64,000 bases of DNA from contig JAKADA010000003.1 of NCBI GenBank assembly GCA_021820975.1, forward strand, positions 62,001 through 126,000. The letters run 5' to 3'. Shown in pieces: positions 1-64,000 of this stretch. The notes under the pieces were generated by a model, which saw only the letters and a list, made by a program, of their open reading frames with translations, made no database searches and was not told the DNA's origin. The stretch's first letter is position 1, and the number at the start of each line of letters is the position of its first letter. This DNA is from Bacillota bacterium (GTDB taxonomy: Bacteria > Bacillota > Bacilli > Alicyclobacillales > SLC66). The position numbers were made by a program, and so were the translations under genes.

Positions 1-2310
1 ATAACTCCAAACTTCATCAGCCGTGAACGTTAAGATCGGCGCAATCAGTTCTGTCAAGACTCGCAAGCAGTCATCAAGTACGGTTTGTACAGAGCGACGT
101 GAAAGCTCATCAGCTTTTTCTACATAAAGTGTATCTTTGGCCACATCAAGGTAGAAGCTTGACAAATCATTGGCACAGAAATTTTGTACAGCGTGATACA
201 CCACGTGGAATTCATATTGCTCATAAGCTTGAAAACAGCGTTCTTGTACACGCGCCAATCGATCAAGAATATAACGATCCATCTCACGCAAATCTTGATA
301 AGCAACTCGTTTAAAAGGTGTAAAATCAGCTAAATTCCCCAATAAGAATCTTAGGGTATTGCGAATCTTACGGTATACTTCAGACACTTGTTTTAAGATC
401 GCATTAGAAATACGAACATCCGCTCGATAATCGACCGAAGACACCCAAAGTCGTAAAATATCCGCACCCATCTGATCGATAACTTTTAAAGGATCAATTC
501 CATTGCCGAGACTTTTCGACATTTTGCGTCCTTCACCATCAAGCGTAAATCCATGTGACAATACTTGTCGATAGGGTGCTTGCCCCGTGACGGCCACGGA
601 CGTCGATAAAGATGAATTAAACCAACCTCGATATTGATCAGACCCTTCAATATAGAGATCGGCCGGCCAAGAAAGTTCCCCACGTTGCCGTAAGACGGAC
701 ATGTGACTCGATCCCGAATCAAACCATACATCCATGATATCTTGCTCTTTACGAAATATTGTACTGCCACATGAACAATGAAACCCTTCTGGCAACAATG
801 CCGAAGCATCCAAGGCCCACCATGCTTGTGATCCTTGCTCATGAAACACCTGTGCAACGTGTTCAATGGTTTGTGATGTCAAGATGGACTGTCCACAATC
901 CTCGCAATAAAAAGCGGGAATGGGGACGCCCCATGTCCGCTGTCTCGAAATACACCAGTCTGTACGATCCGCAACCATGTTATGTAAGCGAATTTTACCC
1001 CACGGGATCGCCCAATTGACCTGTTCAATTTGTTCAAGCATCGCTTCACGAAACTTTTCAATGGAAGCAAACCATTGTTCTGTAGCACGGTAAATCACGG
1101 GGTTTTTGCAACGCCAACAATGTGGATATTGGTGAGCCAACTTACCTTCACCAAGGAGTCTTCCACGTTTTTTTAAATCCTCTACGATAACAGGGTTAGC
1201 CTTTTCGTAAAATTGACCAGTGTAAGGCTGTGCCTGATCGGTAAACCGCGCTTTATGATCAAGCGGGGCAAGTACCGGTAAATTATATCGGAGGCCTACA
1301 AGGTAATCATCCATGCCGTGACCCGGTGCTGTATGAACCGCACCTGTACCAGCTTCGAGCGTTACATGCTCGCCTAAGATGACCACAGAATCTCGATCAT
1401 ACAAAGGATGCTTAGCAACCACATGTTCAAGCTGTTTACCAGTGAACTCAGCTAATTTCTTTACAGACGATTGAGATTGACCGATCTCCTTCAAAAAGGT
1501 GTCCAATAGTTTTTCTGCTACGACGAGCTTTCTGTCGTCGATTTCAATCAATACATAGGAAAAATCTGGACCAACGGCAATCGCCACATTGGCGGGAATC
1601 GTCCAAGGTGTTGTCGTCCAAATCACGATCTCTGCATCATTTGGCAAAATACCTTTGCCATCTTTCACTTCAAAAGCAACATAAATGGATGGCGAAACTT
1701 TGTTTTCATACTCAATTTCTGCCTCAGCTAAAGCCGTTTCACAACTCGGGCACCAATACACAGGTTTTAACCCTTTATAAATGTACCCATGTTCTGCCAT
1801 TGCACCAAACACGCGAATTTGCTCAGCTTCATACTCCTTATCCATCGTGACATAGGGATGGTCAAAATCGCCTCGAACACCAAAGCGCTCAAATTGTCCT
1901 TTTTGCAAGTCGACAAATTTACGTGCATACGCTGCACATGCTTCACGAAAGGAAAGAACACCAAGTTCATGACGGTTCAGTTTTTGGGACTTGATAATCG
2001 CATTTTCAATAGGCAATCCATGCGTATCCCATCCAGGCACATAGGGCGCATCATAACCCGCCATGCTTTTTGATTTTACGATAATATCTTTCAAAATCTT
2101 ATTTAGCGCATGACCTAAGTGTGTGTCTCCATTAGCATAAGGTGGTCCATCATGCAAAATAAATTTCGGCTTCCCTTGCTTTGTTTCTTGCACCTTATCA
2201 TAAAGGTGCATTTCCTTCCATCGTGCAAGAACCTGCGGTTCCTTTTGTGGCAGGTTCCCACGCATCGGAAAATCCGTCTCAGGCAAATTTAACGTCTTAT
2301 CATAATCCAC
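1..2310 (-). CDS. ileS: Isoleucyl-tRNA synthetase, C-terminus beyond window
   Basis: Class I aminoacyl-tRNA synthetase that charges tRNA-Ile in the cytoplasm. The frame is open from a GTG at 2308-2310, preceded by AAGGAGGAG, to the left edge of the window, giving about 770 residues without a stop. The HIGH-type motif appears as GDTHLGHAL near residue 60 and the KMSKS motif as RKMSKSLGN in the last quarter. The editing (CP1) domain lies between them, with [12 protein letters not shown] and [10 protein letters not shown]. The anticodon-binding domain has begun when the window ends, so the C-terminal zinc region cannot be judged. It is the last gene of the division cluster, downstream of divIVA, with a terminator hairpin just before its ribosome binding site. 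No T-box leader is visible in the short gap. Confidence 0.97.
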
Positions 2311-2331
2311 GCTTACTCCTCCTTGTTGAAC

Positions 2332-2365
2332 AAAAAAATGTCCGCATCCCCTAGGGGCGCAGACA
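2332..2365 (-). terminator. Rho-independent terminator between divIVA and ileS
   Basis: Read on the minus strand, an imperfect GC-rich hairpin (TGTCTGCGCCCC / GGGGATGCGGACA) is followed by seven U residues. It lies after the divIVA stop and about 30 bases before the ileS start, so it should end most division-cluster transcripts. Alternatively it could be the terminator half of an attenuator for ileS, but no T-box sequence is seen upstream. Confidence 0.75.
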
Positions 2366-2415
2366 TCCGTTGTGACGTAACAAAGTCCTTAAAGGATTCC
2401 CGCACAGTCATCATC

Positions 2416-2892
2416 TTACGAGTCAGTGCGATCGCCGGCAACCTCATCCCACTCCACGGATTCAAGCAATTCACCTTGCGCCTGCAATAGTGAACGTAAA
2501 CGCGCACGAAAAATCGCTGCTTGTTTTTTTACTTCATCCAAATCCAACGCTGTCCTTCTCGCTTTATTCAGAGCATCCTGTACAATTCGATCAGCGTTTT
2601 TCTCTGCCTCGCGAATCACAAGTTGTGCTTCTTTTCTAGCGTTTTGCTTTAATTCTTCAGATGTCTCTTGTGCAAGCATAATTGACTTACCCAAAGAATC
2701 TTCCATCGCTTTAAATTGTTTAATCTGATCCTCTGTATGTTGTACGCGTTCTTCAAGCTCTTTGTTTTGGCGAATCAACGCTTCATAATCTTTAATGACG
2801 CGGTCTAAAAAATCATTAACCTCATCTTCATTGTATCCCCGCAACGATCGCTTAAACTCTTTGTTATGAATATCGAGTGGTGTTAAAGGCAC
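2416..2892 (-). CDS. divIVA: Cell-division/polarity protein DivIVA
   Basis: Coiled-coil protein that binds negatively curved membrane at septa and poles; in spore-formers it positions the division machinery and tethers chromosome origins during sporulation. The 158 residues start at GTG with a G-rich ribosome binding site. The N-terminal membrane-binding segment is typical (PLTPLDIHNKEFKRSLRGYN, with conserved F and R residues), followed by a short linker and a long heptad-rich coiled coil. The C-terminal region is acidic and variable. Its position after ylmH and before ileS is the standard Firmicutes order. Confidence 0.97.
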   Translation of the reverse strand: MPLTPLDIHNKEFKRSLRGYNEDEVNDFLDRVIKDYEALIRQNKELEERVQHTEDQIKQFKAMEDSLGKSIMLAQETSEELKQNARKEAQLVIREAEKNADRIVQDALNKARRTALDLDEVKKQAAIFRARLRSLLQAQGELLESVEWDEVAGDRTDS

Positions 2893-2986
2893 CAGACTCT
2901 ACCCCCCGCTATACGGTTCTCGTTTCGAACTTATACCTGTTAACTTTATCATTCGACAGAACTCGACGAAATTCCTTTTTCTGTTT

Positions 2987-3769
2987 TTACTGATAGCGGC
3001 CAATCGTCACAAAGATGCGCCCACTTCGACTGTTTCCGCCGATCTCTAACACGCGTGCTCGTCCATGGCCACGAAATGACAAGACATCACCTGGGGAGAT
3101 GGCAGTTGCAGGATCTGTACAAACGCTAAAATTCAATTGCACCAATCCCGCTTTAATCGGTTCAACCGCTTTTGTGCGAGAGAGTGAAAAAGCATGTGCG
3201 ACTAACGCGTCAAGCCGTAAACTTTGCATCGTCACGGTTTTTTCTTCAATAGTAGGCGGTGCAAAGTCACCTTCTTGAAAGGATGTCATGAGTTGCACTG
3301 ATAGATGTGTTCGTCCCGCTTCTGACCATTGTTGCAAAACTACATTCGCCATATCCGATGTGCAAAAAACGTAAACACCACCATCAAATAGAACAAGATC
3401 ACCTAACTTATCACGTTTGATACCAAGACCTAAAAGGGATCCAAGATAATCGCTATGGCGAAGTGGCGCAGATCCACGCTTCTTAGTCGCCATAAGGCAA
3501 GAGATTGCAAAGGATGACGTGCTTGGCTGATCTTGTCCTATCACATCACAAAACAAGACGCGACGTCGTTCTGCCTGCTCATAGCCCCCAAACGCTTGGC
3601 TTAGAAAGCCATTGGTGCGAGCGATATGTTGTGCAATAACTTGTTCCCTCGGTGTAAAAAAATCGGTTACATACGATCGTTGATCATCCACACGATGGAC
3701 GCGATCACTCAACTGTCGAACAAAAACTTGCTCAGAAGGTCGAATTTGCACCCATATTGCATCCTTCAT
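2987..3769 (-). CDS. ylmH: S4-domain RNA-binding protein YlmH
   Basis: Cytoplasmic RNA-binding protein of the division cluster, whose homologues take part in ribosome-associated quality control. About 260 residues. The N-terminal part carries the family pattern FFTPREQVIAQHIA and GGYEQAERRR; the C-terminal S4 domain spans roughly the last 80 residues (SLRLDALVAHAFSLSRTKA then VSFRGHGRARVLEIGG). The start chosen is the ATG just past the ylmG stop (TGAGATGAAG). An in-frame ATG seven codons upstream (3788-3790) overlaps ylmG and is possible. No strong ribosome binding site separates the two, which suggests translational coupling to ylmG. Confidence 0.93.
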   Translation of the reverse strand: MKDAIWVQIRPSEQVFVRQLSDRVHRVDDQRSYVTDFFTPREQVIAQHIARTNGFLSQAFGGYEQAERRRVLFCDVIGQDQPSTSSFAISCLMATKKRGSAPLRHSDYLGSLLGLGIKRDKLGDLVLFDGGVYVFCTSDMANVVLQQWSEAGRTHLSVQLMTSFQEGDFAPPTIEEKTVTMQSLRLDALVAHAFSLSRTKAVEPIKAGLVQLNFSVCTDPATAISPGDVLSFRGHGRARVLEIGGNSRSGRIFVTIGRYQ

Positions 3770-3770
3770 C

Positions 3771-4067
3771 TCACTGCACACCAAGCGCATTCAAGAGCAT
3801 TTGCACAACCCACAAGATCCCATTATCCACAAACGTATACAAAATCACAGCCACGATGACAGACAAGTCCAAATAGCCTCCACCCAAACGAAGAGGCGGA
3901 ATCAACCTACGAAAGGGTGCAAGGTACGGTTCTGTGATATTGATAAAAAAGCGTCCTAACGCGGTTGACTGCACATTTGGAAACCAACTAAGCAAAACCC
4001 GAGCAAAAATCGCATACCAATAAATCTGCAAAATGAAAGATAACCAATATAATATCGTCGCCTGCAC
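3771..4067 (-). CDS. ylmG: YggT-family membrane protein YlmG
   Basis: Small integral membrane protein of the YggT family, found in almost all Firmicutes beside sepF. The 98 residues form two hydrophobic segments (about residues 3-25 and 68-93). Between them lies the conserved loop with LLSWFPNVQSTALGRFFINITEPYLAPFRR, here quoted only in part: the signature is the ITEPYLxPFR stretch. Its molecular role is unsettled; context implies a link to division or membrane organisation. The gene sits 9 bases after sepF and its stop overlaps the ylmH start region. Confidence 0.95.
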   Translation of the reverse strand: MQATILYWLSFILQIYWYAIFARVLLSWFPNVQSTALGRFFINITEPYLAPFRRLIPPLRLGGGYLDLSVIVAVILYTFVDNGILWVVQMLLNALGVQ

Positions 4068-4076
4068 TGCGTCACC

Positions 4077-4499
4077 TCAAATATGTCTCGTCTCGCCTGC
4101 CAGATATTCACTAATCGTTCCTTGAATATCCACATTATCCGGAGCACACAAAAATATATTCTTCCCTAATTTTTGCATAGTACCTCCAAGAGAATATACA
4201 CAACCACTCAAAAAATCCACCACACGCAACGCTTGCGTATATTCGGCCTTATGCAGATTAACAATCACAGAACGATGCCCCTTCAAATGATCGGCGATCA
4301 CCTGAGCATCTTCGTAACTGCCTGGTTCTGCCAAAACCACGCGCACTTGTTTTTGCGTGTGTAAGTTCAGTACCGGCGCCCTATTTCTAGAAGCATTTGG
4401 TTCAAAATCCATATTCTCTTCCATCTGTTCGCGCATCACAGGCGCTTCCTCTGATTCTTCATCGCCAAGGCCAATAAAATTCCATAGGCGTTGTAACAT
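4077..4499 (-). CDS. sepF: Cell-division protein SepF
   Basis: Membrane-associated FtsZ-bundling protein that works with FtsA in septum assembly. The 140 residues open with an amphipathic membrane-anchor helix (MLQRLWNFIGLGDEE), then a variable acidic linker. The SepF fold follows from about residue 48 (QVRVVLAEPGSYEDAQ, HKAEYTQALRVVDFLSG, KNIFLCAPDNVDI). Length and motifs match Bacillus SepF. It lies between ylmE and ylmG as in other Firmicutes; a 56-base gap after ylmE leaves room for its own ribosome binding site (AGGGAGG). Confidence 0.96.
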   Translation of the reverse strand: MLQRLWNFIGLGDEESEEAPVMREQMEENMDFEPNASRNRAPVLNLHTQKQVRVVLAEPGSYEDAQVIADHLKGHRSVIVNLHKAEYTQALRVVDFLSGCVYSLGGTMQKLGKNIFLCAPDNVDIQGTISEYLAGETRHI

Positions 4500-4555
4500 G
4501 CATAAACGACCTCCCTATGAGCGAAACTATAATCTAAAGATACACTATAATCCAC

Positions 4556-5269
4556 TTATGTTCGAGGATTTTCTTCCAAAACCAAAAAACGGCCAATTCG
4601 GACCATTGTCGCTCCCTCTTCTACCGCGACCGAAAAGTCCTGAGACATACCCATCGATAGCTCAAGTTTCGGCAGCGAAAGACGCTCTAACAAGTCATCG
4701 CGAAGCCCACGTAACATACGAAATTCGTTTCGAACCAAAGTCATATCATCATAGCGAGTACCGATCATCATTAATCCTGCTAATTGCAGATGGGCTTTGC
4801 TTAAACAATGGATGGCAAGATCAACAACAGATTCTGGGTCAACCCCGGATTTTTGTGGTTCATGAGAAATATTCACTTGCAGAAAAACTTGCAACGGTTT
4901 TTCAACTGTCCTATAGCGGTCAAGTGCATCAAGTAGTTCCTTGCGATCTACGCTATGCACAAAATCAAAATATTGCGCGACCTTTTTTGCTTTATTCATC
5001 TGCACTGGTCCTATAAAATGCCAGAGAACCGGCATATGTGCCGCTAGTTTAGGCTCAGCTACCTGTAAACGATTTTCAGCACAGTCCGTGATTCCAGCCA
5101 TCGGCAATAAGCGAGCTTTCGTTTCATCAATGTACTTTGTCACTGCAATCACACGTACATCATGATGCTGATGTGATCTGTTTAACGCATCACGAATTTC
5201 TTGAAGGATAGTGTTCTTTCTGTCAAGCACATCTCGTATGTAGGTTGCTTCCTCTTGTTGATCAAGCAA
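4556..5269 (-). CDS. ylmE: PLP homeostasis protein, YggS/YlmE family
   Basis: Alanine-racemase-fold protein that binds pyridoxal phosphate and buffers its level; it has no known enzyme activity. The 237 residues start at a TTG with GGAGG seven bases upstream. PLP-binding lysine lies in the VIAVTKYID motif near residue 45. Other family motifs are WHFIGPVQMNKAKK (usually IGxLQxNK), QVNISHEPQKSG, LAGLMMIG and LSMGMSQDFSVAVEEGATMVRIG. It sits between pgeF and sepF, a conserved pairing. Confidence 0.96.
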   Translation of the reverse strand: MLDQQEEATYIRDVLDRKNTILQEIRDALNRSHQHHDVRVIAVTKYIDETKARLLPMAGITDCAENRLQVAEPKLAAHMPVLWHFIGPVQMNKAKKVAQYFDFVHSVDRKELLDALDRYRTVEKPLQVFLQVNISHEPQKSGVDPESVVDLAIHCLSKAHLQLAGLMMIGTRYDDMTLVRNEFRMLRGLRDDLLERLSLPKLELSMGMSQDFSVAVEEGATMVRIGRFLVLEENPRT

Positions 5270-5284
5270 GAATAATCCTCCCTC

Positions 5285-6103
5285 TTACCGACGCAAAGCG
5301 ATAAATCCTCCATGGCGTCCCGTCGTCCCATTTTCTTTTCGATAGGAATAATACCCATCCATGCAATGTGTACAAATCGCTGTATCCAGTATCCTATTTT
5401 GCGTAATTCCCAAGGAAATTAGCTGATCATTGAGCAACGTTGGCAGATCAATCATGACACGGTGACTGTGTTTTGTTGAAGGCTGCCATTGCGGTTTTTT
5501 ACCGATACGATGATAAGCCGCTTTATACTGCGAGATAACAGGTTCATCCACCTCATAACAACAACCCCGAATGGCAGGTCCCATAGCAACATAAAGAGAA
5601 CTCAGTGATGCTCCGCAAGCTAGCATAGTTTCTACCGTTTTTGTCACGATACCACCTGTGGCACCTCGCCAACCTGCATGAGCTGCACCGATGACAGGAT
5701 GACGAAGATCCGCAAAAAGCAATGGCACACAATCAGCAGCCACGATAGCGAGTGCTGCATGATTAACCTTTGTCACCATCGCATCAACACCTTGCACAGC
5801 ACTTTGCAAGGATGCATGACCCCGACCTACATGCAGTTCATCGATCACAGCAACATCGGTGCCATGGATTTGCTCTGCATACGTGACTTGCATGTCACTG
5901 ATACCAAGATCATGTGCGATCACTTGACGGTTATGCAACACGACCTGATTTTCATCTCCAACATGCAAGCCAATGTTGAGCGATGAAAAAGCGTCTTTAC
6001 TTAGGCCACCATGGCGTCCAGAAAACCCTGCATAAACACCATACTTTTCAAAGTCCCGTATCCTTAGCAACGTATCCGCCAAAAGTTTCGCCCCCAACCT
6101 CAT
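5285..6103 (-). CDS. pgeF: Peptidoglycan editing factor PgeF (laccase-domain)
   Basis: Zinc-dependent laccase-domain protein (YlmD/YfiH). Homologues hydrolyse mis-incorporated muropeptides or act on purine nucleosides. About 272 residues from ATG 6103. Metal-binding and active-site motifs are GFSGRHGG, QIHGTDV, VAADCVPLLFAD, AAHAGWRGATGG and CTHCMDGYYSYRKENGTTGRHGG. The frame extends to a TTG at 6136 overlapping the ylmC stop, but a perfect terminator hairpin (6119-6134) lies between the two starts, so the ATG is preferred. Neither start has an ideal ribosome binding site. Confidence 0.93.
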   Translation of the reverse strand: MRLGAKLLADTLLRIRDFEKYGVYAGFSGRHGGLSKDAFSSLNIGLHVGDENQVVLHNRQVIAHDLGISDMQVTYAEQIHGTDVAVIDELHVGRGHASLQSAVQGVDAMVTKVNHAALAIVAADCVPLLFADLRHPVIGAAHAGWRGATGGIVTKTVETMLACGASLSSLYVAMGPAIRGCCYEVDEPVISQYKAAYHRIGKKPQWQPSTKHSHRVMIDLPTLLNDQLISLGITQNRILDTAICTHCMDGYYSYRKENGTTGRHGGFIALRR

Positions 6104-6111
6104 CGTAGCAT

Positions 6112-6134
6112 AAAAAAAGACCGGTAATCCGGTC
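6112..6134 (-). terminator. Rho-independent terminator after ylmC
   Basis: A perfect 6-bp inverted repeat GACCGG-TAAT-CCGGTC is followed, on the minus strand, by seven U residues. It overlaps the ylmC stop codon and lies immediately before the ATG of pgeF, so the sporulation-sigma transcript probably ends here and pgeF would need read-through or its own promoter. Confidence 0.75.
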
Positions 6135-6423
6135 AATAACCACCTGATGAAAAACTTGTTCGGGATTGAGGCAAATACGACGATCCTTCTCCTTGCCTTA
6201 AATCAACCAAAACAACATCTGATCCCACCTTGACGATCTGCGCCCAAGCAATGACGACCTCCTCGCCTGATGCCAGAAGTCCAAAAAATCGGCCGGCGGG
6301 AGGAATGATCATTGCCCGAATGAGCCCACTATCAACGTCAATATCCAAATCACCAATCGCGCCAAGTTTTCGGCCATCCGCGAGATTGACAACATCCTTA
6401 GCCTGTAATTCAGAAGCTCTCAT
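6133..6423 (-). CDS. ylmC: PRC-barrel sporulation protein YlmC/YmxH
   Basis: Small PRC-barrel protein of the YlmC/YmxH family, found next to sigG in spore-formers; function unknown. From the ATG at 6423, which has GGAGG nine bases upstream, it has 96 residues (an upstream in-frame ATG at 6441 lacks a good site). The PRC-barrel is recognisable in VVNLADGRKLGAIGDLDIDV and GLIRAMIIPPAGRFFG, followed by the strand pattern EEVVIAWAQIVKVGSDVVLVD. The stop overlaps the terminator placed before pgeF. Confidence 0.92.
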   Translation of the reverse strand: MRASELQAKDVVNLADGRKLGAIGDLDIDVDSGLIRAMIIPPAGRFFGLLASGEEVVIAWAQIVKVGSDVVLVDLRQGEGSSYLPQSRTSFSSGGY

Positions 6424-6504
6424 ACCCTCTCGCCTCCTCACGAAGCGACTAAAAAGACAATCCTTATATCATTAGGGTATGACACCTTGAACACCTTATA
6501 ACCA

Positions 6505-7281
6505 TCAGGTGACAAACTTTTGCATATGCACGATAGCGGCTTTTTCCAATCGCGAAACTTGGGCTTGGGAAATGCCGATTTCATCTGCCACTTCCATCTG
6601 TGTTTTTCCTTCAAAAAACCGCATCGATAAAATACGTTTTTCTCGATCAGACAAGCGACGCATCGCCTCTTTAACTGCTATCTCCTCAACCCACGATGTG
6701 TCTTGATTATGATCATCGCTAATCTGATCCATCACAAAAATCGGATCACCGCCATCATGATAAATTGGTTCAAACAATGAGACCGGATCTTGAATAGCAT
6801 CAAGTGCAAAAACCACATCTTCTTTCGGAACATCCATGACCTTCGCAATTTCAGCGATGGTTGGTTCGGAAAGCTTTGAACTTGTTAACTGATCTCGCAC
6901 TTGAAGCGCTTTGTACGCAATGTCACGTAGCGATCGACTAACCCGGATAGGATTATTGTCCCGTAGGTAACGTCTAATTTCTCCGATCACCATCGGCACT
7001 GCATACGTGGAAAACTTCACATTTTGACTTAGATCAAAGTTGTCAATTGCCTTCATCAAGCCAATGCACCCTACCTGAAATAGGTCATCCACGAATTCAC
7101 CGCGATTATTAAATCGCTGGATCACCGACAAGACAAGTCGCAAATTGCCATTGACAAGCTTTTCACGCGCAGAGCGCTCACCGCTTTGTAAACGGACAAA
7201 CAAATCTCTCATTTCTATGTTTGTCAGTACAGGCAATTGAGAGGTATTGACACCGCAGATCTCGACTTTGTTGCGTTTCAA
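6505..7281 (-). CDS. sigG: Forespore late sigma factor SigG
   Basis: Sigma-70-family factor that directs late forespore transcription after engulfment. The 258 residues start at TTG with GGAGG seven bases upstream. Region 2 includes NLRLVLSVIQRFNNRGEFVDDLFQVG and the -10 recognition helix near KFSTYAVPMVIGEIRRYLRD; region 4 ends with MEVADEIGISQAQVSRLEK. The N-terminal stretch MKRNKVEICGVNTSQLPVL is the SigG hallmark that separates it from SigF. It lies 71 bases after sigE, with a sigma-G-like promoter in the gap, so both read-through and autoregulation are plausible. Confidence 0.97.
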   Translation of the reverse strand: MKRNKVEICGVNTSQLPVLTNIEMRDLFVRLQSGERSAREKLVNGNLRLVLSVIQRFNNRGEFVDDLFQVGCIGLMKAIDNFDLSQNVKFSTYAVPMVIGEIRRYLRDNNPIRVSRSLRDIAYKALQVRDQLTSSKLSEPTIAEIAKVMDVPKEDVVFALDAIQDPVSLFEPIYHDGGDPIFVMDQISDDHNQDTSWVEEIAVKEAMRRLSDREKRILSMRFFEGKTQMEVADEIGISQAQVSRLEKAAIVHMQKFVT

Positions 7282-7321
7282 GTTGGTCCCTCCAGGCGAG
7301 CAACGGGTTCAATTCGAGTAC

Positions 7322-7350
7322 CAGTATGTCCCCGCCATGGAGAATTATGC
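7322..7350 (-). promoter_or_regulatory. Candidate sigma-G/sigma-F promoter of sigG
   Basis: Read on the minus strand: GCATA, a 17-base spacer, then CATACTG, about 41 bases before the sigG TTG start. This fits the forespore pattern (GHATR, 17-18 bases, CATNHTA) apart from the last base. In Bacillus subtilis sigG is transcribed by SigF and SigG, so the site is where one would expect it. Confidence 0.55.
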
Positions 7351-7352
7351 AG

Positions 7353-8075
7353 TCACATCATCTTGTTAAACTCTTTGCGCAAACGCTTGATAATTCTCTT
7401 CTCTAGTCGCGAAATGTAAGATTGTGAGATTCCTAAAAGATCAGCCACATCTTTTTGCGTCATTTCCTGTTGTCCTGATAAACCAAAACGCAATTCCATG
7501 ATCCTTCTCTCACGATCCGATAATTTATCTAACGCTCCATAGAGTAAAGTACGATCCACTTCATCTTCAATGTCACGATAAATGGTGTCACTGTCCGTTC
7601 CCAATACATCAGAGAGCAAAAGTTCATTACCATCCCAATCAACATTTAGTGGCTCATCAAAAGACACTTCAACACGAATCTTGTTATTACGGCGAAGAAA
7701 CATCAAAATCTCATTTTCAATGCAACGCGATGCATAAGTTGCAAGTTTTATTTTCTTTTCGGTATCAAATGTATTGACAGCCTTAATAAGACCAATCGTA
7801 CCGATGGAAACCAGGTCTTCAATGTAAATACCTGTGTTCTCAAATTTACGAGCGATATAGACCACAAGACGCAAATTTCTCTCGATAAGTAAGGCACGGA
7901 CAGCTTCATCACCTTGCGGTAACCGTGCTAATAAATATTCCTCCTCCTCGCGCGTCAAAGGTGGAGGCAACGCTTCACTTCCACCAACATAGTAAATCGT
8001 ATCTTTATCAACCTGAAATTTAAGCAGAATGCGAAGAATGAGTAACCGTATTTTGAGACGAATCCGAACGGGCAT
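7353..8075 (-). CDS. sigE: Mother-cell early sigma factor SigE (pro-form)
   Basis: Sigma factor of the early mother-cell programme, made as a membrane-bound inactive precursor. From ATG 8075 (G-rich ribosome binding site) it has 240 residues. The first 27 are the basic, hydrophobic pro-sequence ([20 protein letters not shown]) that SpoIIGA removes. Then come the SigE signature [17 protein letters not shown], region 2 ([26 protein letters not shown], with [16 protein letters not shown]) and region 4 ([20 protein letters not shown]). The frame is open further upstream inside spoIIGA, but that extension is not SigE-like. It overlaps the spoIIGA end by 56 bases. Confidence 0.97.
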
Positions 8076-9045
8076 GAGCAACGCCTTCTCCCCCTTCCAA
8101 TACAACTTCAGAACCAGCCACATCTGCGGGAAGAATCGAGTGATAACGCCCGGAACGCGACAAGGTACTGTTTTGCAGCGCCATCCAGATTGGCATAATG
8201 GACTTCTTCTCCCCGTGTTGCACAACCCATGCCTCATCCGGCCGGATAGCTAAAAGATGCCCCGTGGTTGCTCCTACAGCTTGAAAAGCGATGATGGTTA
8301 AGCGATCTTCAAGCCCATCTACATCTATGTTTTTGTATAATGCTTGCAACGGATCACTTCCAGCTGTAACAGCCGCACGTAAGGATGCAGGAAGTAAACC
8401 TACCACTGCCGTCGCCTCAACCACCGCAACTTTTTGTTTCATGATGGGATCCACGAGTCGATTCCCTGTATCAAGCAAGGCACCTAATCGAGCCTCTTGC
8501 CCACTAAGGCAAAAAACAACTTCACAAAGATCTCCTTGCTGCTCCCGTGTATGCTGCACTTTAATCCACAAAGCTCGTAAAACAAACAGGCCAACAGGAA
8601 AGGAAGTAACCATAAACAATGTGGTGATACTTGACCACCACATAACCCTTCCATCCACGAGCGCCAAGCCACTAAAAAGCGACCCTGAAGATGAAAACAA
8701 ATTGTGCAATCCATAAACAGCGCCACCGGCCGCAAACGTCACGGCATAAAAGACCGCAACACCTTGTAATAAGGACAACATCTTGTGTAACGATCGCAAA
8801 CCAAGTAAACGATACGAGAATGCGAGTTGTACCATGAAGACAGAGACAAGCCATTTAACGACCCAATTATCCATCGTGGAAGTCCCTGGGAATAATATCG
8901 CAATTGCGTATAAGGACCCCAAAGCAGCCGCAGCAAAGACACGCAAAAATCGGGCAGGTTGGCGTAAAAGATAGCCCGTGACAAGAAGCAAACAAGAATC
9001 TACGAGGAAATTAATAGCAAAAGCCACATCCACATAGACAACCAC
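8020..9045 (-). CDS. spoIIGA: Sporulation sigma-E processing protease SpoIIGA
   Basis: Membrane aspartic protease that cleaves pro-SigE at the sporulation septum. About 341 residues from a GTG at 9043-9045 with AGAGG upstream (an in-frame ATG at 9087 would add 14 residues that overlap promoter sequence). The N-terminal half holds about five transmembrane helices beginning [16 protein letters not shown]. The C-terminal half carries the aspartic-protease-like motif [14 protein letters not shown] and the later [15 protein letters not shown]. The last 18 codons overlap sigE, consistent with coupled synthesis of protease and substrate. Confidence 0.95.
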
Positions 9046-9075
9046 GGGACAACCTCTTTCTGGGGATTTGCTCGT

Positions 9076-9108
9076 AGTATAGTACATGTATATTGCAAAG
9101 TTTGTCAG
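9076..9108 (-). promoter_or_regulatory. Candidate Spo0A-dependent spoIIG promoter
   Basis: Read on the minus strand: CTGACA at 9103-9108, a 21-base spacer, then a perfect TATACT at 9076-9081, about 30 bases before the spoIIGA start. Bacillus subtilis spoIIG has the same unusual over-long spacer (TTGACA, 22 bases) and depends on Spo0A. A 0A-box-like TTCTGACAAA overlaps the -35. The match to the box is imperfect. Confidence 0.5.
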
Positions 9109-9140
9109 AACTTGCGTACTTTCACGGCAAAAGAATCGAC

Positions 9141-9168
9141 AAAAAAAGCGAGTCCGAAAAGGACCCGC
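9141..9168 (-). terminator. Rho-independent terminator after ftsZ
   Basis: Minus-strand hairpin GCGGGTCC-TTTTC-GGACTCGC (one G-U pair) followed by seven U residues, about 25 bases past the ftsZ stop. It separates vegetative division transcription from the spoIIGA-sigE-sigG sporulation unit. Confidence 0.85.
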
Positions 9169-9193
9169 CGTTATGTTATAACATCGTATTTAC

Positions 9194-10264
9194 TTATGTG
9201 TGAGGATTAGCACGATTACGTAAAAAGGTAGGAATATCCAAGTTGTCCGAAGAAAGGTCCGTTTTCACGTCTGTCTTATGGGAAATGGATTTCGGCGTGG
9301 AAGTACCTGCACGATGTTCAAAGCCTGTCGCGATCACGGTAACGATCAGCTCATCTTTGAGATCAGGTTTAATGACAGCACCAAAGATAAAATTCACATC
9401 TGGATCAGCAGCTTCAGCCACGATGTTGGCCGCTTCATGAGCTTCAAACAATGTCAGGTTTTCTCCACCTGCCACATGAATTAGTACACCGCGAGCGCCA
9501 TCAATAGGTGTGTCAAGTAATGGACTACGAATAGCTTTTTGCGCCGCTTCAGAAGCACGCTTCTCACCCGAAGCCACACCGATACCCATTAATGCGCTAC
9601 CACGTTCCATCATAATTGCTTTCACATCAGCAAAGTCGACATTGATCAATCCGGTTTCTGCAATTAAGTCAGAAATGCCAGATACACCTTGGCGCAAAAC
9701 GTTATCTGCCTCACGAAACGCTTCAAGCATAGGTGTGTTTTTTTCGACGATTTCCAATAGCCGATCGTTAGGAATAACGATCAAAGTATCTACTTTTTCC
9801 TTCAACGAAGCAATCCCGCCATCAGCCTGATTAAGGCGGCGACGACCCTCAAACGTAAAAGGTTTTGTCACAACACCTACGGTTAATGCACCAAGTTCCT
9901 TCGCGATTTCCGCAATAACTGGTGCAGCACCCGTCCCTGTGCCGCCTCCCATTCCTGCCGTCACAAAGACCATGTCGGCACCACGAAGCGCATTCATCAC
10001 GAGCTCACGACTTTCTTCTGCTGCTCTCTTGCCAATATCGGGATTTGCTCCTGCACCTAAACCACGCGTCAATTTTTCACCGATCTGAATACGGTCCGCC
10101 GCTTTAGACAAATGCAGTGCCTGCGCATCTGTATTGACAGCAATAAAATCAACATTGCGCACACCGGCTTCAATCATGCGATTGACTGCATTACAGCCTC
10201 CCCCACCGACACCAATTACCTTGATGTGCGCGAGCGTTTCCATTTCAAAATCAAACTCCAACAT
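9194..10264 (-). CDS. ftsZ: Cell-division tubulin homologue FtsZ
   Basis: GTPase that polymerises into the cytokinetic ring. The 356 residues contain [13 protein letters not shown], the tubulin signature [18 protein letters not shown], and the NADFDAV-type loop region ([19 protein letters not shown]). The short linker ends with the C-terminal peptide [13 protein letters not shown] that contacts FtsA and SepF. It is slightly shorter than Bacillus FtsZ because the linker is shorter. Directly downstream of ftsA (49-base gap, ribosome binding site GGAGG). Confidence 0.98.
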
Positions 10265-10313
10265 GCCACGTCCTCCTTGACGCTATATCAACAACCCCTG
10301 GGAAATAGGATCA

Positions 10314-11540
10314 TTAAATGAAATCCTGAAACCATCCTTTGATCCGCGATAAGGCGCTCCCCTGCGCCCGCGCACGTTTCACTGGCGCCGTAGCAGCGGC
10401 TGCGCTGCGACTATAAAAACGAGAAACATATTTGATCATACCAACACAACCAACATAGGATGGATCACGCACACCCACATAATCTGGTGCAGCAACACGC
10501 ACTGGAGCCTGAAGTTCATCTTGCGCGATCTTGTCCGCACCTTTTAGCAGCATCCCGCCACCGGTCAATACATATCCACTTGGTAATCCTTTACTATATC
10601 CCATATGTTCCACTCGATCACGAACTAAGGCAAAAATCTCGCGCATACGCGGTTCAATAATATGGCCGAGTTCCACTGCAGTAAACTCTTTGTCCATACT
10701 ATTACCTATTCGCTGTATTTTGAACTTTTCCTCTTCTCGCGCCAAGGAAACATCAGCAACGCCATGACGTTGTTTTGCAGCTTCTGCTGCCTCCGTACCA
10801 CATTGCAAGCCAACAGTAATATCATACGTAACACTATCCCCGCCGATAGGAACAGAATCTAGCTGCTCTAAAACGCCATTTTGAAAGACTGACACAACAA
10901 CAGATCCTGCTCCAACATCCGCCAAAACCACGCCAAGTTTTTTCTCGTCGGCTGATAACACCATGTCTGCGGCAGCGAGTGGCAATAAAATTGTACCCGC
11001 TACTTCAATGCCAGCACGCTCAACGCATCGCATGAGATTGTGTAAGATGGTACGGGATCCAGTTACCACATAGCTATCCACTTCAAGGCGAACACCGATC
11101 ATTCCGCGGGGATCAGTGACATCCGTTAATCCATCTACCGTAAATGCTCGCGGAACCACATCGATAATTTCTCTTTCTGCAGAGAGATTCAGCACTCTAG
11201 CTGCCGCAATCACACGCTCAACATCTTCATCGCCAATCTCTCGATCGGTGGATGAGACGGCAACAATGCCATGACTAGGTTGCAATGCAATATGTGCGCC
11301 TGATACTCCAACATAAGCCGCATGAATCGTAATGCCGACCATTCGCTCGGCATGACCAATAGACGCTTTAATCGCTGATACTGTAGCATCAATGTCAATG
11401 ATGGCACCTTTTTTAATGCCTTCGCTTTTCGCTGTTCCAACGCCGATGATATTCACGTTTTGCCCGTCAAGTTCGCCAATAATCGTTCGTACAACCGACG
11501 TGCCTATATCTAACCCAACTACAATATCTCCCTTGGTCAA
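10314..11540 (-). CDS. ftsA: Cell-division actin homologue FtsA
   Basis: Actin-fold ATPase that anchors FtsZ filaments to the membrane and recruits the divisome. The 408 residues start DIVVGLDIGTSVVRTIIGEL (phosphate-1 loop) and carry the adenosine motif YVLTGGGMLLKGAD. The C-terminal amphipathic helix SRIKGWFQDFI is the membrane anchor. The 1C insertion domain typical of FtsA replaces actin subdomain 1B. It is placed between sbp and ftsZ, with a GGAG ribosome binding site. Confidence 0.97.
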   Translation of the reverse strand: MTKGDIVVGLDIGTSVVRTIIGELDGQNVNIIGVGTAKSEGIKKGAIIDIDATVSAIKASIGHAERMVGITIHAAYVGVSGAHIALQPSHGIVAVSSTDREIGDEDVERVIAAARVLNLSAEREIIDVVPRAFTVDGLTDVTDPRGMIGVRLEVDSYVVTGSRTILHNLMRCVERAGIEVAGTILLPLAAADMVLSADEKKLGVVLADVGAGSVVVSVFQNGVLEQLDSVPIGGDSVTYDITVGLQCGTEAAEAAKQRHGVADVSLAREEEKFKIQRIGNSMDKEFTAVELGHIIEPRMREIFALVRDRVEHMGYSKGLPSGYVLTGGGMLLKGADKIAQDELQAPVRVAAPDYVGVRDPSYVGCVGMIKYVSRFYSRSAAAATAPVKRARAQGSALSRIKGWFQDFI

Positions 11541-11608
11541 GGAGGGGCACTCCCTTCTCCGCTAAACTTCCATTTTTCTACCTGTACAAAGTATACCAAT
11601 CCATCTTA

Positions 11609-11977
11609 TCATGAAATTCTATCATTTGGGGATTCAAATTTTTGCCTTGAAAGGACAAGATGTCTGATAGCCGCCAAATTATTGAATATCCTCACACCAA
11701 AAGCCACCACTGCAGCTAAGGTTAGGTCAAGGCCAAGAATTGATCCGATGAACGCGAGTAAAGCGGCTAACAAAGTATTGAAGAAAAATCCCGATAAAAA
11801 AACCCGATGATCAAACCGTTTTTGCAACATCGAGCGCAATCCACCAAACACAGTATCAAACGCAGCCAAAATGGCCACAGAGAGGTAGCTTCCATATAAA
11901 ATAGGTAGATGCACATTGATCAATAAACCAACCAGTAATCCTATTATAAGTCCTGCAACAGGAATGATATAAACCAT
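11609..11977 (-). CDS. sbp: Small basic membrane protein Sbp (DUF1290)
   Basis: Integral membrane protein of about 122 residues, family DUF1290, found between divIB/DUF881 genes and ftsA in many spore-formers; role unknown. Three to four hydrophobic segments are seen (PVAGLIIGLLVGLLINV, LSVAILAAFDTVFGGLRS, FFFNTLLAALLAFIG, LTLAAVVAFGVRIFNNLA). The conserved AAFDTVFGGLR core is present. Its start abuts the stop of the preceding DUF881 gene, implying coupling. Confidence 0.92.
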   Translation of the reverse strand: MVYIIPVAGLIIGLLVGLLINVHLPILYGSYLSVAILAAFDTVFGGLRSMLQKRFDHRVFLSGFFFNTLLAALLAFIGSILGLDLTLAAVVAFGVRIFNNLAAIRHLVLSRQKFESPNDRIS

Positions 11978-12699
11978 TATGCCCCCACCTCCGTGATGTA
12001 CGAAAAAGGTAACGGACCATCATAGGTAGGCAAGGATACGCCGTTAGGTCGCCCAAAGGCTTTTACAATAAAAGATTGATCGAGTATAGCAAATTGTTGG
12101 TCAATAGCCTCGACTTGCAGCATGTTATTCATACTTTGTACTGGCCCCACGACAAGAATCGTGTAAGGAGCCTGTATAGGAACACCCCCCACTTGCACTG
12201 TTCCTGAAAACGGTCCTGCAGGTGCAGACAAACCATTTACCGAACGAATAGATGTCGTTGTGACAAGCCGTTGTGAATTGATCGCAAAGCCCTTGGCTCC
12301 ACTTGCAGCCAATAAATTGATCACCATTTGCAATTGCTGTGCTTCATCAACATAACGTAGTGATGGAATCACCGGCAAGTTAGGATCATAATTGATTGTG
12401 ATCACAATTCCCGGGCCCTGTAATGGAGTTAAACCAGCATTTTTTTGCAAAGTCACGAGTTCTTGACGCATCATAGACAATCCGTGAGATACATTCGACG
12501 CAGTAGCTTCTAATGCCTGCAATTGTTTTTCATCCCGTGCTAATCTCTTTTGAAGTTTCGGTGACAATTGCATAGCTGCTGTAAGATCCTGACTTTGTGC
12601 GAGATAAGATCCCATGGATTTGCTTGATACCGTATGATCAATATGTGCTTCTAAGCCAAGCATGAGCCCTATCACCAGCATGATGGCGAGTCCCGTCAA
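11977..12699 (-). CDS. DUF881 family protein (copy 2)
   Basis: Single-pass membrane protein of the DUF881 family, which accompanies division genes in Firmicutes and Actinobacteria; function unknown. About 240 residues from a TTG start with AAGG just upstream. N-terminal membrane segment TGLAIMLVIGLMLGLEAH, then a coiled coil (residues about 45-85), then the conserved domain with LQGPGIVITINYD and VINLLAASGAKGFAINSQRLVTTTSI, quoted in part. Basic codons KRRQG lie just before the TTG in frame, so an unusual upstream start cannot be excluded. It is a paralogue of the next gene upstream. Confidence 0.9.
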   Translation of the reverse strand: MTGLAIMLVIGLMLGLEAHIDHTVSSKSMGSYLAQSQDLTAAMQLSPKLQKRLARDEKQLQALEATASNVSHGLSMMRQELVTLQKNAGLTPLQGPGIVITINYDPNLPVIPSLRYVDEAQQLQMVINLLAASGAKGFAINSQRLVTTTSIRSVNGLSAPAGPFSGTVQVGGVPIQAPYTILVVGPVQSMNNMLQVEAIDQQFAILDQSFIVKAFGRPNGVSLPTYDGPLPFSYITEVGA

Positions 12700-12713
12700 A
12701 CCTTGTCGACGCT

Positions 12714-13451
12714 TTATTTTGTTGGTGCGGATAAGGCATTCCCCCCAACGCTCATCGGCATCAACGGTGTTTCGTAAGCTGGTAAAACGATTCTTTTTTT
12801 CATGAGCAGATTTGAAATAGCGAGCCCACGATTGGCTTCTTTCAGTATTTCAAGTACGCCACCAGGTAACGAAAGTGCGGCATACAGTACACTTGGATTA
12901 CCGATTGCCTGTACGACAAAAGGAGATCCTAAACGCTGTCCGCCAATATTGACGACAGGTCCAACACAAAAAATGGCTGTCGTTGCTGTAATGCGCGCCT
13001 GATTGACAGCAACTGCTTGCGCACCTGCCGCAAACAATTCATTAACCACCGATCGCAGATCCCAATCATGCGTGAGAAACTGTTGTAAATTAGCGCCTCG
13101 TATCTTGCCGTCACTAATCGTTACGGTAATCCCTTCGCCGACGACTTTGGACGTTCCACTCAACACCTTAGCAGCATTGATCTGTCGTTGCATGTCAGCT
13201 ACAGAGCCGCCTCTGCGCAACGCATTATTTTGCAATCGAACAATCGTAGCATCCACCTGAGAAATTTCATGGGATAGGCCGGTATTATAGTCTGTTACGG
13301 CTTCTAAGCGAGCATGGACACCAGCTACATCAGGCAAAGAGGACCAAATCGCAGCTCCTCCTAAAAGCACATCGTGGTATTGTACGGACATCATAACCCC
13401 AATAACGGCTGATACAATTGCCCACGCCACGATATTTTTTGATAAAGGCAT
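12714..13451 (-). CDS. DUF881 family protein (copy 1)
   Basis: Paralogue of the adjacent DUF881 gene, 245 residues. One N-terminal membrane segment (NIVAWAIVSAVIGVMMSVQ), a predicted coiled coil near residues 50-80, and the extracytoplasmic domain with VVGEGITVTISDG, VVNELFAAGAQAVAVNQARI and CVGPVVNIGGQRLGSPFVVQAIG, in part. Located 14 bases after divIB. Tandem DUF881 genes are common in this cluster and presumably arose by duplication; they may form a membrane complex with DivIB or Sbp, which is inference. Confidence 0.9.
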   Translation of the reverse strand: MPLSKNIVAWAIVSAVIGVMMSVQYHDVLLGGAAIWSSLPDVAGVHARLEAVTDYNTGLSHEISQVDATIVRLQNNALRRGGSVADMQRQINAAKVLSGTSKVVGEGITVTISDGKIRGANLQQFLTHDWDLRSVVNELFAAGAQAVAVNQARITATTAIFCVGPVVNIGGQRLGSPFVVQAIGNPSVLYAALSLPGGVLEILKEANRGLAISNLLMKKRIVLPAYETPLMPMSVGGNALSAPTK

Positions 13452-13465
13452 CCAAACACGTCCTT

Positions 13466-14224
13466 TTACGGATGTTTAAACGGTTGATAGACGCCAAGCC
13501 CACCGCCCAAAAGATTGATCAAACCTGGAGCCGCATGTTGATTGATCAGTCGCTGATGGATAGCATCATAAAGGGCAAGTGAAGACGCGATATGATGAAT
13601 CGGCATTCTAATTTCAAACTGATCTTTGGTAAAAGCTAATATCGAAGGTTGTCCCTCATACATCATGACATGCAACTCAGATAATTGCGCGAGGTCATTT
13701 TCAGGAATTGATGGCATCTGTTTACAAACAGCAAGCAACGACGGATTTGTAAGCCGCATACCTAATCCCACGTTAATGTGATCGGATGTCGTAATTAATG
13801 GACGATTAACACCATATCCGGCTGGATCTTGGGTCAAAATAGTGCCATCAGCCAAAACTTCGTAGAGATTCCCATTAGCTACCAAGATACCGGCAATGGT
13901 ATGCTCAGTTAATCGGATGGACACAGATCGGGTCCAAAAATCGCGGGTAATTACTGCATTTTGCAGGATGGGAAAATCAGATAACAAACTACGTTTAGCA
14001 TTACCAGGGGATAATGCAAACAAATTTTGACCAACTGCAATTCCTGTATCATGCAAAATAAAAGAGGTAGCAATATCGTTAGCGCCAGAAACAGCAATTT
14101 TTTGCACACGCGCAAGTGGTGAACGAATATAAACAACGAAGGATATAAACAGAAAAAAGATAAGCACAAAAACACTAAAAACAATGCGCCGTTTATGCGC
14201 CTTTTCAGGCGTTTGCGCTAGCAC
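13466..14224 (-). CDS. divIB: Cell-division protein DivIB/FtsQ
   Basis: Bitopic divisome protein that bridges cytoplasmic and periplasm-side division proteins. The 252 residues have a basic cytoplasmic tail (EKAHKRR), a transmembrane helix (IVFSVFVLIFFLFISFVVYI), and an extracellular POTRA domain starting VQKIAVSGANDIATSFILHDTGI. A beta domain follows with VSIRLTEHTIAGILVANGNLYEVLADGTIL, in part. No extended gamma tail is visible. It sits directly downstream of murA across a terminator-like hairpin. Confidence 0.93.
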   Translation of the reverse strand: MLAQTPEKAHKRRIVFSVFVLIFFLFISFVVYIRSPLARVQKIAVSGANDIATSFILHDTGIAVGQNLFALSPGNAKRSLLSDFPILQNAVITRDFWTRSVSIRLTEHTIAGILVANGNLYEVLADGTILTQDPAGYGVNRPLITTSDHINVGLGMRLTNPSLLAVCKQMPSIPENDLAQLSELHVMMYEGQPSILAFTKDQFEIRMPIHHIASSLALYDAIHQRLINQHAAPGLINLLGGGLGVYQPFKHP

Positions 14225-14252
14225 GACACGAAAAACCCCCTATAAAAACAAC

Positions 14253-14289
14253 GATGCCCTCGCGAATTGCAGTCGCAAGGGCTGTCATC
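14253..14289 (-). terminator. Terminator-like hairpin after murA
   Basis: Imperfect minus-strand hairpin GCCCTTGCG ... CGCGAGGGC, extended by GATG/CATC, followed by GTTGTTTTTATAG. It lies between murA and divIB. It may attenuate rather than fully stop transcription, since downstream division genes lack an obvious strong promoter of their own. Confidence 0.55.
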
Positions 14290-14299
14290 GAGTTAACCA

Positions 14300-15589
14300 T
14301 CAAACCTCAGCCACAGCAATATCAGCATGGGGCTGATCTCGCAACCGCATGATATTTGCTCCAAGATCATGCAACTGCGTTTCCAATGATTCGTAGCCCC
14401 GATCAATATGGTAGACCCGATCGACGATGGTGGTACCTTGAGCGCCAAGTCCTGCTAACACAAGAGCCGCGCCCGCTCGCAGGTCGGTTGCTTCAACCGC
14501 GGCTCCAGACAATTCGCGAACACCTTTGATAAAAGCCGTGCGCAAATCTACTTTGATCGCTGCCCCCATACGTTGCAATTCACTAACATGTTGAAATCGA
14601 TCTTCAAAGATTGTTTCTGAGATGATGCTCGTTCCCTTAGCCAGTGTCAATAATGACATAAATGGTGCCTGCAGATCAGTTGGAAAACCAGGGTACGGCG
14701 CTGTTTGAATACGATCCACAGCTTGTAGTGTCCCTGTTTGTTTGACTTCGATTATATCATTTCCTGTCGTAACATGAACACCTGCTTCGCGCAATTTCAT
14801 GATCACCGCAGCCAAGTCTGATGATCGAGCATTCTCTAGCTCTATATGCCCTTTCGTGATTGCCCCTGCAATCATCATCGTTCCTGTCACCACACGATCA
14901 GGTGATACTCGAAACTCGCAACCATGCAAACGTTCAACGCCATGAATGATAATCGTATCTTCACCAGCGCCTTCGATATGGGCACCCATTTTTTGCAAAA
15001 AAAGTGCTAAATCTTTAATTTCCGGCTCGCGCGCTGCATTACCAATGATCGTTTCTCCTTGCGCTAAACTAGCAGCCATCATCAAATTCTCAGTGGCACC
15101 GACACTAGGAAAATCCAGAAAAATCGTCGTTCCTTGCAATCTTGTTGCTAAACATTCAATGTAACCATGGCGATCAATAATATCAGCGCCAAGTCTGGCG
15201 AGCCCTTTAACATGAAAATCAATAGGTCTTGTTCCAATCGAACATCCACCCGGTTTTGATACACGCACGTTACCAAAACGCGCCAAAAGCGGCCCCATCA
15301 GAAATACCGAGGACCTCATCATACGCATCAAATGTTCAGGAACGTCTGTTGTACAAATCCCAGTAGGATCAACAGTCACCACGCGATCCGCATAATAAAC
15401 ACGTGCCCCAATGGAGCGCAAGATGTCGAGCATCACACGAATATCATCGAGGTTGGGAACATCGCGAATCACCGTTTCGCCGTCTGCCATGGTCACAGCA
15501 GCTAAAATGGGTAAAGCAGCATTTTTCGCCCCGTGAATCCGGGTAGAACCTTCTAATGGCCGACCTCCCCGGATAACCAATCGTTCCAC
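14300..15589 (-). CDS. murA: UDP-GlcNAc 1-carboxyvinyltransferase MurA
   Basis: First committed step of peptidoglycan precursor synthesis: transfers enolpyruvate from PEP to UDP-GlcNAc; target of fosfomycin. The GTG at 15587-15589 has GGAGGT seven bases upstream and gives 429 residues starting with the usual ERLVIRGGRPLEGSTRIHGAKNAALP pattern, in part. An in-frame ATG 12 codons upstream overlaps murB and is less likely. The catalytic loop cysteine is present in KPGGCSIGTRPID. RSSVFLMGPLLARFG and GFPTDLQAPFMSL are further family motifs. Confidence 0.96.
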   Translation of the reverse strand: MERLVIRGGRPLEGSTRIHGAKNAALPILAAVTMADGETVIRDVPNLDDIRVMLDILRSIGARVYYADRVVTVDPTGICTTDVPEHLMRMMRSSVFLMGPLLARFGNVRVSKPGGCSIGTRPIDFHVKGLARLGADIIDRHGYIECLATRLQGTTIFLDFPSVGATENLMMAASLAQGETIIGNAAREPEIKDLALFLQKMGAHIEGAGEDTIIIHGVERLHGCEFRVSPDRVVTGTMMIAGAITKGHIELENARSSDLAAVIMKLREAGVHVTTGNDIIEVKQTGTLQAVDRIQTAPYPGFPTDLQAPFMSLLTLAKGTSIISETIFEDRFQHVSELQRMGAAIKVDLRTAFIKGVRELSGAAVEATDLRAGAALVLAGLGAQGTTIVDRVYHIDRGYESLETQLHDLGANIMRLRDQPHADIAVAEV

Positions 15590-15605
15590 TTCTGTCACCT
15601 CCGTG

Positions 15606-16514
15606 CTATTTCTCTCCGACGACACGCACTTCCGGCAACAGCTCTACGCCAAAAGTCTCTTTTACAGTTTGTTGTACAAATTCCAGTAAAGCCAACACAT
15701 CAGAAGCTTTAGCCTGACCAAGATTCACAATAAAATTGGCGTGTTTTTCTGAAACCTGGGCATCACCGATGCGTTTACCTTTTAATCCACAAGTTTCAAT
15801 CAAACGCGCCGAATAATCACCTACTGGATTGCGAAATACACTACCACAACTTGGCAAAGAGAGCGGCTGAGTGTTTTGCCTGCGTTTCGCCCAAGCGCGA
15901 GTACGTTCCTGCATTTCTTGACTATCGCCATCATGAAGTGCAAAAACGGCTTTCATAGCAATCCATCCATTTTCTCGCAATGCGCTAGAACGATAGGCAA
16001 AATGCAATTGATTAGCGGGTATAGTGAGATACAAACCATCGGTGCTAACCACGTCGACTTCTTTGAGGACTTCTTTGATCTCCGCGCCATGAGCACCCGC
16101 ATTCATGGCAACAGCCCCACCGACACTGCCTGGTATTCCTGTAGCAAACTCAAGCCCCGACAATCCCTGGCGTATGGCTTTGTAGGCCACCGAAACAAGG
16201 CTTCGCCCAGCATAAGCCGTCACAAGATTACCATCGATGGTACAATCCGACAAAGCATCACCAAGAGCAATGACTAAACCGCGAATACCACCGTCCCGTA
16301 CCAAAAGATTGCTGCCACGTCCCATGGCTAACCAAGGAATCCCATTGTCTTTAGAAACCGCAATGAGTTGTTGTACCTGTATCGCATTCGTTGGCACAGC
16401 AAAAACATCAGCCGGGCCACCTATGCGCCATGTCGTGTGTCGTGCCATCGGTTCATCAAACATAACCACAGCTTCCACTTGGTCAAACAACGAGCGATAT
16501 CGATCGCTATCCAT
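15606..16514 (-). CDS. murB: UDP-N-acetylenolpyruvoylglucosamine reductase MurB
   Basis: FAD/NADPH-dependent reductase making UDP-MurNAc. The 302 residues belong to the short Gram-positive type (MurBb). FAD-binding motifs are MARHTTWRIGGPADVF and AMGRGSNLLVRDGGIRGLVI, in part, followed by GLEFATGIPGSVGGAVAMNAGAHG. The catalytic serine lies in LPSCGSVFRNP and the C-terminal glutamate region is LLPEVRVVG. It is located between murG and murA. Confidence 0.96.
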   Translation of the reverse strand: MDSDRYRSLFDQVEAVVMFDEPMARHTTWRIGGPADVFAVPTNAIQVQQLIAVSKDNGIPWLAMGRGSNLLVRDGGIRGLVIALGDALSDCTIDGNLVTAYAGRSLVSVAYKAIRQGLSGLEFATGIPGSVGGAVAMNAGAHGAEIKEVLKEVDVVSTDGLYLTIPANQLHFAYRSSALRENGWIAMKAVFALHDGDSQEMQERTRAWAKRRQNTQPLSLPSCGSVFRNPVGDYSARLIETCGLKGKRIGDAQVSEKHANFIVNLGQAKASDVLALLEFVQQTVKETFGVELLPEVRVVGEK

Positions 16515-16624
16515 GGAACAAAAGCACTCCCTCTTTTAAAACCATGGTGTAATGATGTACTCTGCACGCTCTGTACGACATCATATGTAATGTCGATCTT
16601 TTGTGACACGCGCCTAAGCAATCC

Positions 16625-17737
16625 TCACGCCATGACAGCAAGACGCGAAATTTCTCGATCAATTCGCTGTAATGCGTCCGTTTTGCCTAAGCTTCGACTC
16701 GCCTTCGCCATGGCTTCCAAACGAAATGGGTTTTTGATAAGTCCATCAATCTGTTTTTCAAGACTCTTTGGCGTCAGATCCTGTTCAGCAAGAATAACGG
16801 CAGCTTCCTTTTCCACAAGAACACTCGCATTACTATCTTGATGATGGTGCGTAACATAAGGTGATGGAATTAAAATAGCCGGTACGCCTAATGCAGTTAC
16901 TTCCGCTAGGGTCGTAGCGCCTGCACGACTAACTAAAACGCTCGTTATCGATAATAAAGCAGGCATAGCATGGTAAAAGGAAACCACTTTGACCATACCA
17001 CCGCATAACCTATCCGTTCCAAATTGTTCCATAATATGATCATAATGAACCTGTCCTGTAATCCAGACTACCTGATAGGGCAGTGTGGATTTGCCTTCTA
17101 ACCAAGCCATCACAGTTTGATTGATGGGACTTGCACCACGACTACCACTCACGATTGTAACGATCGGAACATCATGCTTAAGTCCAAGCTCATCTTGACA
17201 TAGTTTTTTGGCATCGATAGGCAAAGAAGCAACCTCAGATGCTCTAGGGTTGCCTGTAAGAACGACATGCTTAGCTTTCGCAAACGTATTTGCTTTGTTT
17301 TCCATGCCGAGCATCACCGTGTCAGCAAAACGATATACCAAACGATTGGCTAGCCCAGCATGTGCATCCAATTCAAGAATGCCTGTTTTCATGCCACGCA
17401 GATGTGCCGCAGCGATTACCGGTACAACGACATACCCACCTGTGCCAATCACGACATCTGGACGAAATCGTGCAAGAATTCGTGAGGCAGTCACGATACT
17501 CGTCAACGCCATCCATGCCGTTTTCAACGCGCGCAAGGACAGTGTACGCCTTAGTCCCTCTACTTCAATAAAAGCAAACGGAATTTGCTCACGTGGAACA
17601 AGCTCACGTTCAAGTCCTTTTTTTGTACCTATATATAGTAGTTGAACATCAGGGTGATTTTCCCGCAACATGCGTGCGATCGCTAATGCCGGGTAAATAT
17701 GTCCACCCGTTCCACCACCTGTTAAGACAACGCGCAT
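16625..17737 (-). CDS. murG: Lipid II synthase MurG
   Basis: Membrane-associated GT-B glycosyltransferase (GT28) that adds GlcNAc to lipid I to form lipid II. The 370 residues show the G-loop MRVVLTGGGTGGHIYPALAIAR, in part, and VIGTGGYVVVPVIAAAHLRG. The C-terminal nucleotide-sugar site contains SGSRGASPINQTV, LVSRAGATTLAEVTALG and PAILIPSPYVTHHHQDSNA. It lies between ftsW/spoVE and murB, within the mur run. Confidence 0.97.
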   Translation of the reverse strand: MRVVLTGGGTGGHIYPALAIARMLRENHPDVQLLYIGTKKGLERELVPREQIPFAFIEVEGLRRTLSLRALKTAWMALTSIVTASRILARFRPDVVIGTGGYVVVPVIAAAHLRGMKTGILELDAHAGLANRLVYRFADTVMLGMENKANTFAKAKHVVLTGNPRASEVASLPIDAKKLCQDELGLKHDVPIVTIVSGSRGASPINQTVMAWLEGKSTLPYQVVWITGQVHYDHIMEQFGTDRLCGGMVKVVSFYHAMPALLSITSVLVSRAGATTLAEVTALGVPAILIPSPYVTHHHQDSNASVLVEKEAAVILAEQDLTPKSLEKQIDGLIKNPFRLEAMAKASRSLGKTDALQRIDREISRLAVMA

Positions 17738-17761
17738 CGCCTTGTTAACCCCCAGTAAAAT

Positions 17762-18856
17762 TCAAGAATCAGCATGCCGGGATACGGACATCAAGATACC
17801 GACTGCAGTCAGCATCAGCGTCAAGGACGATCCTCCATAGCTGATAAACGGCAACGTAATACCTGTCACAGGGAGTAATGCCGTCACGACGCCGACATTG
17901 ATACACACCTGAACAGCAATGATACCCGTCAATCCAGCAGCAAGGTACATGCCAAAACGATCCTGTGCACCCATAGCAGCACGCAAACCGCGCCAGATAA
18001 CTATTGCAAATAAAAGCAATACAAAAACCGCACCGATCATGCCTAACTCTTCTGTTAAGATGGCAAATATAAAGTCCGTTTGCGGCTCTGGTAAATAGGA
18101 GAATTTCTGCGTGCTATGACCGAGACCTACGCCTAGAATAGCACCGCGGCCTAAGGCAATCAAAGACATGATAATGTGATAGCCAATTGTATCAGGATAC
18201 TTCCACGGATCAAGAAAGGATACCACTCGCTCGAGTCGGTACGGCGCTACCGCAATCATTGCTGCAAAACCTGCAAGACCTGCAACAACAAGATAAAGCA
18301 AATGCCGTATGCGCGCCCCTGCGACAAACACCATGATCATCGTCGCTCCACCGATAACAGCACTTTGGCCAAGATCAGGTTCAAGCATTATCAAGCCGAC
18401 GATGGTACCCATCACCAAAAGTGGAGGTAAAAATCCCTGCCTAAACGATAGCATACGATCCGGAACACGACTAAACAACCAACTTAGAAAGATAATCAAC
18501 CCAAATTTCGCGAATTCCGAAGGTTGAATGCCAAATGTACCAATGCCGAGCCAAGCTCTTGAACCCCCGCGGACTTGCCCAACGTGCGGAATCAAGACAA
18601 GTGCTAAAAAAATAATACATAGCAGCAAAATAAGTCGTGCATAACGTTCAAAGACGCGATAATCTACGCGACTCATCAAAACCATTAACATAATACCAAG
18701 ACCAGCCCACAGCATTTGCCTCTTAACATAGTAAAACGAATCATGAAACCGTTGCAATGATAATACGGTACTCGCACTGTGTACCATAAAAATACCGATC
18801 ACAAGCAATAAAATTGTCGTGATAGGAATCCACAAATCGACTCTTTTGGTCTGCAC
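17762..18856 (-). CDS. SEDS peptidoglycan polymerase FtsW/SpoVE
   Basis: Multi-pass SEDS-family glycosyltransferase that polymerises lipid II together with a class B PBP. The 364 residues have about ten membrane segments. Family motifs are RVDYRVFERYA, GSRAWLGIGTFGIQPSEFAKFGLI (in part), MLEPDLGQS with the catalytic-type aspartate, HSTQKFSYLPEPQTDFIFAIL (in part) and TGITLPFISYGGSSL. Position between murD and murG matches spoVE of Bacillus subtilis, so it could serve sporulation septa, vegetative division, or both. GTG start. Confidence 0.94.
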   Translation of the reverse strand: MQTKRVDLWIPITTILLLVIGIFMVHSASTVLSLQRFHDSFYYVKRQMLWAGLGIMLMVLMSRVDYRVFERYARLILLLCIIFLALVLIPHVGQVRGGSRAWLGIGTFGIQPSEFAKFGLIIFLSWLFSRVPDRMLSFRQGFLPPLLVMGTIVGLIMLEPDLGQSAVIGGATMIMVFVAGARIRHLLYLVVAGLAGFAAMIAVAPYRLERVVSFLDPWKYPDTIGYHIIMSLIALGRGAILGVGLGHSTQKFSYLPEPQTDFIFAILTEELGMIGAVFVLLLFAIVIWRGLRAAMGAQDRFGMYLAAGLTGIIAVQVCINVGVVTALLPVTGITLPFISYGGSSLTLMLTAVGILMSVSRHADS

Positions 18857-18886
18857 CGCTGTCCCCCCATGAACACTTGTCCATGG

Positions 18887-20245
18887 TTACAATCTATGCA
18901 CAGCTTCTTTGAAGATGCGTCCTCTCTCTTCAAAGGATGCAAACATGTCCCAACTAGCGGCGGCGGGTGCTAAGAGTACAACGTCGCCCTGTTGCGCTTC
19001 TTTCGTTGCTTGTACAACAGCATCCTCAATACTATCTACTATTGTCACAGACGATATGCCCGCTGCTTTGGCCAAGTCAGCCATACGCTTAGCGGATTGA
19101 CCAAGTGTCACAACAGCTTTTACATGATCCTGCAAAGGTTTTAGCAACACCTGCAAATCGTCATTTCTTTCAAGTCCACCTAAGATGCATACGATCGGTT
19201 CATGAAACGAATCTAACGCACGCCATGTTGCTTGTGGGTTCGTTGCTTTGGAGTTATTAAAATAAGTAATTCCGTTCACTTCACGAACAAACTCCAATCG
19301 GTGCTCTACGCCTTTAAACGTGCGTAACGTAACTCTGATCGCATCAACTGATGCACCGACACATAAGGCGATCGCCGAGGCGACAAGGGCATTCTCGACG
19401 TTGTGGTCGCCTCGCAAGAAGATATCACGTACCGGAAGAATAGGTAGCAGGTCAGCATCCATCGCAACCTTAGCAACGAGATTCCCATCAGCAACAAAAA
19501 CACCCGGACAGACCTCATGTTTTGTGCTAACTTTCCAGATCGTTGCACTATTATCATGTTCTAACGCTTCTATGATAGGATGATCCACATTAAGTATGGC
19601 AATATCCGAGTGTTCTTGATTCACAAATAATCGTTGTTTAGAAGCTATATAATCAGCCATCGTATGATGGTAATCCAAATGCGTAGGGTATACATTAATC
19701 AGCGCACCTATGCGCGGTCGAAACGTTTGTGTGCCTTTTAGTTGAAAACTAGACAGTTCTGTAACTACCCACGTTTTCTTATCCAAATTAGTGACCACAT
19801 CCGATAACGGTGTGCCAACATTGCCTCCTACTACATGCGCAATTTGTGCCTGTTGCAGCATGTCATCGACAAGCATCGTTGTTGTTGTTTTACCATTGGA
19901 TCCTGTTATGCCGATGATCGGAGCTTCTGTAACTGCATAGGCAACTTCCACTTCAGTAACGATTGGAATGTGTCTTTTTTGAGCATCAACGAGAATTTGC
20001 AAATCATACTTTATACCTGGGTTCTTGACGATAAGATTACAACCATCAAGTAAATGTAATGGGTGATCTCCAAGTACGACCTTTAGCCCTATCCCTTCTA
20101 ATAACTCGGCTTGGTGACGGAGTGTCTCATTGTCTGAACCATCATTGACAGTCACAATAGCTCCCAATCGGTGAAGCAATCTCGCTACAGCCTCACCGCT
20201 TCGTGCCATGCCAAGCACTAGAACCGATTTTCCTTGATAATTCAT
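18887..20245 (-). CDS. murD: UDP-MurNAc-L-Ala:D-Glu ligase MurD
   Basis: Cytoplasmic ATP-dependent ligase adding D-glutamate. From ATG 20245, preceded by AAGGGTGG, the protein has 452 residues starting MNYQGKSVLVLGMARSGEA. The ATP loop is GITGSNGKTTTTMLV, followed by LSSFQL, INVYPTHLDYHHTM and the C-terminal NNSKATNPQATWRAL motif. The frame remains open upstream, but that stretch is hydrophobic leader-like sequence not found in MurD and overlaps mraY's upstream gap. Confidence 0.96.
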   Translation of the reverse strand: MNYQGKSVLVLGMARSGEAVARLLHRLGAIVTVNDGSDNETLRHQAELLEGIGLKVVLGDHPLHLLDGCNLIVKNPGIKYDLQILVDAQKRHIPIVTEVEVAYAVTEAPIIGITGSNGKTTTTMLVDDMLQQAQIAHVVGGNVGTPLSDVVTNLDKKTWVVTELSSFQLKGTQTFRPRIGALINVYPTHLDYHHTMADYIASKQRLFVNQEHSDIAILNVDHPIIEALEHDNSATIWKVSTKHEVCPGVFVADGNLVAKVAMDADLLPILPVRDIFLRGDHNVENALVASAIALCVGASVDAIRVTLRTFKGVEHRLEFVREVNGITYFNNSKATNPQATWRALDSFHEPIVCILGGLERNDDLQVLLKPLQDHVKAVVTLGQSAKRMADLAKAAGISSVTIVDSIEDAVVQATKEAQQGDVVLLAPAAASWDMFASFEERGRIFKEAVHRL

Positions 20246-20283
20246 TGCTACCACCCTTTTTAAGGAGTCATGCATCCGTAATT

Positions 20284-21243
20284 TTATACGCTTAAAAACA
20301 AGTACAATGCAAATCCAGAGCACAGTGCGGTAAACGTCCAAAAGGACAGTACTACACGCCATTCAGACCAGCCTAACAATTCAAAATGGTGATGAATTGG
20401 ACTCATTTTAAAGACGCGTTTACCAAAAACCTGAAACGATATGACCTGAATAATGACCGATAAAGTTTCAATAATAAAAATCAGGCCAATCAAAAGAAGC
20501 CACACCTCAGAACGTGTCATGACAGCGACCGCAGCAAGAGCACCACCGATCCCCAGTGATCCGGTATCTCCCATAAAAATCCGTGCTTTATGCCGATTGT
20601 AGACCAAAAATCCTAATAAGGCACCAACCATACTAATCGAAAAAACTGATACATTCCATTGACTATTCCACCAAGCCATAAACGCAAACGCCATAAATGC
20701 TATCGCACTTGTCCCAGCAGCAAGACCATCCAGCCCATCGGTCAAGTTGACAGCATTCGAGAACCCTACCATAAAAATAACCAAAAATAATGGATAAAAG
20801 ATACCGAGTTGCAACGGTTGATGCATAAAAGGTATCACGACTTCAAAATGCCATCCACGATAGTAAAGAATAAGAAAAAAAGCGATGACAACAAGGATCT
20901 GACCTGTCAGCTTCTGTTTGGCTGTTAAACCAAGGTTACGTTTGCGTACAATTTTTAACGCATCATCTAATAAACCAATGATAGCAAAGCCTAATGTAGC
21001 GACTAACAAAATCCACATCGTGGGCGAACTCGAAAAGCGCAACGATACAAAAACCACGCTAAGAAGAAAAATAATACCGCCCATTGTCGGGGTTCCCATT
21101 TTTTGTTGGTGTCGCATGGGACCTTCAGCACGAATGGCCTGTCCGAACTTGAAGCGGTGTAGCAATGGAATGGCAATCGGGCCAAGAAGTACCACGATCA
21201 CAAAAGAGGCTAATAGTGTCCACGTCAAAGATTGCGCGTCCAT
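20284..21243 (-). CDS. mraY: Phospho-MurNAc-pentapeptide translocase MraY
   Basis: Integral membrane enzyme that makes lipid I from UDP-MurNAc-pentapeptide and undecaprenyl phosphate. The 319 residues have ten hydrophobic segments. Diagnostic motifs are GPMRHQQKMGTPTMGGI, the catalytic aspartates in LGFAIIGLLDDALKI, NLTDGLDGLAAGTSAIAF (in part), FMGDTGSLGIGGALAAVA and MSPIHHHFELLGWSE. It sits between murF and murD. Confidence 0.97.
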   Translation of the reverse strand: MDAQSLTWTLLASFVIVVLLGPIAIPLLHRFKFGQAIRAEGPMRHQQKMGTPTMGGIIFLLSVVFVSLRFSSSPTMWILLVATLGFAIIGLLDDALKIVRKRNLGLTAKQKLTGQILVVIAFFLILYYRGWHFEVVIPFMHQPLQLGIFYPLFLVIFMVGFSNAVNLTDGLDGLAAGTSAIAFMAFAFMAWWNSQWNVSVFSISMVGALLGFLVYNRHKARIFMGDTGSLGIGGALAAVAVMTRSEVWLLLIGLIFIIETLSVIIQVISFQVFGKRVFKMSPIHHHFELLGWSEWRVVLSFWTFTALCSGFALYLFLSV

Positions 21244-21265
21244 GAAGATTCCCCCGATCGATCAT

Positions 21266-22666
21266 CTAAGACAACATCACCAGTTGTTGTGCCAACTGCT
21301 CAAGGCGCATCTTACGTGAACCTTTAATCAATACAGCAACCGTTAAACCTCTTTGACGGTAGCTTTGTATCATAGTAAACATAGTGTCCTTGGCGAGATT
21401 CACATCAGAGACGGACAGACACAAAAAATCTATAAAGTGACTTTCCTTAGCTGCGAAAAATGGCAAAACCAAGGATGCCAAATCGCCCACAGTAACGACG
21501 TCTGTCACACCGTAATGAGTAAGACGACGACCAATCTCTTCATGAAAGTGTTTCTCGTGTTCACCTAATTCCAACATATCGCCAAAAACGAAAATCAAGC
21601 GATCATAACCTGTATCTTTTAGTACATCCAAAGCGGCGTATACCGATGCTGGCGCTGCATTATAGGCATCGTTGATCACCGTAAAATCGTTCGCAACTTG
21701 ATTCACTTCCAGGCGCATTTGTGTTAATTGGACCGAACGCATTGCCTTTATCGCAGTTTGTTTCGGCACTTGAAATGCATCGGCAATGACAAGTGCACAA
21801 AGTGCATTTTGTGCCTGATGCCTTCCGGGCGCAGATAACTCCACCACGTTGCCTTCAGGCAGGACGGTAAATTGACATGATAAATCCGCTTTTTGAATAT
21901 AGTTTGTACAATACATTTCTGTTTGTTCTCCATCGCCGACAAAGATTGTACGCACGTCGCTTGGTACCACTCGATTCCGTAGCAACGGTTCGTTAGCTGG
22001 CAAAATGGCAAGTCCACCCTTAGGTAAAGCATCAATAAGCTCCCACTTAGCAGATGCAATAGCAACACGCGATCCGAGCAACCCAATGTGCGCCTCACCA
22101 ATATTCGTAATGATACCAATATCAGGTTCAGCAATTTCACACAAACGCTTAATTTCTCCTAAAGCACTCATGCCCATTTCCAATATGGCTACTTCCGTAT
22201 CGTCAGACCAAGCTAGAATCGATAGAGGTAGCCCAACGTGATTGTTCAAATTGCCTTTGGTCGCGGCGATGTGATACGTTGTTTTAAGGACAGATTTGAC
22301 CATATCCTTGGTTGATGTTTTACCATTGCTCCCCGTAATGGCTATTACTTTTACTGGTAAGGATTTCCGATAAACATGAGCCATATTTTGTAGAGCAACG
22401 AGCGTATCTTGAACGACAATGTGTGGGATAGACGAAAATCCATCAGGAAGTACGTGATCCTCTTGCCACAAAAACGCTCTGGCACCTCTTTGTAAAGCAT
22501 CAGCAAGAAAGTCATGCCCATCAAATCGTTCACCGATAAGCGGAATATAGAAATTTCCTTCGTGCATTGTTCGCGTATCTGTCGAAACAAAATTGACGAT
22601 CAAGGCACCTTCTCCAAACAGTTCGCCTTGTACGGCGTTTGCCAAAAAATCCAGGGTTACTTTCAA
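21266..22666 (-). CDS. murF: UDP-MurNAc-tripeptide:D-Ala-D-Ala ligase MurF
   Basis: ATP-dependent ligase adding D-Ala-D-Ala to complete the pentapeptide. The 466 residues start at a TTG that overlaps the murE stop (TTGA), with AAGGAGG upstream. The ATP loop is VIAITGSNGKTSTKDMV; EMGMSALGEIKRL, ITNIGEAHIGLLGS and NDAYNAAPASVYAAL are conserved. Overlap with murE suggests coupled translation. Confidence 0.96.
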   Translation of the reverse strand: MKVTLDFLANAVQGELFGEGALIVNFVSTDTRTMHEGNFYIPLIGERFDGHDFLADALQRGARAFLWQEDHVLPDGFSSIPHIVVQDTLVALQNMAHVYRKSLPVKVIAITGSNGKTSTKDMVKSVLKTTYHIAATKGNLNNHVGLPLSILAWSDDTEVAILEMGMSALGEIKRLCEIAEPDIGIITNIGEAHIGLLGSRVAIASAKWELIDALPKGGLAILPANEPLLRNRVVPSDVRTIFVGDGEQTEMYCTNYIQKADLSCQFTVLPEGNVVELSAPGRHQAQNALCALVIADAFQVPKQTAIKAMRSVQLTQMRLEVNQVANDFTVINDAYNAAPASVYAALDVLKDTGYDRLIFVFGDMLELGEHEKHFHEEIGRRLTHYGVTDVVTVGDLASLVLPFFAAKESHFIDFLCLSVSDVNLAKDTMFTMIQSYRQRGLTVAVLIKGSRKMRLEQLAQQLVMLS

Positions 22667-24147
22667 AGAAGAGCCTCCTTGACAAGCATTGCTGCTACTT
22701 TACGATCATCATAGTCGTGTTTTGTTGTGCCTATAATTTGATATGTCTCATGTCCTTTTCCAGCAATAAGAATCACATCATTTTCTTTTGCCATCAAAAT
22801 TGCATGACGAATTCCATCTGTCCGGGATACAAGTCTCGTGTATTTATCAGGATTGGCCCAAACACCTTGTTCCATGTCATCGAGGATCTTTTCTGGGTCT
22901 TCCGTACGAGGATTATCGGATGTCAGCACCGTAAAATCGCTGTATTTAACGGCCATTTGTGCCATTAAAGGGCGTTTCGTTTTATCACGATCGCCACCTG
23001 CACCAACAACTGTAATCACCCTGCCTGTACAAAATTCCCGAATGGTCGTTAAGGCATTTTCAAGACTATCCGGTGTATGAGAATAATCAACAAGAATCGC
23101 AAAAGGTTGCCCAGCAACTACACGTTCAAACCTTCCGGGCACACCCATCGTATTTTCTAATGCATGCTTAATCGTATCAAGATCAATTCCCAAAGCGAGT
23201 GTAGAGGCAGCAGCGCAAAGCGCATTGTACACACTAAAGCGCCCTGTCATAAACAAGGCGATCTCAACATTTCCAGCGAATGTCTCCATAACAAATTGCA
23301 CGCCTTGGGCTTTTATGTGTAAATTTTTTGCGCGAACATCGGCTTCATTATCGATTCCGTAAGTTAGAACCTGCTGTACTGTTTCATTTTCGTACTTTGC
23401 ACTCCAGGGATCATCAGCATTTAGTACGGCCACAGGCAACCCACCGTCGACTAAAGGATCAAAATCATTGCCTAGCCGCGAGAAAAGATGTCCTTTGGCA
23501 CGCCCATAGGCATCCATCGTTTGATGAAAATCAAGGTGATCTTGAGTAAGGTTCGTGAAAGCTGCAACTCGATACGAAATGCCAGCGATACGCGCGAGTT
23601 CTAACGCATGGGAAGAGGCTTCCATGACTACGTATTCAACGTGTTCATCATACATCGTTTTTAGCAAATTCGTCAGTTCAATCGCCTGCGGCGTTGTCAT
23701 CCCGGATTCACGTAGAACATGCGTACTGGTTCTCTGTTCAATTGTACCAATAAGCCCAGTCACCTTATGCGCTTCTTGTAAAATACGTTCGATAAGCATC
23801 GTTGTGGTAGTTTTACCATTCGTTCCTGTCACACCAATCATCGTCATCGATTTTGCAGGTTGGCCCAATAAACGATGTGCCAAGATTGGGGCAACCCGCC
23901 GCGTTGAAGGGACAATGATCTGCGGTACAGGGGAATCAACAACATGCTCTACTAAAATCGCAACTGCACCTTTTGCAACAGCTTGCGCAACAAAATCGTG
24001 ACCATCCACGTGATTTCCTGACATAGCAACAAACAACGATCCCGCAACAACGGCACGCGAGTCATCCGTGATGGTTGACACCTCAACATCCACGTTTCCA
24101 TGAATTTTTTTTACCAAGATTACGTCCGTTAATTCCATCAACTTCAT
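22663..24147 (-). CDS. murE: UDP-MurNAc-dipeptide:meso-DAP ligase MurE
   Basis: Adds the third stem residue. The 494 residues contain the ATP loop GVTGTNGKTTTTMLIE, MEASSHALELARI, TNLTQDHLDFHQTMD and the C-terminal motif TSDNPRTEDPEKILDDM. The DNPR motif marks a meso-diaminopimelate-specific MurE, so the wall is expected to be the A1-gamma mDAP type. Good ribosome binding site GGAGG before the ATG. Placed between spoVD and murF. Confidence 0.96.
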   Translation of the reverse strand: MKLMELTDVILVKKIHGNVDVEVSTITDDSRAVVAGSLFVAMSGNHVDGHDFVAQAVAKGAVAILVEHVVDSPVPQIIVPSTRRVAPILAHRLLGQPAKSMTMIGVTGTNGKTTTTMLIERILQEAHKVTGLIGTIEQRTSTHVLRESGMTTPQAIELTNLLKTMYDEHVEYVVMEASSHALELARIAGISYRVAAFTNLTQDHLDFHQTMDAYGRAKGHLFSRLGNDFDPLVDGGLPVAVLNADDPWSAKYENETVQQVLTYGIDNEADVRAKNLHIKAQGVQFVMETFAGNVEIALFMTGRFSVYNALCAAASTLALGIDLDTIKHALENTMGVPGRFERVVAGQPFAILVDYSHTPDSLENALTTIREFCTGRVITVVGAGGDRDKTKRPLMAQMAVKYSDFTVLTSDNPRTEDPEKILDDMEQGVWANPDKYTRLVSRTDGIRHAILMAKENDVILIAGKGHETYQIIGTTKHDYDDRKVAAMLVKEALL

Positions 24148-24165
24148 CTTGCCATTTCCTCCTCG

Positions 24166-26121
24166 CTATTTCGCGGTTGAATTAGGTTCGGGGCCGAGGT
24201 ACAACCGAATCACACTGCCTTGTTCCACCTTCGTTCCTGGTGCAGGTTGCTGGGCAACGACATAAGGCCCCTGATTGACCACCGTTACTCGAAGTACACT
24301 GCCACTCTCCAAAATCTGACGAATAGCCTCTTTATAAAGGCGCTGTGAGAAATCTGGTACGGTCGTCAATTGCGGATCGATACCAAGCCGAAATTTCTTT
24401 GGCAACCCCGTGACAGACGGTGCAACACCTAAATACTGCAAACTATCAGCAAGCACGTTACCTACGACAGGGGCTGCGATGGTACCGCCAAACACTGGTG
24501 AGTTTTTGGGTTTCGGATAATCAATAGCGACATAAGCCACAAGTTGTGGATGATTCGCTGGTGCCATGCCGATGAAAGATACAATGTAATGTTGACTAGA
24601 GTAGTGCCCATTGACAGCTACTTGTGCTGTCCCCGTTTTACCTGCGATACGATAGCCATCTCGAAAAGCATTGGCCCCAGTTCCCTGCGCAACCACACTT
24701 TCCAAAGCCAAACGCACTTCAGAGGCAACCAAGGGTGAAATCACGCGACGAACGACTTGTGGTTGCACTGTTTGCACAGTCAAATTCGTTACAGGATCAA
24801 TATACGCTTTTACAATTTCCGGTTTCATTAATTCGCCACCATTGGCGATAGTCCCCATAGCCATCACTTGTTGAATAGGAGTTACCGATACACCTTGCCC
24901 AAACGATGTAGTTGCAAGCTCTAATGGGCCGACTTTTTGCGGTGAAAACAAAATGCCTTTTCCTTCACCAGGTAACGTAATTCCAGTTTTCTGACCAAAT
25001 CCGAATTTACGAATGTACGAGAATAACGTCGTTTTTCCAAGTCGTTCCCCGAGTGATACAAAACCAGGGTTACATGAATTTTCCACTACATTTAAGTAGG
25101 ACTGTGAACCATGTCCGCCACTTTTCCAACACCTGATGCGATGCCCAGCCACCTCATAGTACCCAGGATCGTAAAAACGTTGCGTCAATGCAACCCGCTT
25201 TTCTTGCAATGCGGTTGCCAAGGTCACAATTTTAAAAGTACTACCTGGCTCAAACGTTTGCCATATAGCCAAATTGCGGTTATAAACGGATGGTTGCACA
25301 TTTCTCCAAGTAGCCGGATTAAACGATGGGTAATTACCCATCGCGAGAATTCGCCCTGTTTGTGGTTGCTCAACAATCATCGTCACATGATCAGGATCAT
25401 ATTTCGCGACGACATTTTGAATTTCACGGTCTACAAATTGGGAAATCTGCCGATCAATCGTCAATTCAATATTTTGTCCCGATACTGGTGCTATGTATTT
25501 ATCATTGTTGCCTGGAATTTCGCGACCTGCAGCATCGGCTACAAAACGGATCGCTCCCGGCTCTCCTGTCAACACTTTATTATACGCTAGCTCAATACCA
25601 GCTAAGCCTTGCCCTTCGCCGCCTGTAAAGCCAAGAACTTGCGCAGCAAGATCACCGTATGGATAACTACGCTTTCCTTCTTCTGTCAAGTAAATCCCTG
25701 GTATTCGCAAAGCACGAATAGCCCTTGCTTTGGTTTCAACAAGCCGTCTTCCCTGCGGCCTCAAATACACCATCAAGGTGCGCTTTTTAAGAAGTTTTTC
25801 AATTTTTTGTGCTGATCCCCCAATAATGCGCGAAAGTAGAACTGCCGTGCGCTCCGGATCCTGAATTTGTCTTGGGACAGCGATAATGGTAGCTGCGCTT
25901 GCTGTGTATACAAGTGGATTCCCATGATCATCTAGGATACTGCCGCGTACAGCATAAACAGGAATACTGCGTGTAATCGTCTGCTCAGCTTTTTGAGTAT
26001 AAAATTTCGAGTTAATTGTCGTAATATGCACAATACGCCCCGCAAGTACGGCAAAAGCACACAATGCACCTGTCAGAAGAAAAAATACACGCCGTCGAAC
26101 TTTCGATTGAGTTATGCGCAA
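24166..26121 (-). CDS. spoVD: Class B penicillin-binding protein, SpoVD type
   Basis: Transpeptidase with one N-terminal membrane helix (about residues 11-32), PBP dimerisation domain, transpeptidase domain and a C-terminal PASTA domain (about 590-648). Catalytic motifs are S294TFK, SCN at 349-351 and KTG in RIAGKTGTAQ. Cysteines at 331 and 350 flank the active site exactly as the redox-switch pair described for Bacillus subtilis SpoVD, which favours SpoVD over vegetative Pbp2B. It is the only class B PBP gene here, whereas Bacillus has pbpB and spoVD in tandem. TTG start with GAGGCG upstream. Confidence 0.93.
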   Translation of the reverse strand: MRITQSKVRRRVFFLLTGALCAFAVLAGRIVHITTINSKFYTQKAEQTITRSIPVYAVRGSILDDHGNPLVYTASAATIIAVPRQIQDPERTAVLLSRIIGGSAQKIEKLLKKRTLMVYLRPQGRRLVETKARAIRALRIPGIYLTEEGKRSYPYGDLAAQVLGFTGGEGQGLAGIELAYNKVLTGEPGAIRFVADAAGREIPGNNDKYIAPVSGQNIELTIDRQISQFVDREIQNVVAKYDPDHVTMIVEQPQTGRILAMGNYPSFNPATWRNVQPSVYNRNLAIWQTFEPGSTFKIVTLATALQEKRVALTQRFYDPGYYEVAGHRIRCWKSGGHGSQSYLNVVENSCNPGFVSLGERLGKTTLFSYIRKFGFGQKTGITLPGEGKGILFSPQKVGPLELATTSFGQGVSVTPIQQVMAMGTIANGGELMKPEIVKAYIDPVTNLTVQTVQPQVVRRVISPLVASEVRLALESVVAQGTGANAFRDGYRIAGKTGTAQVAVNGHYSSQHYIVSFIGMAPANHPQLVAYVAIDYPKPKNSPVFGGTIAAPVVGNVLADSLQYLGVAPSVTGLPKKFRLGIDPQLTTVPDFSQRLYKEAIRQILESGSVLRVTVVNQGPYVVAQQPAPGTKVEQGSVIRLYLGPEPNSTAK

Positions 26122-26196
26122 ACAGCATCGCCTCTTACAGTGAGAGTCTTGTCCGTCTCACCTTATGCCTGAGGATAGCTTACTAGAACTGTTGCG

Positions 26197-26592
26197 CTAC
26201 TTGCTTGTACCCACAACGACTGGAGTAGCTGGCGACATGTTTAACTTTTGTTCGGCAATATTTAAAATTCTTGTTGGTGATGATAATTCATACACAGTCG
26301 ATTGCAACGATGCATTCGTTGCATTTTGTTGTGACAGCGTCACACGCAATTGCTGGTTCGTATAATTAAGCGACACAATCGTAGCATATTGACTGACAAG
26401 ATAAGTTGCCACGGCGGTACAAAAAATCAAAGAAACTACAACGCCTAAGCGACTTCTCGTCTGTGGATGTGCTTGATGCAACGCCTTTTCTCGTGCCATT
26501 TCGTGCGTAGAACGAGCTACTTGCCTTGAAGAAACAGGAGAAACCATGTTCTGTGGTGAACTTTGGCGCGCCTCGACATCCATTGCGATCAT
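26197..26592 (-). CDS. ftsL: Cell-division protein FtsL
   Basis: Bitopic coiled-coil divisome protein that partners DivIB and DivIC. About 131 residues from ATG 26592, which has AGGAG eleven bases upstream; a GTG four codons earlier is too close to that site. The cytoplasmic part is about 50 residues long and basic; the membrane helix is LGVVVSLIFCTAVATYLVSQ; a short extracellular leucine-zipper-like coiled coil follows. The conserved ending SPTRILNIAEQKLNMSP is present. Confidence 0.9.
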   Translation of the reverse strand: MIAMDVEARQSSPQNMVSPVSSRQVARSTHEMAREKALHQAHPQTRSRLGVVVSLIFCTAVATYLVSQYATIVSLNYTNQQLRVTLSQQNATNASLQSTVYELSSPTRILNIAEQKLNMSPATPVVVGTSK

Positions 26593-26633
26593 GTTGCTTA
26601 ACACTCCTTATAGAAAATATACGTAATTGATCA

Positions 26634-27593
26634 TTATAGGTTTTGATGTTTAGCGAATCGTTCAGCAACGCGTAATTTGGCAGATCGTGCTCGCGGATTG
26701 TCTGCTATCTCTTTTTCTGTCGGCAAGACAGGCTTTCGCGTGATGATCTTCAGGCGTGCAACGTGTGAACAGGTGCAGATAGGTGTATGTGGCGGGCAAA
26801 TACACTCTCTGGACTCATTGACAAAAGATTGCTTAACCAAGCGATCTTCTAAAGAATGAAACGTGATCATCGCGATCCTTGCTCCAAGGTGAAGGATATC
26901 TGGAGCGATGGCTAAAACATCTTCAAGAGCCCCAAGTTCATCATTTACTTTAATACGAAGTGCCTGAAACACCCGCTTTGCCGGATGCGGTCCATCTCGT
27001 CTAGCAGCCGCTGGTACAGCTTTTTTAATCACTTCAACAAGCTGGCCAGTCGTTTCAATAGGATGTTCGATACGTTCTTTTACGATAAAAGAAGCAATAC
27101 GAGTTGCCCATTTCTCTTCACCGTATGTACGGAAAATATCCGTCAGTTCACGCGCATCAAGCTTAGCCACAAGATCTTTGGCTGACATTTTTTGACGCTG
27201 ATCCATCCGCATATCAAGCGGTGCATCATGTTGATAGGAGAAACCTCGTTCGCCTTCATCCAACTGTGGCGACGAAACACCCAAATCGCAAAGAAGACCA
27301 TCCACTTTATCAATGGAAAGCTCATTAAGCACCGCGCGTACGTCACGAAAATTAGCACGTACAAGGGTCAATCGATCTTTAAATTCCGATAGAAACGATT
27401 GTGCAGCCAAAATTGCACGCTCATCTTGATCAAATGCAATGACTTTACCGAGTGGAGCACTTGCTTCAAGCAATGCCCTTGTATGCCCGCCAGCACCCAA
27501 TGTTAAGTCAACGTACGTCGCATCATTTTTTGGTCGCAACATAGCCACGGCCTCTTGCAATAATACAGTTGTATGCGCAAATCCTTCATTCAC
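26634..27593 (-). CDS. rsmH: 16S rRNA (cytosine1402-N4)-methyltransferase RsmH
   Basis: SAM-dependent methyltransferase acting on C1402 of 16S rRNA. About 319 residues from the GTG at 27591-27593, which has GAGGA nine bases upstream; a GTG nine codons earlier overlaps the mraZ stop. Motifs: FAHTTVLLQEAV, YVDLTLGAGGHTRALL (SAM loop), DGLLCDLGVSSPQLDEGERGFSY (in part), PAKRVFQALRIKVNDEL and ITFHSLEDRLVKQ. A CPPHTPICTC segment matches the usual cysteine-rich loop. Second gene of the mra operon. Confidence 0.96.
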   Translation of the reverse strand: MNEGFAHTTVLLQEAVAMLRPKNDATYVDLTLGAGGHTRALLEASAPLGKVIAFDQDERAILAAQSFLSEFKDRLTLVRANFRDVRAVLNELSIDKVDGLLCDLGVSSPQLDEGERGFSYQHDAPLDMRMDQRQKMSAKDLVAKLDARELTDIFRTYGEEKWATRIASFIVKERIEHPIETTGQLVEVIKKAVPAAARRDGPHPAKRVFQALRIKVNDELGALEDVLAIAPDILHLGARIAMITFHSLEDRLVKQSFVNESRECICPPHTPICTCSHVARLKIITRKPVLPTEKEIADNPRARSAKLRVAERFAKHQNL

Positions 27594-27619
27594 GATCTGT
27601 ATTCCTCGTTTCTGATTCA

Positions 27620-28051
27620 CTAAAAATCGAGATCCACAAGTCCCTGCGCCAACTCGCCAAATGAATCTGCTGCAGTCTCAGAATAGGATTGCCATTTTTT
27701 TGCATCCCAAATCTCTACACGAATGCCTACTCCGATAACAACACAGTTCTCTGTTATTCCAGCATACTCTCGCAATTTGGAAGGAATTAACACGCGACCT
27801 TGCTTATCAAGATCTAATTCTGCAGCTCCGCTAAATAAAAAACGGATAAATTGCCGTGCATCAGAACGAGATAAAGGCATCGTACGTAATTTTTGTTCCA
27901 TTATATTCCAACCGTCACGTGGATAAACGAAAAGACAGGCATCAAGACCACGTGTCATCACAAAAGAGGCACCAAGGCCATCGCGAAATTTGGCAGGGAT
28001 CGTAATTCGTGACTTATCATCTAGGCTATGTTGATATTCGCCCAAAAACAT
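27620..28051 (-). CDS. mraZ: Transcriptional regulator MraZ
   Basis: AbrB-like DNA-binding protein that represses its own division operon. The 143 residues carry two SpoVT/AbrB-type half-domains, seen as MFLGEYQHSLDDKSRITIPAKFRD (in part) with the conserved DxKxRxxxP pattern, and LDKQGRVLIPSKLREYAGI. It is the first gene of the cluster and is preceded by three TGGGN repeats, its expected operator. Confidence 0.96.
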   Translation of the reverse strand: MFLGEYQHSLDDKSRITIPAKFRDGLGASFVMTRGLDACLFVYPRDGWNIMEQKLRTMPLSRSDARQFIRFLFSGAAELDLDKQGRVLIPSKLREYAGITENCVVIGVGIRVEIWDAKKWQSYSETAADSFGELAQGLVDLDF

Positions 28052-28081
28052 AACAAGTCACTCCACCTTCCCTGCATTTCA

Positions 28082-28106
28082 TCCCACAACGCCCCACAAC
28101 GCCCCA
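28082..28106 (-). promoter_or_regulatory. MraZ operator: three TGGGN boxes
   Basis: On the minus strand TGGGG-CGTTG-TGGGG-CGTTG-TGGGA: three boxes with exactly 5-base spacers (28102-28106, 28092-28096, 28082-28086), about 35 bases upstream of mraZ. This is the documented MraZ recognition layout. A TATAAA lies just upstream and may be the -10 element, putting the boxes over the early transcribed region. Confidence 0.85.
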
Positions 28107-28139
28107 CTTTTACGTTTATATTCTGTTATGAAAGCAAAA

Positions 28140-28168
28140 ATCCTGCCTCCCTTTACGGGATGCAGGAT
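28140..28168 (-). terminator. Bidirectional-looking terminator after bshC
   Basis: Near-perfect hairpin ATCCTGCCTCCC-TTTA-CGGGATGCAGGAT flanked by A5 on the left and T8 on the right. It lies just past the bshC stop and insulates the mraZ promoter from upstream transcription. Confidence 0.85.
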
Positions 28169-28173
28169 TTTTT

Positions 28174-29808
28174 TTACCAACGCACATAAACTATTTCATC
28201 CCACGGTGGTGATGAATGAGCTGCTAATTGGGGTAACCACGCCAATCCATACTTCGTCAATAACGGCAAAGGGGACAAGACACGCTCTTGTTCTGTCTCC
28301 TTGGGACATAGCCAAGTATGAACCATCGTTAATGCTTGAACGACTTCTGATCGATTGCGGCGCAATGTTTTGTGCGCCCTGCCTTGTAACCGCGCCAAAT
28401 CTTGACGCAAGGCATGTTCCGTGCGCAAAACGGCTTTTTGCAAATCTTTATCGATCGTCGTAAAGTACGATACCCGTGTTTGAAGGGATTGAATAACTTC
28501 ATGCTGCAACGACTGCATCACATCATCGATCGATGGCGTAAATTCTCGCGATAGGATATCTTCGAGTACATCTTTTGTTAAAGCATCGCTTAAGTCAACC
28601 TCATAATGTTGTAAAGCTCGGGATACCCTTCGAGGAATTACACAAATGCGTTGTCGTAAGCGAAGTGGCGGCATTTTACGCGTGGCAGCGTGAAAGATCT
28701 GCTTCATCATACCGTGATAAGCAATTTCTGCGCCACCGCCCACATAAGTTAAAACAGGCAATAAAAAATCCTGAACAACTGGCCGATATAGCACACCCGC
28801 TGAAAAATCCTCTGAAGACACCTCAAGACGCTCTTTTAGTTGGGCCTTCGTCAAGCGTTTACCTGAATCACGAATGACAAATCCTTCTTTTTGATCAGGG
28901 TCTATATCTAACGCGCTGCGCCTTCCTTCATCGATTAAGTACAAAAGGCTATGTTGTGCAGGCACATCCACTTGTGGCGTGTAGCCTTTAGCCACGACCT
29001 GTCGAGCACCAAAAAGTGCCGCATCGCGAAACTGCGTAGGATGATCAAGAACGAGCGAAAATGCATCGCGTACAGGTTCACGAAATTCCTTACAAAGTGG
29101 GTTGATCAGCAACATAGGAAGATCTTTTAGCCAGGTCATCAAAAGTTTAGCAAAAAAATCCCCCATATTAGCCGTCTCACGATAAGCGTTATCGATATCA
29201 TGCAAAACATCCTCACGATAGATACCTTCTGGAAGTGAAACGGAAAGTTCATTCATTAGGCGTATAAATTCAGCCCGACTAATCTCATGCTGCCCTACAG
29301 GAGTACGTAAGGCTGGACGTTCGTGCAAATGGGAGCGGACTAATTCGCCTTTATCTAAGATATAATACGCCGAAGCCACTTCATCAAAATCATGATCTTC
29401 TGTAGCAATCCAAAAGATAGGCACTACAGGACGATGCAATAAAGTTTCGTATTCTTTAGCTATGACCACACAAGACATCGCTTTATACAACGTGTACAAA
29501 GGTCCAGTAAATAGTCCGGCTTGTTGCCCTGTCACAACCGCCAAACAGTTGTTTTGCGAAAACTTCTTAAGCAAAGTAGCCACAGCTTGAGAGTCAGGAA
29601 CAATTCGCTGCATGTATTGCGAAATAGCCGAAACAACTTGTTCTCGTCTATGATCTTCATACTTTAAATCAAGCTCATTAGCGCGATTTTGCAATGTCTG
29701 TTGTCCTGACGATGGATAGTCATACAAGTCAGCCACCAGAGAGTCACCGCGCAAGTAAGCATCTGTTAAGGGATTGCCTGTTGTTTTTTTTTCGTACCAA
29801 ACGTCCAT
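28174..29808 (-). CDS. bshC: Bacillithiol biosynthesis cysteine-adding enzyme BshC
   Basis: Adds cysteine to GlcN-malate in the last step of bacillithiol synthesis, the main low-molecular-weight thiol of many Firmicutes. The 544 residues match the usual length. Recognisable stretches are AVVTGQQAGLFTGPLYTLYKAM, in part, IFWIATEDHDFDEVA, and VLTYVGGGAEIAYHGMMKQIF; a C-terminal coiled-coil region follows. The gene often lies just upstream of mraZ in Bacillales, as here. ATG start. Confidence 0.95.
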   Translation of the reverse strand: MDVWYEKKTTGNPLTDAYLRGDSLVADLYDYPSSGQQTLQNRANELDLKYEDHRREQVVSAISQYMQRIVPDSQAVATLLKKFSQNNCLAVVTGQQAGLFTGPLYTLYKAMSCVVIAKEYETLLHRPVVPIFWIATEDHDFDEVASAYYILDKGELVRSHLHERPALRTPVGQHEISRAEFIRLMNELSVSLPEGIYREDVLHDIDNAYRETANMGDFFAKLLMTWLKDLPMLLINPLCKEFREPVRDAFSLVLDHPTQFRDAALFGARQVVAKGYTPQVDVPAQHSLLYLIDEGRRSALDIDPDQKEGFVIRDSGKRLTKAQLKERLEVSSEDFSAGVLYRPVVQDFLLPVLTYVGGGAEIAYHGMMKQIFHAATRKMPPLRLRQRICVIPRRVSRALQHYEVDLSDALTKDVLEDILSREFTPSIDDVMQSLQHEVIQSLQTRVSYFTTIDKDLQKAVLRTEHALRQDLARLQGRAHKTLRRNRSEVVQALTMVHTWLCPKETEQERVLSPLPLLTKYGLAWLPQLAAHSSPPWDEIVYVRW

Positions 29809-29889
29809 TCAAGCAAATCTCCTCGCATCAAATTCCACGAATCATACTATACGAAAATACACTACCAAAAGTAAAGAATCTATAGTTTC

Positions 29890-30150
29890 TCAATGCCTAC
29901 GCGTTTTTGTCACAATCCCCATAGCGTAGGTCAATTCTCGAACCACATCGACACGCCACTGTGATGCAAATAAACGAGCCTTCACGTACAACTCACCGGT
30001 AGGCGTCGAACTGTATTGAGGTGGTAGACGATTTAATGCAATAGCCAAAATATCATGCTGACAGAGTTCACACGTGCATCCTATGTACGATTCGGTCATG
30101 AGATCATTCAAGGTCTCGCGGGTGATCTCCTCCATCACATTGCAAAGCAT
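29890..30150 (-). CDS. ComFB-like small protein
   Basis: Small protein of the late-competence ComFB family; role unclear and not limited to competence. From ATG 30150 (GGGGGG seven bases upstream) it has 86 residues. The family core is visible: EITRETLNDLM, then GCTCELCQHDILAIALNRLPPQY, in part, with a cysteine cluster that may bind metal. The frame extends ten codons upstream without a site. It is divergent from the P-type-ATPase-like gene. Confidence 0.85.
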   Translation of the reverse strand: MLCNVMEEITRETLNDLMTESYIGCTCELCQHDILAIALNRLPPQYSSTPTGELYVKARLFASQWRVDVVRELTYAMGIVTKTRRH

Positions 30151-30273
30151 GATAAGCCCCCCCGTGTACGTACCTGACAAAACTATGATTAAATTTCACG
30201 GTATCATAACAAAACATTTGGCGCAACCGTAAGCACAACGGGCATACTACCCTCATGCAAAGGGGTGAATTTC

Positions 30274-31527
30274 TTGACTGATATCTCTTGTTATCGCACT
30301 TTGCGCATTCGCGTACCTCAGTTAGCCAAAGACTCCGAACGCGAGTTTTGGGAAACTTTATTGCCCATGGTGGAAGGTATTGTGTCCGTGCGCGCTAGTA
30401 TGGCATCTAGTCGCCTCAAAATACAATACGATGACAGAAAAATTACGGCATGGCAAATTAACGCTATGATCGACCGCATAAAGGTTCGTGACGACCGACA
30501 CGTCTCCTTACTTTCTTATAAGTTGCATCGCCATAAAATGTTTATGTTACTTCCTGTTTCTTTATCAAGTGTACTTCTTGTACGGAGGTACCTACTTGGT
30601 CGCTCAGCATGGGCCGACAATTTTGTGATTTTTGAGCTTTCCACAGTTCTTTCTGCATGTAGCGGGTATCCTGTCTTGCGATCTCGCGTAGCTGCTTTTA
30701 GCGAGCGGATTGGTGTTCATGATGATACTCTTTTAAGCATGAGCGCATTAGGACTTGCTTTTTTACGAGAATCCCATTTGGTTTTTGCGATGCTGTTTTG
30801 GTTAAGCTTTAACGTTTATAAAAAGCGTAACAATACCCTGTCTGCTAGTTTGAAAGCAGGAGAACGCGTCGCTTTACTGGATCAAGACAACATCGAACCT
30901 GACGAGATCGCAACCTATGCAAAAACTGCCTCTCACCTTATTTTCCCACTTGCTTTTGGTTCCCTTGTCATCACAAGAAAGGCTCGGATAAGTAATGCCC
31001 TTTTACTCGCAGGTAATCCAAGGCCAGTACTGATCAGCGCAAAGTATCTGCTCAATCACGGAGAAGTGCTAACCCATGAGAATTGCCAATTTATCCCTAT
31101 GCATACAGGGATGGATTTGTTTGACTTAGCCAATGTTCAAACGGTGATGTATATACAAGAAAAAAACGATGAACGTCTTGAAAAGTTTTCATCCAAAGAG
31201 CGAAAAGCGACTACCCCTTTACGACAAGTTATCCTCTGTGATCCAAGCATTCCCATGCGTCCCATCCATCAACGACAAGGAGACACATTGTTGTTACAAG
31301 GTACTGTAAAACAATGGCAGCAGACTTATCAACTTTCACACCTGATGCACAAAAAAATGAAGCGACTATTGAGAAACACCCTTCTTTTCAATACAACAGC
31401 AGTCATCAGCACACTTTTAGGAGTGATTGATAAGAAGATCAACCTAGCCTCCGACCTATTTTCCTTGCTTTTGCTGTCGCAGGCCGATGGACTCTTTGAA
31501 ACAAAACAAACGCGCGGATCCCTTTAG
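30274..31527 (+). CDS. P-type-ATPase-like membrane protein lacking DKTGT
   Basis: The 417-residue protein resembles the N-terminal two thirds of a heavy-metal P-type ATPase. A degenerate HMA-like domain comes first (residues about 5-70, no CxxC). Paired hydrophobic segments follow near 85-110 and 150-175, a shortened actuator-like region, and a segment similar to the metal-site helix (ALLLAGNPRPVLISAKYLLN). Where the phosphorylated DKTGT should follow, it has QTVMYIQEKNDERL. A last hydrophobic segment sits near 370-400. TTG start with AAAGGGG eight bases upstream. No frameshift or internal stop is seen. A transport function is unlikely; a regulatory or structural role is guesswork. Confidence 0.75.
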   Translation: MTDISCYRTLRIRVPQLAKDSEREFWETLLPMVEGIVSVRASMASSRLKIQYDDRKITAWQINAMIDRIKVRDDRHVSLLSYKLHRHKMFMLLPVSLSSVLLVRRYLLGRSAWADNFVIFELSTVLSACSGYPVLRSRVAAFSERIGVHDDTLLSMSALGLAFLRESHLVFAMLFWLSFNVYKKRNNTLSASLKAGERVALLDQDNIEPDEIATYAKTASHLIFPLAFGSLVITRKARISNALLLAGNPRPVLISAKYLLNHGEVLTHENCQFIPMHTGMDLFDLANVQTVMYIQEKNDERLEKFSSKERKATTPLRQVILCDPSIPMRPIHQRQGDTLLLQGTVKQWQQTYQLSHLMHKKMKRLLRNTLLFNTTAVISTLLGVIDKKINLASDLFSLLLLSQADGLFETKQTRGSL

Positions 31528-31543
31528 GAGACCCACGCGTTTG
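31507..31543. terminator. Hairpin between convergent genes
   Basis: Inverted repeat CAAACGCG ... CGCGTTTG with an inner GG/CC pairing spans the stop of the P-type-ATPase-like gene and lies before the convergent gene's end at 31565. The U-tract is poor on the plus strand and better on the minus (TTGTTTTGTTT). Confidence 0.5.
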
Positions 31544-31564
31544 ATTCTTCCATGGAAAGAATAT

Positions 31565-32170
31565 TTACGCGTCAGTATGAGGACGAAGCAAATTGGCCAT
31601 GCGTTCGTATTCGGGTTTGAATTCAGCACCTACGGAAAAAACGTCATCACGAAAGGTACTCATCATGTCCGTACTTCTGACCGCAAAATCACCTGGAACG
31701 TGCTGATTTGGCGCATGTTTGAATGTGTCGTTTTGAACAATTTTAGGAAGCAAGTGCTCAGGAAGTAGGTTATGGCTAGACGATTCAACAAAACCAACTT
31801 CACCTACTTCTGCCGCCACATCTCTGCGCACTTGCTGGTACCACTTTTTCGCACCTTGTGTTACGTTATCTGCCGCATTCAAGGTGGAAGCAACGCCTTT
31901 TACAACCGACTCACGCACCCAGTTTGGGGAATCTGTTTGCGTGCGCCATGCATCACGTTTTTCCATGGCTTCAGTAACAACATCTTGCGTTTGGTGATTC
32001 ACTTTACTCCCCATGTCTTTAACGCTGTCCCCCAACTTTAAAACTCCAACCGCAGCTGACACCGTGACTGAACGTAAGGCTTTTCGAACCGTCGGAGAGG
32101 CTAATAGCGCAACTGCCCCTATAGCAATCCAACCTGCCGGATTATCAAGTCGCAAGATCTTAAATGCCAT
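31565..32170 (-). CDS. Conserved hypothetical protein, membrane-anchored
   Basis: I do not recognise the family. From ATG 32170 (GGGGGG upstream) it has 201 residues. An N-terminal hydrophobic stretch (NPAGWIAIGAVALLASP) is followed by an alanine/valine-rich helix and a long, charged, probably helical region, then a low-complexity C-terminus. The pattern is reminiscent of YtxH-like envelope-stress proteins. It is divergent from a small membrane protein at 32313; the pair may be functionally linked. Confidence 0.75.
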   Translation of the reverse strand: MAFKILRLDNPAGWIAIGAVALLASPTVRKALRSVTVSAAVGVLKLGDSVKDMGSKVNHQTQDVVTEAMEKRDAWRTQTDSPNWVRESVVKGVASTLNAADNVTQGAKKWYQQVRRDVAAEVGEVGFVESSSHNLLPEHLLPKIVQNDTFKHAPNQHVPGDFAVRSTDMMSTFRDDVFSVGAEFKPEYERMANLLRPHTDA

Positions 32171-32312
32171 TTGAAAACCCCCCACACCTATCGTTGTACG
32201 TTACCATCCTAGCCTTCCCAGCTTAGTGGCGACCATACAATCGCACAATCACGTAGGTGCACATGAATTCGATTCCTCTTGCACAGGCTAATAACAAGGA
32301 GGAGAGGTTACG

Positions 32313-32567
32313 ATGAAACAAATGGTATCCGTACAAGGATTGCTTATCGGTACAGGTGTCGCCTTACTTGGTGTATGGTTATGGCCCGTTGTAAGGCGTA
32401 ACTATCGACAAGCAGGTCGTGTTTTACAAGAAGGTGTAGCTCTATCTCTTACTGAATCCAAACGGTTAGCGGCTGTCGTTAAAGAAGAAGTCGAAGATAT
32501 TCTCGTAGACGCACAGTTCGAACGTATGAGGCGAGCTATCGACCGTGAAATGACCACGCTTAACTAA
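32313..32567 (+). CDS. Small single-pass membrane protein
   Basis: Eighty-four residues with an excellent ribosome binding site (AAGGAGGAG). One N-terminal membrane segment (GLLIGTGVALLGVWLWPVV) is followed by a charged amphipathic helix. No family recognised. It is divergent from the hypothetical at 31565-32170, which has a similar hydrophobic-then-helical plan. Its last 8 bases overlap the convergent CuA-protein gene. Confidence 0.8.
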   Translation: MKQMVSVQGLLIGTGVALLGVWLWPVVRRNYRQAGRVLQEGVALSLTESKRLAAVVKEEVEDILVDAQFERMRRAIDREMTTLN

Positions 32568-32946
32568 CCGTAAATGTCTTTGTCATTGAATCATGTCCTG
32601 TACCGCAATACACATTGCACCGGACTACGTACGTTCCTTTTGTTGGGTCATTCCAGTACACAACTACAGGAGCTTGCCCTTCAGATACGGCACTTGCAAT
32701 TGCGGTGCCTTCAATAGAAAACCCATGCACGCCTTGTATTGACGTGACGATAAACTTTACATTTTCGCCAGCCTTGAGGTTCGTATTGCTCATCTGCCAC
32801 TGAAAGTTTCGCGCAACCACATGAACGACCTGATAGGGCCCTTTGGCAGGAGTTGCCGCTGGAACTTGACCAAGAGAACAACCCGATAAAAGCATAGTAC
32901 TAGATAATAGCATCCACCACAAAGGACGCTTAAAACGTCGATGCAT
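32560..32946 (-). CDS. Lipoprotein with cytochrome oxidase subunit II CuA-like domain
   Basis: Exported cupredoxin. From ATG 32946 (GGAGG eight bases upstream) it has 128 residues: basic start, hydrophobic core, lipobox LLSGC near residue 20, then a COX2-type fold. The CuA ligand set is visible as CNVYCGTGHDSM (two Cys, His, Met) with an upstream His in QGVHGFSIEG. It lacks the two transmembrane helices of true subunit II. Such proteins can act as electron carriers, copper-delivery proteins or parts of an alternative terminal oxidase. No other oxidase gene is adjacent. Upstream in-frame residues overlap the divergent SDR gene and lack a site. Confidence 0.85.
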   Translation of the reverse strand: MHRRFKRPLWWMLLSSTMLLSGCSLGQVPAATPAKGPYQVVHVVARNFQWQMSNTNLKAGENVKFIVTSIQGVHGFSIEGTAIASAVSEGQAPVVVYWNDPTKGTYVVRCNVYCGTGHDSMTKTFTVS

Positions 32947-33018
32947 TTTAACGTACCTCCATCCGTCTACATAGTTTGCCAAAAGTGGTATACTCGCTTC
33001 CGGGAGGCTTACTTGATC

Positions 33019-33792
33019 ATGGCAAACACAAGTCGTTTTTCGACAACTCGTCCTCTTTTTGGCCAAACAGCACTTATCACCGGCGCATCACGAGGCATTG
33101 GCGCTGCGATTGCAACCACCTTAGCTAAAGCTGGGGCAAAAATTGCCGTCAACTATCTTACACAAGCAAGTAAAGCACAAGAAATCGTATCAGAGTGTGA
33201 GCTATTTGGCATTCATGCCATAGCCGTTGCAGGTGATGTGTCGAAAAAAAACGATGTGGATCATCTCTTTGATGAAACGATGCACCACTTAGGACCAATT
33301 TCCATACTCGTCAATAATGCTGGAAAAGCACAATCCAATCTTCTCCTTGACACTTCCCTTGAAGATTTTGACGATCTTCTTGCAGTGAACCTAAAAGGAT
33401 TATTTATGTGCACCAAAAAGGCTTTGCCCACCATGCTACAGGCACAACAAGGCCGCATCATTAACATAAGTTCAGTTTGGGGAATGGTCGGTGGCTCGTG
33501 TGAAGTTGCTTACTCAACAACCAAAGGCGGAGTGATTGCATTCACCAAAGCTCTTGCCAAAGAACTTGGCAGTACAGGAATCACGGTCAATGCGGTAGCC
33601 CCAGGTGCTATATCAACCGACATGATGAGTGCATACAGCGAAGAAGACATACAAAAAATCCGCGAAGAAACTCCTTTAGGCAGGCTTGGAACACCAGAAG
33701 ATGTCGCGCATTCCGTACTATTTCTGGCCAGTCCAGAAAGTTCCTTTCTGACTGGCCAGATTATTAGTCCAAATGGAGGTTTGGTAATTTAG
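33019..33792 (+). CDS. Short-chain dehydrogenase, FabG-like
   Basis: NAD(P)-dependent oxidoreductase, probably a 3-oxoacyl-ACP reductase or related sugar/alcohol dehydrogenase. From ATG 33019 (GGGAGG ten bases upstream) it has 257 residues. Rossmann motif TGASRGIGAAIA, NNAG at LVNNAGKAQ, catalytic serine and YxxxK in INISSVWGMVGGSCEVAYSTTK (in part), and PGAISTDMM after strand 6. The usual FabG active-site pattern is kept; substrate cannot be read from sequence. It converges on typA, with stops overlapping by 4 bases. Confidence 0.92.
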   Translation: MANTSRFSTTRPLFGQTALITGASRGIGAAIATTLAKAGAKIAVNYLTQASKAQEIVSECELFGIHAIAVAGDVSKKNDVDHLFDETMHHLGPISILVNNAGKAQSNLLLDTSLEDFDDLLAVNLKGLFMCTKKALPTMLQAQQGRIINISSVWGMVGGSCEVAYSTTKGGVIAFTKALAKELGSTGITVNAVAPGAISTDMMSAYSEEDIQKIREETPLGRLGTPEDVAHSVLFLASPESSFLTGQIISPNGGLVI

Positions 33793-35651
33793 TTTTCGCG
33801 AGCAGAAGTGGCTTTTTCAGCACGCCCACGCTCTGTCTTATCAAGAATTTTTTTGCGCAAACGAATACTTTTCGGTGTGATTTCACAATATTCATCATCA
33901 CCAAGATACTCCAGCGCTTCTTCTAATGAAAGTATTCGCGGCGATTTAAGGCGAATAGCTTCATCTTTTGTCGCTGATCGTACATTTGACATGTGTTTTT
34001 CGCGGCAGACGTTCACAGCAAGATCGTTGTCGCGAGCATGTTCTCCGACCACCATGCCTGGATACACCATAGTACCTGGCGTAACAAACATCGTACCGCG
34101 GTCTTCTAACGATGCGATAGCATAGCCTGTCGTCAAACCAGATTCCGTGGCGACAAGAACACCTGTTGTTCGACCTGGGATATCACCTTTATAGCGTTCG
34201 TGACGAATATACGTATGGTGCATAATACCATAGCCACGTGTTGCCGTTAAAAGTTCTGAACGAAACCCAATCAAACCACGCGCAGGAACGTTAAATTCAA
34301 GCCGTGTGCCAGATGTACCCGGTGCCATGTGTAACAATTCTGCCCGGCGCATACCAAGGCGATCCATGACAGTACCCACGTACTCTTCAGGCACGTCGAT
34401 TACCAAGTGTTCGATCGGTTCCAAAGAAGCTCCATTTTCATCTTCCTTGAGAATAACCCGAGGTTTCGATACTTGTAATTCGAAGCCTTCACGACGCATT
34501 GTTTCAATAAGAATCGACAAATGCAATTCACCACGTCCTGAGACCAGCCAAGCATCGGTTGATTCCGTATCTTCTACGCGTAAACTCACGTCACGCTCTA
34601 ACTCTGCGTACAAACGGTCGCGTAATTTGCGTGATGTTACAAAGGTTCCCTCACGACCTGCAAGAGGGCTATCATTAACCACGAACGTCATTTGTAAGGA
34701 AGGCTCTTCAATGGTAATGGCAGGCAACGCTTCAGGGTTGGCCGGATCAGCTACCGTTTGGCCTACAGTCAATTCCGGAATCCCAGCAATCGCGATGATA
34801 TCTCCTGCATACGCAATTTCGCGTTCTACACGCTTTAAGCCTTCAAAGCCGTATAGTTTCGTAATGCGATGCGATGATGAAGTACCATCTTGGTGTAGTA
34901 AAGTAACCGTTTGCCCAGTCTTTACCGTTCCACGAGCAATCCTCCCGATTCCTAAACGACCAAGAAACTCGCTGTAATCGATAATGCTCGCTTGCCATTG
35001 CAATGGTTCATCCACATCACCTGTCGGTGCAGGAATCGTTTTTATCATCGTATCAAATAACGGTTGAAAATCCGTTCCCATTTCGTCAGGGCTGTACGAT
35101 GCGACACCTTTAATAGCTGATGCGAAGATGACAGGAAACTCAATTTGTTCATCGGATGCACCTAAATCCATAAACAATTCGAGAACTTCATCAACGACAG
35201 CTTGCGAACGTGCCATTGGTCTGTCAACCTTATTGACGACTACGATCGGCACAAGATTTTGTTCTAACGCTTTTTGCAATACAAACTTGGTTTGCGGCAT
35301 GCAACCCTCTACAGCATCAACGACCAATAAAACACCGTCTACCATTTGCAAAATCCGTTCAACTTCACCGCTAAAATCTGCATGTCCAGGTGTATCTACA
35401 ATATTAATGCGATAGTCTTTATAAGCTATCGCTGTGTTTTTGGCCAAAATCGTGATACCGCGTTCGCGTTCGATGTCGTTTGAGTCAAGCACACGATCGG
35501 TTACTGCTTCATTTTGGCGAAAAACCCCGGATTGGCGCAACAACTGATCCACTAAAGTTGTCTTGCCGTGGTCAACGTGAGCGATAATTGCTACATCTCG
35601 TAAATCATTCCTAGATCCCACTTGCTTCTTCGTCCCTCTCCTGCTTGCCAT
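33789..35651 (-). CDS. typA: Ribosome-associated translational GTPase TypA/BipA
   Basis: EF-G-like GTPase that helps 50S assembly and growth at low temperature or under stress. The 620 residues include G1 AHVDHGKTTLVD, switch I RERGITILAKNTAI, G3 DTPGHADFSGEVER and G4 NKVDRP. Domain V-like and C-terminal TypA-specific regions follow (IRHERYKGDIPGRTTGVLVA, in part, and the KHMSNVRSATKDEAIRL stretch). ATG start with GGAG upstream. Confidence 0.97.
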   Translation of the reverse strand: MASRRGTKKQVGSRNDLRDVAIIAHVDHGKTTLVDQLLRQSGVFRQNEAVTDRVLDSNDIERERGITILAKNTAIAYKDYRINIVDTPGHADFSGEVERILQMVDGVLLVVDAVEGCMPQTKFVLQKALEQNLVPIVVVNKVDRPMARSQAVVDEVLELFMDLGASDEQIEFPVIFASAIKGVASYSPDEMGTDFQPLFDTMIKTIPAPTGDVDEPLQWQASIIDYSEFLGRLGIGRIARGTVKTGQTVTLLHQDGTSSSHRITKLYGFEGLKRVEREIAYAGDIIAIAGIPELTVGQTVADPANPEALPAITIEEPSLQMTFVVNDSPLAGREGTFVTSRKLRDRLYAELERDVSLRVEDTESTDAWLVSGRGELHLSILIETMRREGFELQVSKPRVILKEDENGASLEPIEHLVIDVPEEYVGTVMDRLGMRRAELLHMAPGTSGTRLEFNVPARGLIGFRSELLTATRGYGIMHHTYIRHERYKGDIPGRTTGVLVATESGLTTGYAIASLEDRGTMFVTPGTMVYPGMVVGEHARDNDLAVNVCREKHMSNVRSATKDEAIRLKSPRILSLEEALEYLGDDEYCEITPKSIRLRKKILDKTERGRAEKATSAREN

Positions 35652-35738
35652 GCTCTTACACGAATTTATAGTTTATCACATAATATGATTTCACACGATA
35701 CCTGATCTAAGAATCTTTTGCAACAGGGGGAGTAGGAT

Positions 35739-36131
35739 ATGACAAAAAAAACACCACACCGATCTTCTTTATTATCTGCGCAAGTGCGAACACGCATCCA
35801 TGAGGAAAGTAAAGCTTTGCAAATCAGTGATACAAAGTACCTCAACACCTTAACGACATTAGCTAAGGCGATTCGAGAAGCTCTTGCTCCTGAAGGCGTT
35901 AAAGATTCCTCGACACTACTTGCCGTGCTTGACAATCCGCTACTTTTACCGATGGTTATCAGCGTAGCAAAATCCATGATCGATAGCTTACAAACTGCTG
36001 ATGCACCTGCTTCGAACCCTATAAAAGACAAGTCCCAACCCACAGTACCGCGAGAGTCTACGCCTGTACGTCCTTCTATGATCATGATCGATCCGATGAC
36101 TGGACAGCACATCACCTTATACTCTCCTTAA
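35739..36131 (+). CDS. Conserved hypothetical protein
   Basis: Family not recognised. The 130 residues have a strong ribosome binding site (GGGGGAG). The first 90 residues are probably helical (SAQVRTRIHEESKALQ, LTTLAKAIREAL, VISVAKSMIDSL). The tail is proline/threonine-rich and ends in SMIMIDPMTGQHITLYSP. No signal peptide. Divergent from typA and convergent with the gerC-like gene; a shared hairpin lies at 36135-36164. Confidence 0.8.
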   Translation: MTKKTPHRSSLLSAQVRTRIHEESKALQISDTKYLNTLTTLAKAIREALAPEGVKDSSTLLAVLDNPLLLPMVISVAKSMIDSLQTADAPASNPIKDKSQPTVPRESTPVRPSMIMIDPMTGQHITLYSP

Positions 36132-36134
36132 AAG

Positions 36135-36164
36135 GATAGCTACCTCGCTTTTAAGGGAGCTATC
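36135..36164. terminator. Hairpin shared by convergent genes
   Basis: Inverted repeat GATAGCTacc ... gggAGCTATC between the ends of the hypothetical gene (+) and the gerC-like gene (-). The flanking U-tract is weak on both strands (CTTTT on minus). Confidence 0.45.
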
Positions 36165-37423
36165 TGTGTCCCTAGTCTACGCAGACTCACAGATGTATTG
36201 ACCACAAGGTTTACGTTTTTGAGTTGCTTATGCCAAGGGTACGCCTCATATTGTTGAAAAGTCGCAAATTGATTACGTGCAGCATCAAAAAAGTGAAATG
36301 GGTTAGTCTGCATTTTTTTATACATTTTAGTAATCAGTGCAGCTTCCTTACTTTGAATGATTTTCGCGGCAACCTGTTCAATAGTGTGGTGTTTGCTATC
36401 TAGGGTGAATGACATTGCAGATTGGTCGCCTAATAATTCAGCTTCAAACGCTTGCGTGATGACTAACTTAGGATGCCCATTTCGAAACAAAATTTTCACT
36501 TTCATCGGTTGCTGATTACGAATGCCGAGGGACACTAAATTTTTTCCACCTTTAGCTGATGGAAGCGTTAAAATAAACTGTTGCAGAGAACCTGATAGAA
36601 GTTGTAAGTAACGTGTCTCATCACCGCTAAGTTCGCCAATCATACGATCACCGCGAAACACTGCTGTACCAACACATTCGATCGGATTGCCGCCTGTTCG
36701 ATTGATATCACCAGGTGTAAAGCTAACGATAGCACCACGCAAATTTTTCGAGCTACCTGATTGCTTCTTTTTCTCTTTACCTACTTGTTCATTGAGACTC
36801 CATAAAGGGGCGATAGGATCGTCATGCGGTGTCTCCAATGCATTGATGAACTCATGAATCTGCACACTAGGTGCAAGCCCATAGGTTTGGCTAAGCTCAT
36901 GTTGATCTTCGATCGTACGCGTCGCGGAGGTTTCAAGCACAGGCTTGTCTTTTAAGAAAAGCTCAGACACGCTCCCTTTCGACACAAATACATATAGTGT
37001 ACGGCGAAACTCTCGATAACGCACAAGTGTTCGCAAGTACGGCAAAACGCCACTTCGAGCCACTTTATCACTAAATAGAATGGCAGATAAATGAGATAAG
37101 TTAATTTTACGTTCCACGCCGACATTCATCATAGATAATGCTTCATGTAAGGTTTTCCCTGTAGCCGTAACAAGCGGGGTTCCACTTTGAAAATCCCCGC
37201 CACCTCCCGCACCACCACCACCGCCACTTGAACCTGTGAGTTTACTTGGCACCGCAACACGTGCTGTTAAAGCAATCGTACCAGGTGCTACTTGATCTAC
37301 TCCCATCGTCACAAGGAATGCTTGCTCCTCGAGTTCCTGACCATCAAAACACCCCGTCACAAAAAAACTACATACGGTTACAAGAAGAACAGACGAGATC
37401 ACCCATCTTGTGCGCATAAGCAT
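36140..37423 (-). CDS. Ger(x)C-family spore germination lipoprotein
   Basis: C-subunit-type lipoprotein of nutrient germinant receptors. From ATG 37423 (GGGGGA upstream; a second ATG two codons on is possible) about 427 residues: hydrophobic leader, lipobox FFVTGC, then CFDGQELEEQAFLVTMGVD typical of Ger(x)C domain 1. An unusual glycine run (SGGGGGAGGGG) interrupts the first domain near residue 75. The C-terminal domain with VNTSVSLRRLG is complete. No gerA- or gerB-like gene is adjacent, so it is an orphan C subunit here. Confidence 0.9.
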   Translation of the reverse strand: MLMRTRWVISSVLLVTVCSFFVTGCFDGQELEEQAFLVTMGVDQVAPGTIALTARVAVPSKLTGSSGGGGGAGGGGDFQSGTPLVTATGKTLHEALSMMNVGVERKINLSHLSAILFSDKVARSGVLPYLRTLVRYREFRRTLYVFVSKGSVSELFLKDKPVLETSATRTIEDQHELSQTYGLAPSVQIHEFINALETPHDDPIAPLWSLNEQVGKEKKKQSGSSKNLRGAIVSFTPGDINRTGGNPIECVGTAVFRGDRMIGELSGDETRYLQLLSGSLQQFILTLPSAKGGKNLVSLGIRNQQPMKVKILFRNGHPKLVITQAFEAELLGDQSAMSFTLDSKHHTIEQVAAKIIQSKEAALITKMYKKMQTNPFHFFDAARNQFATFQQYEAYPWHKQLKNVNLVVNTSVSLRRLGTQIAPLKAR

Positions 37424-37549
37424 GAAATCCCCCGTCAAACGATCAGTAGTAGGTTCCTTTTTACAATCCCCCCTTTCTTTAGCAAGCATGCATCGTGTTG
37501 TATACTACATAAGAAGCTAAGAAACCACGTGAAAGAAGCGCGATGAACC

Positions 37550-38755
37550 TTGCCTCAAAACAACCACAATAAACATGCCAGTACGATTAGTGCTCGCACA
37601 GGTGAACGGCGCCATGATCACGAATGGCCACGTCCAGAATCGATGCCCATTTACCAAACATCGGTATTCACTTTTGATGATGTGGATGATGTGCTTGAAT
37701 ATTATACTGACAGACCACCAGGACGATATCTGTATTCGCGCAATGGAAATCCCAATGTCGTCTCGATGCAAGAGATAGTTGCACAACTAGAGCATGCCGA
37801 AAATGCCTGTGCTAGCGCTTCCGGTATGGGAGCGATTAGTGCCGCCATCATGGCTGCATGTAGTGCCGGTGATCATGTTCTGTTATCGCGAGAGATCTAC
37901 GGCGGTACTCTCGTTTTATTAAGAACTCTTTTACATCGCTTCTCGATAACTGTTTCTTTAGCTGATTTTACCAATCTCTCCGAGGTGGTTTCATCACTAA
38001 CACCATCCACACGGCTAATCATTGGTGAAAGTATCACAAACCCCTTGTTATCTGTCATGGACATCAAAGCGTTAGCTGATATCGCACACGATGCTGGCGC
38101 ACTCTTGTTGATCGATAATACCTTTGCAACCCCGATCGTTATTCGCCCCATAGAGCTTGGTGCAGATATCGTTGTTCACAGTGCTACCAAATATTTAGGC
38201 GGTCACAGTGACGTCAGTGGTGGCGTAATTTGTGGTTCAAGCTCCTTTATCGAACAAGCAAACCATGTGATTACCACCATTGGATCTAATCTCGCACCAT
38301 TTGATGCATGGCTCATCGCTCGAGGCATTAAAACCCTGCCATTGCGCTTTAAACAGCAATGTCTTAATGCGCAAACATTGGCTATATGGCTAGCAAAAGA
38401 TGACCGCCTGCAAAATGTGTACTATCCGGCGTTAGCCACGCATAGCACACATCACTTAGCACAACGTCAATTTGCTGAAGAACTCTATGGCGCGATAGTA
38501 ACGATTGGACTAAAAGGCAATAGGGATGCCGTCAATACATTTATGCGTGCTGTACCTTCTTTACCTTTTGCTCCTTCTCTAGCTGGGGTAACCACAAGCT
38601 TATCTCATCCTTCTACGACATCACATCGCGGTTTCACAGAACAGGAAAGAAAAGCGTTTGGTATCACCGACGGGCTTATTCGAATTTCTGTCGGCATAGA
38701 GAATGTAAAAGATCTTATCGAAGAAATTGACGCAGGTTTAATTGCAACGACCTAA
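37550..38755 (+). CDS. Trans-sulfuration PLP enzyme (cystathionine synthase/lyase family)
   Basis: Cys/Met-metabolism PLP-dependent enzyme, 401 residues. Substrate-region motif PESMPIYQTSVFTFDD, the RYLYSRNGNPNV segment, ASGMGAISAA, and PLP lysine in DIVVHSATKYLGGHSDVSGG. C-terminal SLAGVTTSLSHPSTTSH and LIRISVGIEN are family features. The function may be cystathionine gamma-synthase, gamma-lyase or methionine gamma-lyase; sequence alone does not decide. The only start upstream of the conserved N-terminus is a TTG with a weak AAGAAG site. Confidence 0.88.
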   Translation: MPQNNHNKHASTISARTGERRHDHEWPRPESMPIYQTSVFTFDDVDDVLEYYTDRPPGRYLYSRNGNPNVVSMQEIVAQLEHAENACASASGMGAISAAIMAACSAGDHVLLSREIYGGTLVLLRTLLHRFSITVSLADFTNLSEVVSSLTPSTRLIIGESITNPLLSVMDIKALADIAHDAGALLLIDNTFATPIVIRPIELGADIVVHSATKYLGGHSDVSGGVICGSSSFIEQANHVITTIGSNLAPFDAWLIARGIKTLPLRFKQQCLNAQTLAIWLAKDDRLQNVYYPALATHSTHHLAQRQFAEELYGAIVTIGLKGNRDAVNTFMRAVPSLPFAPSLAGVTTSLSHPSTTSHRGFTEQERKAFGITDGLIRISVGIENVKDLIEEIDAGLIATT

Positions 38756-38839
38756 TTATGGTATACTAAAAGTTGTAACGAGCTAGTCACAAAAAAGTCA
38801 TGCTCGTACATAGGAGAAACACAGGAAAGAGGGATCGTT

Positions 38840-39454
38840 GTGGCATTTCAAACACCAGCATTACCCTATGCAGTTGATGCGCTAGAACCATACATTGATG
38901 CAAAAACCATGACCGTACACCATGACGGCCATCATGTCGCCTACACAAATAACCTGAATAATGCGCTTGAAGGTCATCCTGACTTGCAAAATAAATCAGC
39001 TGAAGAACTTTTAGCTAACCTTTCATCCGTTCCGGAATCCATTCGAGGCGCTGTTCGCAACAATGGTGGTGGCCATGTAAACCATTCTTTGTTTTGGACG
39101 ATTATGTCCCCACAAGGTGGCGGTGATCCGTCAGGTAAAGTTGCCGATGCTATCAACCAAGTATTTGGCAGCTTTGAAAAATTTAAAGAAGAATTTGCTA
39201 AAGCTGCAGCTACGCGTTTTGGTAGCGGTTGGGCTTGGCTCGTCGTTGATCAAGCAGGCAAATTAGCCATTGTCAGTACGGCAAACCAAGATAGCCCACT
39301 AAGCGACGGTCTGACACCTATTTTGGGTCTTGACGTTTGGGAACACGCTTATTATTTAAAGTATCAAAATAAACGTGCGGACTACATCGGTGCCTTTTGG
39401 AACGTAGTGAATTGGCCGCAAGTAGCAGCCAACTTTGATAAAGTAGCAAGATAA
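38840..39454 (+). CDS. sodA: Superoxide dismutase, Mn/Fe type
   Basis: Cytoplasmic dismutation of superoxide. The 204 residues start at GTG (AGAGGG upstream). Metal ligands: His27 in [10 protein letters not shown], His in [10 protein letters not shown], and Asp/His in [27 protein letters not shown] and [12 protein letters not shown] fit the Mn-preferring type, though cambialistic use is possible. Strong terminator downstream. Confidence 0.96.
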
Positions 39455-39468
39455 CGTCCGCTATGGTA

Positions 39469-39508
39469 AGAGGAGCCACGCGCACTTGCCTGCGTGGCTC
39501 CTCTTTTT
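39469..39508. terminator. Strong terminator between sodA and rsfA-like gene
   Basis: A 13-bp perfect stem AGAGGAGCCACGC / GCGTGGCTCCTCT with a 10-base loop, followed by a plus-strand T-run. It serves sodA and may also serve the convergent gene, whose stop is at 39508. Confidence 0.9.
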
Positions 39509-40074
39509 CACCAGCTAGATGATGAATCGTTTGGATCTGGTTGTTGTCTTTTACGAGCACGATCCACAATGCTCAATAGCATGCGGTAATCTTCGCTCAT
39601 CAAGAGATGTTCATCCGATAACGTGCGTAATTGTTGTTGCAACTCCGTCTTATTATTACGTAAACGATCGACTTCCTTCTTGACTTGATCGGTATCGCGT
39701 TCAAGTTGTCGTAAGCGAGTCTGCAAAACTTGATAATTGTGTCGATGTTGGCGCAAAAACCGAAATACCATATTCCAAGTGACTTCAGTTTCCGTCTCGT
39801 CTTGAATTGGCTCCTGATGCCACATATCCTCTTTGTATTGTTCTTCACGCCGTTCTCTTCGATCGGATTTGGCCTTGTCAATCGCTTCGACATATTGCTT
39901 ACGTACGCAGGCATTCCAGCGATATCCGCAGGCAGCGGAAGTCCTGCCAAGCGCCTCAGCGGCCTCTTCAAAAGCAGCCAGTTGTGTGCTGCCTTCGCGA
40001 ATATGACGCAAGATGATGTCGGCTAACCTCTTGTCGTCGTCGCCAGTCCAGGCATCTTGTCTCAGGGTCTTCAT
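39508..40074 (-). CDS. rsfA: RsfA-family prespore transcriptional regulator
   Basis: Myb/SANT-like DNA-binding regulator; in Bacillus subtilis RsfA modulates SigF-dependent forespore genes. From ATG 40074 (GGAGG eight bases upstream) it has 188 residues. The N-terminal Myb-like domain is RQDAWTGDDDKRLADIILRH plus the segment GRTSAACGYRWNACVRKQY (helices with the spaced tryptophans). A long C-terminal coiled coil follows (residues about 105-170). An upstream frame extension lacks a site. Confidence 0.88.
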   Translation of the reverse strand: MKTLRQDAWTGDDDKRLADIILRHIREGSTQLAAFEEAAEALGRTSAACGYRWNACVRKQYVEAIDKAKSDRRERREEQYKEDMWHQEPIQDETETEVTWNMVFRFLRQHRHNYQVLQTRLRQLERDTDQVKKEVDRLRNNKTELQQQLRTLSDEHLLMSEDYRMLLSIVDRARKRQQPDPNDSSSSW

Positions 40075-40148
40075 GCTTGCGATTCCTCCCGTGCACCGAG
40101 GTCCTGCAAACATGTATATGCATTCTAAAACCTAATTAGAGATCAATT

Positions 40149-40289
40149 TTATCGAAGACGTAAAGCTGACAACAACACCATTGCTGTTCTTAATCGCTTA
40201 GTAGGTCTCGTGTATCGTAAAGCCCAATAAAAAGTTGCTATTTGCATTGTGAGTATAAAATACTGCCTAAGTAATCGCCATGTTCTCAT
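40149..40289 (-). CDS. Small basic protein, 46 residues
   Basis: A short frame starting MRTWRLLRQYFILTM with GGGGGTG seven bases upstream of the ATG, one aromatic-rich hydrophobic segment and an arginine-rich end. No family recognised. The only support is the ribosome binding site and open frame. Confidence 0.4.
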   Translation of the reverse strand: MRTWRLLRQYFILTMQIATFYWALRYTRPTKRLRTAMVLLSALRLR

Positions 40290-40358
40290 AGAAGCACCCC
40301 CGCACGAAAGTATTTGCGTATTAGTGTGGGGAAAATTCAAGTGATTATGTCGACCAAA

Positions 40359-40445
40359 TTATAGAAAATGCATTTTTACTGCACCGAGAAATAAAAAAAA
40401 CAAAGCCGCTATAAACAAGATGATCGCCAATCGCGTATAGACCAT
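40359..40445 (-). CDS. Tiny single-pass membrane protein, 28 residues
   Basis: Frame MVYTRLAIILFIAALFFLFL and eight more residues: one membrane helix with a short charged tail. It lies directly after the MidA-type methyltransferase stop region on the same strand. The nearest ribosome binding site (AAGGA) is about 14 bases upstream, so this is tentative. Confidence 0.35.
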   Translation of the reverse strand: MVYTRLAIILFIAALFFLFLGAVKMHFL

Positions 40446-40452
40446 AGGTCTG

Positions 40453-41568
40453 TCACAAATCCTTTCTTGCTAAAAAAACGGTAAAACGATCACCCATCGC
40501 CCCAGGCAACACCAGTTGTTTGAAAGCGTTCGTTGCTTCTTTGTGATTTGCTGCAAACCATGTAAAGCACTCCATCACGCGCGGTAAATGAAGAAAAAAA
40601 GCACCTTGTCGTTGCAAACGATCGCAAGTATATCCGAGTTGTGAGACAACATCATGGACTACGCTAAAGTCAACATCATACGTAATATCACAAGAACCCG
40701 ATCGATCTAAAAAATCATCCACTAACTCATGGTGCTGATACGCTCGTAATGTACCACGAGGCCTATCGATAGAAAGCACATCTTCCGTATAACCGCCATA
40801 ATCAACAAAAGCAAAGCCGATAGGGTCAAGCACATCACAGATTGCTGAAATAGCAAAAGCCATCTCCGTTTGTGCCTCAGCAATTAAGGCTCCCGGCCTA
40901 CGCAAGGCATGAGGTACAAGATAACGGTTTGCATAATCAAGAACTATGGGATCCGTTGACAAAGCAAACCATGTCGCAAGCTGCCTACTACGGTAGGGTC
41001 CAGCTTCAGCGTCAAAGGGCCGCTTGGAGCCTACAAATAACTCCATCACAGACTCTTTTGTGATACGAACACAGTGAACAGGCAAGGCATCAAGCCATTC
41101 ATTGCCAAAAACAAATGCGCCTTGATAAGCCGCAATATCCTGTTCAGGTAAGTCCATTAAAGACGAAATGAAGCGTACTTGAATACGGTCACGAATACGA
41201 CTGTCTTGTAGTAAGAGCCATTGCTCCACTCGCTCTTTTGCACGTGATCTTGCTACAGCCGAAAGATCAACACCTAGATAACGAATCATGCGATCCTCTA
41301 CTAAAGCATCATGGCACAACCCATCTAATAGAGGTACAGCAAAGCCGCCGTCGCCACAGCCTAGTTCTGTAACGACGACGTCTTTTGATTTCGCTGCAAA
41401 AAAATCTCCGACAAAAGAAGACCATAAGTAGGCAAATAAAGGTGATACTTGCACACTTGTATAAAAATCACCTTGTTTGCCGAATCGCTCACGCTCTGTC
41501 ATATAATACCCTGCAGAACCGTACAGAGCCGATTGCATATAGTCATAAAAAGAAACCGAGTTCATCAT
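40453..41568 (-). CDS. MidA/COG1565-type SAM-dependent methyltransferase
   Basis: Class I methyltransferase related to mitochondrial NDUFAF7 (MidA), which methylates an arginine of complex I. The 371 residues show [35 protein letters not shown], the SAM loop [18 protein letters not shown] and [12 protein letters not shown] (motif for the catalytic region). The bacterial substrate is unknown. Its start overlaps the clpP stop by 4 bases (ATGA), so the two are translationally coupled. Confidence 0.9.
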
Positions 41569-42143
41569 GGAATCAAAATTTGATCGATTAAACCATAGTC
41601 CTTCGCTTCTTGTGCATCCATGAACCGATCACGATCTGTATCCTGTTCCACTTTACTAAGCGGTTGTCCTGTCGTATCAGCGATCAATTGGTTAATCCGA
41701 TCACGAGTTTTCAAGATGTGATCAGCCGCTATTTTCAGATCTGTTGCTTGACCTTTACGTCCACCTAAAGGCTGATGAATCATAACCTCACTGTTAGGCA
41801 ATGCACTGCGCTTGCCCTTAGCTCCACCCGTCAGTAAAAGCGCACCCATGGAAGCTGCAAGTCCAACACAGATTGTCGCAACGTCCGGTTTGATTAAGTT
41901 CATGGTATCTAAAATCGCAAACCCTGCCGATACTGACCCACCTGGGCTATTTATGTACATGAAAATATCTTTATCCGGATCTTCTGATGCCAGAAACAAA
42001 AGTTGTGCGACAATGGCATTTGCCATTTCATCATCGATCTCCGTACCTAGAAAGACGATACGATCCTTTAGCAAGCGCGAATATATATCGTAGGCCCGTT
42101 CCCCACGACTGGTCTGTTCAATAACTGTCGGCACCACAGCCAT
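41565..42143 (-). CDS. clpP: ATP-dependent Clp protease proteolytic subunit ClpP
   Basis: Serine peptidase forming the double-heptamer core of ClpCP/ClpXP. From ATG 42143 (AAAGGAG eight bases upstream) it has 192 residues. Catalytic triad: Ser98 in [10 protein letters not shown], His in [10 protein letters not shown], Asp in [10 protein letters not shown]. The propeptide is short, starting [24 protein letters not shown] (in part). No CtsR box (heptad direct repeat) was recognised upstream. Confidence 0.96.
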
Positions 42144-42280
42144 CTGCAACACTCCTTTGTCAAGAAAAAACCGACGCATTCTGACGTCTCATTTCATTGT
42201 ACCATAGACATTATGGTACTCAAAAACATGACACACAGATAACGCCGGCACTTGATCTTTGCAAATTCAACGAACAATCA

Positions 42281-42751
42281 TCAAACAAAAACTCGGTTCC
42301 CGCCATCAGCAAGCATGTGATCTTGACCAAGAACTTCACGAGCAATACCCATGGCACTTGTATTTCGACCATGATAGGAAGCAATTAACCGCTCTAACAA
42401 CTTCACTTCAAACTTTTCATCAAGCAATCGAAACATCGTAGCTAAGACTGACATCTCAGCATCAACGCCACCGACATGAACTTCTTGAATACCGTGTTCT
42501 TTAAATAACGCGGCCGTTTCATCGTTATAACCGCTATACGTCGTCTTGTGAATTACGTGAGCCCCATCATGTTCAATCAAAAGCGTATTTTCGTATTGAT
42601 TTTCTTCATGAATCCAGTATGTTAATACAATAAGATCGTAGTCTTTTGCATGTTCGTCAAGGTATCGTTGCGATAAAGAGGCAATGTAATCCAACGTATT
42701 CCCTAGAAAATCATCTTGAACATCTAATAATAATAGTGCTTTTTTAGCCAT
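42281..42751 (-). CDS. Isochorismatase-like hydrolase, nucleophile Cys replaced
   Basis: Cysteine-hydrolase fold. From ATG 42751 (AAAGGTGAG upstream) it has 156 residues. The first catalytic aspartate is present in LLLLDVQDDF and the lysine in VIHKTTYSGY. The segment that normally reads TDxCVxAT is GVDAEMSVLATMF, so the nucleophile Cys is a Ser. It may be inactive, have altered chemistry, or act as a binding protein. Confidence 0.85.
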   Translation of the reverse strand: MAKKALLLLDVQDDFLGNTLDYIASLSQRYLDEHAKDYDLIVLTYWIHEENQYENTLLIEHDGAHVIHKTTYSGYNDETAALFKEHGIQEVHVGGVDAEMSVLATMFRLLDEKFEVKLLERLIASYHGRNTSAMGIAREVLGQDHMLADGGNRVFV

Positions 42752-42950
42752 CGGGATTCTCACCTTTCACACGCTTAAAATCACGGTCATGGTACCATCC
42801 CATCCCTCGTGTGTAAATGGCTCAACCATGAGTGTCATACATTGTTTACATCTGTTTCCTGCAAATTCGATGTTCGCAAAGGGTTTGTGCCAGACATAAA
42901 ATGTCGTATGATTAGAATAAACGATAGATCCCCGTGTGGAGGCGAAATTT

Positions 42951-43403
42951 ATGCTAACCATGGCACAGATTCAGGAGTTGCGCATGAAAATTCTGCCGCC
43001 AGGCGGCAACTCCATCGTTGACATCTTGCATCAGTACCGCGAACAGGTAACCGTCACAACCATTGCGCTAGAAAATGTACCACTTGTCATCATCGCAAAA
43101 CATGGCATTATTGCGCGCATCCCTATACGTGGCTCTGCCCGAAAACTATCACAGCCTGAAGAGATCGCAACCGCGCTTAAAACCTTTTTCAGTACGCGTG
43201 ACATGCTTTATCTATACATTAACTTACCGGCTTTTGTCGTTCCGTCTTACGTCGATGAGTTGCTCAATGAACTCACCAATAGAGACGATCGTAAACTGGA
43301 ATTACAAAAAATGATTGATGAAGCGCTCGACAACAAAGATAAACTAGCGTTCCTAGAATTATCGAGAGCGCTTGCCATGTTAGAGCAACAAAACAAGGAG
43401 TGA
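42951..43403 (+). CDS. IDEAL-domain protein
   Basis: From ATG 42951 (GGAGG eight bases upstream) it has 150 residues. The C-terminus carries an IDEAL-domain motif (LQKMIDEALDNKDKLAFLELSRAL, in part), a short helical module found in Firmicutes regulatory proteins such as ComK adaptors and YpiB. The first 100 residues are mixed alpha/beta (VTTIALENVPLVIIAKHG) and not recognised. Its stop overlaps the next gene's start. Confidence 0.82.
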   Translation: MLTMAQIQELRMKILPPGGNSIVDILHQYREQVTVTTIALENVPLVIIAKHGIIARIPIRGSARKLSQPEEIATALKTFFSTRDMLYLYINLPAFVVPSYVDELLNELTNRDDRKLELQKMIDEALDNKDKLAFLELSRALAMLEQQNKE

Positions 43404-43678
43404 CTTTTACGGACGAACTCGATCTTTTGTATGATGAAGATGATACTTACCCATGTCGATTTGTTGGATTCATTGGAAAGCGAAGCCAGTATGACCTGAT
43501 CCTCGTCACTACCGATCATTTCTTTGGCAAAACGCTCGTCGTATGTATGCAAACACAACGATCGGCTGTACTATCGAGACAAGAAGCTCAAGACGTCTTG
43601 CATATCGCACAGGCTTTTCACCTTACGGAAGAAGAGGCGCAAGAAGCATCGGCATTTCTTACAGCCAACCTCCCGTAA
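43400..43678 (+). CDS. DUF3055 family protein
   Basis: About 92 residues. The pattern CRFVGFIGKRSQYDLILVTTD followed by FFGKTLVVCMQTQRSAVLS and a C-terminal EEEAQEASAFL helix fits the small Firmicutes family DUF3055; function unknown. The start is uncertain: the GTG overlaps the preceding stop and touches the AAGGAG; a downstream non-ATG start (such as TTG at 43427) is possible. Confidence 0.8.
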   Translation: MTFTDELDLLYDEDDTYPCRFVGFIGKRSQYDLILVTTDHFFGKTLVVCMQTQRSAVLSRQEAQDVLHIAQAFHLTEEEAQEASAFLTANLP

Positions 43679-43714
43679 TTAGGACGATTTCTAGAATCAA
43701 CATCTGCTAATGAC

Positions 43715-44152
43715 TCAGGCCAATAAGTTCTCATAGCGTGTCATGAAAGCATTTGAGACGACCTGATGTTCTTGCGGATCTTCAACTGCCTCGAGACTAG
43801 CCATTTCACCTTGGCCGATTAGCTTTAAAAAATAAATCGTATTTTGATCCAAATCACGATCATAAAAAGCACCATAATCTGCATTATTAACCGGGAAATA
43901 GGCACCTAGCACCAATCTTTTCACCGGTTTATCTTGTTCCGCTAACTCAACAAAAAAAATAGTATCGACCGCATCACGAATTTGATTTTCATAGACTTCT
44001 CCCGGATCGTCCAATTCGACGGTTTCCCCATCGATACGGTCGATCATATAGAGCGTTCGACGTCCACGCAAAGAGATGATCATCATCAAATGGGTGTCTT
44101 CAAAAAAGAATGCATGATGCTCTGCTTTGGTAAAGTGAATCAAGGGAGTCAT
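43715..44152 (-). CDS. Conserved hypothetical acidic protein
   Basis: Family not recognised. From ATG 44152 (GGGAG upstream) 145 residues, acidic, beta-rich (HAFFFEDTHLMMIISL, TLYMIDRIDGETVELDDPGE, AVDTIFFVELAEQ). The alternation resembles DUF1292-type modules. Downstream of a 40-residue membrane peptide on the same strand. Confidence 0.75.
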   Translation of the reverse strand: MTPLIHFTKAEHHAFFFEDTHLMMIISLRGRRTLYMIDRIDGETVELDDPGEVYENQIRDAVDTIFFVELAEQDKPVKRLVLGAYFPVNNADYGAFYDRDLDQNTIYFLKLIGQGEMASLEAVEDPQEHQVVSNAFMTRYENLLA

Positions 44153-44166
44153 AGTCGCCATCTCCC

Positions 44167-44289
44167 TTATATACCCCAGCGCTTCGCTTGTTTTTGAAGC
44201 GCCTTATTCACGTTGTCTTTCGTAATTGAACTACATATGCCTAACATAAATAAAGTACCTGCTGCAGCCACAATAACTCCTAAAACCAT
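44167..44289 (-). CDS. 40-residue membrane mini-protein
   Basis: A short frame with an excellent ribosome binding site (AGGAGG eight bases before ATG). It reads MVLGVIVAAAGTLFMLGICS, then SITKDNVNKALQKQAKRWGI: one hydrophobic helix, a Cys at its end, and a basic amphipathic tail. It precedes the acidic hypothetical gene by 15 bases, so the two form a small operon. Family unknown. Confidence 0.7.
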   Translation of the reverse strand: MVLGVIVAAAGTLFMLGICSSITKDNVNKALQKQAKRWGI

Positions 44290-44427
44290 ACTCTAGTTCC
44301 TCCTTTTCACCTTCTCGTCACTAACATACCGCCAAAAGAGCGTTCAAACAAGTGCGTTTTCGTGACACCTTCGGTATAATTTTATGGACGCAATTCAACT
44401 TGAAATCCCCAAAGGAGAGTTTATACT

Positions 44428-44781
44428 ATGGCCTTAGATCGCAATCAGATTCTTATGCATGCTAATTCTTTAGGTGAATTATTAGCACAGACAGAGGAAG
44501 TGCAAAATTTTAAACAAGCTGAAGAAAATCTCTTAAAAAACGAACAGGCATATGCTCTATTGCAGCAGCTACATAAAGCCCAAGAGGGTGCAACACCGGA
44601 TGATATTGACCCAACGGATCCAGAAATCACAAAAGTATTGGATGATCTAGATAATATTTCAGAAGTGGTAGCTTTTCAGGATGCTCAATCTGTTGTTGAC
44701 GCGTTGCTTTCTACCGTGTCGGAAATGATAGCTGATAGCATGACTTCCCATGCAGGGTTACATCGACCGGCACATCTGTAA
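44428..44781 (+). CDS. YlbF/YmcA (RicAF)-family protein
   Basis: Helical protein of the YlbF/YmcA family; Bacillus members form the YaaT-YlbF-YmcA complex that affects mRNA maturation, competence and sporulation. The 117 residues include SLGELLAQTEEVQNFKQAEENL and a central coiled coil, typical of the family. Good AAAGGAG site. Which paralogue (RicA or RicF) is not clear. Confidence 0.85.
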   Translation: MALDRNQILMHANSLGELLAQTEEVQNFKQAEENLLKNEQAYALLQQLHKAQEGATPDDIDPTDPEITKVLDDLDNISEVVAFQDAQSVVDALLSTVSEMIADSMTSHAGLHRPAHL

Positions 44782-44897
44782 GTCGAAAGACCATTCAATC
44801 ATTTGACCCTCTTTTTTTGGCATGCTATGATGAGTGGGCTACAATTCATGGAACGAAATGGAACTGTTTTACTTACCAAGAGAAAAGAGGGTTTCCT

Positions 44898-45248
44898 ATG
44901 GCAAAAGACGACGATCAGCACCATCATCATGACCATGACCATGACCACGAGCATGATCATGAACACGAAGAAGGCTTCGAAGATGATGAGATTGTTATCT
45001 TAGAAGATGAAGATGGCAATGAACATGAGTTTTTAATTGCTGAAACGTTCGATGTTGAGGATCGTGTATACGCGGTTTTAGTGTCGGCTGATGGCAGTTC
45101 CGAAGAAGGGTTTATCTTCCGAGTCGAACAAAAAGAAGAGGACGGCGAACCGTTTCTTGATTTTGTAGCCATCGAAGATGATGAAGAATGGTCCAAAGTA
45201 GAAAAGGTATATAACACTTTAGTAGAAGAAGATGACGACGCCGAATAA
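44898..45248 (+). CDS. DUF1292 protein with His/Asp-rich N-terminus
   Basis: From ATG 44898 (AGAGGG upstream) 116 residues. The first 28 are almost only His, Asp and Glu (DDDQHHHHDHDHDHEHDHEH, a potential metal-binding tail). The DUF1292 domain follows: EIVILEDEDGNEHEFLIAET, VEDRVYAVLVSADG, EEGFIFRVEQKEEDGEP. Very acidic overall. DUF1292 function is unknown. A terminator overlaps its stop. Confidence 0.88.
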   Translation: MAKDDDQHHHHDHDHDHEHDHEHEEGFEDDEIVILEDEDGNEHEFLIAETFDVEDRVYAVLVSADGSSEEGFIFRVEQKEEDGEPFLDFVAIEDDEEWSKVEKVYNTLVEEDDDAE

Positions 45249-45264
45249 TCGGCGTCGTTTTTTT
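45235..45264 (+). terminator. Rho-independent terminator after DUF1292 gene
   Basis: Perfect 10-bp stem ACGACGCCGA-ATAA-TCGGCGTCGT followed by T7-8. The stop codon TAA lies in the loop. Confidence 0.92.
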
Positions 45265-45272
45265 ATTGTTTT

Positions 45273-46247
45273 CTACCAAGCGTAAGCTTCCGGTGCAGCC
45301 CCGCCAGGGCCTGGAAAAATCTCATCTAAACGCGTTAAAACATCGGGCGTGAGCTCAAGTTCCACAACACGCAGTGAACTTTCAAATTGTTCTAGCGTAC
45401 GGGGTCCTGTGATCGGAGCCGTTACCGACTCATTCGTTAAGAGCCAAGCTAATGCCACAATATCCTCTCGCTCACCTAACTCCTGACACAGCGCTGCAAA
45501 TTCTTCGAGTTGTGGGCGATGTTTAGCAACCTTTTCTTGTTGGCGAATGGATCGTGAACCCTCTTTCGCCTTTAAAGCATTACTACCTAATAATCCCCCT
45601 GCAAGCGGACTCCATGGAATGACACCAAGTCCCAAATCTTTTGCAGCAGGAAGGACTTCGAGTTCTGGTAGACGTTGTAACAGATTATAAAGATGCTGTT
45701 CAGACACTAAACCTAGGAAGTTCCTTTCTTTTGCGGCTGCCTGCGCTTTCACCAGATGCCATCCTGCAAAATTACTGGATCCGATGTAGCCAACGTTGCC
45801 TGCACGAACGTGCGTTTCAAAAGCTTCCCAGAGCTCATCCCACGTAACATTTCGATCAATGTGATGCATTTGGTACAATTCCACATGATCGGTCTGCAGT
45901 CGCCGCAAAGACGCGTTCAAATGCCGTCGAATTTTATAGCTAGAAAGTCCACCCATATTATTAGGTCCATCAATCGGGTCCATATCTCCATACACTTTCG
46001 TTGCCAAGACAACTTTCTCTCGACGGCCACCTCCTTGCGCAAACCAACGACCAACAATCTCTTCGGTTAATCCTTTGGGTTGCCAACCATAAACGTTAGC
46101 GGTATCAAAAAAATTAATACCAGCATCTAAGGCAGCATCCATAATGCGAAAGGCTTCCTTTTCCTCCGTAACATTACCAAAATTCATAGTACCCAGGCAA
46201 AGTCTACTGACTTTTAAACCCGTTCTACCTAAGTATGTATACTTCAT
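45273..46247 (-). CDS. Aldo/keto reductase
   Basis: NADPH-dependent TIM-barrel oxidoreductase. From ATG 46247 324 residues: MKYTYLGRTGLKVSRLCLGT, catalytic D-Y-K-H set in NFFDTANVYG, VLATKVYG and YQMHHID, and cofactor region GPRTLEQFESSL. Similar to YghZ/YajO-type enzymes. Substrate unknown. It converges on the DUF1292 gene. Confidence 0.92.
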   Translation of the reverse strand: MKYTYLGRTGLKVSRLCLGTMNFGNVTEEKEAFRIMDAALDAGINFFDTANVYGWQPKGLTEEIVGRWFAQGGGRREKVVLATKVYGDMDPIDGPNNMGGLSSYKIRRHLNASLRRLQTDHVELYQMHHIDRNVTWDELWEAFETHVRAGNVGYIGSSNFAGWHLVKAQAAAKERNFLGLVSEQHLYNLLQRLPELEVLPAAKDLGLGVIPWSPLAGGLLGSNALKAKEGSRSIRQQEKVAKHRPQLEEFAALCQELGEREDIVALAWLLTNESVTAPITGPRTLEQFESSLRVVELELTPDVLTRLDEIFPGPGGAAPEAYAW

Positions 46248-46439
46248 TAGTAGAGTCCCCTCTTTCGCCATTGTTTCACTTCCAGTATAGCATGAAAACG
46301 ATTGCGAAATGATGGATGATGCTTACTTACAGTCGAAGCAGTACCGTAATCGCTTGTTAACATGCTCGGTACAAAAAAACAATAGGCGTTGCATCAGTGA
46401 AAATTGTAACTTTCCTTTGCTAAGGATGACTTATGCCAA

Positions 46440-46679
46440 TTAACGTCGAGAGATTCGTTTTTCTGCTGCTTCCTTTTCTGGCGTGATCACAAAGAAGCCT
46501 AAAAGGGTAAAAATAACACCCCACGCTACCCATCTCGCCGTTACTTGCTCTTTAACCTTTTCATTTTCATGCGACATAATATGCACATTAACTAAAGTAA
46601 GTACTAAAAGGTACAGCAATAAATTACCACTTAGTCCTGCCAACGGATCAACCTGACGGCTCATCTTAGCTTGATTCAT
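46440..46679 (-). CDS. Small membrane protein
   Basis: About 79 residues from ATG 46679 (GGGG eight bases upstream). Two hydrophobic helices (GLSGNLLLYLLVLTLVNVHI and ARWVAWGVIFTLLGFFVI) joined by a charged loop. No family recognised. Upstream on its 5' side is the divergent chemoreceptor with a 266-base gap. Confidence 0.7.
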   Translation of the reverse strand: MNQAKMSRQVDPLAGLSGNLLLYLLVLTLVNVHIMSHENEKVKEQVTARWVAWGVIFTLLGFFVITPEKEAAEKRISRR

Positions 46680-46834
46680 AAGGCAGACCCCATTTCCCAC
46701 AGATTTTATTCTAGAATATGCGAGATACGGTGATTGTTAACGGTATTAACCCACCACAACTCTTGATCGCGTTGATGCCATCTTGCTTTCGCACCTTCTT
46801 ACACGCAAAATATCCATATTCTTCTGAAATTCTA

Positions 46835-46863
46835 TTGAAAACGTTTTAGTCGCTTGATACAAT
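46835..46863 (+). promoter_or_regulatory. Sigma-A-type promoter of the chemoreceptor gene
   Basis: TTGAAA at 46835-46840, a 17-base spacer and TACAAT at 46858-46863. The predicted leader is about 75 bases and contains a small GTGTA...TTACAC hairpin. No riboswitch recognised. Confidence 0.65.
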
Positions 46864-46944
46864 GAGCTAAAGTATATGTAAAGAGGGCATAGAAAGTTTC
46901 TAGAAGGTGTAGGTAAGCGATTACACAAAGGACGGGGATTGTAT

Positions 46945-48639
46945 ATGGATGTCAAAAAATCAATTGGCCGCAAATTGCGACGAGGATTTTCCGTGGTGAT
47001 CATAGTAATGGCATTATTAACACTAATTTCTGTACTTGGAATGAGTCTGGTTAGTCAATCCTACGCGCAAATTAATAACAATTGGATGCCAAAACTTGAT
47101 TATTTATCGAATATACGTGCAGATATGTATAATGTAGATCGACTTTTACAAATGAATCAAGCACAAAAAGATATTTATCAATCTGATCTTGATACAGTTA
47201 TGGCTGACCTAAAACACAATGAAAAAATGTATGCAACTATGCCAAAATCTCCACAGGAACAAACTTTATATAAAAAATTCCTTAGCAATGAAAGTTTATA
47301 TATTTCTGTGATTCCTCAATTGGAGCAATCATGGAAATCAAACTCGTACGGTTTGGCATCAACTCTATTAAACGAGTATGCAATGAGTTTTCAGCCAGCG
47401 ATTCAAAGCTTGGTGCAAAGTATGCAATATAGCGTTTCCTCTGCCAATCAAGCAGCAAAGAATGCAACGCAAAAATTTTGGCTCATATTTAGTATACTCC
47501 TGGCCCTACTAGTACTCGGCATAATTATTGGACGAATAGTGGCATCACGCATTACCCACATGGTTACAGTGCCTCTCTCACAATTGTCTTCTGCAGCCAA
47601 AGAGATTGCCACCGGAAGATTATCAACAGACGATGTACTTGTGCACAGTCAAGATGAGGTTCAACAACTGTCCGAATCATTTATTGAAATGAAAAGTGGC
47701 GTAAAAGAAATCGTGCAACGTGTGACACAAAGTGCACAAAAAGTTATGGATGCGGTAAGTTCTATGACATATGCCGCAAAGGAAAATAGCGATTTGGCTG
47801 AACGCATTGCTGCGATGATGCAGGAAATATCGTCTGCATTGAACCAACAAGTGAGCGCTGTCCAGGATGCCACCACAATAATGCGTACGATGGACACCAT
47901 CATGAAGGACGTTGGCAATACCGTAAAGGATGCTTCCCTTGCGTCTTTCGAAGCACAATCCGTGTCAAAAAATGGTCTGTCCTCTTTAACGAAAGTAACC
48001 TTGCAAATGGATTCAATCCAGCAAACCGTGGCTGAACTTGCTGGAAATGTAGATCAACTTCATGGCCGTTTTTCTGATGTTGGATCGATCGTGGCGATGA
48101 TTTCCGAAATTGCGGAACAAACCAAACTGCTTGCTCTTAATGCGGCTATCGAAGCAGCTAGAGCTGGAGAATCCGGACGTGGATTTAGTGTTGTTGCCGA
48201 TGAAGTAAGGAAGCTATCGGAGCAGTCGGATGCTTCTGCAAAAGAAATTTCTTCACTAATTACCGATATGAAAATGGTTGCCAGTCACACGGTGTCCGCG
48301 ATGAAAGTCGCACAATCGGAGGTTTCAGAAGGAAACAAAATTGTTCAAGGAGCAAGCACACTGTTTTCTCAAACCAAGGAATCGATGCAAACCCTAGAAG
48401 ATAAATTTATCATGGTTAATGAGAATATCAAGCGTGTGACAGATCATACGGCATATGTTGCTGACGCTATCCTAACTATGGCAAATGCCCTTAATGAGAC
48501 ATCTGCAGGAACAAATCGAGCAGCCGATGCCAGTTCTTCGCAACTCGCTTACACTGAAGATATCTTAAATGCATCGGCAGAATTAGCCCAAACAGCACAA
48601 CAATTGCGAACGGCGATAGGACATTTTGTAATTTCTTAA
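46945..48639 (+). CDS. Methyl-accepting chemotaxis protein
   Basis: Transmembrane chemoreceptor. ATG 46945 has GGACGGGG upstream; 564 residues. Membrane helices lie near residues 14-36 and 178-202, with a four-helix-bundle-type extracellular sensor between them. HAMP follows, then the cytoplasmic coiled coil with the hairpin tip [20 protein letters not shown], in part, and [18 protein letters not shown]. Ligand unknown. No che genes are adjacent. Confidence 0.95.
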
Positions 48640-48688
48640 TAAAATGCCCATGCATAGAATTTCTCTGGTCGAACTTTCATTGTCACTC

Positions 48689-48720
48689 GCTTGGGGTTGG
48701 CTATCCTTAAGGCCACCCCC
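48689..48720 (+). terminator. Terminator-like hairpin after the chemoreceptor
   Basis: GGGGTTGGC ... GCCACCCCC stem-loop about 50 bases past the stop. The following sequence is not T-rich, so efficiency is doubtful. Confidence 0.35.
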
Positions 48721-48873
48721 TTATTCGAAATCGGTTCCGATGAAGTTCAAAGTGAAAATATAGGTCACTAAGTAAATTGCTGCCAAAGTGTATCAACGCT
48801 GAGTGATATGAGATTCAAATCCATATTTCCATACCGTCACAGTTTGATCGCTGTTCCCCAAAGATTCGTCTAT

Positions 48874-49732
48874 TTACGTACTGTGAGTCGTCAATACAGC
48901 AACCCCATAAGATGGAAGATCCACAGATTGCGCCTCGACGTTACCGTTAAGTACATCATACAAAGAATCCGTTTCCTCTACCCAAACACCGGTAACATTG
49001 CGTAAAAGACCTGGAAATCCCCCTAGAAAACAAAGATCATGCTCATCTGCAATTCCACTTTCATGTTGTTCAAGAATCATGCCAACCTCTGTCACTTCAT
49101 GAAACACTCTTGTGTGCTCATAACCAACATGGTCCACCACGGCTCCATGAAATTTCTCCGATGATCCGCGACTTTTTCGCCACTGAAAATATTGCACTGT
49201 GTCTGCACCATGAGCAATCGCCTGCAGTGACGATAACAAATGAATCCCGGGTCGTTTTAACTTTGAAACTTCTTGCCAAGCAGGATAATTGTCCAGGGTG
49301 ATCATGATAACGTTTCGCTAACTTACTAGTAATCGCCTGAGTTTTTTCCCTGTAAGTTAGAGATGTATAGCAATGATTGTGTCGACCACCATGTAAATCT
49401 CGAACTCTATTGGCATCGACTCGCATCACTTCGGGATACTTGGCGGATAGCCATGCAGGCCGTGCACCTGATGGTGTGGCAAGAACCGCCACCATGTTAT
49501 TTTCCGCTAAACGATACATGACTTCATCGAGCCAAGCAAAATCATACTGACCTTCTTGCGGTTCCAAGCTGACCCATGAAAAGATACCAACTGACATAGT
49601 ATATACATGGGCCAATCGTGCGAGACGCATATCTTCGTCTAAAATTCCCGGCGTGTTCAGCCACTGTTCCGGATTGTAATCACCCCCATGAAGAAAATGG
49701 GGGAATTTCGTCGCTATCGGTGCAAAACGCAT
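48874..49732 (-). pseudogene. Decayed GH42 beta-galactosidase
   Basis: Remnant of a family-42 beta-galactosidase of normally about 650-690 residues. The N-terminal part is recognisable (FLHGGDYNPEQWLNTPGILD, SVGIFSWVSLEPQEGQYDF) up to LAKRYHDHPG near 49300. There the frame breaks and sequence jumps to the trimerisation region in another frame (WQEVSKLKRPGIHLLSSLQA, DTVQYFQWRKSRGSSEKFHG). A second jump leads to DEHDLCFLGGFPG, and the C-terminal part stops early. Two internal deletions have removed the catalytic region between. Not functional. Confidence 0.85.
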
Positions 49733-49780
49733 ACGGATAAACTCCCAAGAATGGATCAACAAAAACTTCCAATTAAAAGA

Positions 49781-49807
49781 GCAAGCCCTCTACGCAAGAG
49801 GGCTTGC
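49781..49807 (-). terminator. Terminator of the second aldo/keto reductase
   Basis: Perfect stem GCAAGCCCTCT / AGAGGGCTTGC with a 5-base loop, just past the stop of the minus-strand gene and followed by TCTTTTA. Confidence 0.75.
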
Positions 49808-49809
49808 CA

Positions 49810-50778
49810 TCAAGAATAAAAATTGCGATCCCACCGATGGGCTTTAATTTTTTCTAATTGATCCACCGATAATGTGTGTCCATCACTAATCGCACAATTG
49901 TGCTCTACGTTTCTGATCGAACGCATACCTGGAATGACTGTGGAGACAACAGGATGAGACAAGGTGTACCGCAAAGCAAGCTCTGCTACGTTTTCAACAG
50001 CAACACCGAGATCTTCGGCCAATGTCTGAACCCGTTTCGCCACTTCTTGTTTTCGATCGCCACGGAAGTAATGAGCTCGAAAATCACCTTCTGGAAACTC
50101 CGTATCCGGGGTAATGCGCCCTGTTAAGCCCCCTTCATCAAGAGGAACGCGGACAATTACACCGACATGGTAACGTTCACATGCTGCAAATAGAGCATCT
50201 TCTGGACTTTGATCAAATAGGTTGTAGATCACTTGTACAGAGTCAACGACGCCCGTTTCAAGCAGTAAAATCGCGTTTTCTGGTTGATGATCATTGATGG
50301 ACACGCCAAACGCCTTGATCTTACCTTCTTGTTTTAGTTTGGCAATCTCATCAAGCCAATCACCATGACCTACCCATTCATCTGACCAAACATGAAATTG
50401 TTGGACATCGATAGCATCAAGACCTAAGTTACGTAAACTTCTTTCCGTGCACTCCCTCACATAGCTACCGGGAAATACATCATTAACATCCACACCGTTT
50501 CGCGCAGGCCATTGCCCATTTTTCGGCGGTATTTTAGATGCTACATAAATCTTTTGCGCATGTTCTCGAACAACTTGCCCCACTAACTGCTCACTATGAC
50601 CATCGCCATAAGCTAGTGCCGTATCAATAAAGTTCAGACCAAGTTCAATCGCCTTATGTAACGCTTGTATGGATTCGTCATCCTTTGCACCAATCCAGCC
50701 ACTTTGACCGATACCCCAGGCCCCGTAGCCCACTTCCGATATGGAGAAGCCTGTTTTACCTAGCGCCCTGTAACGCAT
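49810..50778 (-). CDS. Aldo/keto reductase
   Basis: Second AKR, 322 residues. [24 protein letters not shown] (in part), catalytic [21 protein letters not shown] and QQFHVW, and cofactor segment [14 protein letters not shown]. Similar to IolS/YqkF-type oxidoreductases. It is only distantly similar to the AKR at 45273-46247, so not a recent duplicate. Substrate unknown. Confidence 0.92.
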
Positions 50779-50866
50779 GCCTCACATCAACTCCTTTTCA
50801 TCAATGAATCGCTTCCCCCAAAATATATCATATTACAGGGTGGAGATACGATAAGAAGTTAAACGC

Positions 50867-51724
50867 TTATAAGGTTTCGTTAGAAAAACGATGAATGGCT
50901 GATTTCTTTTTGCTATATTGTGATCGAATATATAACTCACACTTAGGTACTGATAACGGCTTACTATAATGAAAACCTTGTATAATCCCACAGCCTCGTT
51001 CACGCAAAAACGCGACTTCAAGGTATTGCTCTACACCTTCGGCAATACAATTAAGATGCAGCTTTGCGGCAAGTTCAATCATTGATGTCACAATAATATC
51101 CTGTTTAGAATTATACAGCATCGTTTGAATGAAGGAGCGGTCGATCTTCACCGTATCAATCGGAAAGTAGCTGAGATATTGCCAAGAAGAGTAACCTGTT
51201 CCAAAGTCGTCGATGGCTAATCGCACACCTATTTCATGTAATCGATGCAAATCCTCTACCATTTTACTATTCATCTCAAAGGCTATACCTTCCGTGAGTT
51301 CAAGCTCAAGGAGATTTGGTCGCAAATTGGTATTTCGCAAAATATCTATGACAGTTTCTGTGAATGTGCTATCTTCCATTTGTTTCGCAGACAGATTAAC
51401 CGAAATATAAAAATCCGCGCCAAACTGTTTATTCCAAGCAGTTACCTGTGCACATGCAGTCTGCAGAGCGAAATGACCTAGTTGAGTAATAAGCCCGCTT
51501 TCCTCAGCTATGGGAATAAACGTGGTCGGGGCGATAAATCCATAAGTGGGATGTGCCCAACGAATAAGCGCTTCAAACCCGAGAATAGTACCCGAATTCA
51601 CATCCCATATCGGCTGATAATCCAAGGACAGTTCCTTGTACTTTAAGGCATTACGCAAGTCATTTTCCAAAGCGGCTTTACCTTTTAAGAGTGACTGTGC
51701 CTTATTCTCAAGATAATGGGTCAT
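50867..51724 (-). CDS. Stand-alone EAL-domain c-di-GMP phosphodiesterase
   Basis: From ATG 51724 (GGGGGTG upstream) 285 residues. The EAL domain appears catalytically intact: FEALIRW, SVNLSAKQ, ELTEG, AIDDFGTGYSS, VKIDRSFI, CIAEGVE and GIIQGFHYSKPL. The N-terminal 35 residues are helical (KGKAALENDLRNALKYKEL), like the linker that usually follows a GGDEF domain, so the gene may derive from a GGDEF-EAL protein. No membrane segment. It lies upstream of the peptide-signalling pair. Confidence 0.92.
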   Translation of the reverse strand: MTHYLENKAQSLLKGKAALENDLRNALKYKELSLDYQPIWDVNSGTILGFEALIRWAHPTYGFIAPTTFIPIAEESGLITQLGHFALQTACAQVTAWNKQFGADFYISVNLSAKQMEDSTFTETVIDILRNTNLRPNLLELELTEGIAFEMNSKMVEDLHRLHEIGVRLAIDDFGTGYSSWQYLSYFPIDTVKIDRSFIQTMLYNSKQDIIVTSMIELAAKLHLNCIAEGVEQYLEVAFLRERGCGIIQGFHYSKPLSVPKCELYIRSQYSKKKSAIHRFSNETL

Positions 51725-51842
51725 GTTTGCACCCCCTTCTTGAATTACAACAGCCATAAGCAATCACCTCATAGATTGAAAAATCTGATATCATCGTCAA
51801 CATATCACTCTGCTTCACCAAAGTTCATCCGCTCTACTTATA

Positions 51843-51866
51843 GGGGCCGCTAAATTGCACGGCCCC
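51843..51866 (-). terminator. Hairpin after the signal-peptide precursor gene
   Basis: Stem GGGGCCG / CGGCCCC with a 10-base loop, 12 bases past the stop of the 46-residue propeptide gene. The U-tract is weak (TATAAG). Confidence 0.5.
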
Positions 51867-51877
51867 ACAATAGTATC

Positions 51878-52018
51878 TTACAAGCTAAAAATACTAACTA
51901 CATTCGGTTCTGAGGTGTTACCAGTTGCCGACAGACCTTTTGATTGGGTGAACACAAGACTCGATGATGCGACAGCCAACACGGCAAACAAAAAAAAGCC
52001 AAGAATTATCTTTTTCAT
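51878..52018 (-). CDS. Secreted signalling propeptide (Phr/NprX-like)
   Basis: Forty-six residues, reading MKKIILGFFLFAVLAVASSS then LVFTQSKGLSATGNTSEPNV and VSIFSL. This is a classical Sec signal peptide (two lysines, hydrophobic core, small residues) followed by a short polar pro-region. An SD-like GGTGG lies eight bases before the ATG. Phr, PapR and NprX precursors have this size and plan and release a C-terminal peptide; here the tail SEPNVVS resembles the Bacillus NprX pheromone SKPDVVG. It is divergent from an RNPP-type regulator 112 bases away. The function is inferred from plan and context; the mature peptide is not known. Confidence 0.8.
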   Translation of the reverse strand: MKKIILGFFLFAVLAVASSSLVFTQSKGLSATGNTSEPNVVSIFSL

Positions 52019-52042
52019 GTACATAACCACCCTGAGCAATGT

Positions 52043-52083
52043 ATTTTATGAGGCTTGTCTATACTATACAACAATGTTACGAT
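52043..52083. promoter_or_regulatory. Overlapping divergent promoters of propeptide and regulator
   Basis: Plus strand: TTGTCT (52055-52060), 17 bases, TACGAT (52078-52083). Minus strand: TTGTAT (52066-52071), 17 bases, TAAAAT (52043-52048). The -35 elements of the two promoters interleave, so polymerase could hardly occupy both at once. Confidence 0.5.
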
Positions 52084-52100
52084 TATGATCACTAACTATA

Positions 52101-52126
52101 GGTAATTTATACTTACCAGGGGGTAA
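52101..52126. promoter_or_regulatory. GGTAA/TTACC repeat, candidate operator
   Basis: Three half-sites GGTAA (52101-52105), TTACC (52113-52117) and GGTAA (52122-52126) form two overlapping palindromes just before the regulator's ATG at 52131. The last half-site overlaps the ribosome binding site (GGGGGTAAG). This is a plausible autoregulatory site. Confidence 0.4.
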
Positions 52127-52130
52127 GTAA

Positions 52131-53348
52131 ATGTATCTCCCTTCCGATATTGGAATAAGGATCAAGCAATTACGACTTCAAATGCATCTTTCTCAAACGC
52201 AAATTGCGGGTAATGACATGACTCGTTCACTTATTAGCCAAATTGAAAACGGAAAATGTCACCCATCCATCGCGACGTTATCTCTCATTGCACAACGTTT
52301 AGGAAAACCTATCGAATATTTTTTCTCCGTCGTCAGTCACGACGCTAATGCGCTTCACCTAATCAACGATGCTACCTCAGCCTTACAAAAAGGCAATATC
52401 AAGGAGGCTGTCGATAAAGCAACTAACGCTGTGCAACTTAGTCAGTTGGGAACTGATGAATCTATTGAACCTCAAGCGAGATACATTCTAGGTGTTAGTT
52501 TGCGTAAAAATGGTGAATGGCAAAGAGCTTTTGATGAACTTGAAGAAGCCCTCGAGTTGTTCCTAGCGGCAAAAGATAAAAAGCGAATCATTGAGACGCA
52601 ATTTGAGTTGGGAAACTGCAGTTTTTATCTAGAAGAATATAAGAATGCCTCGCGATTTTATCGAAAAGTAATCCGCATGTGTAATGAACTTAAAACACTT
52701 GATCGCCTTCGCGTACGGGCCCTACTGTATTTAGGCACTGTTTACTATCGCCTAGGAGAAAATGAGAATGCGTTATCCTCTTATACCGAAGCGGAAAATT
52801 CCGCGAAAATACATAATGATCCCGATTTTATTATCGACGTCCAGATGAGCATTGGTTGGGTCCTTCATGTCCTTCACGATAACGAATTGGCCATCACAGT
52901 CACCACGAAAGCACTCCATATGACTGAGATGGGAAATAGATACCTTCGCACTGAACTTATGCAAAATCTTGGTATCATGGAGTCAGCACGAGGTAATTGG
53001 GAAACTGCCCTTTTACTTTGGAATCAATGCCTAAACGAATTCAGACAAAATAAACGCATCGTAAGAGAAGCTTCTCTATTAGCTGATATTGCCACCTACT
53101 GGGTCCATATGAAAGATTTTGATCATGCAGAAATGCTATACAATCAATCTCTTTCGCTCTTAGACTCGCAAAATAATATGCTCCTTCGCGGGATAACGTA
53201 TCGCAATCTTGGTATGTTGTATAAGCAAAAAGGCGAAAAAAAGAGCGCTGACGAATGTTTTCGCATCAGCGTCAATTTATTTCGCAACCTGGGTTCTGTT
53301 CGTGAACTAGCTACTACAATTGAGATGTGGCAAGGCGAGGAACCTTGA
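52131..53348 (+). CDS. RNPP-type HTH-TPR regulator (NprR/PlcR-like)
   Basis: Peptide-responsive transcription factor, 405 residues. The N-terminal XRE-type helix-turn-helix spans residues 5-62 (IGIRIKQLRLQMHLSQTQIA, SLISQIENGKCHPSIATLSLIAQRLG, in part). A long TPR superhelix follows from about 72 to 400, with repeats such as ARYILGVSLRKNGEWQRAFDELEEAL (in part), LYLGTVYYRLGENENAL, ELMQNLGIMESARGNWETAL and TYRNLGMLYKQKGEKKSADE. Size and plan match NprR and PlcR. It is divergent from a secreted propeptide gene, so it is probably the receptor of that peptide. ATG with AGGGGG upstream. Confidence 0.9.
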   Translation: MYLPSDIGIRIKQLRLQMHLSQTQIAGNDMTRSLISQIENGKCHPSIATLSLIAQRLGKPIEYFFSVVSHDANALHLINDATSALQKGNIKEAVDKATNAVQLSQLGTDESIEPQARYILGVSLRKNGEWQRAFDELEEALELFLAAKDKKRIIETQFELGNCSFYLEEYKNASRFYRKVIRMCNELKTLDRLRVRALLYLGTVYYRLGENENALSSYTEAENSAKIHNDPDFIIDVQMSIGWVLHVLHDNELAITVTTKALHMTEMGNRYLRTELMQNLGIMESARGNWETALLLWNQCLNEFRQNKRIVREASLLADIATYWVHMKDFDHAEMLYNQSLSLLDSQNNMLLRGITYRNLGMLYKQKGEKKSADECFRISVNLFRNLGSVRELATTIEMWQGEEP

Positions 53349-53362
53349 GACACAACCGAAAG

Positions 53363-54292
53363 TTATCCGACATGCATGGCCACCAACAACATGGTGATAA
53401 TGGCGATACTGATCAAAATCGATAATGACCCTGTCAAACTGGATAACGCAGGGTCACCATCCGATTTTTCAGTAAAAATAGGCGTCAAAATCGATAACGG
53501 AGCAAAAACTAAGATAGCTAAAACACGACGAACAGCCAGTGAAAAAGGCATAAAAAAGTAAAATAACAGAGCAAAAGCAACAGCGAATGCATAGCGGATC
53601 GATAGAGTAAGAAATACCTGACGAATATACTCAGGCTTAGCGGTCATCTCAAACATCATGCCAATCATAAGCATGGCCAAAAAAGCATTCGCATTGCCCA
53701 CCGTGGAAGATAATACGAACACCGAAGATGGCATGTGAATCTGAAAGAGAGACAAGGTAAGCATAATGATATACGTATCAAATGGCACGGATGACAGCAG
53801 CTTTTTAACACTAGCGAATACACGTGTGCGTTCTTTAGCGCCTACGATACTTGATGTGATCGCATAAGATCCACCTGTACACATGATCGAATTGCCTGCA
53901 TCAAACATGCTTGTGATAACGATACCAAATGGGCCCAAAAAACTTTGCACAAAAGGCATAGTAAATGCGCCAATATTATAGCCCGGGAAATTAAGCATAC
54001 AATACGCCTTGGTACGGTTGTCCCTCTTGCGTGCCACAACATAGCCCACGATAAGCAAAAGTACATTACACAAGAAGCCGAGAAGCACCACGCCAATAAT
54101 CGATGATTGAAAAACGAAGCTTGCAAATCCGGTAATGATCGCAGCAGGAAGCGTAATATTCATGACGATTTTTGAGACAACCGTATAACTCGTCGCTGAA
54201 AAAAAACGCACGCGTTTTAGCAAATATCCCAAAGCCATAATAAAAATAAGCGTAAATGCTTTGAGTAAAACAGGCAACATCGCGTTATCCAT
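53363..54292 (-). CDS. AEC-family transporter
   Basis: Auxin-efflux-carrier-family permease, 309 residues, about ten membrane segments. FIMALGYLLKRVRFF and ITLPAAIITGFASF in the first half, then FPGYNIGAFTMPFVQSFLG are typical. Substrates in bacteria are often malate or other organic acids. It converges on the regulator gene; possible target or just neighbour. Confidence 0.9.
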   Translation of the reverse strand: MDNAMLPVLLKAFTLIFIMALGYLLKRVRFFSATSYTVVSKIVMNITLPAAIITGFASFVFQSSIIGVVLLGFLCNVLLLIVGYVVARKRDNRTKAYCMLNFPGYNIGAFTMPFVQSFLGPFGIVITSMFDAGNSIMCTGGSYAITSSIVGAKERTRVFASVKKLLSSVPFDTYIIMLTLSLFQIHMPSSVFVLSSTVGNANAFLAMLMIGMMFEMTAKPEYIRQVFLTLSIRYAFAVAFALLFYFFMPFSLAVRRVLAILVFAPLSILTPIFTEKSDGDPALSSLTGSLSILISIAIITMLLVAMHVG

Positions 54293-54312
54293 TCACATCA
54301 CACAGATATAGG

Positions 54313-54885
54313 TTAGTCGATGAAAATATCCGTTGTAGCACGAATCCGTCCCAAACGTGAAAAGACATAGCGTACTGTATGTTCATGTTCTGTCACATCC
54401 ATGGCAGCCATAGCATCTTCAACAAACACTTGTTGATAGCCGAATTGGTATGCTTCTCGAGCTGTCGTTTCTACACCAATGCTCGTAGAAATTCCACATA
54501 ATACGATCGTATCGATTCCTCGTCTACGTAGTTCTAGATCGAGATCCGTTCCAAAAAATGCACCCCATTGATGTTTAGTTATGGTATGGTCTGTCGCTTC
54601 TGGACCTAATTCTGGTGCAAGTTGTGCCCAGTCTTTTGGCCGTTCTGTCATAGCCGGTAACGGCTGATCCGTGATCGGACGAAGCATATCTTTGCCGTCT
54701 CGCGATCCCACCGTAACCAGTACGACAAAGCCTCCCTTAGCACGAAATGCCTGTGCCAATGTCACCGTATTGGTCAATACCGCTTGCGCATCATACGGTT
54801 CAACATTTTGCGATAAAATGCCTTTTTGCAGATCAATTACCACCAGTGCTGTTTTTTTGGCGTCAAGTGTGATGGCATTACTCAA
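54313..54885 (-). CDS. Isochorismatase-like protein without nucleophile Cys
   Basis: From a TTG at 54885 (AAGGGG about ten bases upstream) 190 residues. Catalytic aspartate in ALVVIDLQKG and lysine in HTITKHQWGAFFGTDL. The nucleophile segment reads GISTSIGVETTAREAYQFGY, with Gly where Cys is expected. This matches the YecD-like subgroup, which naturally lacks Cys. The frame is open upstream, but the extension is not family-like. Confidence 0.85.
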   Translation of the reverse strand: MSNAITLDAKKTALVVIDLQKGILSQNVEPYDAQAVLTNTVTLAQAFRAKGGFVVLVTVGSRDGKDMLRPITDQPLPAMTERPKDWAQLAPELGPEATDHTITKHQWGAFFGTDLDLELRRRGIDTIVLCGISTSIGVETTAREAYQFGYQQVFVEDAMAAMDVTEHEHTVRYVFSRLGRIRATTDIFID

Positions 54886-55043
54886 AAATATCGTCCCCTT
54901 TGAAAATTGAATTTCAATTGAGTATACCCTATTTTTTACTGAAAAAAAGTCAAACCCAAGATAGACATACACACAATTTCTTCACAAGTAATGGGTATAG
55001 TAGCTAGAAGTAGGATACTTTTGCGATGGTGAGTGGGTGAGTT

Positions 55044-55286
55044 ATGCAAAGTCGTACCTTCGGGGCAGCTCCTGATGATCGAACACATGTAAGCGACAAT
55101 CCTTTGTTAGCTGGCATGCTGCACGCTTTGAACCCATTGACAGTGCGCATATCTGGGGCAAACGTCAACCGCAGGACCATGGAAAACTTGACGGCCGCAG
55201 GTTTTCTCATTCAGCATGTATCTAGATTGGCGTGGAAAGATATCGTTCGTAAGATAATCGCTACGCCCCTACCCAAGGAGGACTAA
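55044..55286 (+). pseudogene. C-terminal fragment of a SAM methyltransferase
   Basis: Eighty residues that resemble the end of class I (UbiE/phosphatidylethanolamine-type) methyltransferases: DNPLLAGMLHALNPLTVRISGANVNRRT, in part, then NLTAAGFLIQHVSRLAWKDIVRKIIATP, in part. The SAM-binding domain is absent and no remnant is seen upstream. It has an ATG and weak GGTGAG site, so it may be translated. It lies 3 bases before the DUF302 gene. Confidence 0.7.
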
Positions 55287-55289
55287 ACC

Positions 55290-55673
55290 ATGTTTCATTA
55301 CACTGTTGAAACGGCAAAAACAATCCAACAAGTTATTCAAGATTTAGAACAAAGTCTGAAATCGCGAAAGTTCGGCGTTTTGTGGGCATTCGATCTTACT
55401 GCGACATTGCACAGTAAAGGTATTGAGTTCACAAAACCATATCATATCCTTGAAGTGTGCAATCCGGTACGAGCAAAAGAAGTGTTGAGTGAAGATGACC
55501 TCGTTGGCTATTTTCTTCCCTGCAAAATCGTCGTCTATGATGATGGGGGAGTAACAAAAATCGGTTTGCCGAGACCCACAGCATTAATGAAAATGATCGA
55601 GAGACCAGCTCTTCAACCTATCGCGCAAATCGTTGAACAGACGTTAATTAGTGCAATTGACGAAGCGAAATAA
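55290..55673 (+). CDS. DUF302 protein
   Basis: Small alpha/beta protein, 127 residues: MFHYTVETAKTIQQVIQDLEQSL, in part, FGVLWAFDLTATLHSKG, YHILEVCNPVRAKEVL and YFLPCKIVVYDDGG. These fit DUF302, a family of unknown role often found in sulfur- and metal-oxidising or acidophilic bacteria. AAGGAGG site before ATG. Confidence 0.9.
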   Translation: MFHYTVETAKTIQQVIQDLEQSLKSRKFGVLWAFDLTATLHSKGIEFTKPYHILEVCNPVRAKEVLSEDDLVGYFLPCKIVVYDDGGVTKIGLPRPTALMKMIERPALQPIAQIVEQTLISAIDEAK

Positions 55674-55739
55674 CGCGTGACGATACTTAACCACAAGAGG
55701 TGAACTAGTCTGCCTCTTGTGGGTTCAATTTGTGAAACA

Positions 55740-55985
55740 TTAGAGCAAATCCCGCATTCTCTTGTACTCTTCTTCCGTAATTTCACCGCGAGCAAAACGT
55801 TCCGCTAAAAGTTCCCGTGCATTGGAACCCGGGGCGGAATTTGAGTCTTTACGTGTCGCGTGTTTGACGAGATATACTACCGTCCAGACGACGCCGACAA
55901 TGATAGCCAGTTGGACGATCATGCCGACAATACCAAAACCAAGTCCACCGTAGCCCATACCGCCATATCCAAAACCCATCATCAT
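55740..55985 (-). CDS. SHOCT-domain membrane mini-protein
   Basis: Eighty-one residues (start at one of two or three adjacent ATGs, GGAGG upstream). Gly/Met/Tyr-rich start (MGFGYGGMGYGGLGFG), one membrane helix (MIVQLAIIVGVVWTVVYLV), then a C-terminal SHOCT motif LLAERFARGEITEEEYKRMRDLL, in part. SHOCT modules are thought to mediate oligomerisation. Confidence 0.85.
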   Translation of the reverse strand: MMMGFGYGGMGYGGLGFGIVGMIVQLAIIVGVVWTVVYLVKHATRKDSNSAPGSNARELLAERFARGEITEEEYKRMRDLL

Positions 55986-56043
55986 GCATTCCTCCTGCCT
56001 TTAGCACGTGTAGCTTGAATCTTAGATATAGTTTACCCGCAAG

Positions 56044-56167
56044 ATGTGAAGAAAGTATGCGGGTATTACCTTGAATGAATTCGAATGGCTCAATGACGTG
56101 AATTCCACCGCAATGGCTTTGTGCCTATCGGAAATGACCAAGGCTTACCTCCATACTTTCTTCACAT
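56044..56167. mobile_element. 124-bp inverted-repeat (MITE-like) element
   Basis: Bounded by a perfect 16-bp inverted repeat ATGTGAAGAAAGTATG / CATACTTTCTTCACAT (56044-56059 and 56152-56167), extending to 20 of 22 matches. No transposase. The interior and left end are present again at 57833-57933. A target-site duplication was not seen. Confidence 0.6.
56045..56145 (+). repeat. Direct repeat copy 1 (101 bp)
   Basis: Matches 57833-57933 at 99 of 101 positions; the two mismatches are adjacent (GG versus TT, at 56062-56063). It is the left four fifths of the inverted-repeat element. Confidence 0.95.
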
Positions 56168-56215
56168 TTAGTAGATACGATACCTACGTACCCAAGAATA
56201 AAAGGAGGGATTTTT

Positions 56216-56416
56216 ATGGGATGCTGCGGTGGTGGTGGACGTCACACGAATTACCGGGAGTTTGAAACGCGTCGTGAAGAAGATCCTTTGGAGACACTAA
56301 AGTCTCGATTGGCGAAGGGTGAAATTACGGTAGACGAATACGAAAGAACGTTGGATATATTGAACGTTAATCGTCCATCAAGGCACTTCACGGAACACGC
56401 CATGAGGGCCGAATAA
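56216..56416 (+). CDS. SHOCT-domain mini-protein, Cys/Gly-rich start
   Basis: Sixty-six residues with a strong AAAGGAGGG site. MGCCGGGGRH start (two adjacent cysteines), then SHOCT motif LKSRLAKGEITVDEYERTLDILN, in part. Soluble; may pair with the SHOCT membrane protein at 55740. It starts 49 bases downstream of the inverted-repeat element, which could influence its promoter. Confidence 0.85.
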   Translation: MGCCGGGGRHTNYREFETRREEDPLETLKSRLAKGEITVDEYERTLDILNVNRPSRHFTEHAMRAE

Positions 56417-56430
56417 TATTCAAGCACATC

Positions 56431-56478
56431 AAAAGGGTTATTTTATGCGCCATTTTTGGAGCGTAAAGTAACCCTTTT
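56431..56478. terminator. Long hairpin between convergent genes
   Basis: Perfect 10-bp outer stem AAAAGGGTTA / TAACCCTTTT with partly paired interior, followed or preceded by A/T runs; serves both the SHOCT gene (+) and the TlpA-like gene (-), whose stop lies inside it. Confidence 0.8.
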
Positions 56479-56925
56479 ACTATCTTGATGCACAAATTGG
56501 GCCAAGGTGCGATGCAACACCTGAGGCATTTCCCCTGTAATTCTATAGGCCACAGAACCATCTCGATTGAGCAACAGCGTTGTTGGTATTGCGAGAATTC
56601 CAAAAGATTGAGCCAATTCGTTGTTTCGATCATAAACAATTCGATAGGGAACGTGGTATTGCCGAATGAACTGTTGTGCTCCTTGTATCGAATCACTATC
56701 TGTCAGATTGACACCAATAAAGATCACTTGTTGATGGTATTTCGTATACAAAGCAACGATGTCTGACATTTCATGGTGACAGGGTGGACACCATGAAGCC
56801 CAAAAATTCAACATAACCAAACGGCCTTTCGCAAAGTTCAAATCCATCTGTTGTGCTGCTTTCACGTGATTGATAAACGGAGACACGAATTGTAACATAA
56901 CCAACAAGATAAAAGTAGCACGCAC
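56443..56925 (-). CDS. TlpA/ResA-like extracytoplasmic thioredoxin
   Basis: Exported thiol-disulfide oxidoreductase, 160 residues from a GTG with AAGGAAG seven bases upstream. Signal peptide or anchor (ATFILLVMLQFVSPFINHVKA), then thioredoxin fold with active site NFWASWCPPCHHEM and cis-Pro loop ILAIPTTLLLNRDG. Likely reduces disulfides during cytochrome or copper-protein maturation. It lies just downstream of the rusticyanin-like gene, 140 bases apart. Confidence 0.92.
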   Translation of the reverse strand: MRATFILLVMLQFVSPFINHVKAAQQMDLNFAKGRLVMLNFWASWCPPCHHEMSDIVALYTKYHQQVIFIGVNLTDSDSIQGAQQFIRQYHVPYRIVYDRNNELAQSFGILAIPTTLLLNRDGSVAYRITGEMPQVLHRTLAQFVHQDSKRVTLRSKNGA

Positions 56926-57001
56926 GAAGGAACTTCCTTTCGATCAACTATCGCCCATCCTACTATGCCCAATTTCTTGTGAAATACACAAATTAGCAAA
57001 G

Positions 57002-57040
57002 AGGCTCATCGTGAGCGTGGAGGACGCAAACGACGAGCCT
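57002..57040 (-). terminator. Hairpin after the rusticyanin-like gene
   Basis: AGGCTCGTCG ... CGATGAGCCT stem (minus strand) with a long, partly paired loop, then TCTTTGC. Weak U-tract. Confidence 0.5.
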
Positions 57041-57065
57041 TCAGTTACTACCGAGAACGTTGCAA

Positions 57066-57785
57066 TTAGGAAATCACGATGTTCCCGTACATCCCTTGTT
57101 GTGCATGCCCGGGATATTGGCAAAGATACGTAAATGTTCCTGCTTGACTTGCCGTAAACGTCGTTGTCAATGTCGGATCTCCAGCTTTGGTCGCTGCAGG
57201 AATTGGATGGATGAAGGATCCACCATAAATGCCACCTTGCATCATCGACATATAGGCAAACGGCGGTTTCGCTGATGTGATCTCAATGCCGTGTGGCATG
57301 CCTTTATCCTCATTGATCAATTGAAGAGAGACTTTCGCGCCTTTTTGAATGTGCAACGTAGGATTCACAAGCCCATCAATCACGAATTTTTGATCAGCGC
57401 CAGTGGGACCAGCCAGCGCAACGATGTTGACGTCCTGACCCGAATATGTGATTGAATTGTTTGTTTTGTCAATAGATGCATTCGCTTGGTTTAAGGCTGT
57501 CTGTGCAGCTTGAGTTGCAGCTGCAGCGCTCATTTTTGGCACGTTGCTAAAGACCCGGTTGATGACAGAACTCATGAACGAGGAACCCGAACCGCCCATC
57601 ATCCCGGCAAAACCATTGCCTGTTGATCCGTTGCCCCCAAAAGCGCCGCCCATCATGTTGCCCCAATTGCTATTCTGATTCGTATTGGGACTTGCTGCAA
57701 ACACCGATGACGCCATGACTCCAGCAATACCACCAACGGTAATTCCAGCAATAAGAAGTGGTACAGCAAACATCTTTTTACTCAT
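57066..57785 (-). CDS. Rusticyanin-like blue-copper protein
   Basis: Exported type 1 copper protein, 239 residues from ATG 57785 (GGAGG eight bases upstream; another ATG two codons earlier is too close). Signal peptide MSKKMFAVPLLIAGITVGGI and on to FAAS; then a Gly/Met/Ser-rich linker with two MMGG motifs. The cupredoxin domain is in the last 100 residues. Copper ligands: His in GMPHGIEIT, Cys in YLCQYPGHAQQGMYG, with His and Met in the same loop. The KPPFAYM segment and loop spacing resemble rusticyanin more than plastocyanin. Rusticyanin carries electrons from Fe(II) in Acidithiobacillus. In vivo role inferred. Confidence 0.88.
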   Translation of the reverse strand: MSKKMFAVPLLIAGITVGGIAGVMASSVFAASPNTNQNSNWGNMMGGAFGGNGSTGNGFAGMMGGSGSSFMSSVINRVFSNVPKMSAAAATQAAQTALNQANASIDKTNNSITYSGQDVNIVALAGPTGADQKFVIDGLVNPTLHIQKGAKVSLQLINEDKGMPHGIEITSAKPPFAYMSMMQGGIYGGSFIHPIPAATKAGDPTLTTTFTASQAGTFTYLCQYPGHAQQGMYGNIVIS

Positions 57786-57832
57786 TTTCATTGCCTCCTC
57801 TATCGATCTATGGAGACATCGTACATCGTACT

Positions 57833-57933
57833 TGTGAAGAAAGTATGCGTTTATTACCTTGAATGAATTCGAATGGCTCAATGACGTGAATTCCACCGCA
57901 ATGGCTTTGTGCCTATCGGAAATGACCAAGGCT
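57833..57933 (+). repeat. Direct repeat copy 2 (101 bp)
   Basis: Second copy of the sequence at 56045-56145, 1.7 kb apart and in the same orientation, lacking the right inverted repeat. It lies upstream of the rusticyanin-like gene and probably overlaps its promoter region. Confidence 0.95.
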
Positions 57934-58051
57934 AAACTGACCCATACATGTTTTCCCGCAGGCTCAAGAGATTTTGTCACATTCGAAGAACAAACTGAAT
58001 GTTAAGGTGCAGTGCCACTTTTGAAATACTGCTTCTTAACCAAAACTCTGT

Positions 58052-58957
58052 TTATCCTGACTGAGCCTGATAATAGATATCAAAAATCACAGAGTGATCG
58101 GTTTTAGCGGACTGATAGGAAATTTTCGCATATCGTAGAAACCGCAAGGGTGTAATTGATTGAGTTGAAAATGCGGACACGACAGTTGAAGAATCGGTCA
58201 TATAGTCAACATCATTCGGACTGATTTCCAGATAAATAATTACTGGTTCTGCTGATTGATTCACAACTGCATACGAAAGATTTGTTTGAATAGATACATC
58301 TTGCGAAGGCAAGGATTGAATTTGATCTTGCGATTGTAACCTAGTAAACGACTTCTCTGTATACATAACAGGTGCTACCTGTACCTGGCCAGAAAAGATA
58401 ATTCGCCCGAAGTCGTCGGTTTGTACAGGGGCAGAGGAATTGGAGCCATAAATAGTGATTTTGTCAACACTTTGACTCAACGGATTCATCGATAAAGAGT
58501 CCTCAATGCGTTGCACAACTACTGGAGATTGAATACCTGAAACTTTGAGCGGCTTGATCACGTTCTGTATCACTGATGGTGTTTCGATGGCCTTTATAAT
58601 GATAGGTTGCTTTACCTGTTCTACTATCACTGGATTTTCGACCCTGGATATGGATATCGGCCGAGCAATTCGATCGACTGTTACCGGATCATGAATATTT
58701 TTAATTTGTAGTGGCCTAAGAACCTTAGAAATGATCATAGGACGATTAACTAGCCGGATGTCAATCGGAAGAGTTTTTTTAACGGTGATAGGAGTCTTAA
58801 TTTTCTTTACAACTATATTTACAATATTGCAATGACTTGTTGAGTAAGACCGCATTTCGTATTTTGCAGGTTTTACGCGCTTTGACTTGAGTAATTGAAT
58901 TTGCCTATGTACAGGGGCGCAATTAGCCCCGTATTTCATTTTTTTCACTTGGCCCAT
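58052..58957 (-). CDS. Surface-type protein with exact 9-residue proline repeats
   Basis: A 301-residue protein with no signal peptide, good GGGGTGAG site. After a basic, Cys-containing start, prolines recur at residues 64, 73, 82, 91, 100, 109, 118, 127, 136 and 145: a strict 9-residue period of pattern hydrophobic-x-x-hydrophobic-x-x-Pro-hydrophobic-x. This suggests a regular beta-solenoid-like rod. The C-terminal 130 residues form a beta-rich domain (FGRIIFSGQVQVAPVMYTEKS, in part; YAVVNQSAEPVIIYLEISPN) similar in style to DUF6385 domains of Firmicutes spore-surface proteins. Function unknown; a spore-coat or exosporium role is inference. Confidence 0.8.
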   Translation of the reverse strand: MGQVKKMKYGANCAPVHRQIQLLKSKRVKPAKYEMRSYSTSHCNIVNIVVKKIKTPITVKKTLPIDIRLVNRPMIISKVLRPLQIKNIHDPVTVDRIARPISISRVENPVIVEQVKQPIIIKAIETPSVIQNVIKPLKVSGIQSPVVVQRIEDSLSMNPLSQSVDKITIYGSNSSAPVQTDDFGRIIFSGQVQVAPVMYTEKSFTRLQSQDQIQSLPSQDVSIQTNLSYAVVNQSAEPVIIYLEISPNDVDYMTDSSTVVSAFSTQSITPLRFLRYAKISYQSAKTDHSVIFDIYYQAQSG

Positions 58958-59005
58958 TGGCTTCTCACCCCTGTGTAAAAAAATAATTACAGATTACAAA
59001 TAAAT

Positions 59006-59644
59006 TTAGACGTGCGCTTGTGTATAAATCGTCAGCGACGCCGTTATACTAGCCGTCTGAGCCGCGTACATAATCTGCATATACTTGACAAAATGGCCTG
59101 GGGCAAAGAAATATTGTGCGCTAGATGCAATTGTCTGGGTTACCACAGTTGGATCTGGAGAAAAGTTGGTCCCATCCGCACTTAAATACAACACGGCTTC
59201 GGCCCCTGCGGTAGAGCTTGCATTGAATACAGTGAATGTGACTTCGCTCAGAGAAATCGCTGTTAGGATATTCCCACCGGTAAACGTTGTCACGGCACTT
59301 GTCACGGTCTGTGATGCGTCCACAACGGCACGATCACCTAGTTCCGTTACTAAGCTGGCAGCGGTGAGGTTCTGAGCTGTGGTCAACAGACTGGCAGCGG
59401 TGAGGTTTGAGACCTGCGACAACAGACTGGCAGCTGTCAGGTTCTGAGCTGTGGTCAACAGACTGGCAGCTGTCAGGTTTGAGACCTGCGACAGCAGACT
59501 GGCAGCGGTGAGGTTTGAGACCTGCGACAACAGACTGGCAGCTGTCAGGTTTTGAGCTGTGGTCAACAAGGATGCGGCGTTGGTCTGAGATACCTGGGTC
59601 AGTAGTTGCGACGGTACCTCTGAAAACACTTTAAAGTTTGCCAA
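59006..59644 (-). CDS. Surface-type protein with 12-residue NLTAASLL repeats
   Basis: A 212-residue protein, TTG start with GGAGGG upstream, no signal peptide. Residues 20-101 are seven 12-residue units, with NLTAASLLTTAQ and NLTAASLLSQVS alternating. The DNA repeats are nearly identical 36-base units, which suggests recent expansion. The C-terminal domain (FTVFNASSTAGAEAVLYLSAD, in part; YFFAPGHFVKYMQIMYAA) is like that of the neighbouring 9-residue-repeat protein. Serine and threonine are abundant in the repeats and could be glycosylated by the enzymes encoded divergently. Confidence 0.82.
   Translation of the reverse strand: MANFKVFSEVPSQLLTQVSQTNAASLLTTAQNLTAASLLSQVSNLTAASLLSQVSNLTAASLLTTAQNLTAASLLSQVSNLTAASLLTTAQNLTAASLVTELGDRAVVDASQTVTSAVTTFTGGNILTAISLSEVTFTVFNASSTAGAEAVLYLSADGTNFSPDPTVVTQTIASSAQYFFAPGHFVKYMQIMYAAQTASITASLTIYTQAHV
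59342..59587 (-). repeat. Tandem 36-base coding repeat
   Basis: About seven units of 36 bases encoding the NLTAASLL repeats, in two subtypes that differ mainly at the last four codons. Confidence 0.9.
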
Positions 59645-59812
59645 TACTATCCCTCCTTTTTGAATGAATTAAGACAGCTTATTCGATTCGCCAAACGTAG
59701 TTATGGATAATTACCTAATTATTTCATAATCGATATAATAATAGACATAAGCACATCATAATGCGGAGTAGACAGAATATGATAATGCAACAGTTAAGGC
59801 AGGTGATGAAGC

Positions 59813-61285
59813 ATGGGATCAATATCTCTATGTATGATTGTTCGCGACGAGGAAGAGTTTTTAGACGAGTGTTTGCACAGTGTGGAAGGAGTTGTTGATG
59901 AAATTGTCATTGTTGATACCGGTTCTACCGACCAGACCATAAATATTGCAAAAACATTTGGTGCCCGGTGTTATTCAGCTCCATGGACACATGATTTTGC
60001 ATATATGAGAAATATCAGTCTGGAATATGCATCCAAAGAATATGTGTTAGTTCTCGATGCGGATGAGGTTTTGACTTCTAAAGGAAAAGAAGGTATCAAG
60101 AAATATCTCAACGAATTTCCGAATGCTGCTGGGTTTTTTATACACATTTTAAATCAGACAGATGCGGATGGAATACAAGAAATTGAAGAATCCCTAAACG
60201 TCCGTTTATTCCGTAATAACGCACAATACCGCTACTCAGGTGCTCTTCATGAACAAATTGCGGAATCGATCCTTCAAGCGAATCCGCCAGGTATTATTTT
60301 CGATTCACCGATAGAAATTTTGCATCGTGGGTACTTGAAAAGTGTAATTACAAAGAAAGGCAAGAAAGAACGGAATTTAGAAATTGCCATCCGCGAGGTG
60401 AAGGACTTTCCATCCGACAGTTTTCGAGCGTTCAATCTTGGAATGGAATATGTTCGACTCCAACAATTTGATAATGCCGTTCATATTTTCAAACAGGCCA
60501 AGAAATGGACAGATCCAAATGCACTGTGGGTATCCCGTTTCTACAAGATATATATTTCTGTTTTAATGCAAATGGGAAAATGGGAGGAAGCCCACGAACT
60601 TCTCGAAGAAACAATCACGATGTTCCCGGACTACACGGATTTGTTTTATTTGCAAGGCGTCTACTTCTCTCAAAAACAAAATTGGGCACTCGCCTTAAAA
60701 AACTTTGCCAAGTGCATTGAAATGGGGGATCCACCCCTCCCACCATATACGGTTGAGAAAGGTATCTCCACCTACCGTTCCTATTTTGCCATGGGGCAGG
60801 CATTTCAGTCCGCTGGAAGAATTACTGAGGCAGTAGTTTCCTACCGTCAAGCTTTCGAAAAGAATCCTACGTTTACGCAACCCTTTTTTCATCTCGCAAA
60901 CTTATTACTCCGTGATGATTCCGGTCGTGCCACTTTGGAGTACATCACTTCAATTGCCACGTTAGCAGGCCCACAGAAAGATGCTTTACTAGGTATCTCG
61001 TTAGTATTGTCTGACCAATTTGAGCAGGCAAGAGTCTATCTGGAGTCTGCAGAAAAAACGGAAAGTGTACTCCAGTATCTAATTCTGACTTATGCTTTTC
61101 TAAATGAACAAAACGAGTTACACCAAGTGCTTGCTCAATATGATCCAAAAGGTGATTTACGGACTCAAGCCCGGATGTATTTACTCGATCGCGGGAGGAA
61201 GATTCTACAACAAGGATTATCAAAATTCCCTACATCGGAAACTTTATTGAAACTTCAAAGCGAGTACGAGAAGGGGTATAAGTGA
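59813..61285 (+). CDS. Family 2 glycosyltransferase with TPR domain (first)
   Basis: Probable protein or lipid glycosyltransferase, 490 residues. GT-A domain: SISLCMIVRDEEEFLDECL, IVIVDTGSTDQTINIAK, DxD motif VLVLDADEVL. From about residue 195 TPR-like helical repeats (FRAFNLGMEYVRLQQFDNAVHIF, in part; SYFAMGQAFQSAGRITEAVVSYRQAF, in part). No membrane segment. First of three tandem paralogues; its stop overlaps the next start (GTGA). Confidence 0.92.
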   Translation: MGSISLCMIVRDEEEFLDECLHSVEGVVDEIVIVDTGSTDQTINIAKTFGARCYSAPWTHDFAYMRNISLEYASKEYVLVLDADEVLTSKGKEGIKKYLNEFPNAAGFFIHILNQTDADGIQEIEESLNVRLFRNNAQYRYSGALHEQIAESILQANPPGIIFDSPIEILHRGYLKSVITKKGKKERNLEIAIREVKDFPSDSFRAFNLGMEYVRLQQFDNAVHIFKQAKKWTDPNALWVSRFYKIYISVLMQMGKWEEAHELLEETITMFPDYTDLFYLQGVYFSQKQNWALALKNFAKCIEMGDPPLPPYTVEKGISTYRSYFAMGQAFQSAGRITEAVVSYRQAFEKNPTFTQPFFHLANLLLRDDSGRATLEYITSIATLAGPQKDALLGISLVLSDQFEQARVYLESAEKTESVLQYLILTYAFLNEQNELHQVLAQYDPKGDLRTQARMYLLDRGRKILQQGLSKFPTSETLLKLQSEYEKGYK

Positions 61286-62700
61286 ACCGTATTAGTTTGT
61301 GCATGATTGTTCGGAACGAAGCAGATATTATTGAACGTTGCCTGCAAAACATTGGCACCCTTGTTGACGAAATCATTATTGTGGATACGGGTTCTACAGA
61401 TCGTACGGTTGATGTATGCAAATCCTATGGGGCCAATATTTACAAGTTCAACTGGAAAAATGATTTTTCATCTGCGCGTAACGAATCTCTAGCGCATGCC
61501 TCTGGCGAATGGATCTTGGTATTGGATGCTGATGACGAATTGCCAGTTGAGAGTCACCTACACATCCGCAGACTGGTTAATGAAGAACCGTATGATGCAT
61601 TTTTTTTTACTACTAAAAATCTGGTTGGGGATGCACAGCATCCCACGATCCTAAACTACGCTCAATTGAGATTGTTTCGAAGTAATTTAAATTTCCGCTA
61701 TAGCGGAGCCATCCATGAACTGATTCCAAAAGTGACATCCGTCAAATACAAAGTTGTACCTAGCATTTTTGTCATTCATCGTGGATATTTGGATACCATG
61801 GTCCAACACCACAAAAAAATATACCGAAATTTGTCCATTCTGGATACTGAACTCATGCGAAGGCCAATGGACATTTCTATGTATTACTACAAGGGTAATG
61901 AATTCTTACGAGCAGGAAAGTTCACAGATGCGATTCATTACTACAAACAGGCGACGACTCTTGAACGGAGTAAGGATCAGACACCGTGGTTACCTGAACT
62001 TCCATCCAAATATGCTTATGCCTTATGGCAAATGGGTGATATCAAATCGGCCATAGAAGTGATTCAACAAGCAATTCGCGATTCTCCAGAATACACAGAC
62101 CTTTGGTTGCTATTGGGCATCCTGTACTTGAATCAACAACATATGGATTTAGCGCGGGAGGCATTTAGTAAATGTTTACAATTAGGGGAGCCTTCACCGA
62201 TCTACCCCACCCAAGAAGGTTGCGGTACTTATCTTCCAGCGTTTTTCCAAGGTGTGATTTCACTTACGGACAAAAACATTACCGATGCACGAGCAGACTT
62301 TGAAGAAAGTTGCAAGTATAACTCCAATTACGTTCCAGCAGCTATCCAACTGTGTTTGTGCGATTGGATTGAGAAAAAATTCGAAAGTGTACACAAACGG
62401 ACTCAACAACTCAGAAAGCAAAATTTCAATGAATGGACACTGGACCTTCTTGACCGAATCAACGAATCTCTCATGATGAAACAAATCCACATCAACACAG
62501 ATGACCCAAATCACGTTGCTTCATTCCTGACATGTTTGTCAACACTCAGCCTTAATGGTCAAACAAGTCTGGCCGCCCAACTCTTGTGTCAACTTCCTCT
62601 CAAAATTCATGTAACTGCTATGAAAGAGGATTGGTATTACGAGCTACTTGGGGAGTATCACCTAACCACTATTGAGGTTTTGAAGGAGTTGGATGCATGA
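61282..62700 (+). CDS. Family 2 glycosyltransferase with TPR domain (second)
   Basis: Paralogue of 472 residues, GTG start overlapping the previous stop. RISLCMIVRNEADIIERCL, IIVDTGSTDRTVDVCKSYGA, WILVLDADDELP (DxD), then TPR helices from about 190 (YYYKGNEFLRAGKFTDAIHYYKQAT, in part). Stop overlaps the third gene's ATG (ATGA). The three are thus translationally coupled. Confidence 0.92.
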   Translation: MNRISLCMIVRNEADIIERCLQNIGTLVDEIIIVDTGSTDRTVDVCKSYGANIYKFNWKNDFSSARNESLAHASGEWILVLDADDELPVESHLHIRRLVNEEPYDAFFFTTKNLVGDAQHPTILNYAQLRLFRSNLNFRYSGAIHELIPKVTSVKYKVVPSIFVIHRGYLDTMVQHHKKIYRNLSILDTELMRRPMDISMYYYKGNEFLRAGKFTDAIHYYKQATTLERSKDQTPWLPELPSKYAYALWQMGDIKSAIEVIQQAIRDSPEYTDLWLLLGILYLNQQHMDLAREAFSKCLQLGEPSPIYPTQEGCGTYLPAFFQGVISLTDKNITDARADFEESCKYNSNYVPAAIQLCLCDWIEKKFESVHKRTQQLRKQNFNEWTLDLLDRINESLMMKQIHINTDDPNHVASFLTCLSTLSLNGQTSLAAQLLCQLPLKIHVTAMKEDWYYELLGEYHLTTIEVLKELDA

Positions 62701-63695
62701 AACTAACAGCTTGTGTCATTGTTCGCAATGAACAAGAATTGCTGCTGGAATGTTTAGAGAGTGTTTTTCAGATAACAAGAGATGTAGTGGTTGTCGATAC
62801 AGGATCCGTTGATCGCACTACAGACATAGCCAAAAGCTGTGGTTGTACGGTACTTGATTTCAAATGGCAAGATGATTTTTCTGCCGCGAGAAACTATGCA
62901 CTTGAACATTCGTCAGGGGATTGGATTCTATCGATAGACGCAGACGAACGCCTTCAATTGCAGATTTCACGGGATGAACTTTTTGCACTTTTGTCCACCA
63001 CGGATTCTCAGGCTTTTGAAACCACTATACTCAGCTATGTTGGTTCGAACCGAACGGCAGATTCGTTATTTTGGGATAAGAGGATCGTCTTATTTCGCAA
63101 TGACTCGAAAGTTCGATTTCAACATCGAATTCACGAGAGTATTTCGGAAAGTTTGCATAAACGTTACGGGGCAAACTTAAAAATCAATCTTCTACCCGCC
63201 ACCGTAGAGCACTTAGGATATTTAGACCAAATAATAGAAAGAAAAAGTAAACATAAGCGAAACATTCGGCTGTTAGAGCTGGAATTAGGCGAAAAGGGGG
63301 AATCCCCCTGGATTGATTACTGCATTGGAATCGAATGGTCTAGTTGCGAGAACTGGAAAAAGGCTTTACAGCCACTTGAACGAGTGGTCCACGGTGCAAT
63401 CGGTGTACCTTATTGGGGACTAGCAACCTATGCCTTGGCTTACTGTTATTTGCGACTAGGGATCTACACAAAGTGTATCGCAATATGCGATACTGCCCTG
63501 CGTCTTGAAAGCGAACTACGTAACCAGTTTTCCCTGCTCAAATCCGTAACTAATTGGCAAACCCATACTTCGATGTCGACGATGTTCGTGGAATTTTCCC
63601 GAAATGTTGTTCATTCGCCAGATGATTATTTTGCGTTTATTTTGGCCTACCAGTTATCCGCGAACAAAATATTCGAAGATTTCAATTTGACATAA
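62697..63695 (+). CDS. Family 2 glycosyltransferase with short TPR tail (third)
   Basis: A 332-residue paralogue. LTACVIVRNEQELLLECL, VVVDTGSVDRTTDIAKSCG, WILSIDADERLQ (DxD). The helical tail is shorter than in the other two. ATG within the stop of the second gene. Sequential action of the three enzymes on one glycan is a plausible inference. Confidence 0.92.
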   Translation: MKLTACVIVRNEQELLLECLESVFQITRDVVVVDTGSVDRTTDIAKSCGCTVLDFKWQDDFSAARNYALEHSSGDWILSIDADERLQLQISRDELFALLSTTDSQAFETTILSYVGSNRTADSLFWDKRIVLFRNDSKVRFQHRIHESISESLHKRYGANLKINLLPATVEHLGYLDQIIERKSKHKRNIRLLELELGEKGESPWIDYCIGIEWSSCENWKKALQPLERVVHGAIGVPYWGLATYALAYCYLRLGIYTKCIAICDTALRLESELRNQFSLLKSVTNWQTHTSMSTMFVEFSRNVVHSPDDYFAFILAYQLSANKIFEDFNLT

Positions 63696-63707
63696 TGGGG
63701 CGTTGGC

Positions 63708-64000
63708 ATGGGTAACTCATCTATAGGAGATCTCTTGTTTATTCGATTACAAAGTAGCATTTTGTGCCAAAGCGTTGTTCATGAACAAGGAACGACATCG
63801 CTGGTTACCTGTCTTTACGGAATCGAAAAAACTATACCCGCTTCCTTTTATATTGTGCATGAATGGTGTTGTTCATGGGATCGTTTAATATCGTGTTTTG
63901 AAGAAATTCAAATTGTAGATCCGGATGGGGAGATTGAAGCCAATTTACGCATGTCTCTCTTTCACATCGGAGAGCGGTTTTGGGATACGATTTGGAACTA
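63708..64000 (+). CDS. Hypothetical protein, C-terminus beyond window
   Basis: Open frame from ATG 63708 (GGGG upstream) to the right edge, at least 97 residues: MGNSSIGDLLFIRLQSSILC, a middle part with FYIVHEWCCSWD and QIVDPDGEIEANLRM. No family confidently recognised. Same strand and 12 bases after the third glycosyltransferase, so part of the same operon. Confidence 0.65.
   Translation, partial: MGNSSIGDLLFIRLQSSILCQSVVHEQGTTSLVTCLYGIEKTIPASFYIVHEWCCSWDRLISCFEEIQIVDPDGEIEANLRMSLFHIGERFWDTIWN

Follow-up and report, generated by a model that had tools for sequence, protein, structure and literature searches.

Introduction

Within a 64,000-nucleotide stretch of DNA from a member of the Alicyclobacillales (the whole stretch is called the window here), a frame of 46 codons lies head-to-head with the gene of an HTH-TPR regulator. 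The locus raises the question of whether the small frame encodes a secreted peptide that is sensed by the product of its neighbor. The original prediction, made from the sequence alone, read the two genes as a peptide pheromone and its receptor of the RRNPP type and regarded them as a possibly undescribed quorum-sensing module of acidophilic spore-formers, a group in which peptide quorum sensing has been little studied.

Results

The gene pair in the window

Both frames were re-checked, and the coordinates, strands and lengths originally given for them are correct (Table 1). The regulator gene indeed lies head-to-head with the small frame, with 112 bp between the two starts. The propeptide frame translates to MKKIILGFFLFAVLAVASSSLVFTQSKGLSATGNTSEPNVVSIFSL, and the ATG at 52018 is the best placed of its possible starts with respect to the GGTGG ribosome-binding site. 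The predicted ribosome-binding site and signal-peptide features are both present, the latter comprising an n-region with KK, a hydrophobic core and an AVA/S-type cleavage site; the signal-peptide score of 15.3, obtained with a heuristic and not with SignalP, is among the highest of all frames scored. A sequence scan called no consensus σ70 promoter and no terminator at the pair. The end of the transporter gene lies 15 bp past that of the regulator gene, and there is thus no space for a peptide gene downstream of the regulator in the window.

Table 1. Features of the regulator–propeptide locus and second operator sites in g3 genomes
Feature	Position	Strand	Remarks
Candidate pheromone receptor/transcription factor, RRNPP type	52131-53348	+	405 aa; Pfam HTH_3 and TPR
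Secreted-type propeptide, candidate mature pheromone around SEPNVV	51878-52018	-	46 aa
Ribosome-binding site of the propeptide gene, GGTGG	52027-52031	-	8 nt 5' of ATG
Shared divergent promoter region	52019-52130	.	112 bp between the two start codons
ACTAAC word, candidate half-operator	52091-52096	+	Found in six of seven independent lineages of the divergent type
Perfect inverted repeat TACTTACC-AGGG-GGTAAGTA	52110-52129	.	8-bp arms; overlies the ribosome-binding site of the regulator gene
EAL-domain c-di-GMP phosphodiesterase gene, candidate output	50867-51757	-	Pfam EAL, E 2e-70
GC-rich hairpin between propeptide and EAL genes	51840-51869	-	No U-tract; z -2.6 for the 128-nt intergenic stretch
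Membrane transporter gene, convergent with the regulator gene	53363-54292	-	Ends 15 bp past the regulator gene
Second g3 operator site	L157 1501-1529 (G002)		Upstream of Peptidase_A4 (glutamic peptidase type)
Second g3 operator site	L158 1501-1529 (G015)		Upstream of Peptidase_A4 (glutamic peptidase type)
Second g3 operator site	L153 1501-1529 (G010)		Upstream of pro-kumamolisin

Fold and family of the regulator

An N-terminal HTH domain followed by a TPR superhelix, the receptor architecture typical of RRNPP(A) systems, is indicated by Pfam, by an AlphaFold2 model and by structural alignment. The model, built from the clade alignment (pLDDT 92.1), consists of the HTH domain, eight TPR-like helix pairs and a cap helix. 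VIA-align superimposed residues 66–405 on the nine-TPR fold of apo NprR (5dbk; Z 26.9, 331 residues, rmsd 4.5), TPR folds being generic; the NprR–NprX complex (4gpk) gave a Z of 25.6 and Rap proteins gave 24–27. The eukaryotic protein LGN ranks first for the regulator model (Z 31), so the fold alone is no proof of family, and the top Foldseek matches, also to LGN, were likewise treated as generic TPR similarity and discounted. A profile of the clade described below found PlcR (E 3.8e-17) and Rap (about 1e-13) among the matches listed; NprR is not among the 60 sequence-profile matches listed for it.

A search of the contigs of the window's own genome with the regulator returned a single distant TPR protein (L035). 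The same genome also holds a regulator paralog on a 5.6-kb contig (G000:C11:4199-5369, L038), whose HTH and TPR parts are separated by an in-frame TAA and next to which no peptide was found.

Secreted small frames accompany one clade of regulators

Across the order, 73 loci with HTH-TPR regulators were assembled and searched for small frames of 30–60 aa with a ribosome-binding site of at least four anti-SD matches and, by the heuristic, signal-peptide features. The density of such frames is 0.134 per kb-strand up to 350 bp from the regulators and 0.0025 in the remainder of these loci, a 54-fold enrichment; shuffles of the window region yielded 0.025 passing frames per 800 bp. In a maximum-likelihood tree of the 73 regulators, all 15 real pairs that satisfy the strict criteria fall into one clade of 21 (support 100/97), which extends over two families within a single order of acidophilic Bacilli. 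The only one of the 52 regulators outside the clade to pass, L060, is a false call whose frame overlaps the gene. The number of paired clade members rises from 15 to 17 of 21 when L032 and L034, with divergent peptides and weaker ribosome-binding sites, are included. Two further members found later (L111 and L114) are both divergent. An adjacent small propeptide gene with an export signal (as scored by the heuristic) and a receptor–peptide pairing kept across related genomes, two further features of RRNPP(A) systems, are thus both present, and the conserved pairing for which the original prediction had called is borne out.

These data bear on the reading that the small frame is a chance or degenerate relic beside an ordinary housekeeping HTH-TPR protein. 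The generic nature of TPR matches is compatible with it, but the low frequency of passing frames elsewhere in the same loci, the high signal-peptide score of the window frame and the fact that the housekeeping HTH-TPR clades among the 73 loci lack such secreted frames make it very unlikely.

Position of the peptide gene

Within the clade, 10 of the 17 pairs are divergent, and the divergent pair of the window represents a real and recurring type in acidophilic Alicyclobacillales. In the other seven the peptide gene lies downstream on the same strand. The divergent gaps measure 113 bp in the window (by the script's measure; otherwise 112), 69 bp in L005, 90 in L006, 114 in both L021 and L066, 109 in L061, 122 in L032, 123 in L034, 89 in L053 and 28 in L071. 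The sister group of the window, three species of genus g7, has the peptide gene about 123 bp after the regulator gene, which implies that the peptide gene moved between close relatives. Judged from the tree, with no formal reconstruction, the divergent arrangement looks like the older state. More distant members from the Bacilli have convergent peptides; related regulators of family f5 in the class Bacilli (L102–L110) are accompanied by a conserved convergent secreted peptide that ends in LLDLNDPVP or similar.

Sequence and selection of the peptides

No homolog of the window propeptide was found in the order beyond itself, as is expected for fast-evolving pheromones. Weak matches (E 0.006 and above) were set aside since they look like signal-peptide-type stretches of longer frames. 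A proline-centered core, xP[GND]V, recurs in peptides of the clade, SEPNVV of the window included. It reads TDPGVL, TGPGVI and TDPGVI in g3, PGPGVQ in L032 and L034, PGPGVD in L071 and L111, PDPGVG in L114 and IGPGVE in L053. Downstream-type peptides, e.g., SLPQPISP in g7, match the core less well.

The resemblance to the Bacillus pheromone NprX that was originally noted requires a correction because NprX had been quoted as SKPDVVG; the heptapeptide is SKPDIVG (PMC5641580, PMC4970707). SEPNVVS is identical to it at three of seven residues (S, P and V), a similarity that is only suggestive, although the core does recur in other members (DPGV, GPGV). NprX has an xPDIV core and the peptides of the window and the clade an xP[GND]V core.

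Selection was assessed with the three divergent peptides of g3, those of g7 being too similar for use. Values of 0.62–0.88 for pS and 0.17–0.27 for pN (ratio 0.24–0.43) demonstrate that the g3 peptides are under purifying selection. The excess of synonymous change named in the original prediction as a mark of a genuine small frame is hence seen where species pairs exist, i.e., in g3.

It is conceivable that the regulator is a peptide receptor whose ligand is encoded elsewhere and that the 46-aa frame, divergent only by coincidence, specifies a small secreted or membrane peptide of other function, e.g., in stress or antimicrobial action. No homolog of the window peptide was found in the order, receptors of the PrgX type use unlinked peptides (PMC9765709), and the g7 sister regulators pair with a downstream peptide. 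Against this stand the near-exclusive pairing in the clade with its 54-fold enrichment, the shared xP[GND]V core and the proximity of the transporter gene, next to which a downstream peptide does not fit in the window. We therefore consider a ligand from elsewhere unlikely.

Operator and candidate operator sites in the divergent regions

The divergent region of g3 contains a palindromic operator, ATTAACATGTGTTA-N7-TAACACATGTTAAT, with 14-bp arms in L021 and L061 and a 7-nt spacer; L066 retains the site with changes on both sides. When up to three mismatches are allowed, each of the three g3 genomes has exactly two sites, the second of which is located about 70–80 bp before a secreted acid-protease gene (Table 1). 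That two different acid-protease families are found under the same site argues for a real regulon.

At the outer edge of the g3 protease-promoter sites stands the word ACTAAC. Its occurrence in six independent divergent lineages, the window being one of them, is equaled by 12 shuffled sets out of 1000; as the sequences had been viewed before the word was chosen, the test takes the best word of each shuffled set to compensate. The subclade of L071, L111 and L114 has a CTCGCACGAG-like word instead (CCGCACGAG in L114). No second copy of the ACTAAC region of the window was found in its genome at up to three mismatches, and no ACTAAC site of the window type precedes the one pro-kumamolisin gene of this genome. 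Peptidase_A4 was not found in the genome, and a site before an acid-protease gene was likewise not found for the window regulator.

The inverted repeat of the window is unique in its genome at up to one mismatch. It may represent the other half of an operator, about 21 bp away from the ACTAAC half, or else form an RNA hairpin that masks the ribosome-binding site. As a regulon-wide operator it was rejected, given that neither of the two-mismatch sites (L117 and L118) lies at a promoter. Elsewhere, a third copy of the L032-type site was observed before a propeptide-like frame (L204 1524-2904, G006:C169) whose tail differs after APQDGSI and which is followed by an ABC transporter ATPase gene.

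The g3 data also bear on a toxin–antitoxin-like or immunity unit that is autoregulated, with a short hydrophobic peptide directed at the membrane of the producing cell. Such a unit would account for a short hydrophobic frame adjoining an HTH repressor-like gene. It would not account for a cleavable-type signal peptide followed by a polar, proline-containing tail of the kind that is under purifying selection in g3, for the presence of the g3 operator at protease genes, or for a TPR domain of 330 residues resembling that of NprR. Of the readings considered here, this is the most improbable.

Neighboring genes

The window and each of the three g3 species have an EAL phosphodiesterase gene next after the divergent peptide gene; the window and g3 proteins are only 28% identical. 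With 7–9 EAL genes per genome, and some 2500 genes per genome as our estimate, an EAL neighbor is expected by chance in about 0.4% of cases and in a few percent over the lineages examined. The shared neighbor in two lineages is therefore suggestive, not decisive. A search of 48–56 kb of the window against Rfam gave no match; thus there is no known c-di-GMP riboswitch before the EAL gene.

The divergent peptide gene of L005 precedes ThiF, YcaO and TfuA genes, likely a RiPP cluster (L141 2884-5967, G012), and that of L071 precedes a ThiF gene. These neighborhoods are consistent with the RRNPP_detector study, in which RRNPP candidates of the Alicyclobacillaceae lie next to biosynthetic clusters (PMC10075063).

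Two further features of the window were observed. A GH42 β-galactosidase is split over two frames (48874-49762, minus strand), one covering profile positions 1–127 and the other positions 304–375 plus the trimerization domain, so that the gene is either broken or badly assembled. Two small proteins are encoded facing apart at 55740-55985 (minus strand) and 56216-56416 (plus strand); the first has a SHOCT domain according to Pfam, and the second looks similar by eye.

Discussion

The pairing throughout the clade, the 54-fold enrichment and the NprR-like predicted fold support the reading of the locus as a peptide pheromone and its cytoplasmic receptor of the RRNPP type in a divergent arrangement, to which we assign a probability of about 0.82. 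The pair is very probably a cell-to-cell signaling circuit of a known general type. For the window we infer export, processing, import, binding of the peptide by the regulator, the sign of the regulation and the EAL output. The 46-aa propeptide would be exported by Sec and trimmed outside the cell until a short segment of its C-terminal part remains; this peptide probably contains EPNVV and would be re-imported by an oligopeptide permease. Binding of this peptide in the concave groove of the TPR superhelix would alter the action of the N-terminal HTH domain at the shared promoter region, so that the regulator would feed back on the propeptide gene. Expression of the EAL phosphodiesterase gene would most likely be altered as well, and cell density would thereby feed into the c-di-GMP level.

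The pair would work like NprR–NprX of the Bacillus cereus group, in which an HTH receptor of the nine-TPR type of about 420 aa is combined with an exported propeptide. However, nprX is located downstream of nprR on the same strand, an arrangement that is seen in the sister genus g7 and is absent from the window with its divergent peptide gene, and NprR and the window regulator are only about 11–12% identical in the structural alignment. Because of the different position of the peptide gene, the pair should not be filed as a member of the NprR subfamily. The gene nprA encodes a protease. NprR regulates nprA (PMC4970707, PMC5641580), and a parallel to this protease target is provided by the g3 relatives of the window, where the operator precedes secreted acid proteases.

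PlcR–PapR is likewise similar in that an HTH-TPR activator is paired with a short C-terminal peptide from a secreted propeptide, in line with the profile match to PlcR. Yet PlcR is the smaller protein, with five TPRs in about 285 aa; the window regulator comprises 405 aa and has eight to nine TPR-like units.

The divergent arrangement itself has a precedent. In the Rgg/SHP systems of groups I and II and in RopB/LCP the peptide gene is transcribed divergently from the receptor gene (PMC13361665), as in the window. The peptides of Rgg systems are, however, exported by PptAB or leaderless (PMC12700828), and their receptors are five-TPR proteins of Lactobacillales; the window pair, with eight to nine TPR-like units and a propeptide with a Sec-type signal peptide, differs in both respects.

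How far the module is new can be stated accordingly. The divergent arrangement does recur in acidophilic spore-formers, but the originally suggested undescribed module is not supported as wholly new, since divergent Rgg/SHP pairs (PMC13361665) and, in the RRNPP_detector study, candidates in Alicyclobacillaceae (PMC10075063) were already reported. The candidate subfamilies of the latter follow the same pair logic, and the main text of that study makes no link to EAL or acid-protease genes. Very probably, then, the general type of circuit is a known one, whereas its arrangement and group have yet to be studied.

Candidate outputs are c-di-GMP turnover in the window and acid proteases in g3. A limited literature search found no paper in which the core locus of an RRNPP system includes an EAL gene or in which acid proteases form the regulon of such a system. 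It is tempting to speculate, and we do so tentatively at somewhat less than even odds, that receptor, propeptide and EAL genes make up a three-gene core module in two genera, tying a quorum signal to c-di-GMP breakdown, with the acid proteases as further targets in g3.

The shift in the position of the peptide gene among close relatives bears on the evolution of such pairs. For work on acidophilic spore-formers the clade supplies a defined operator, receptor/peptide pairs that can be tested and two candidate outputs, acid proteases and a c-di-GMP phosphodiesterase. It also extends the range of groups open to tests of co-evolution between RRNPP peptides and receptors.
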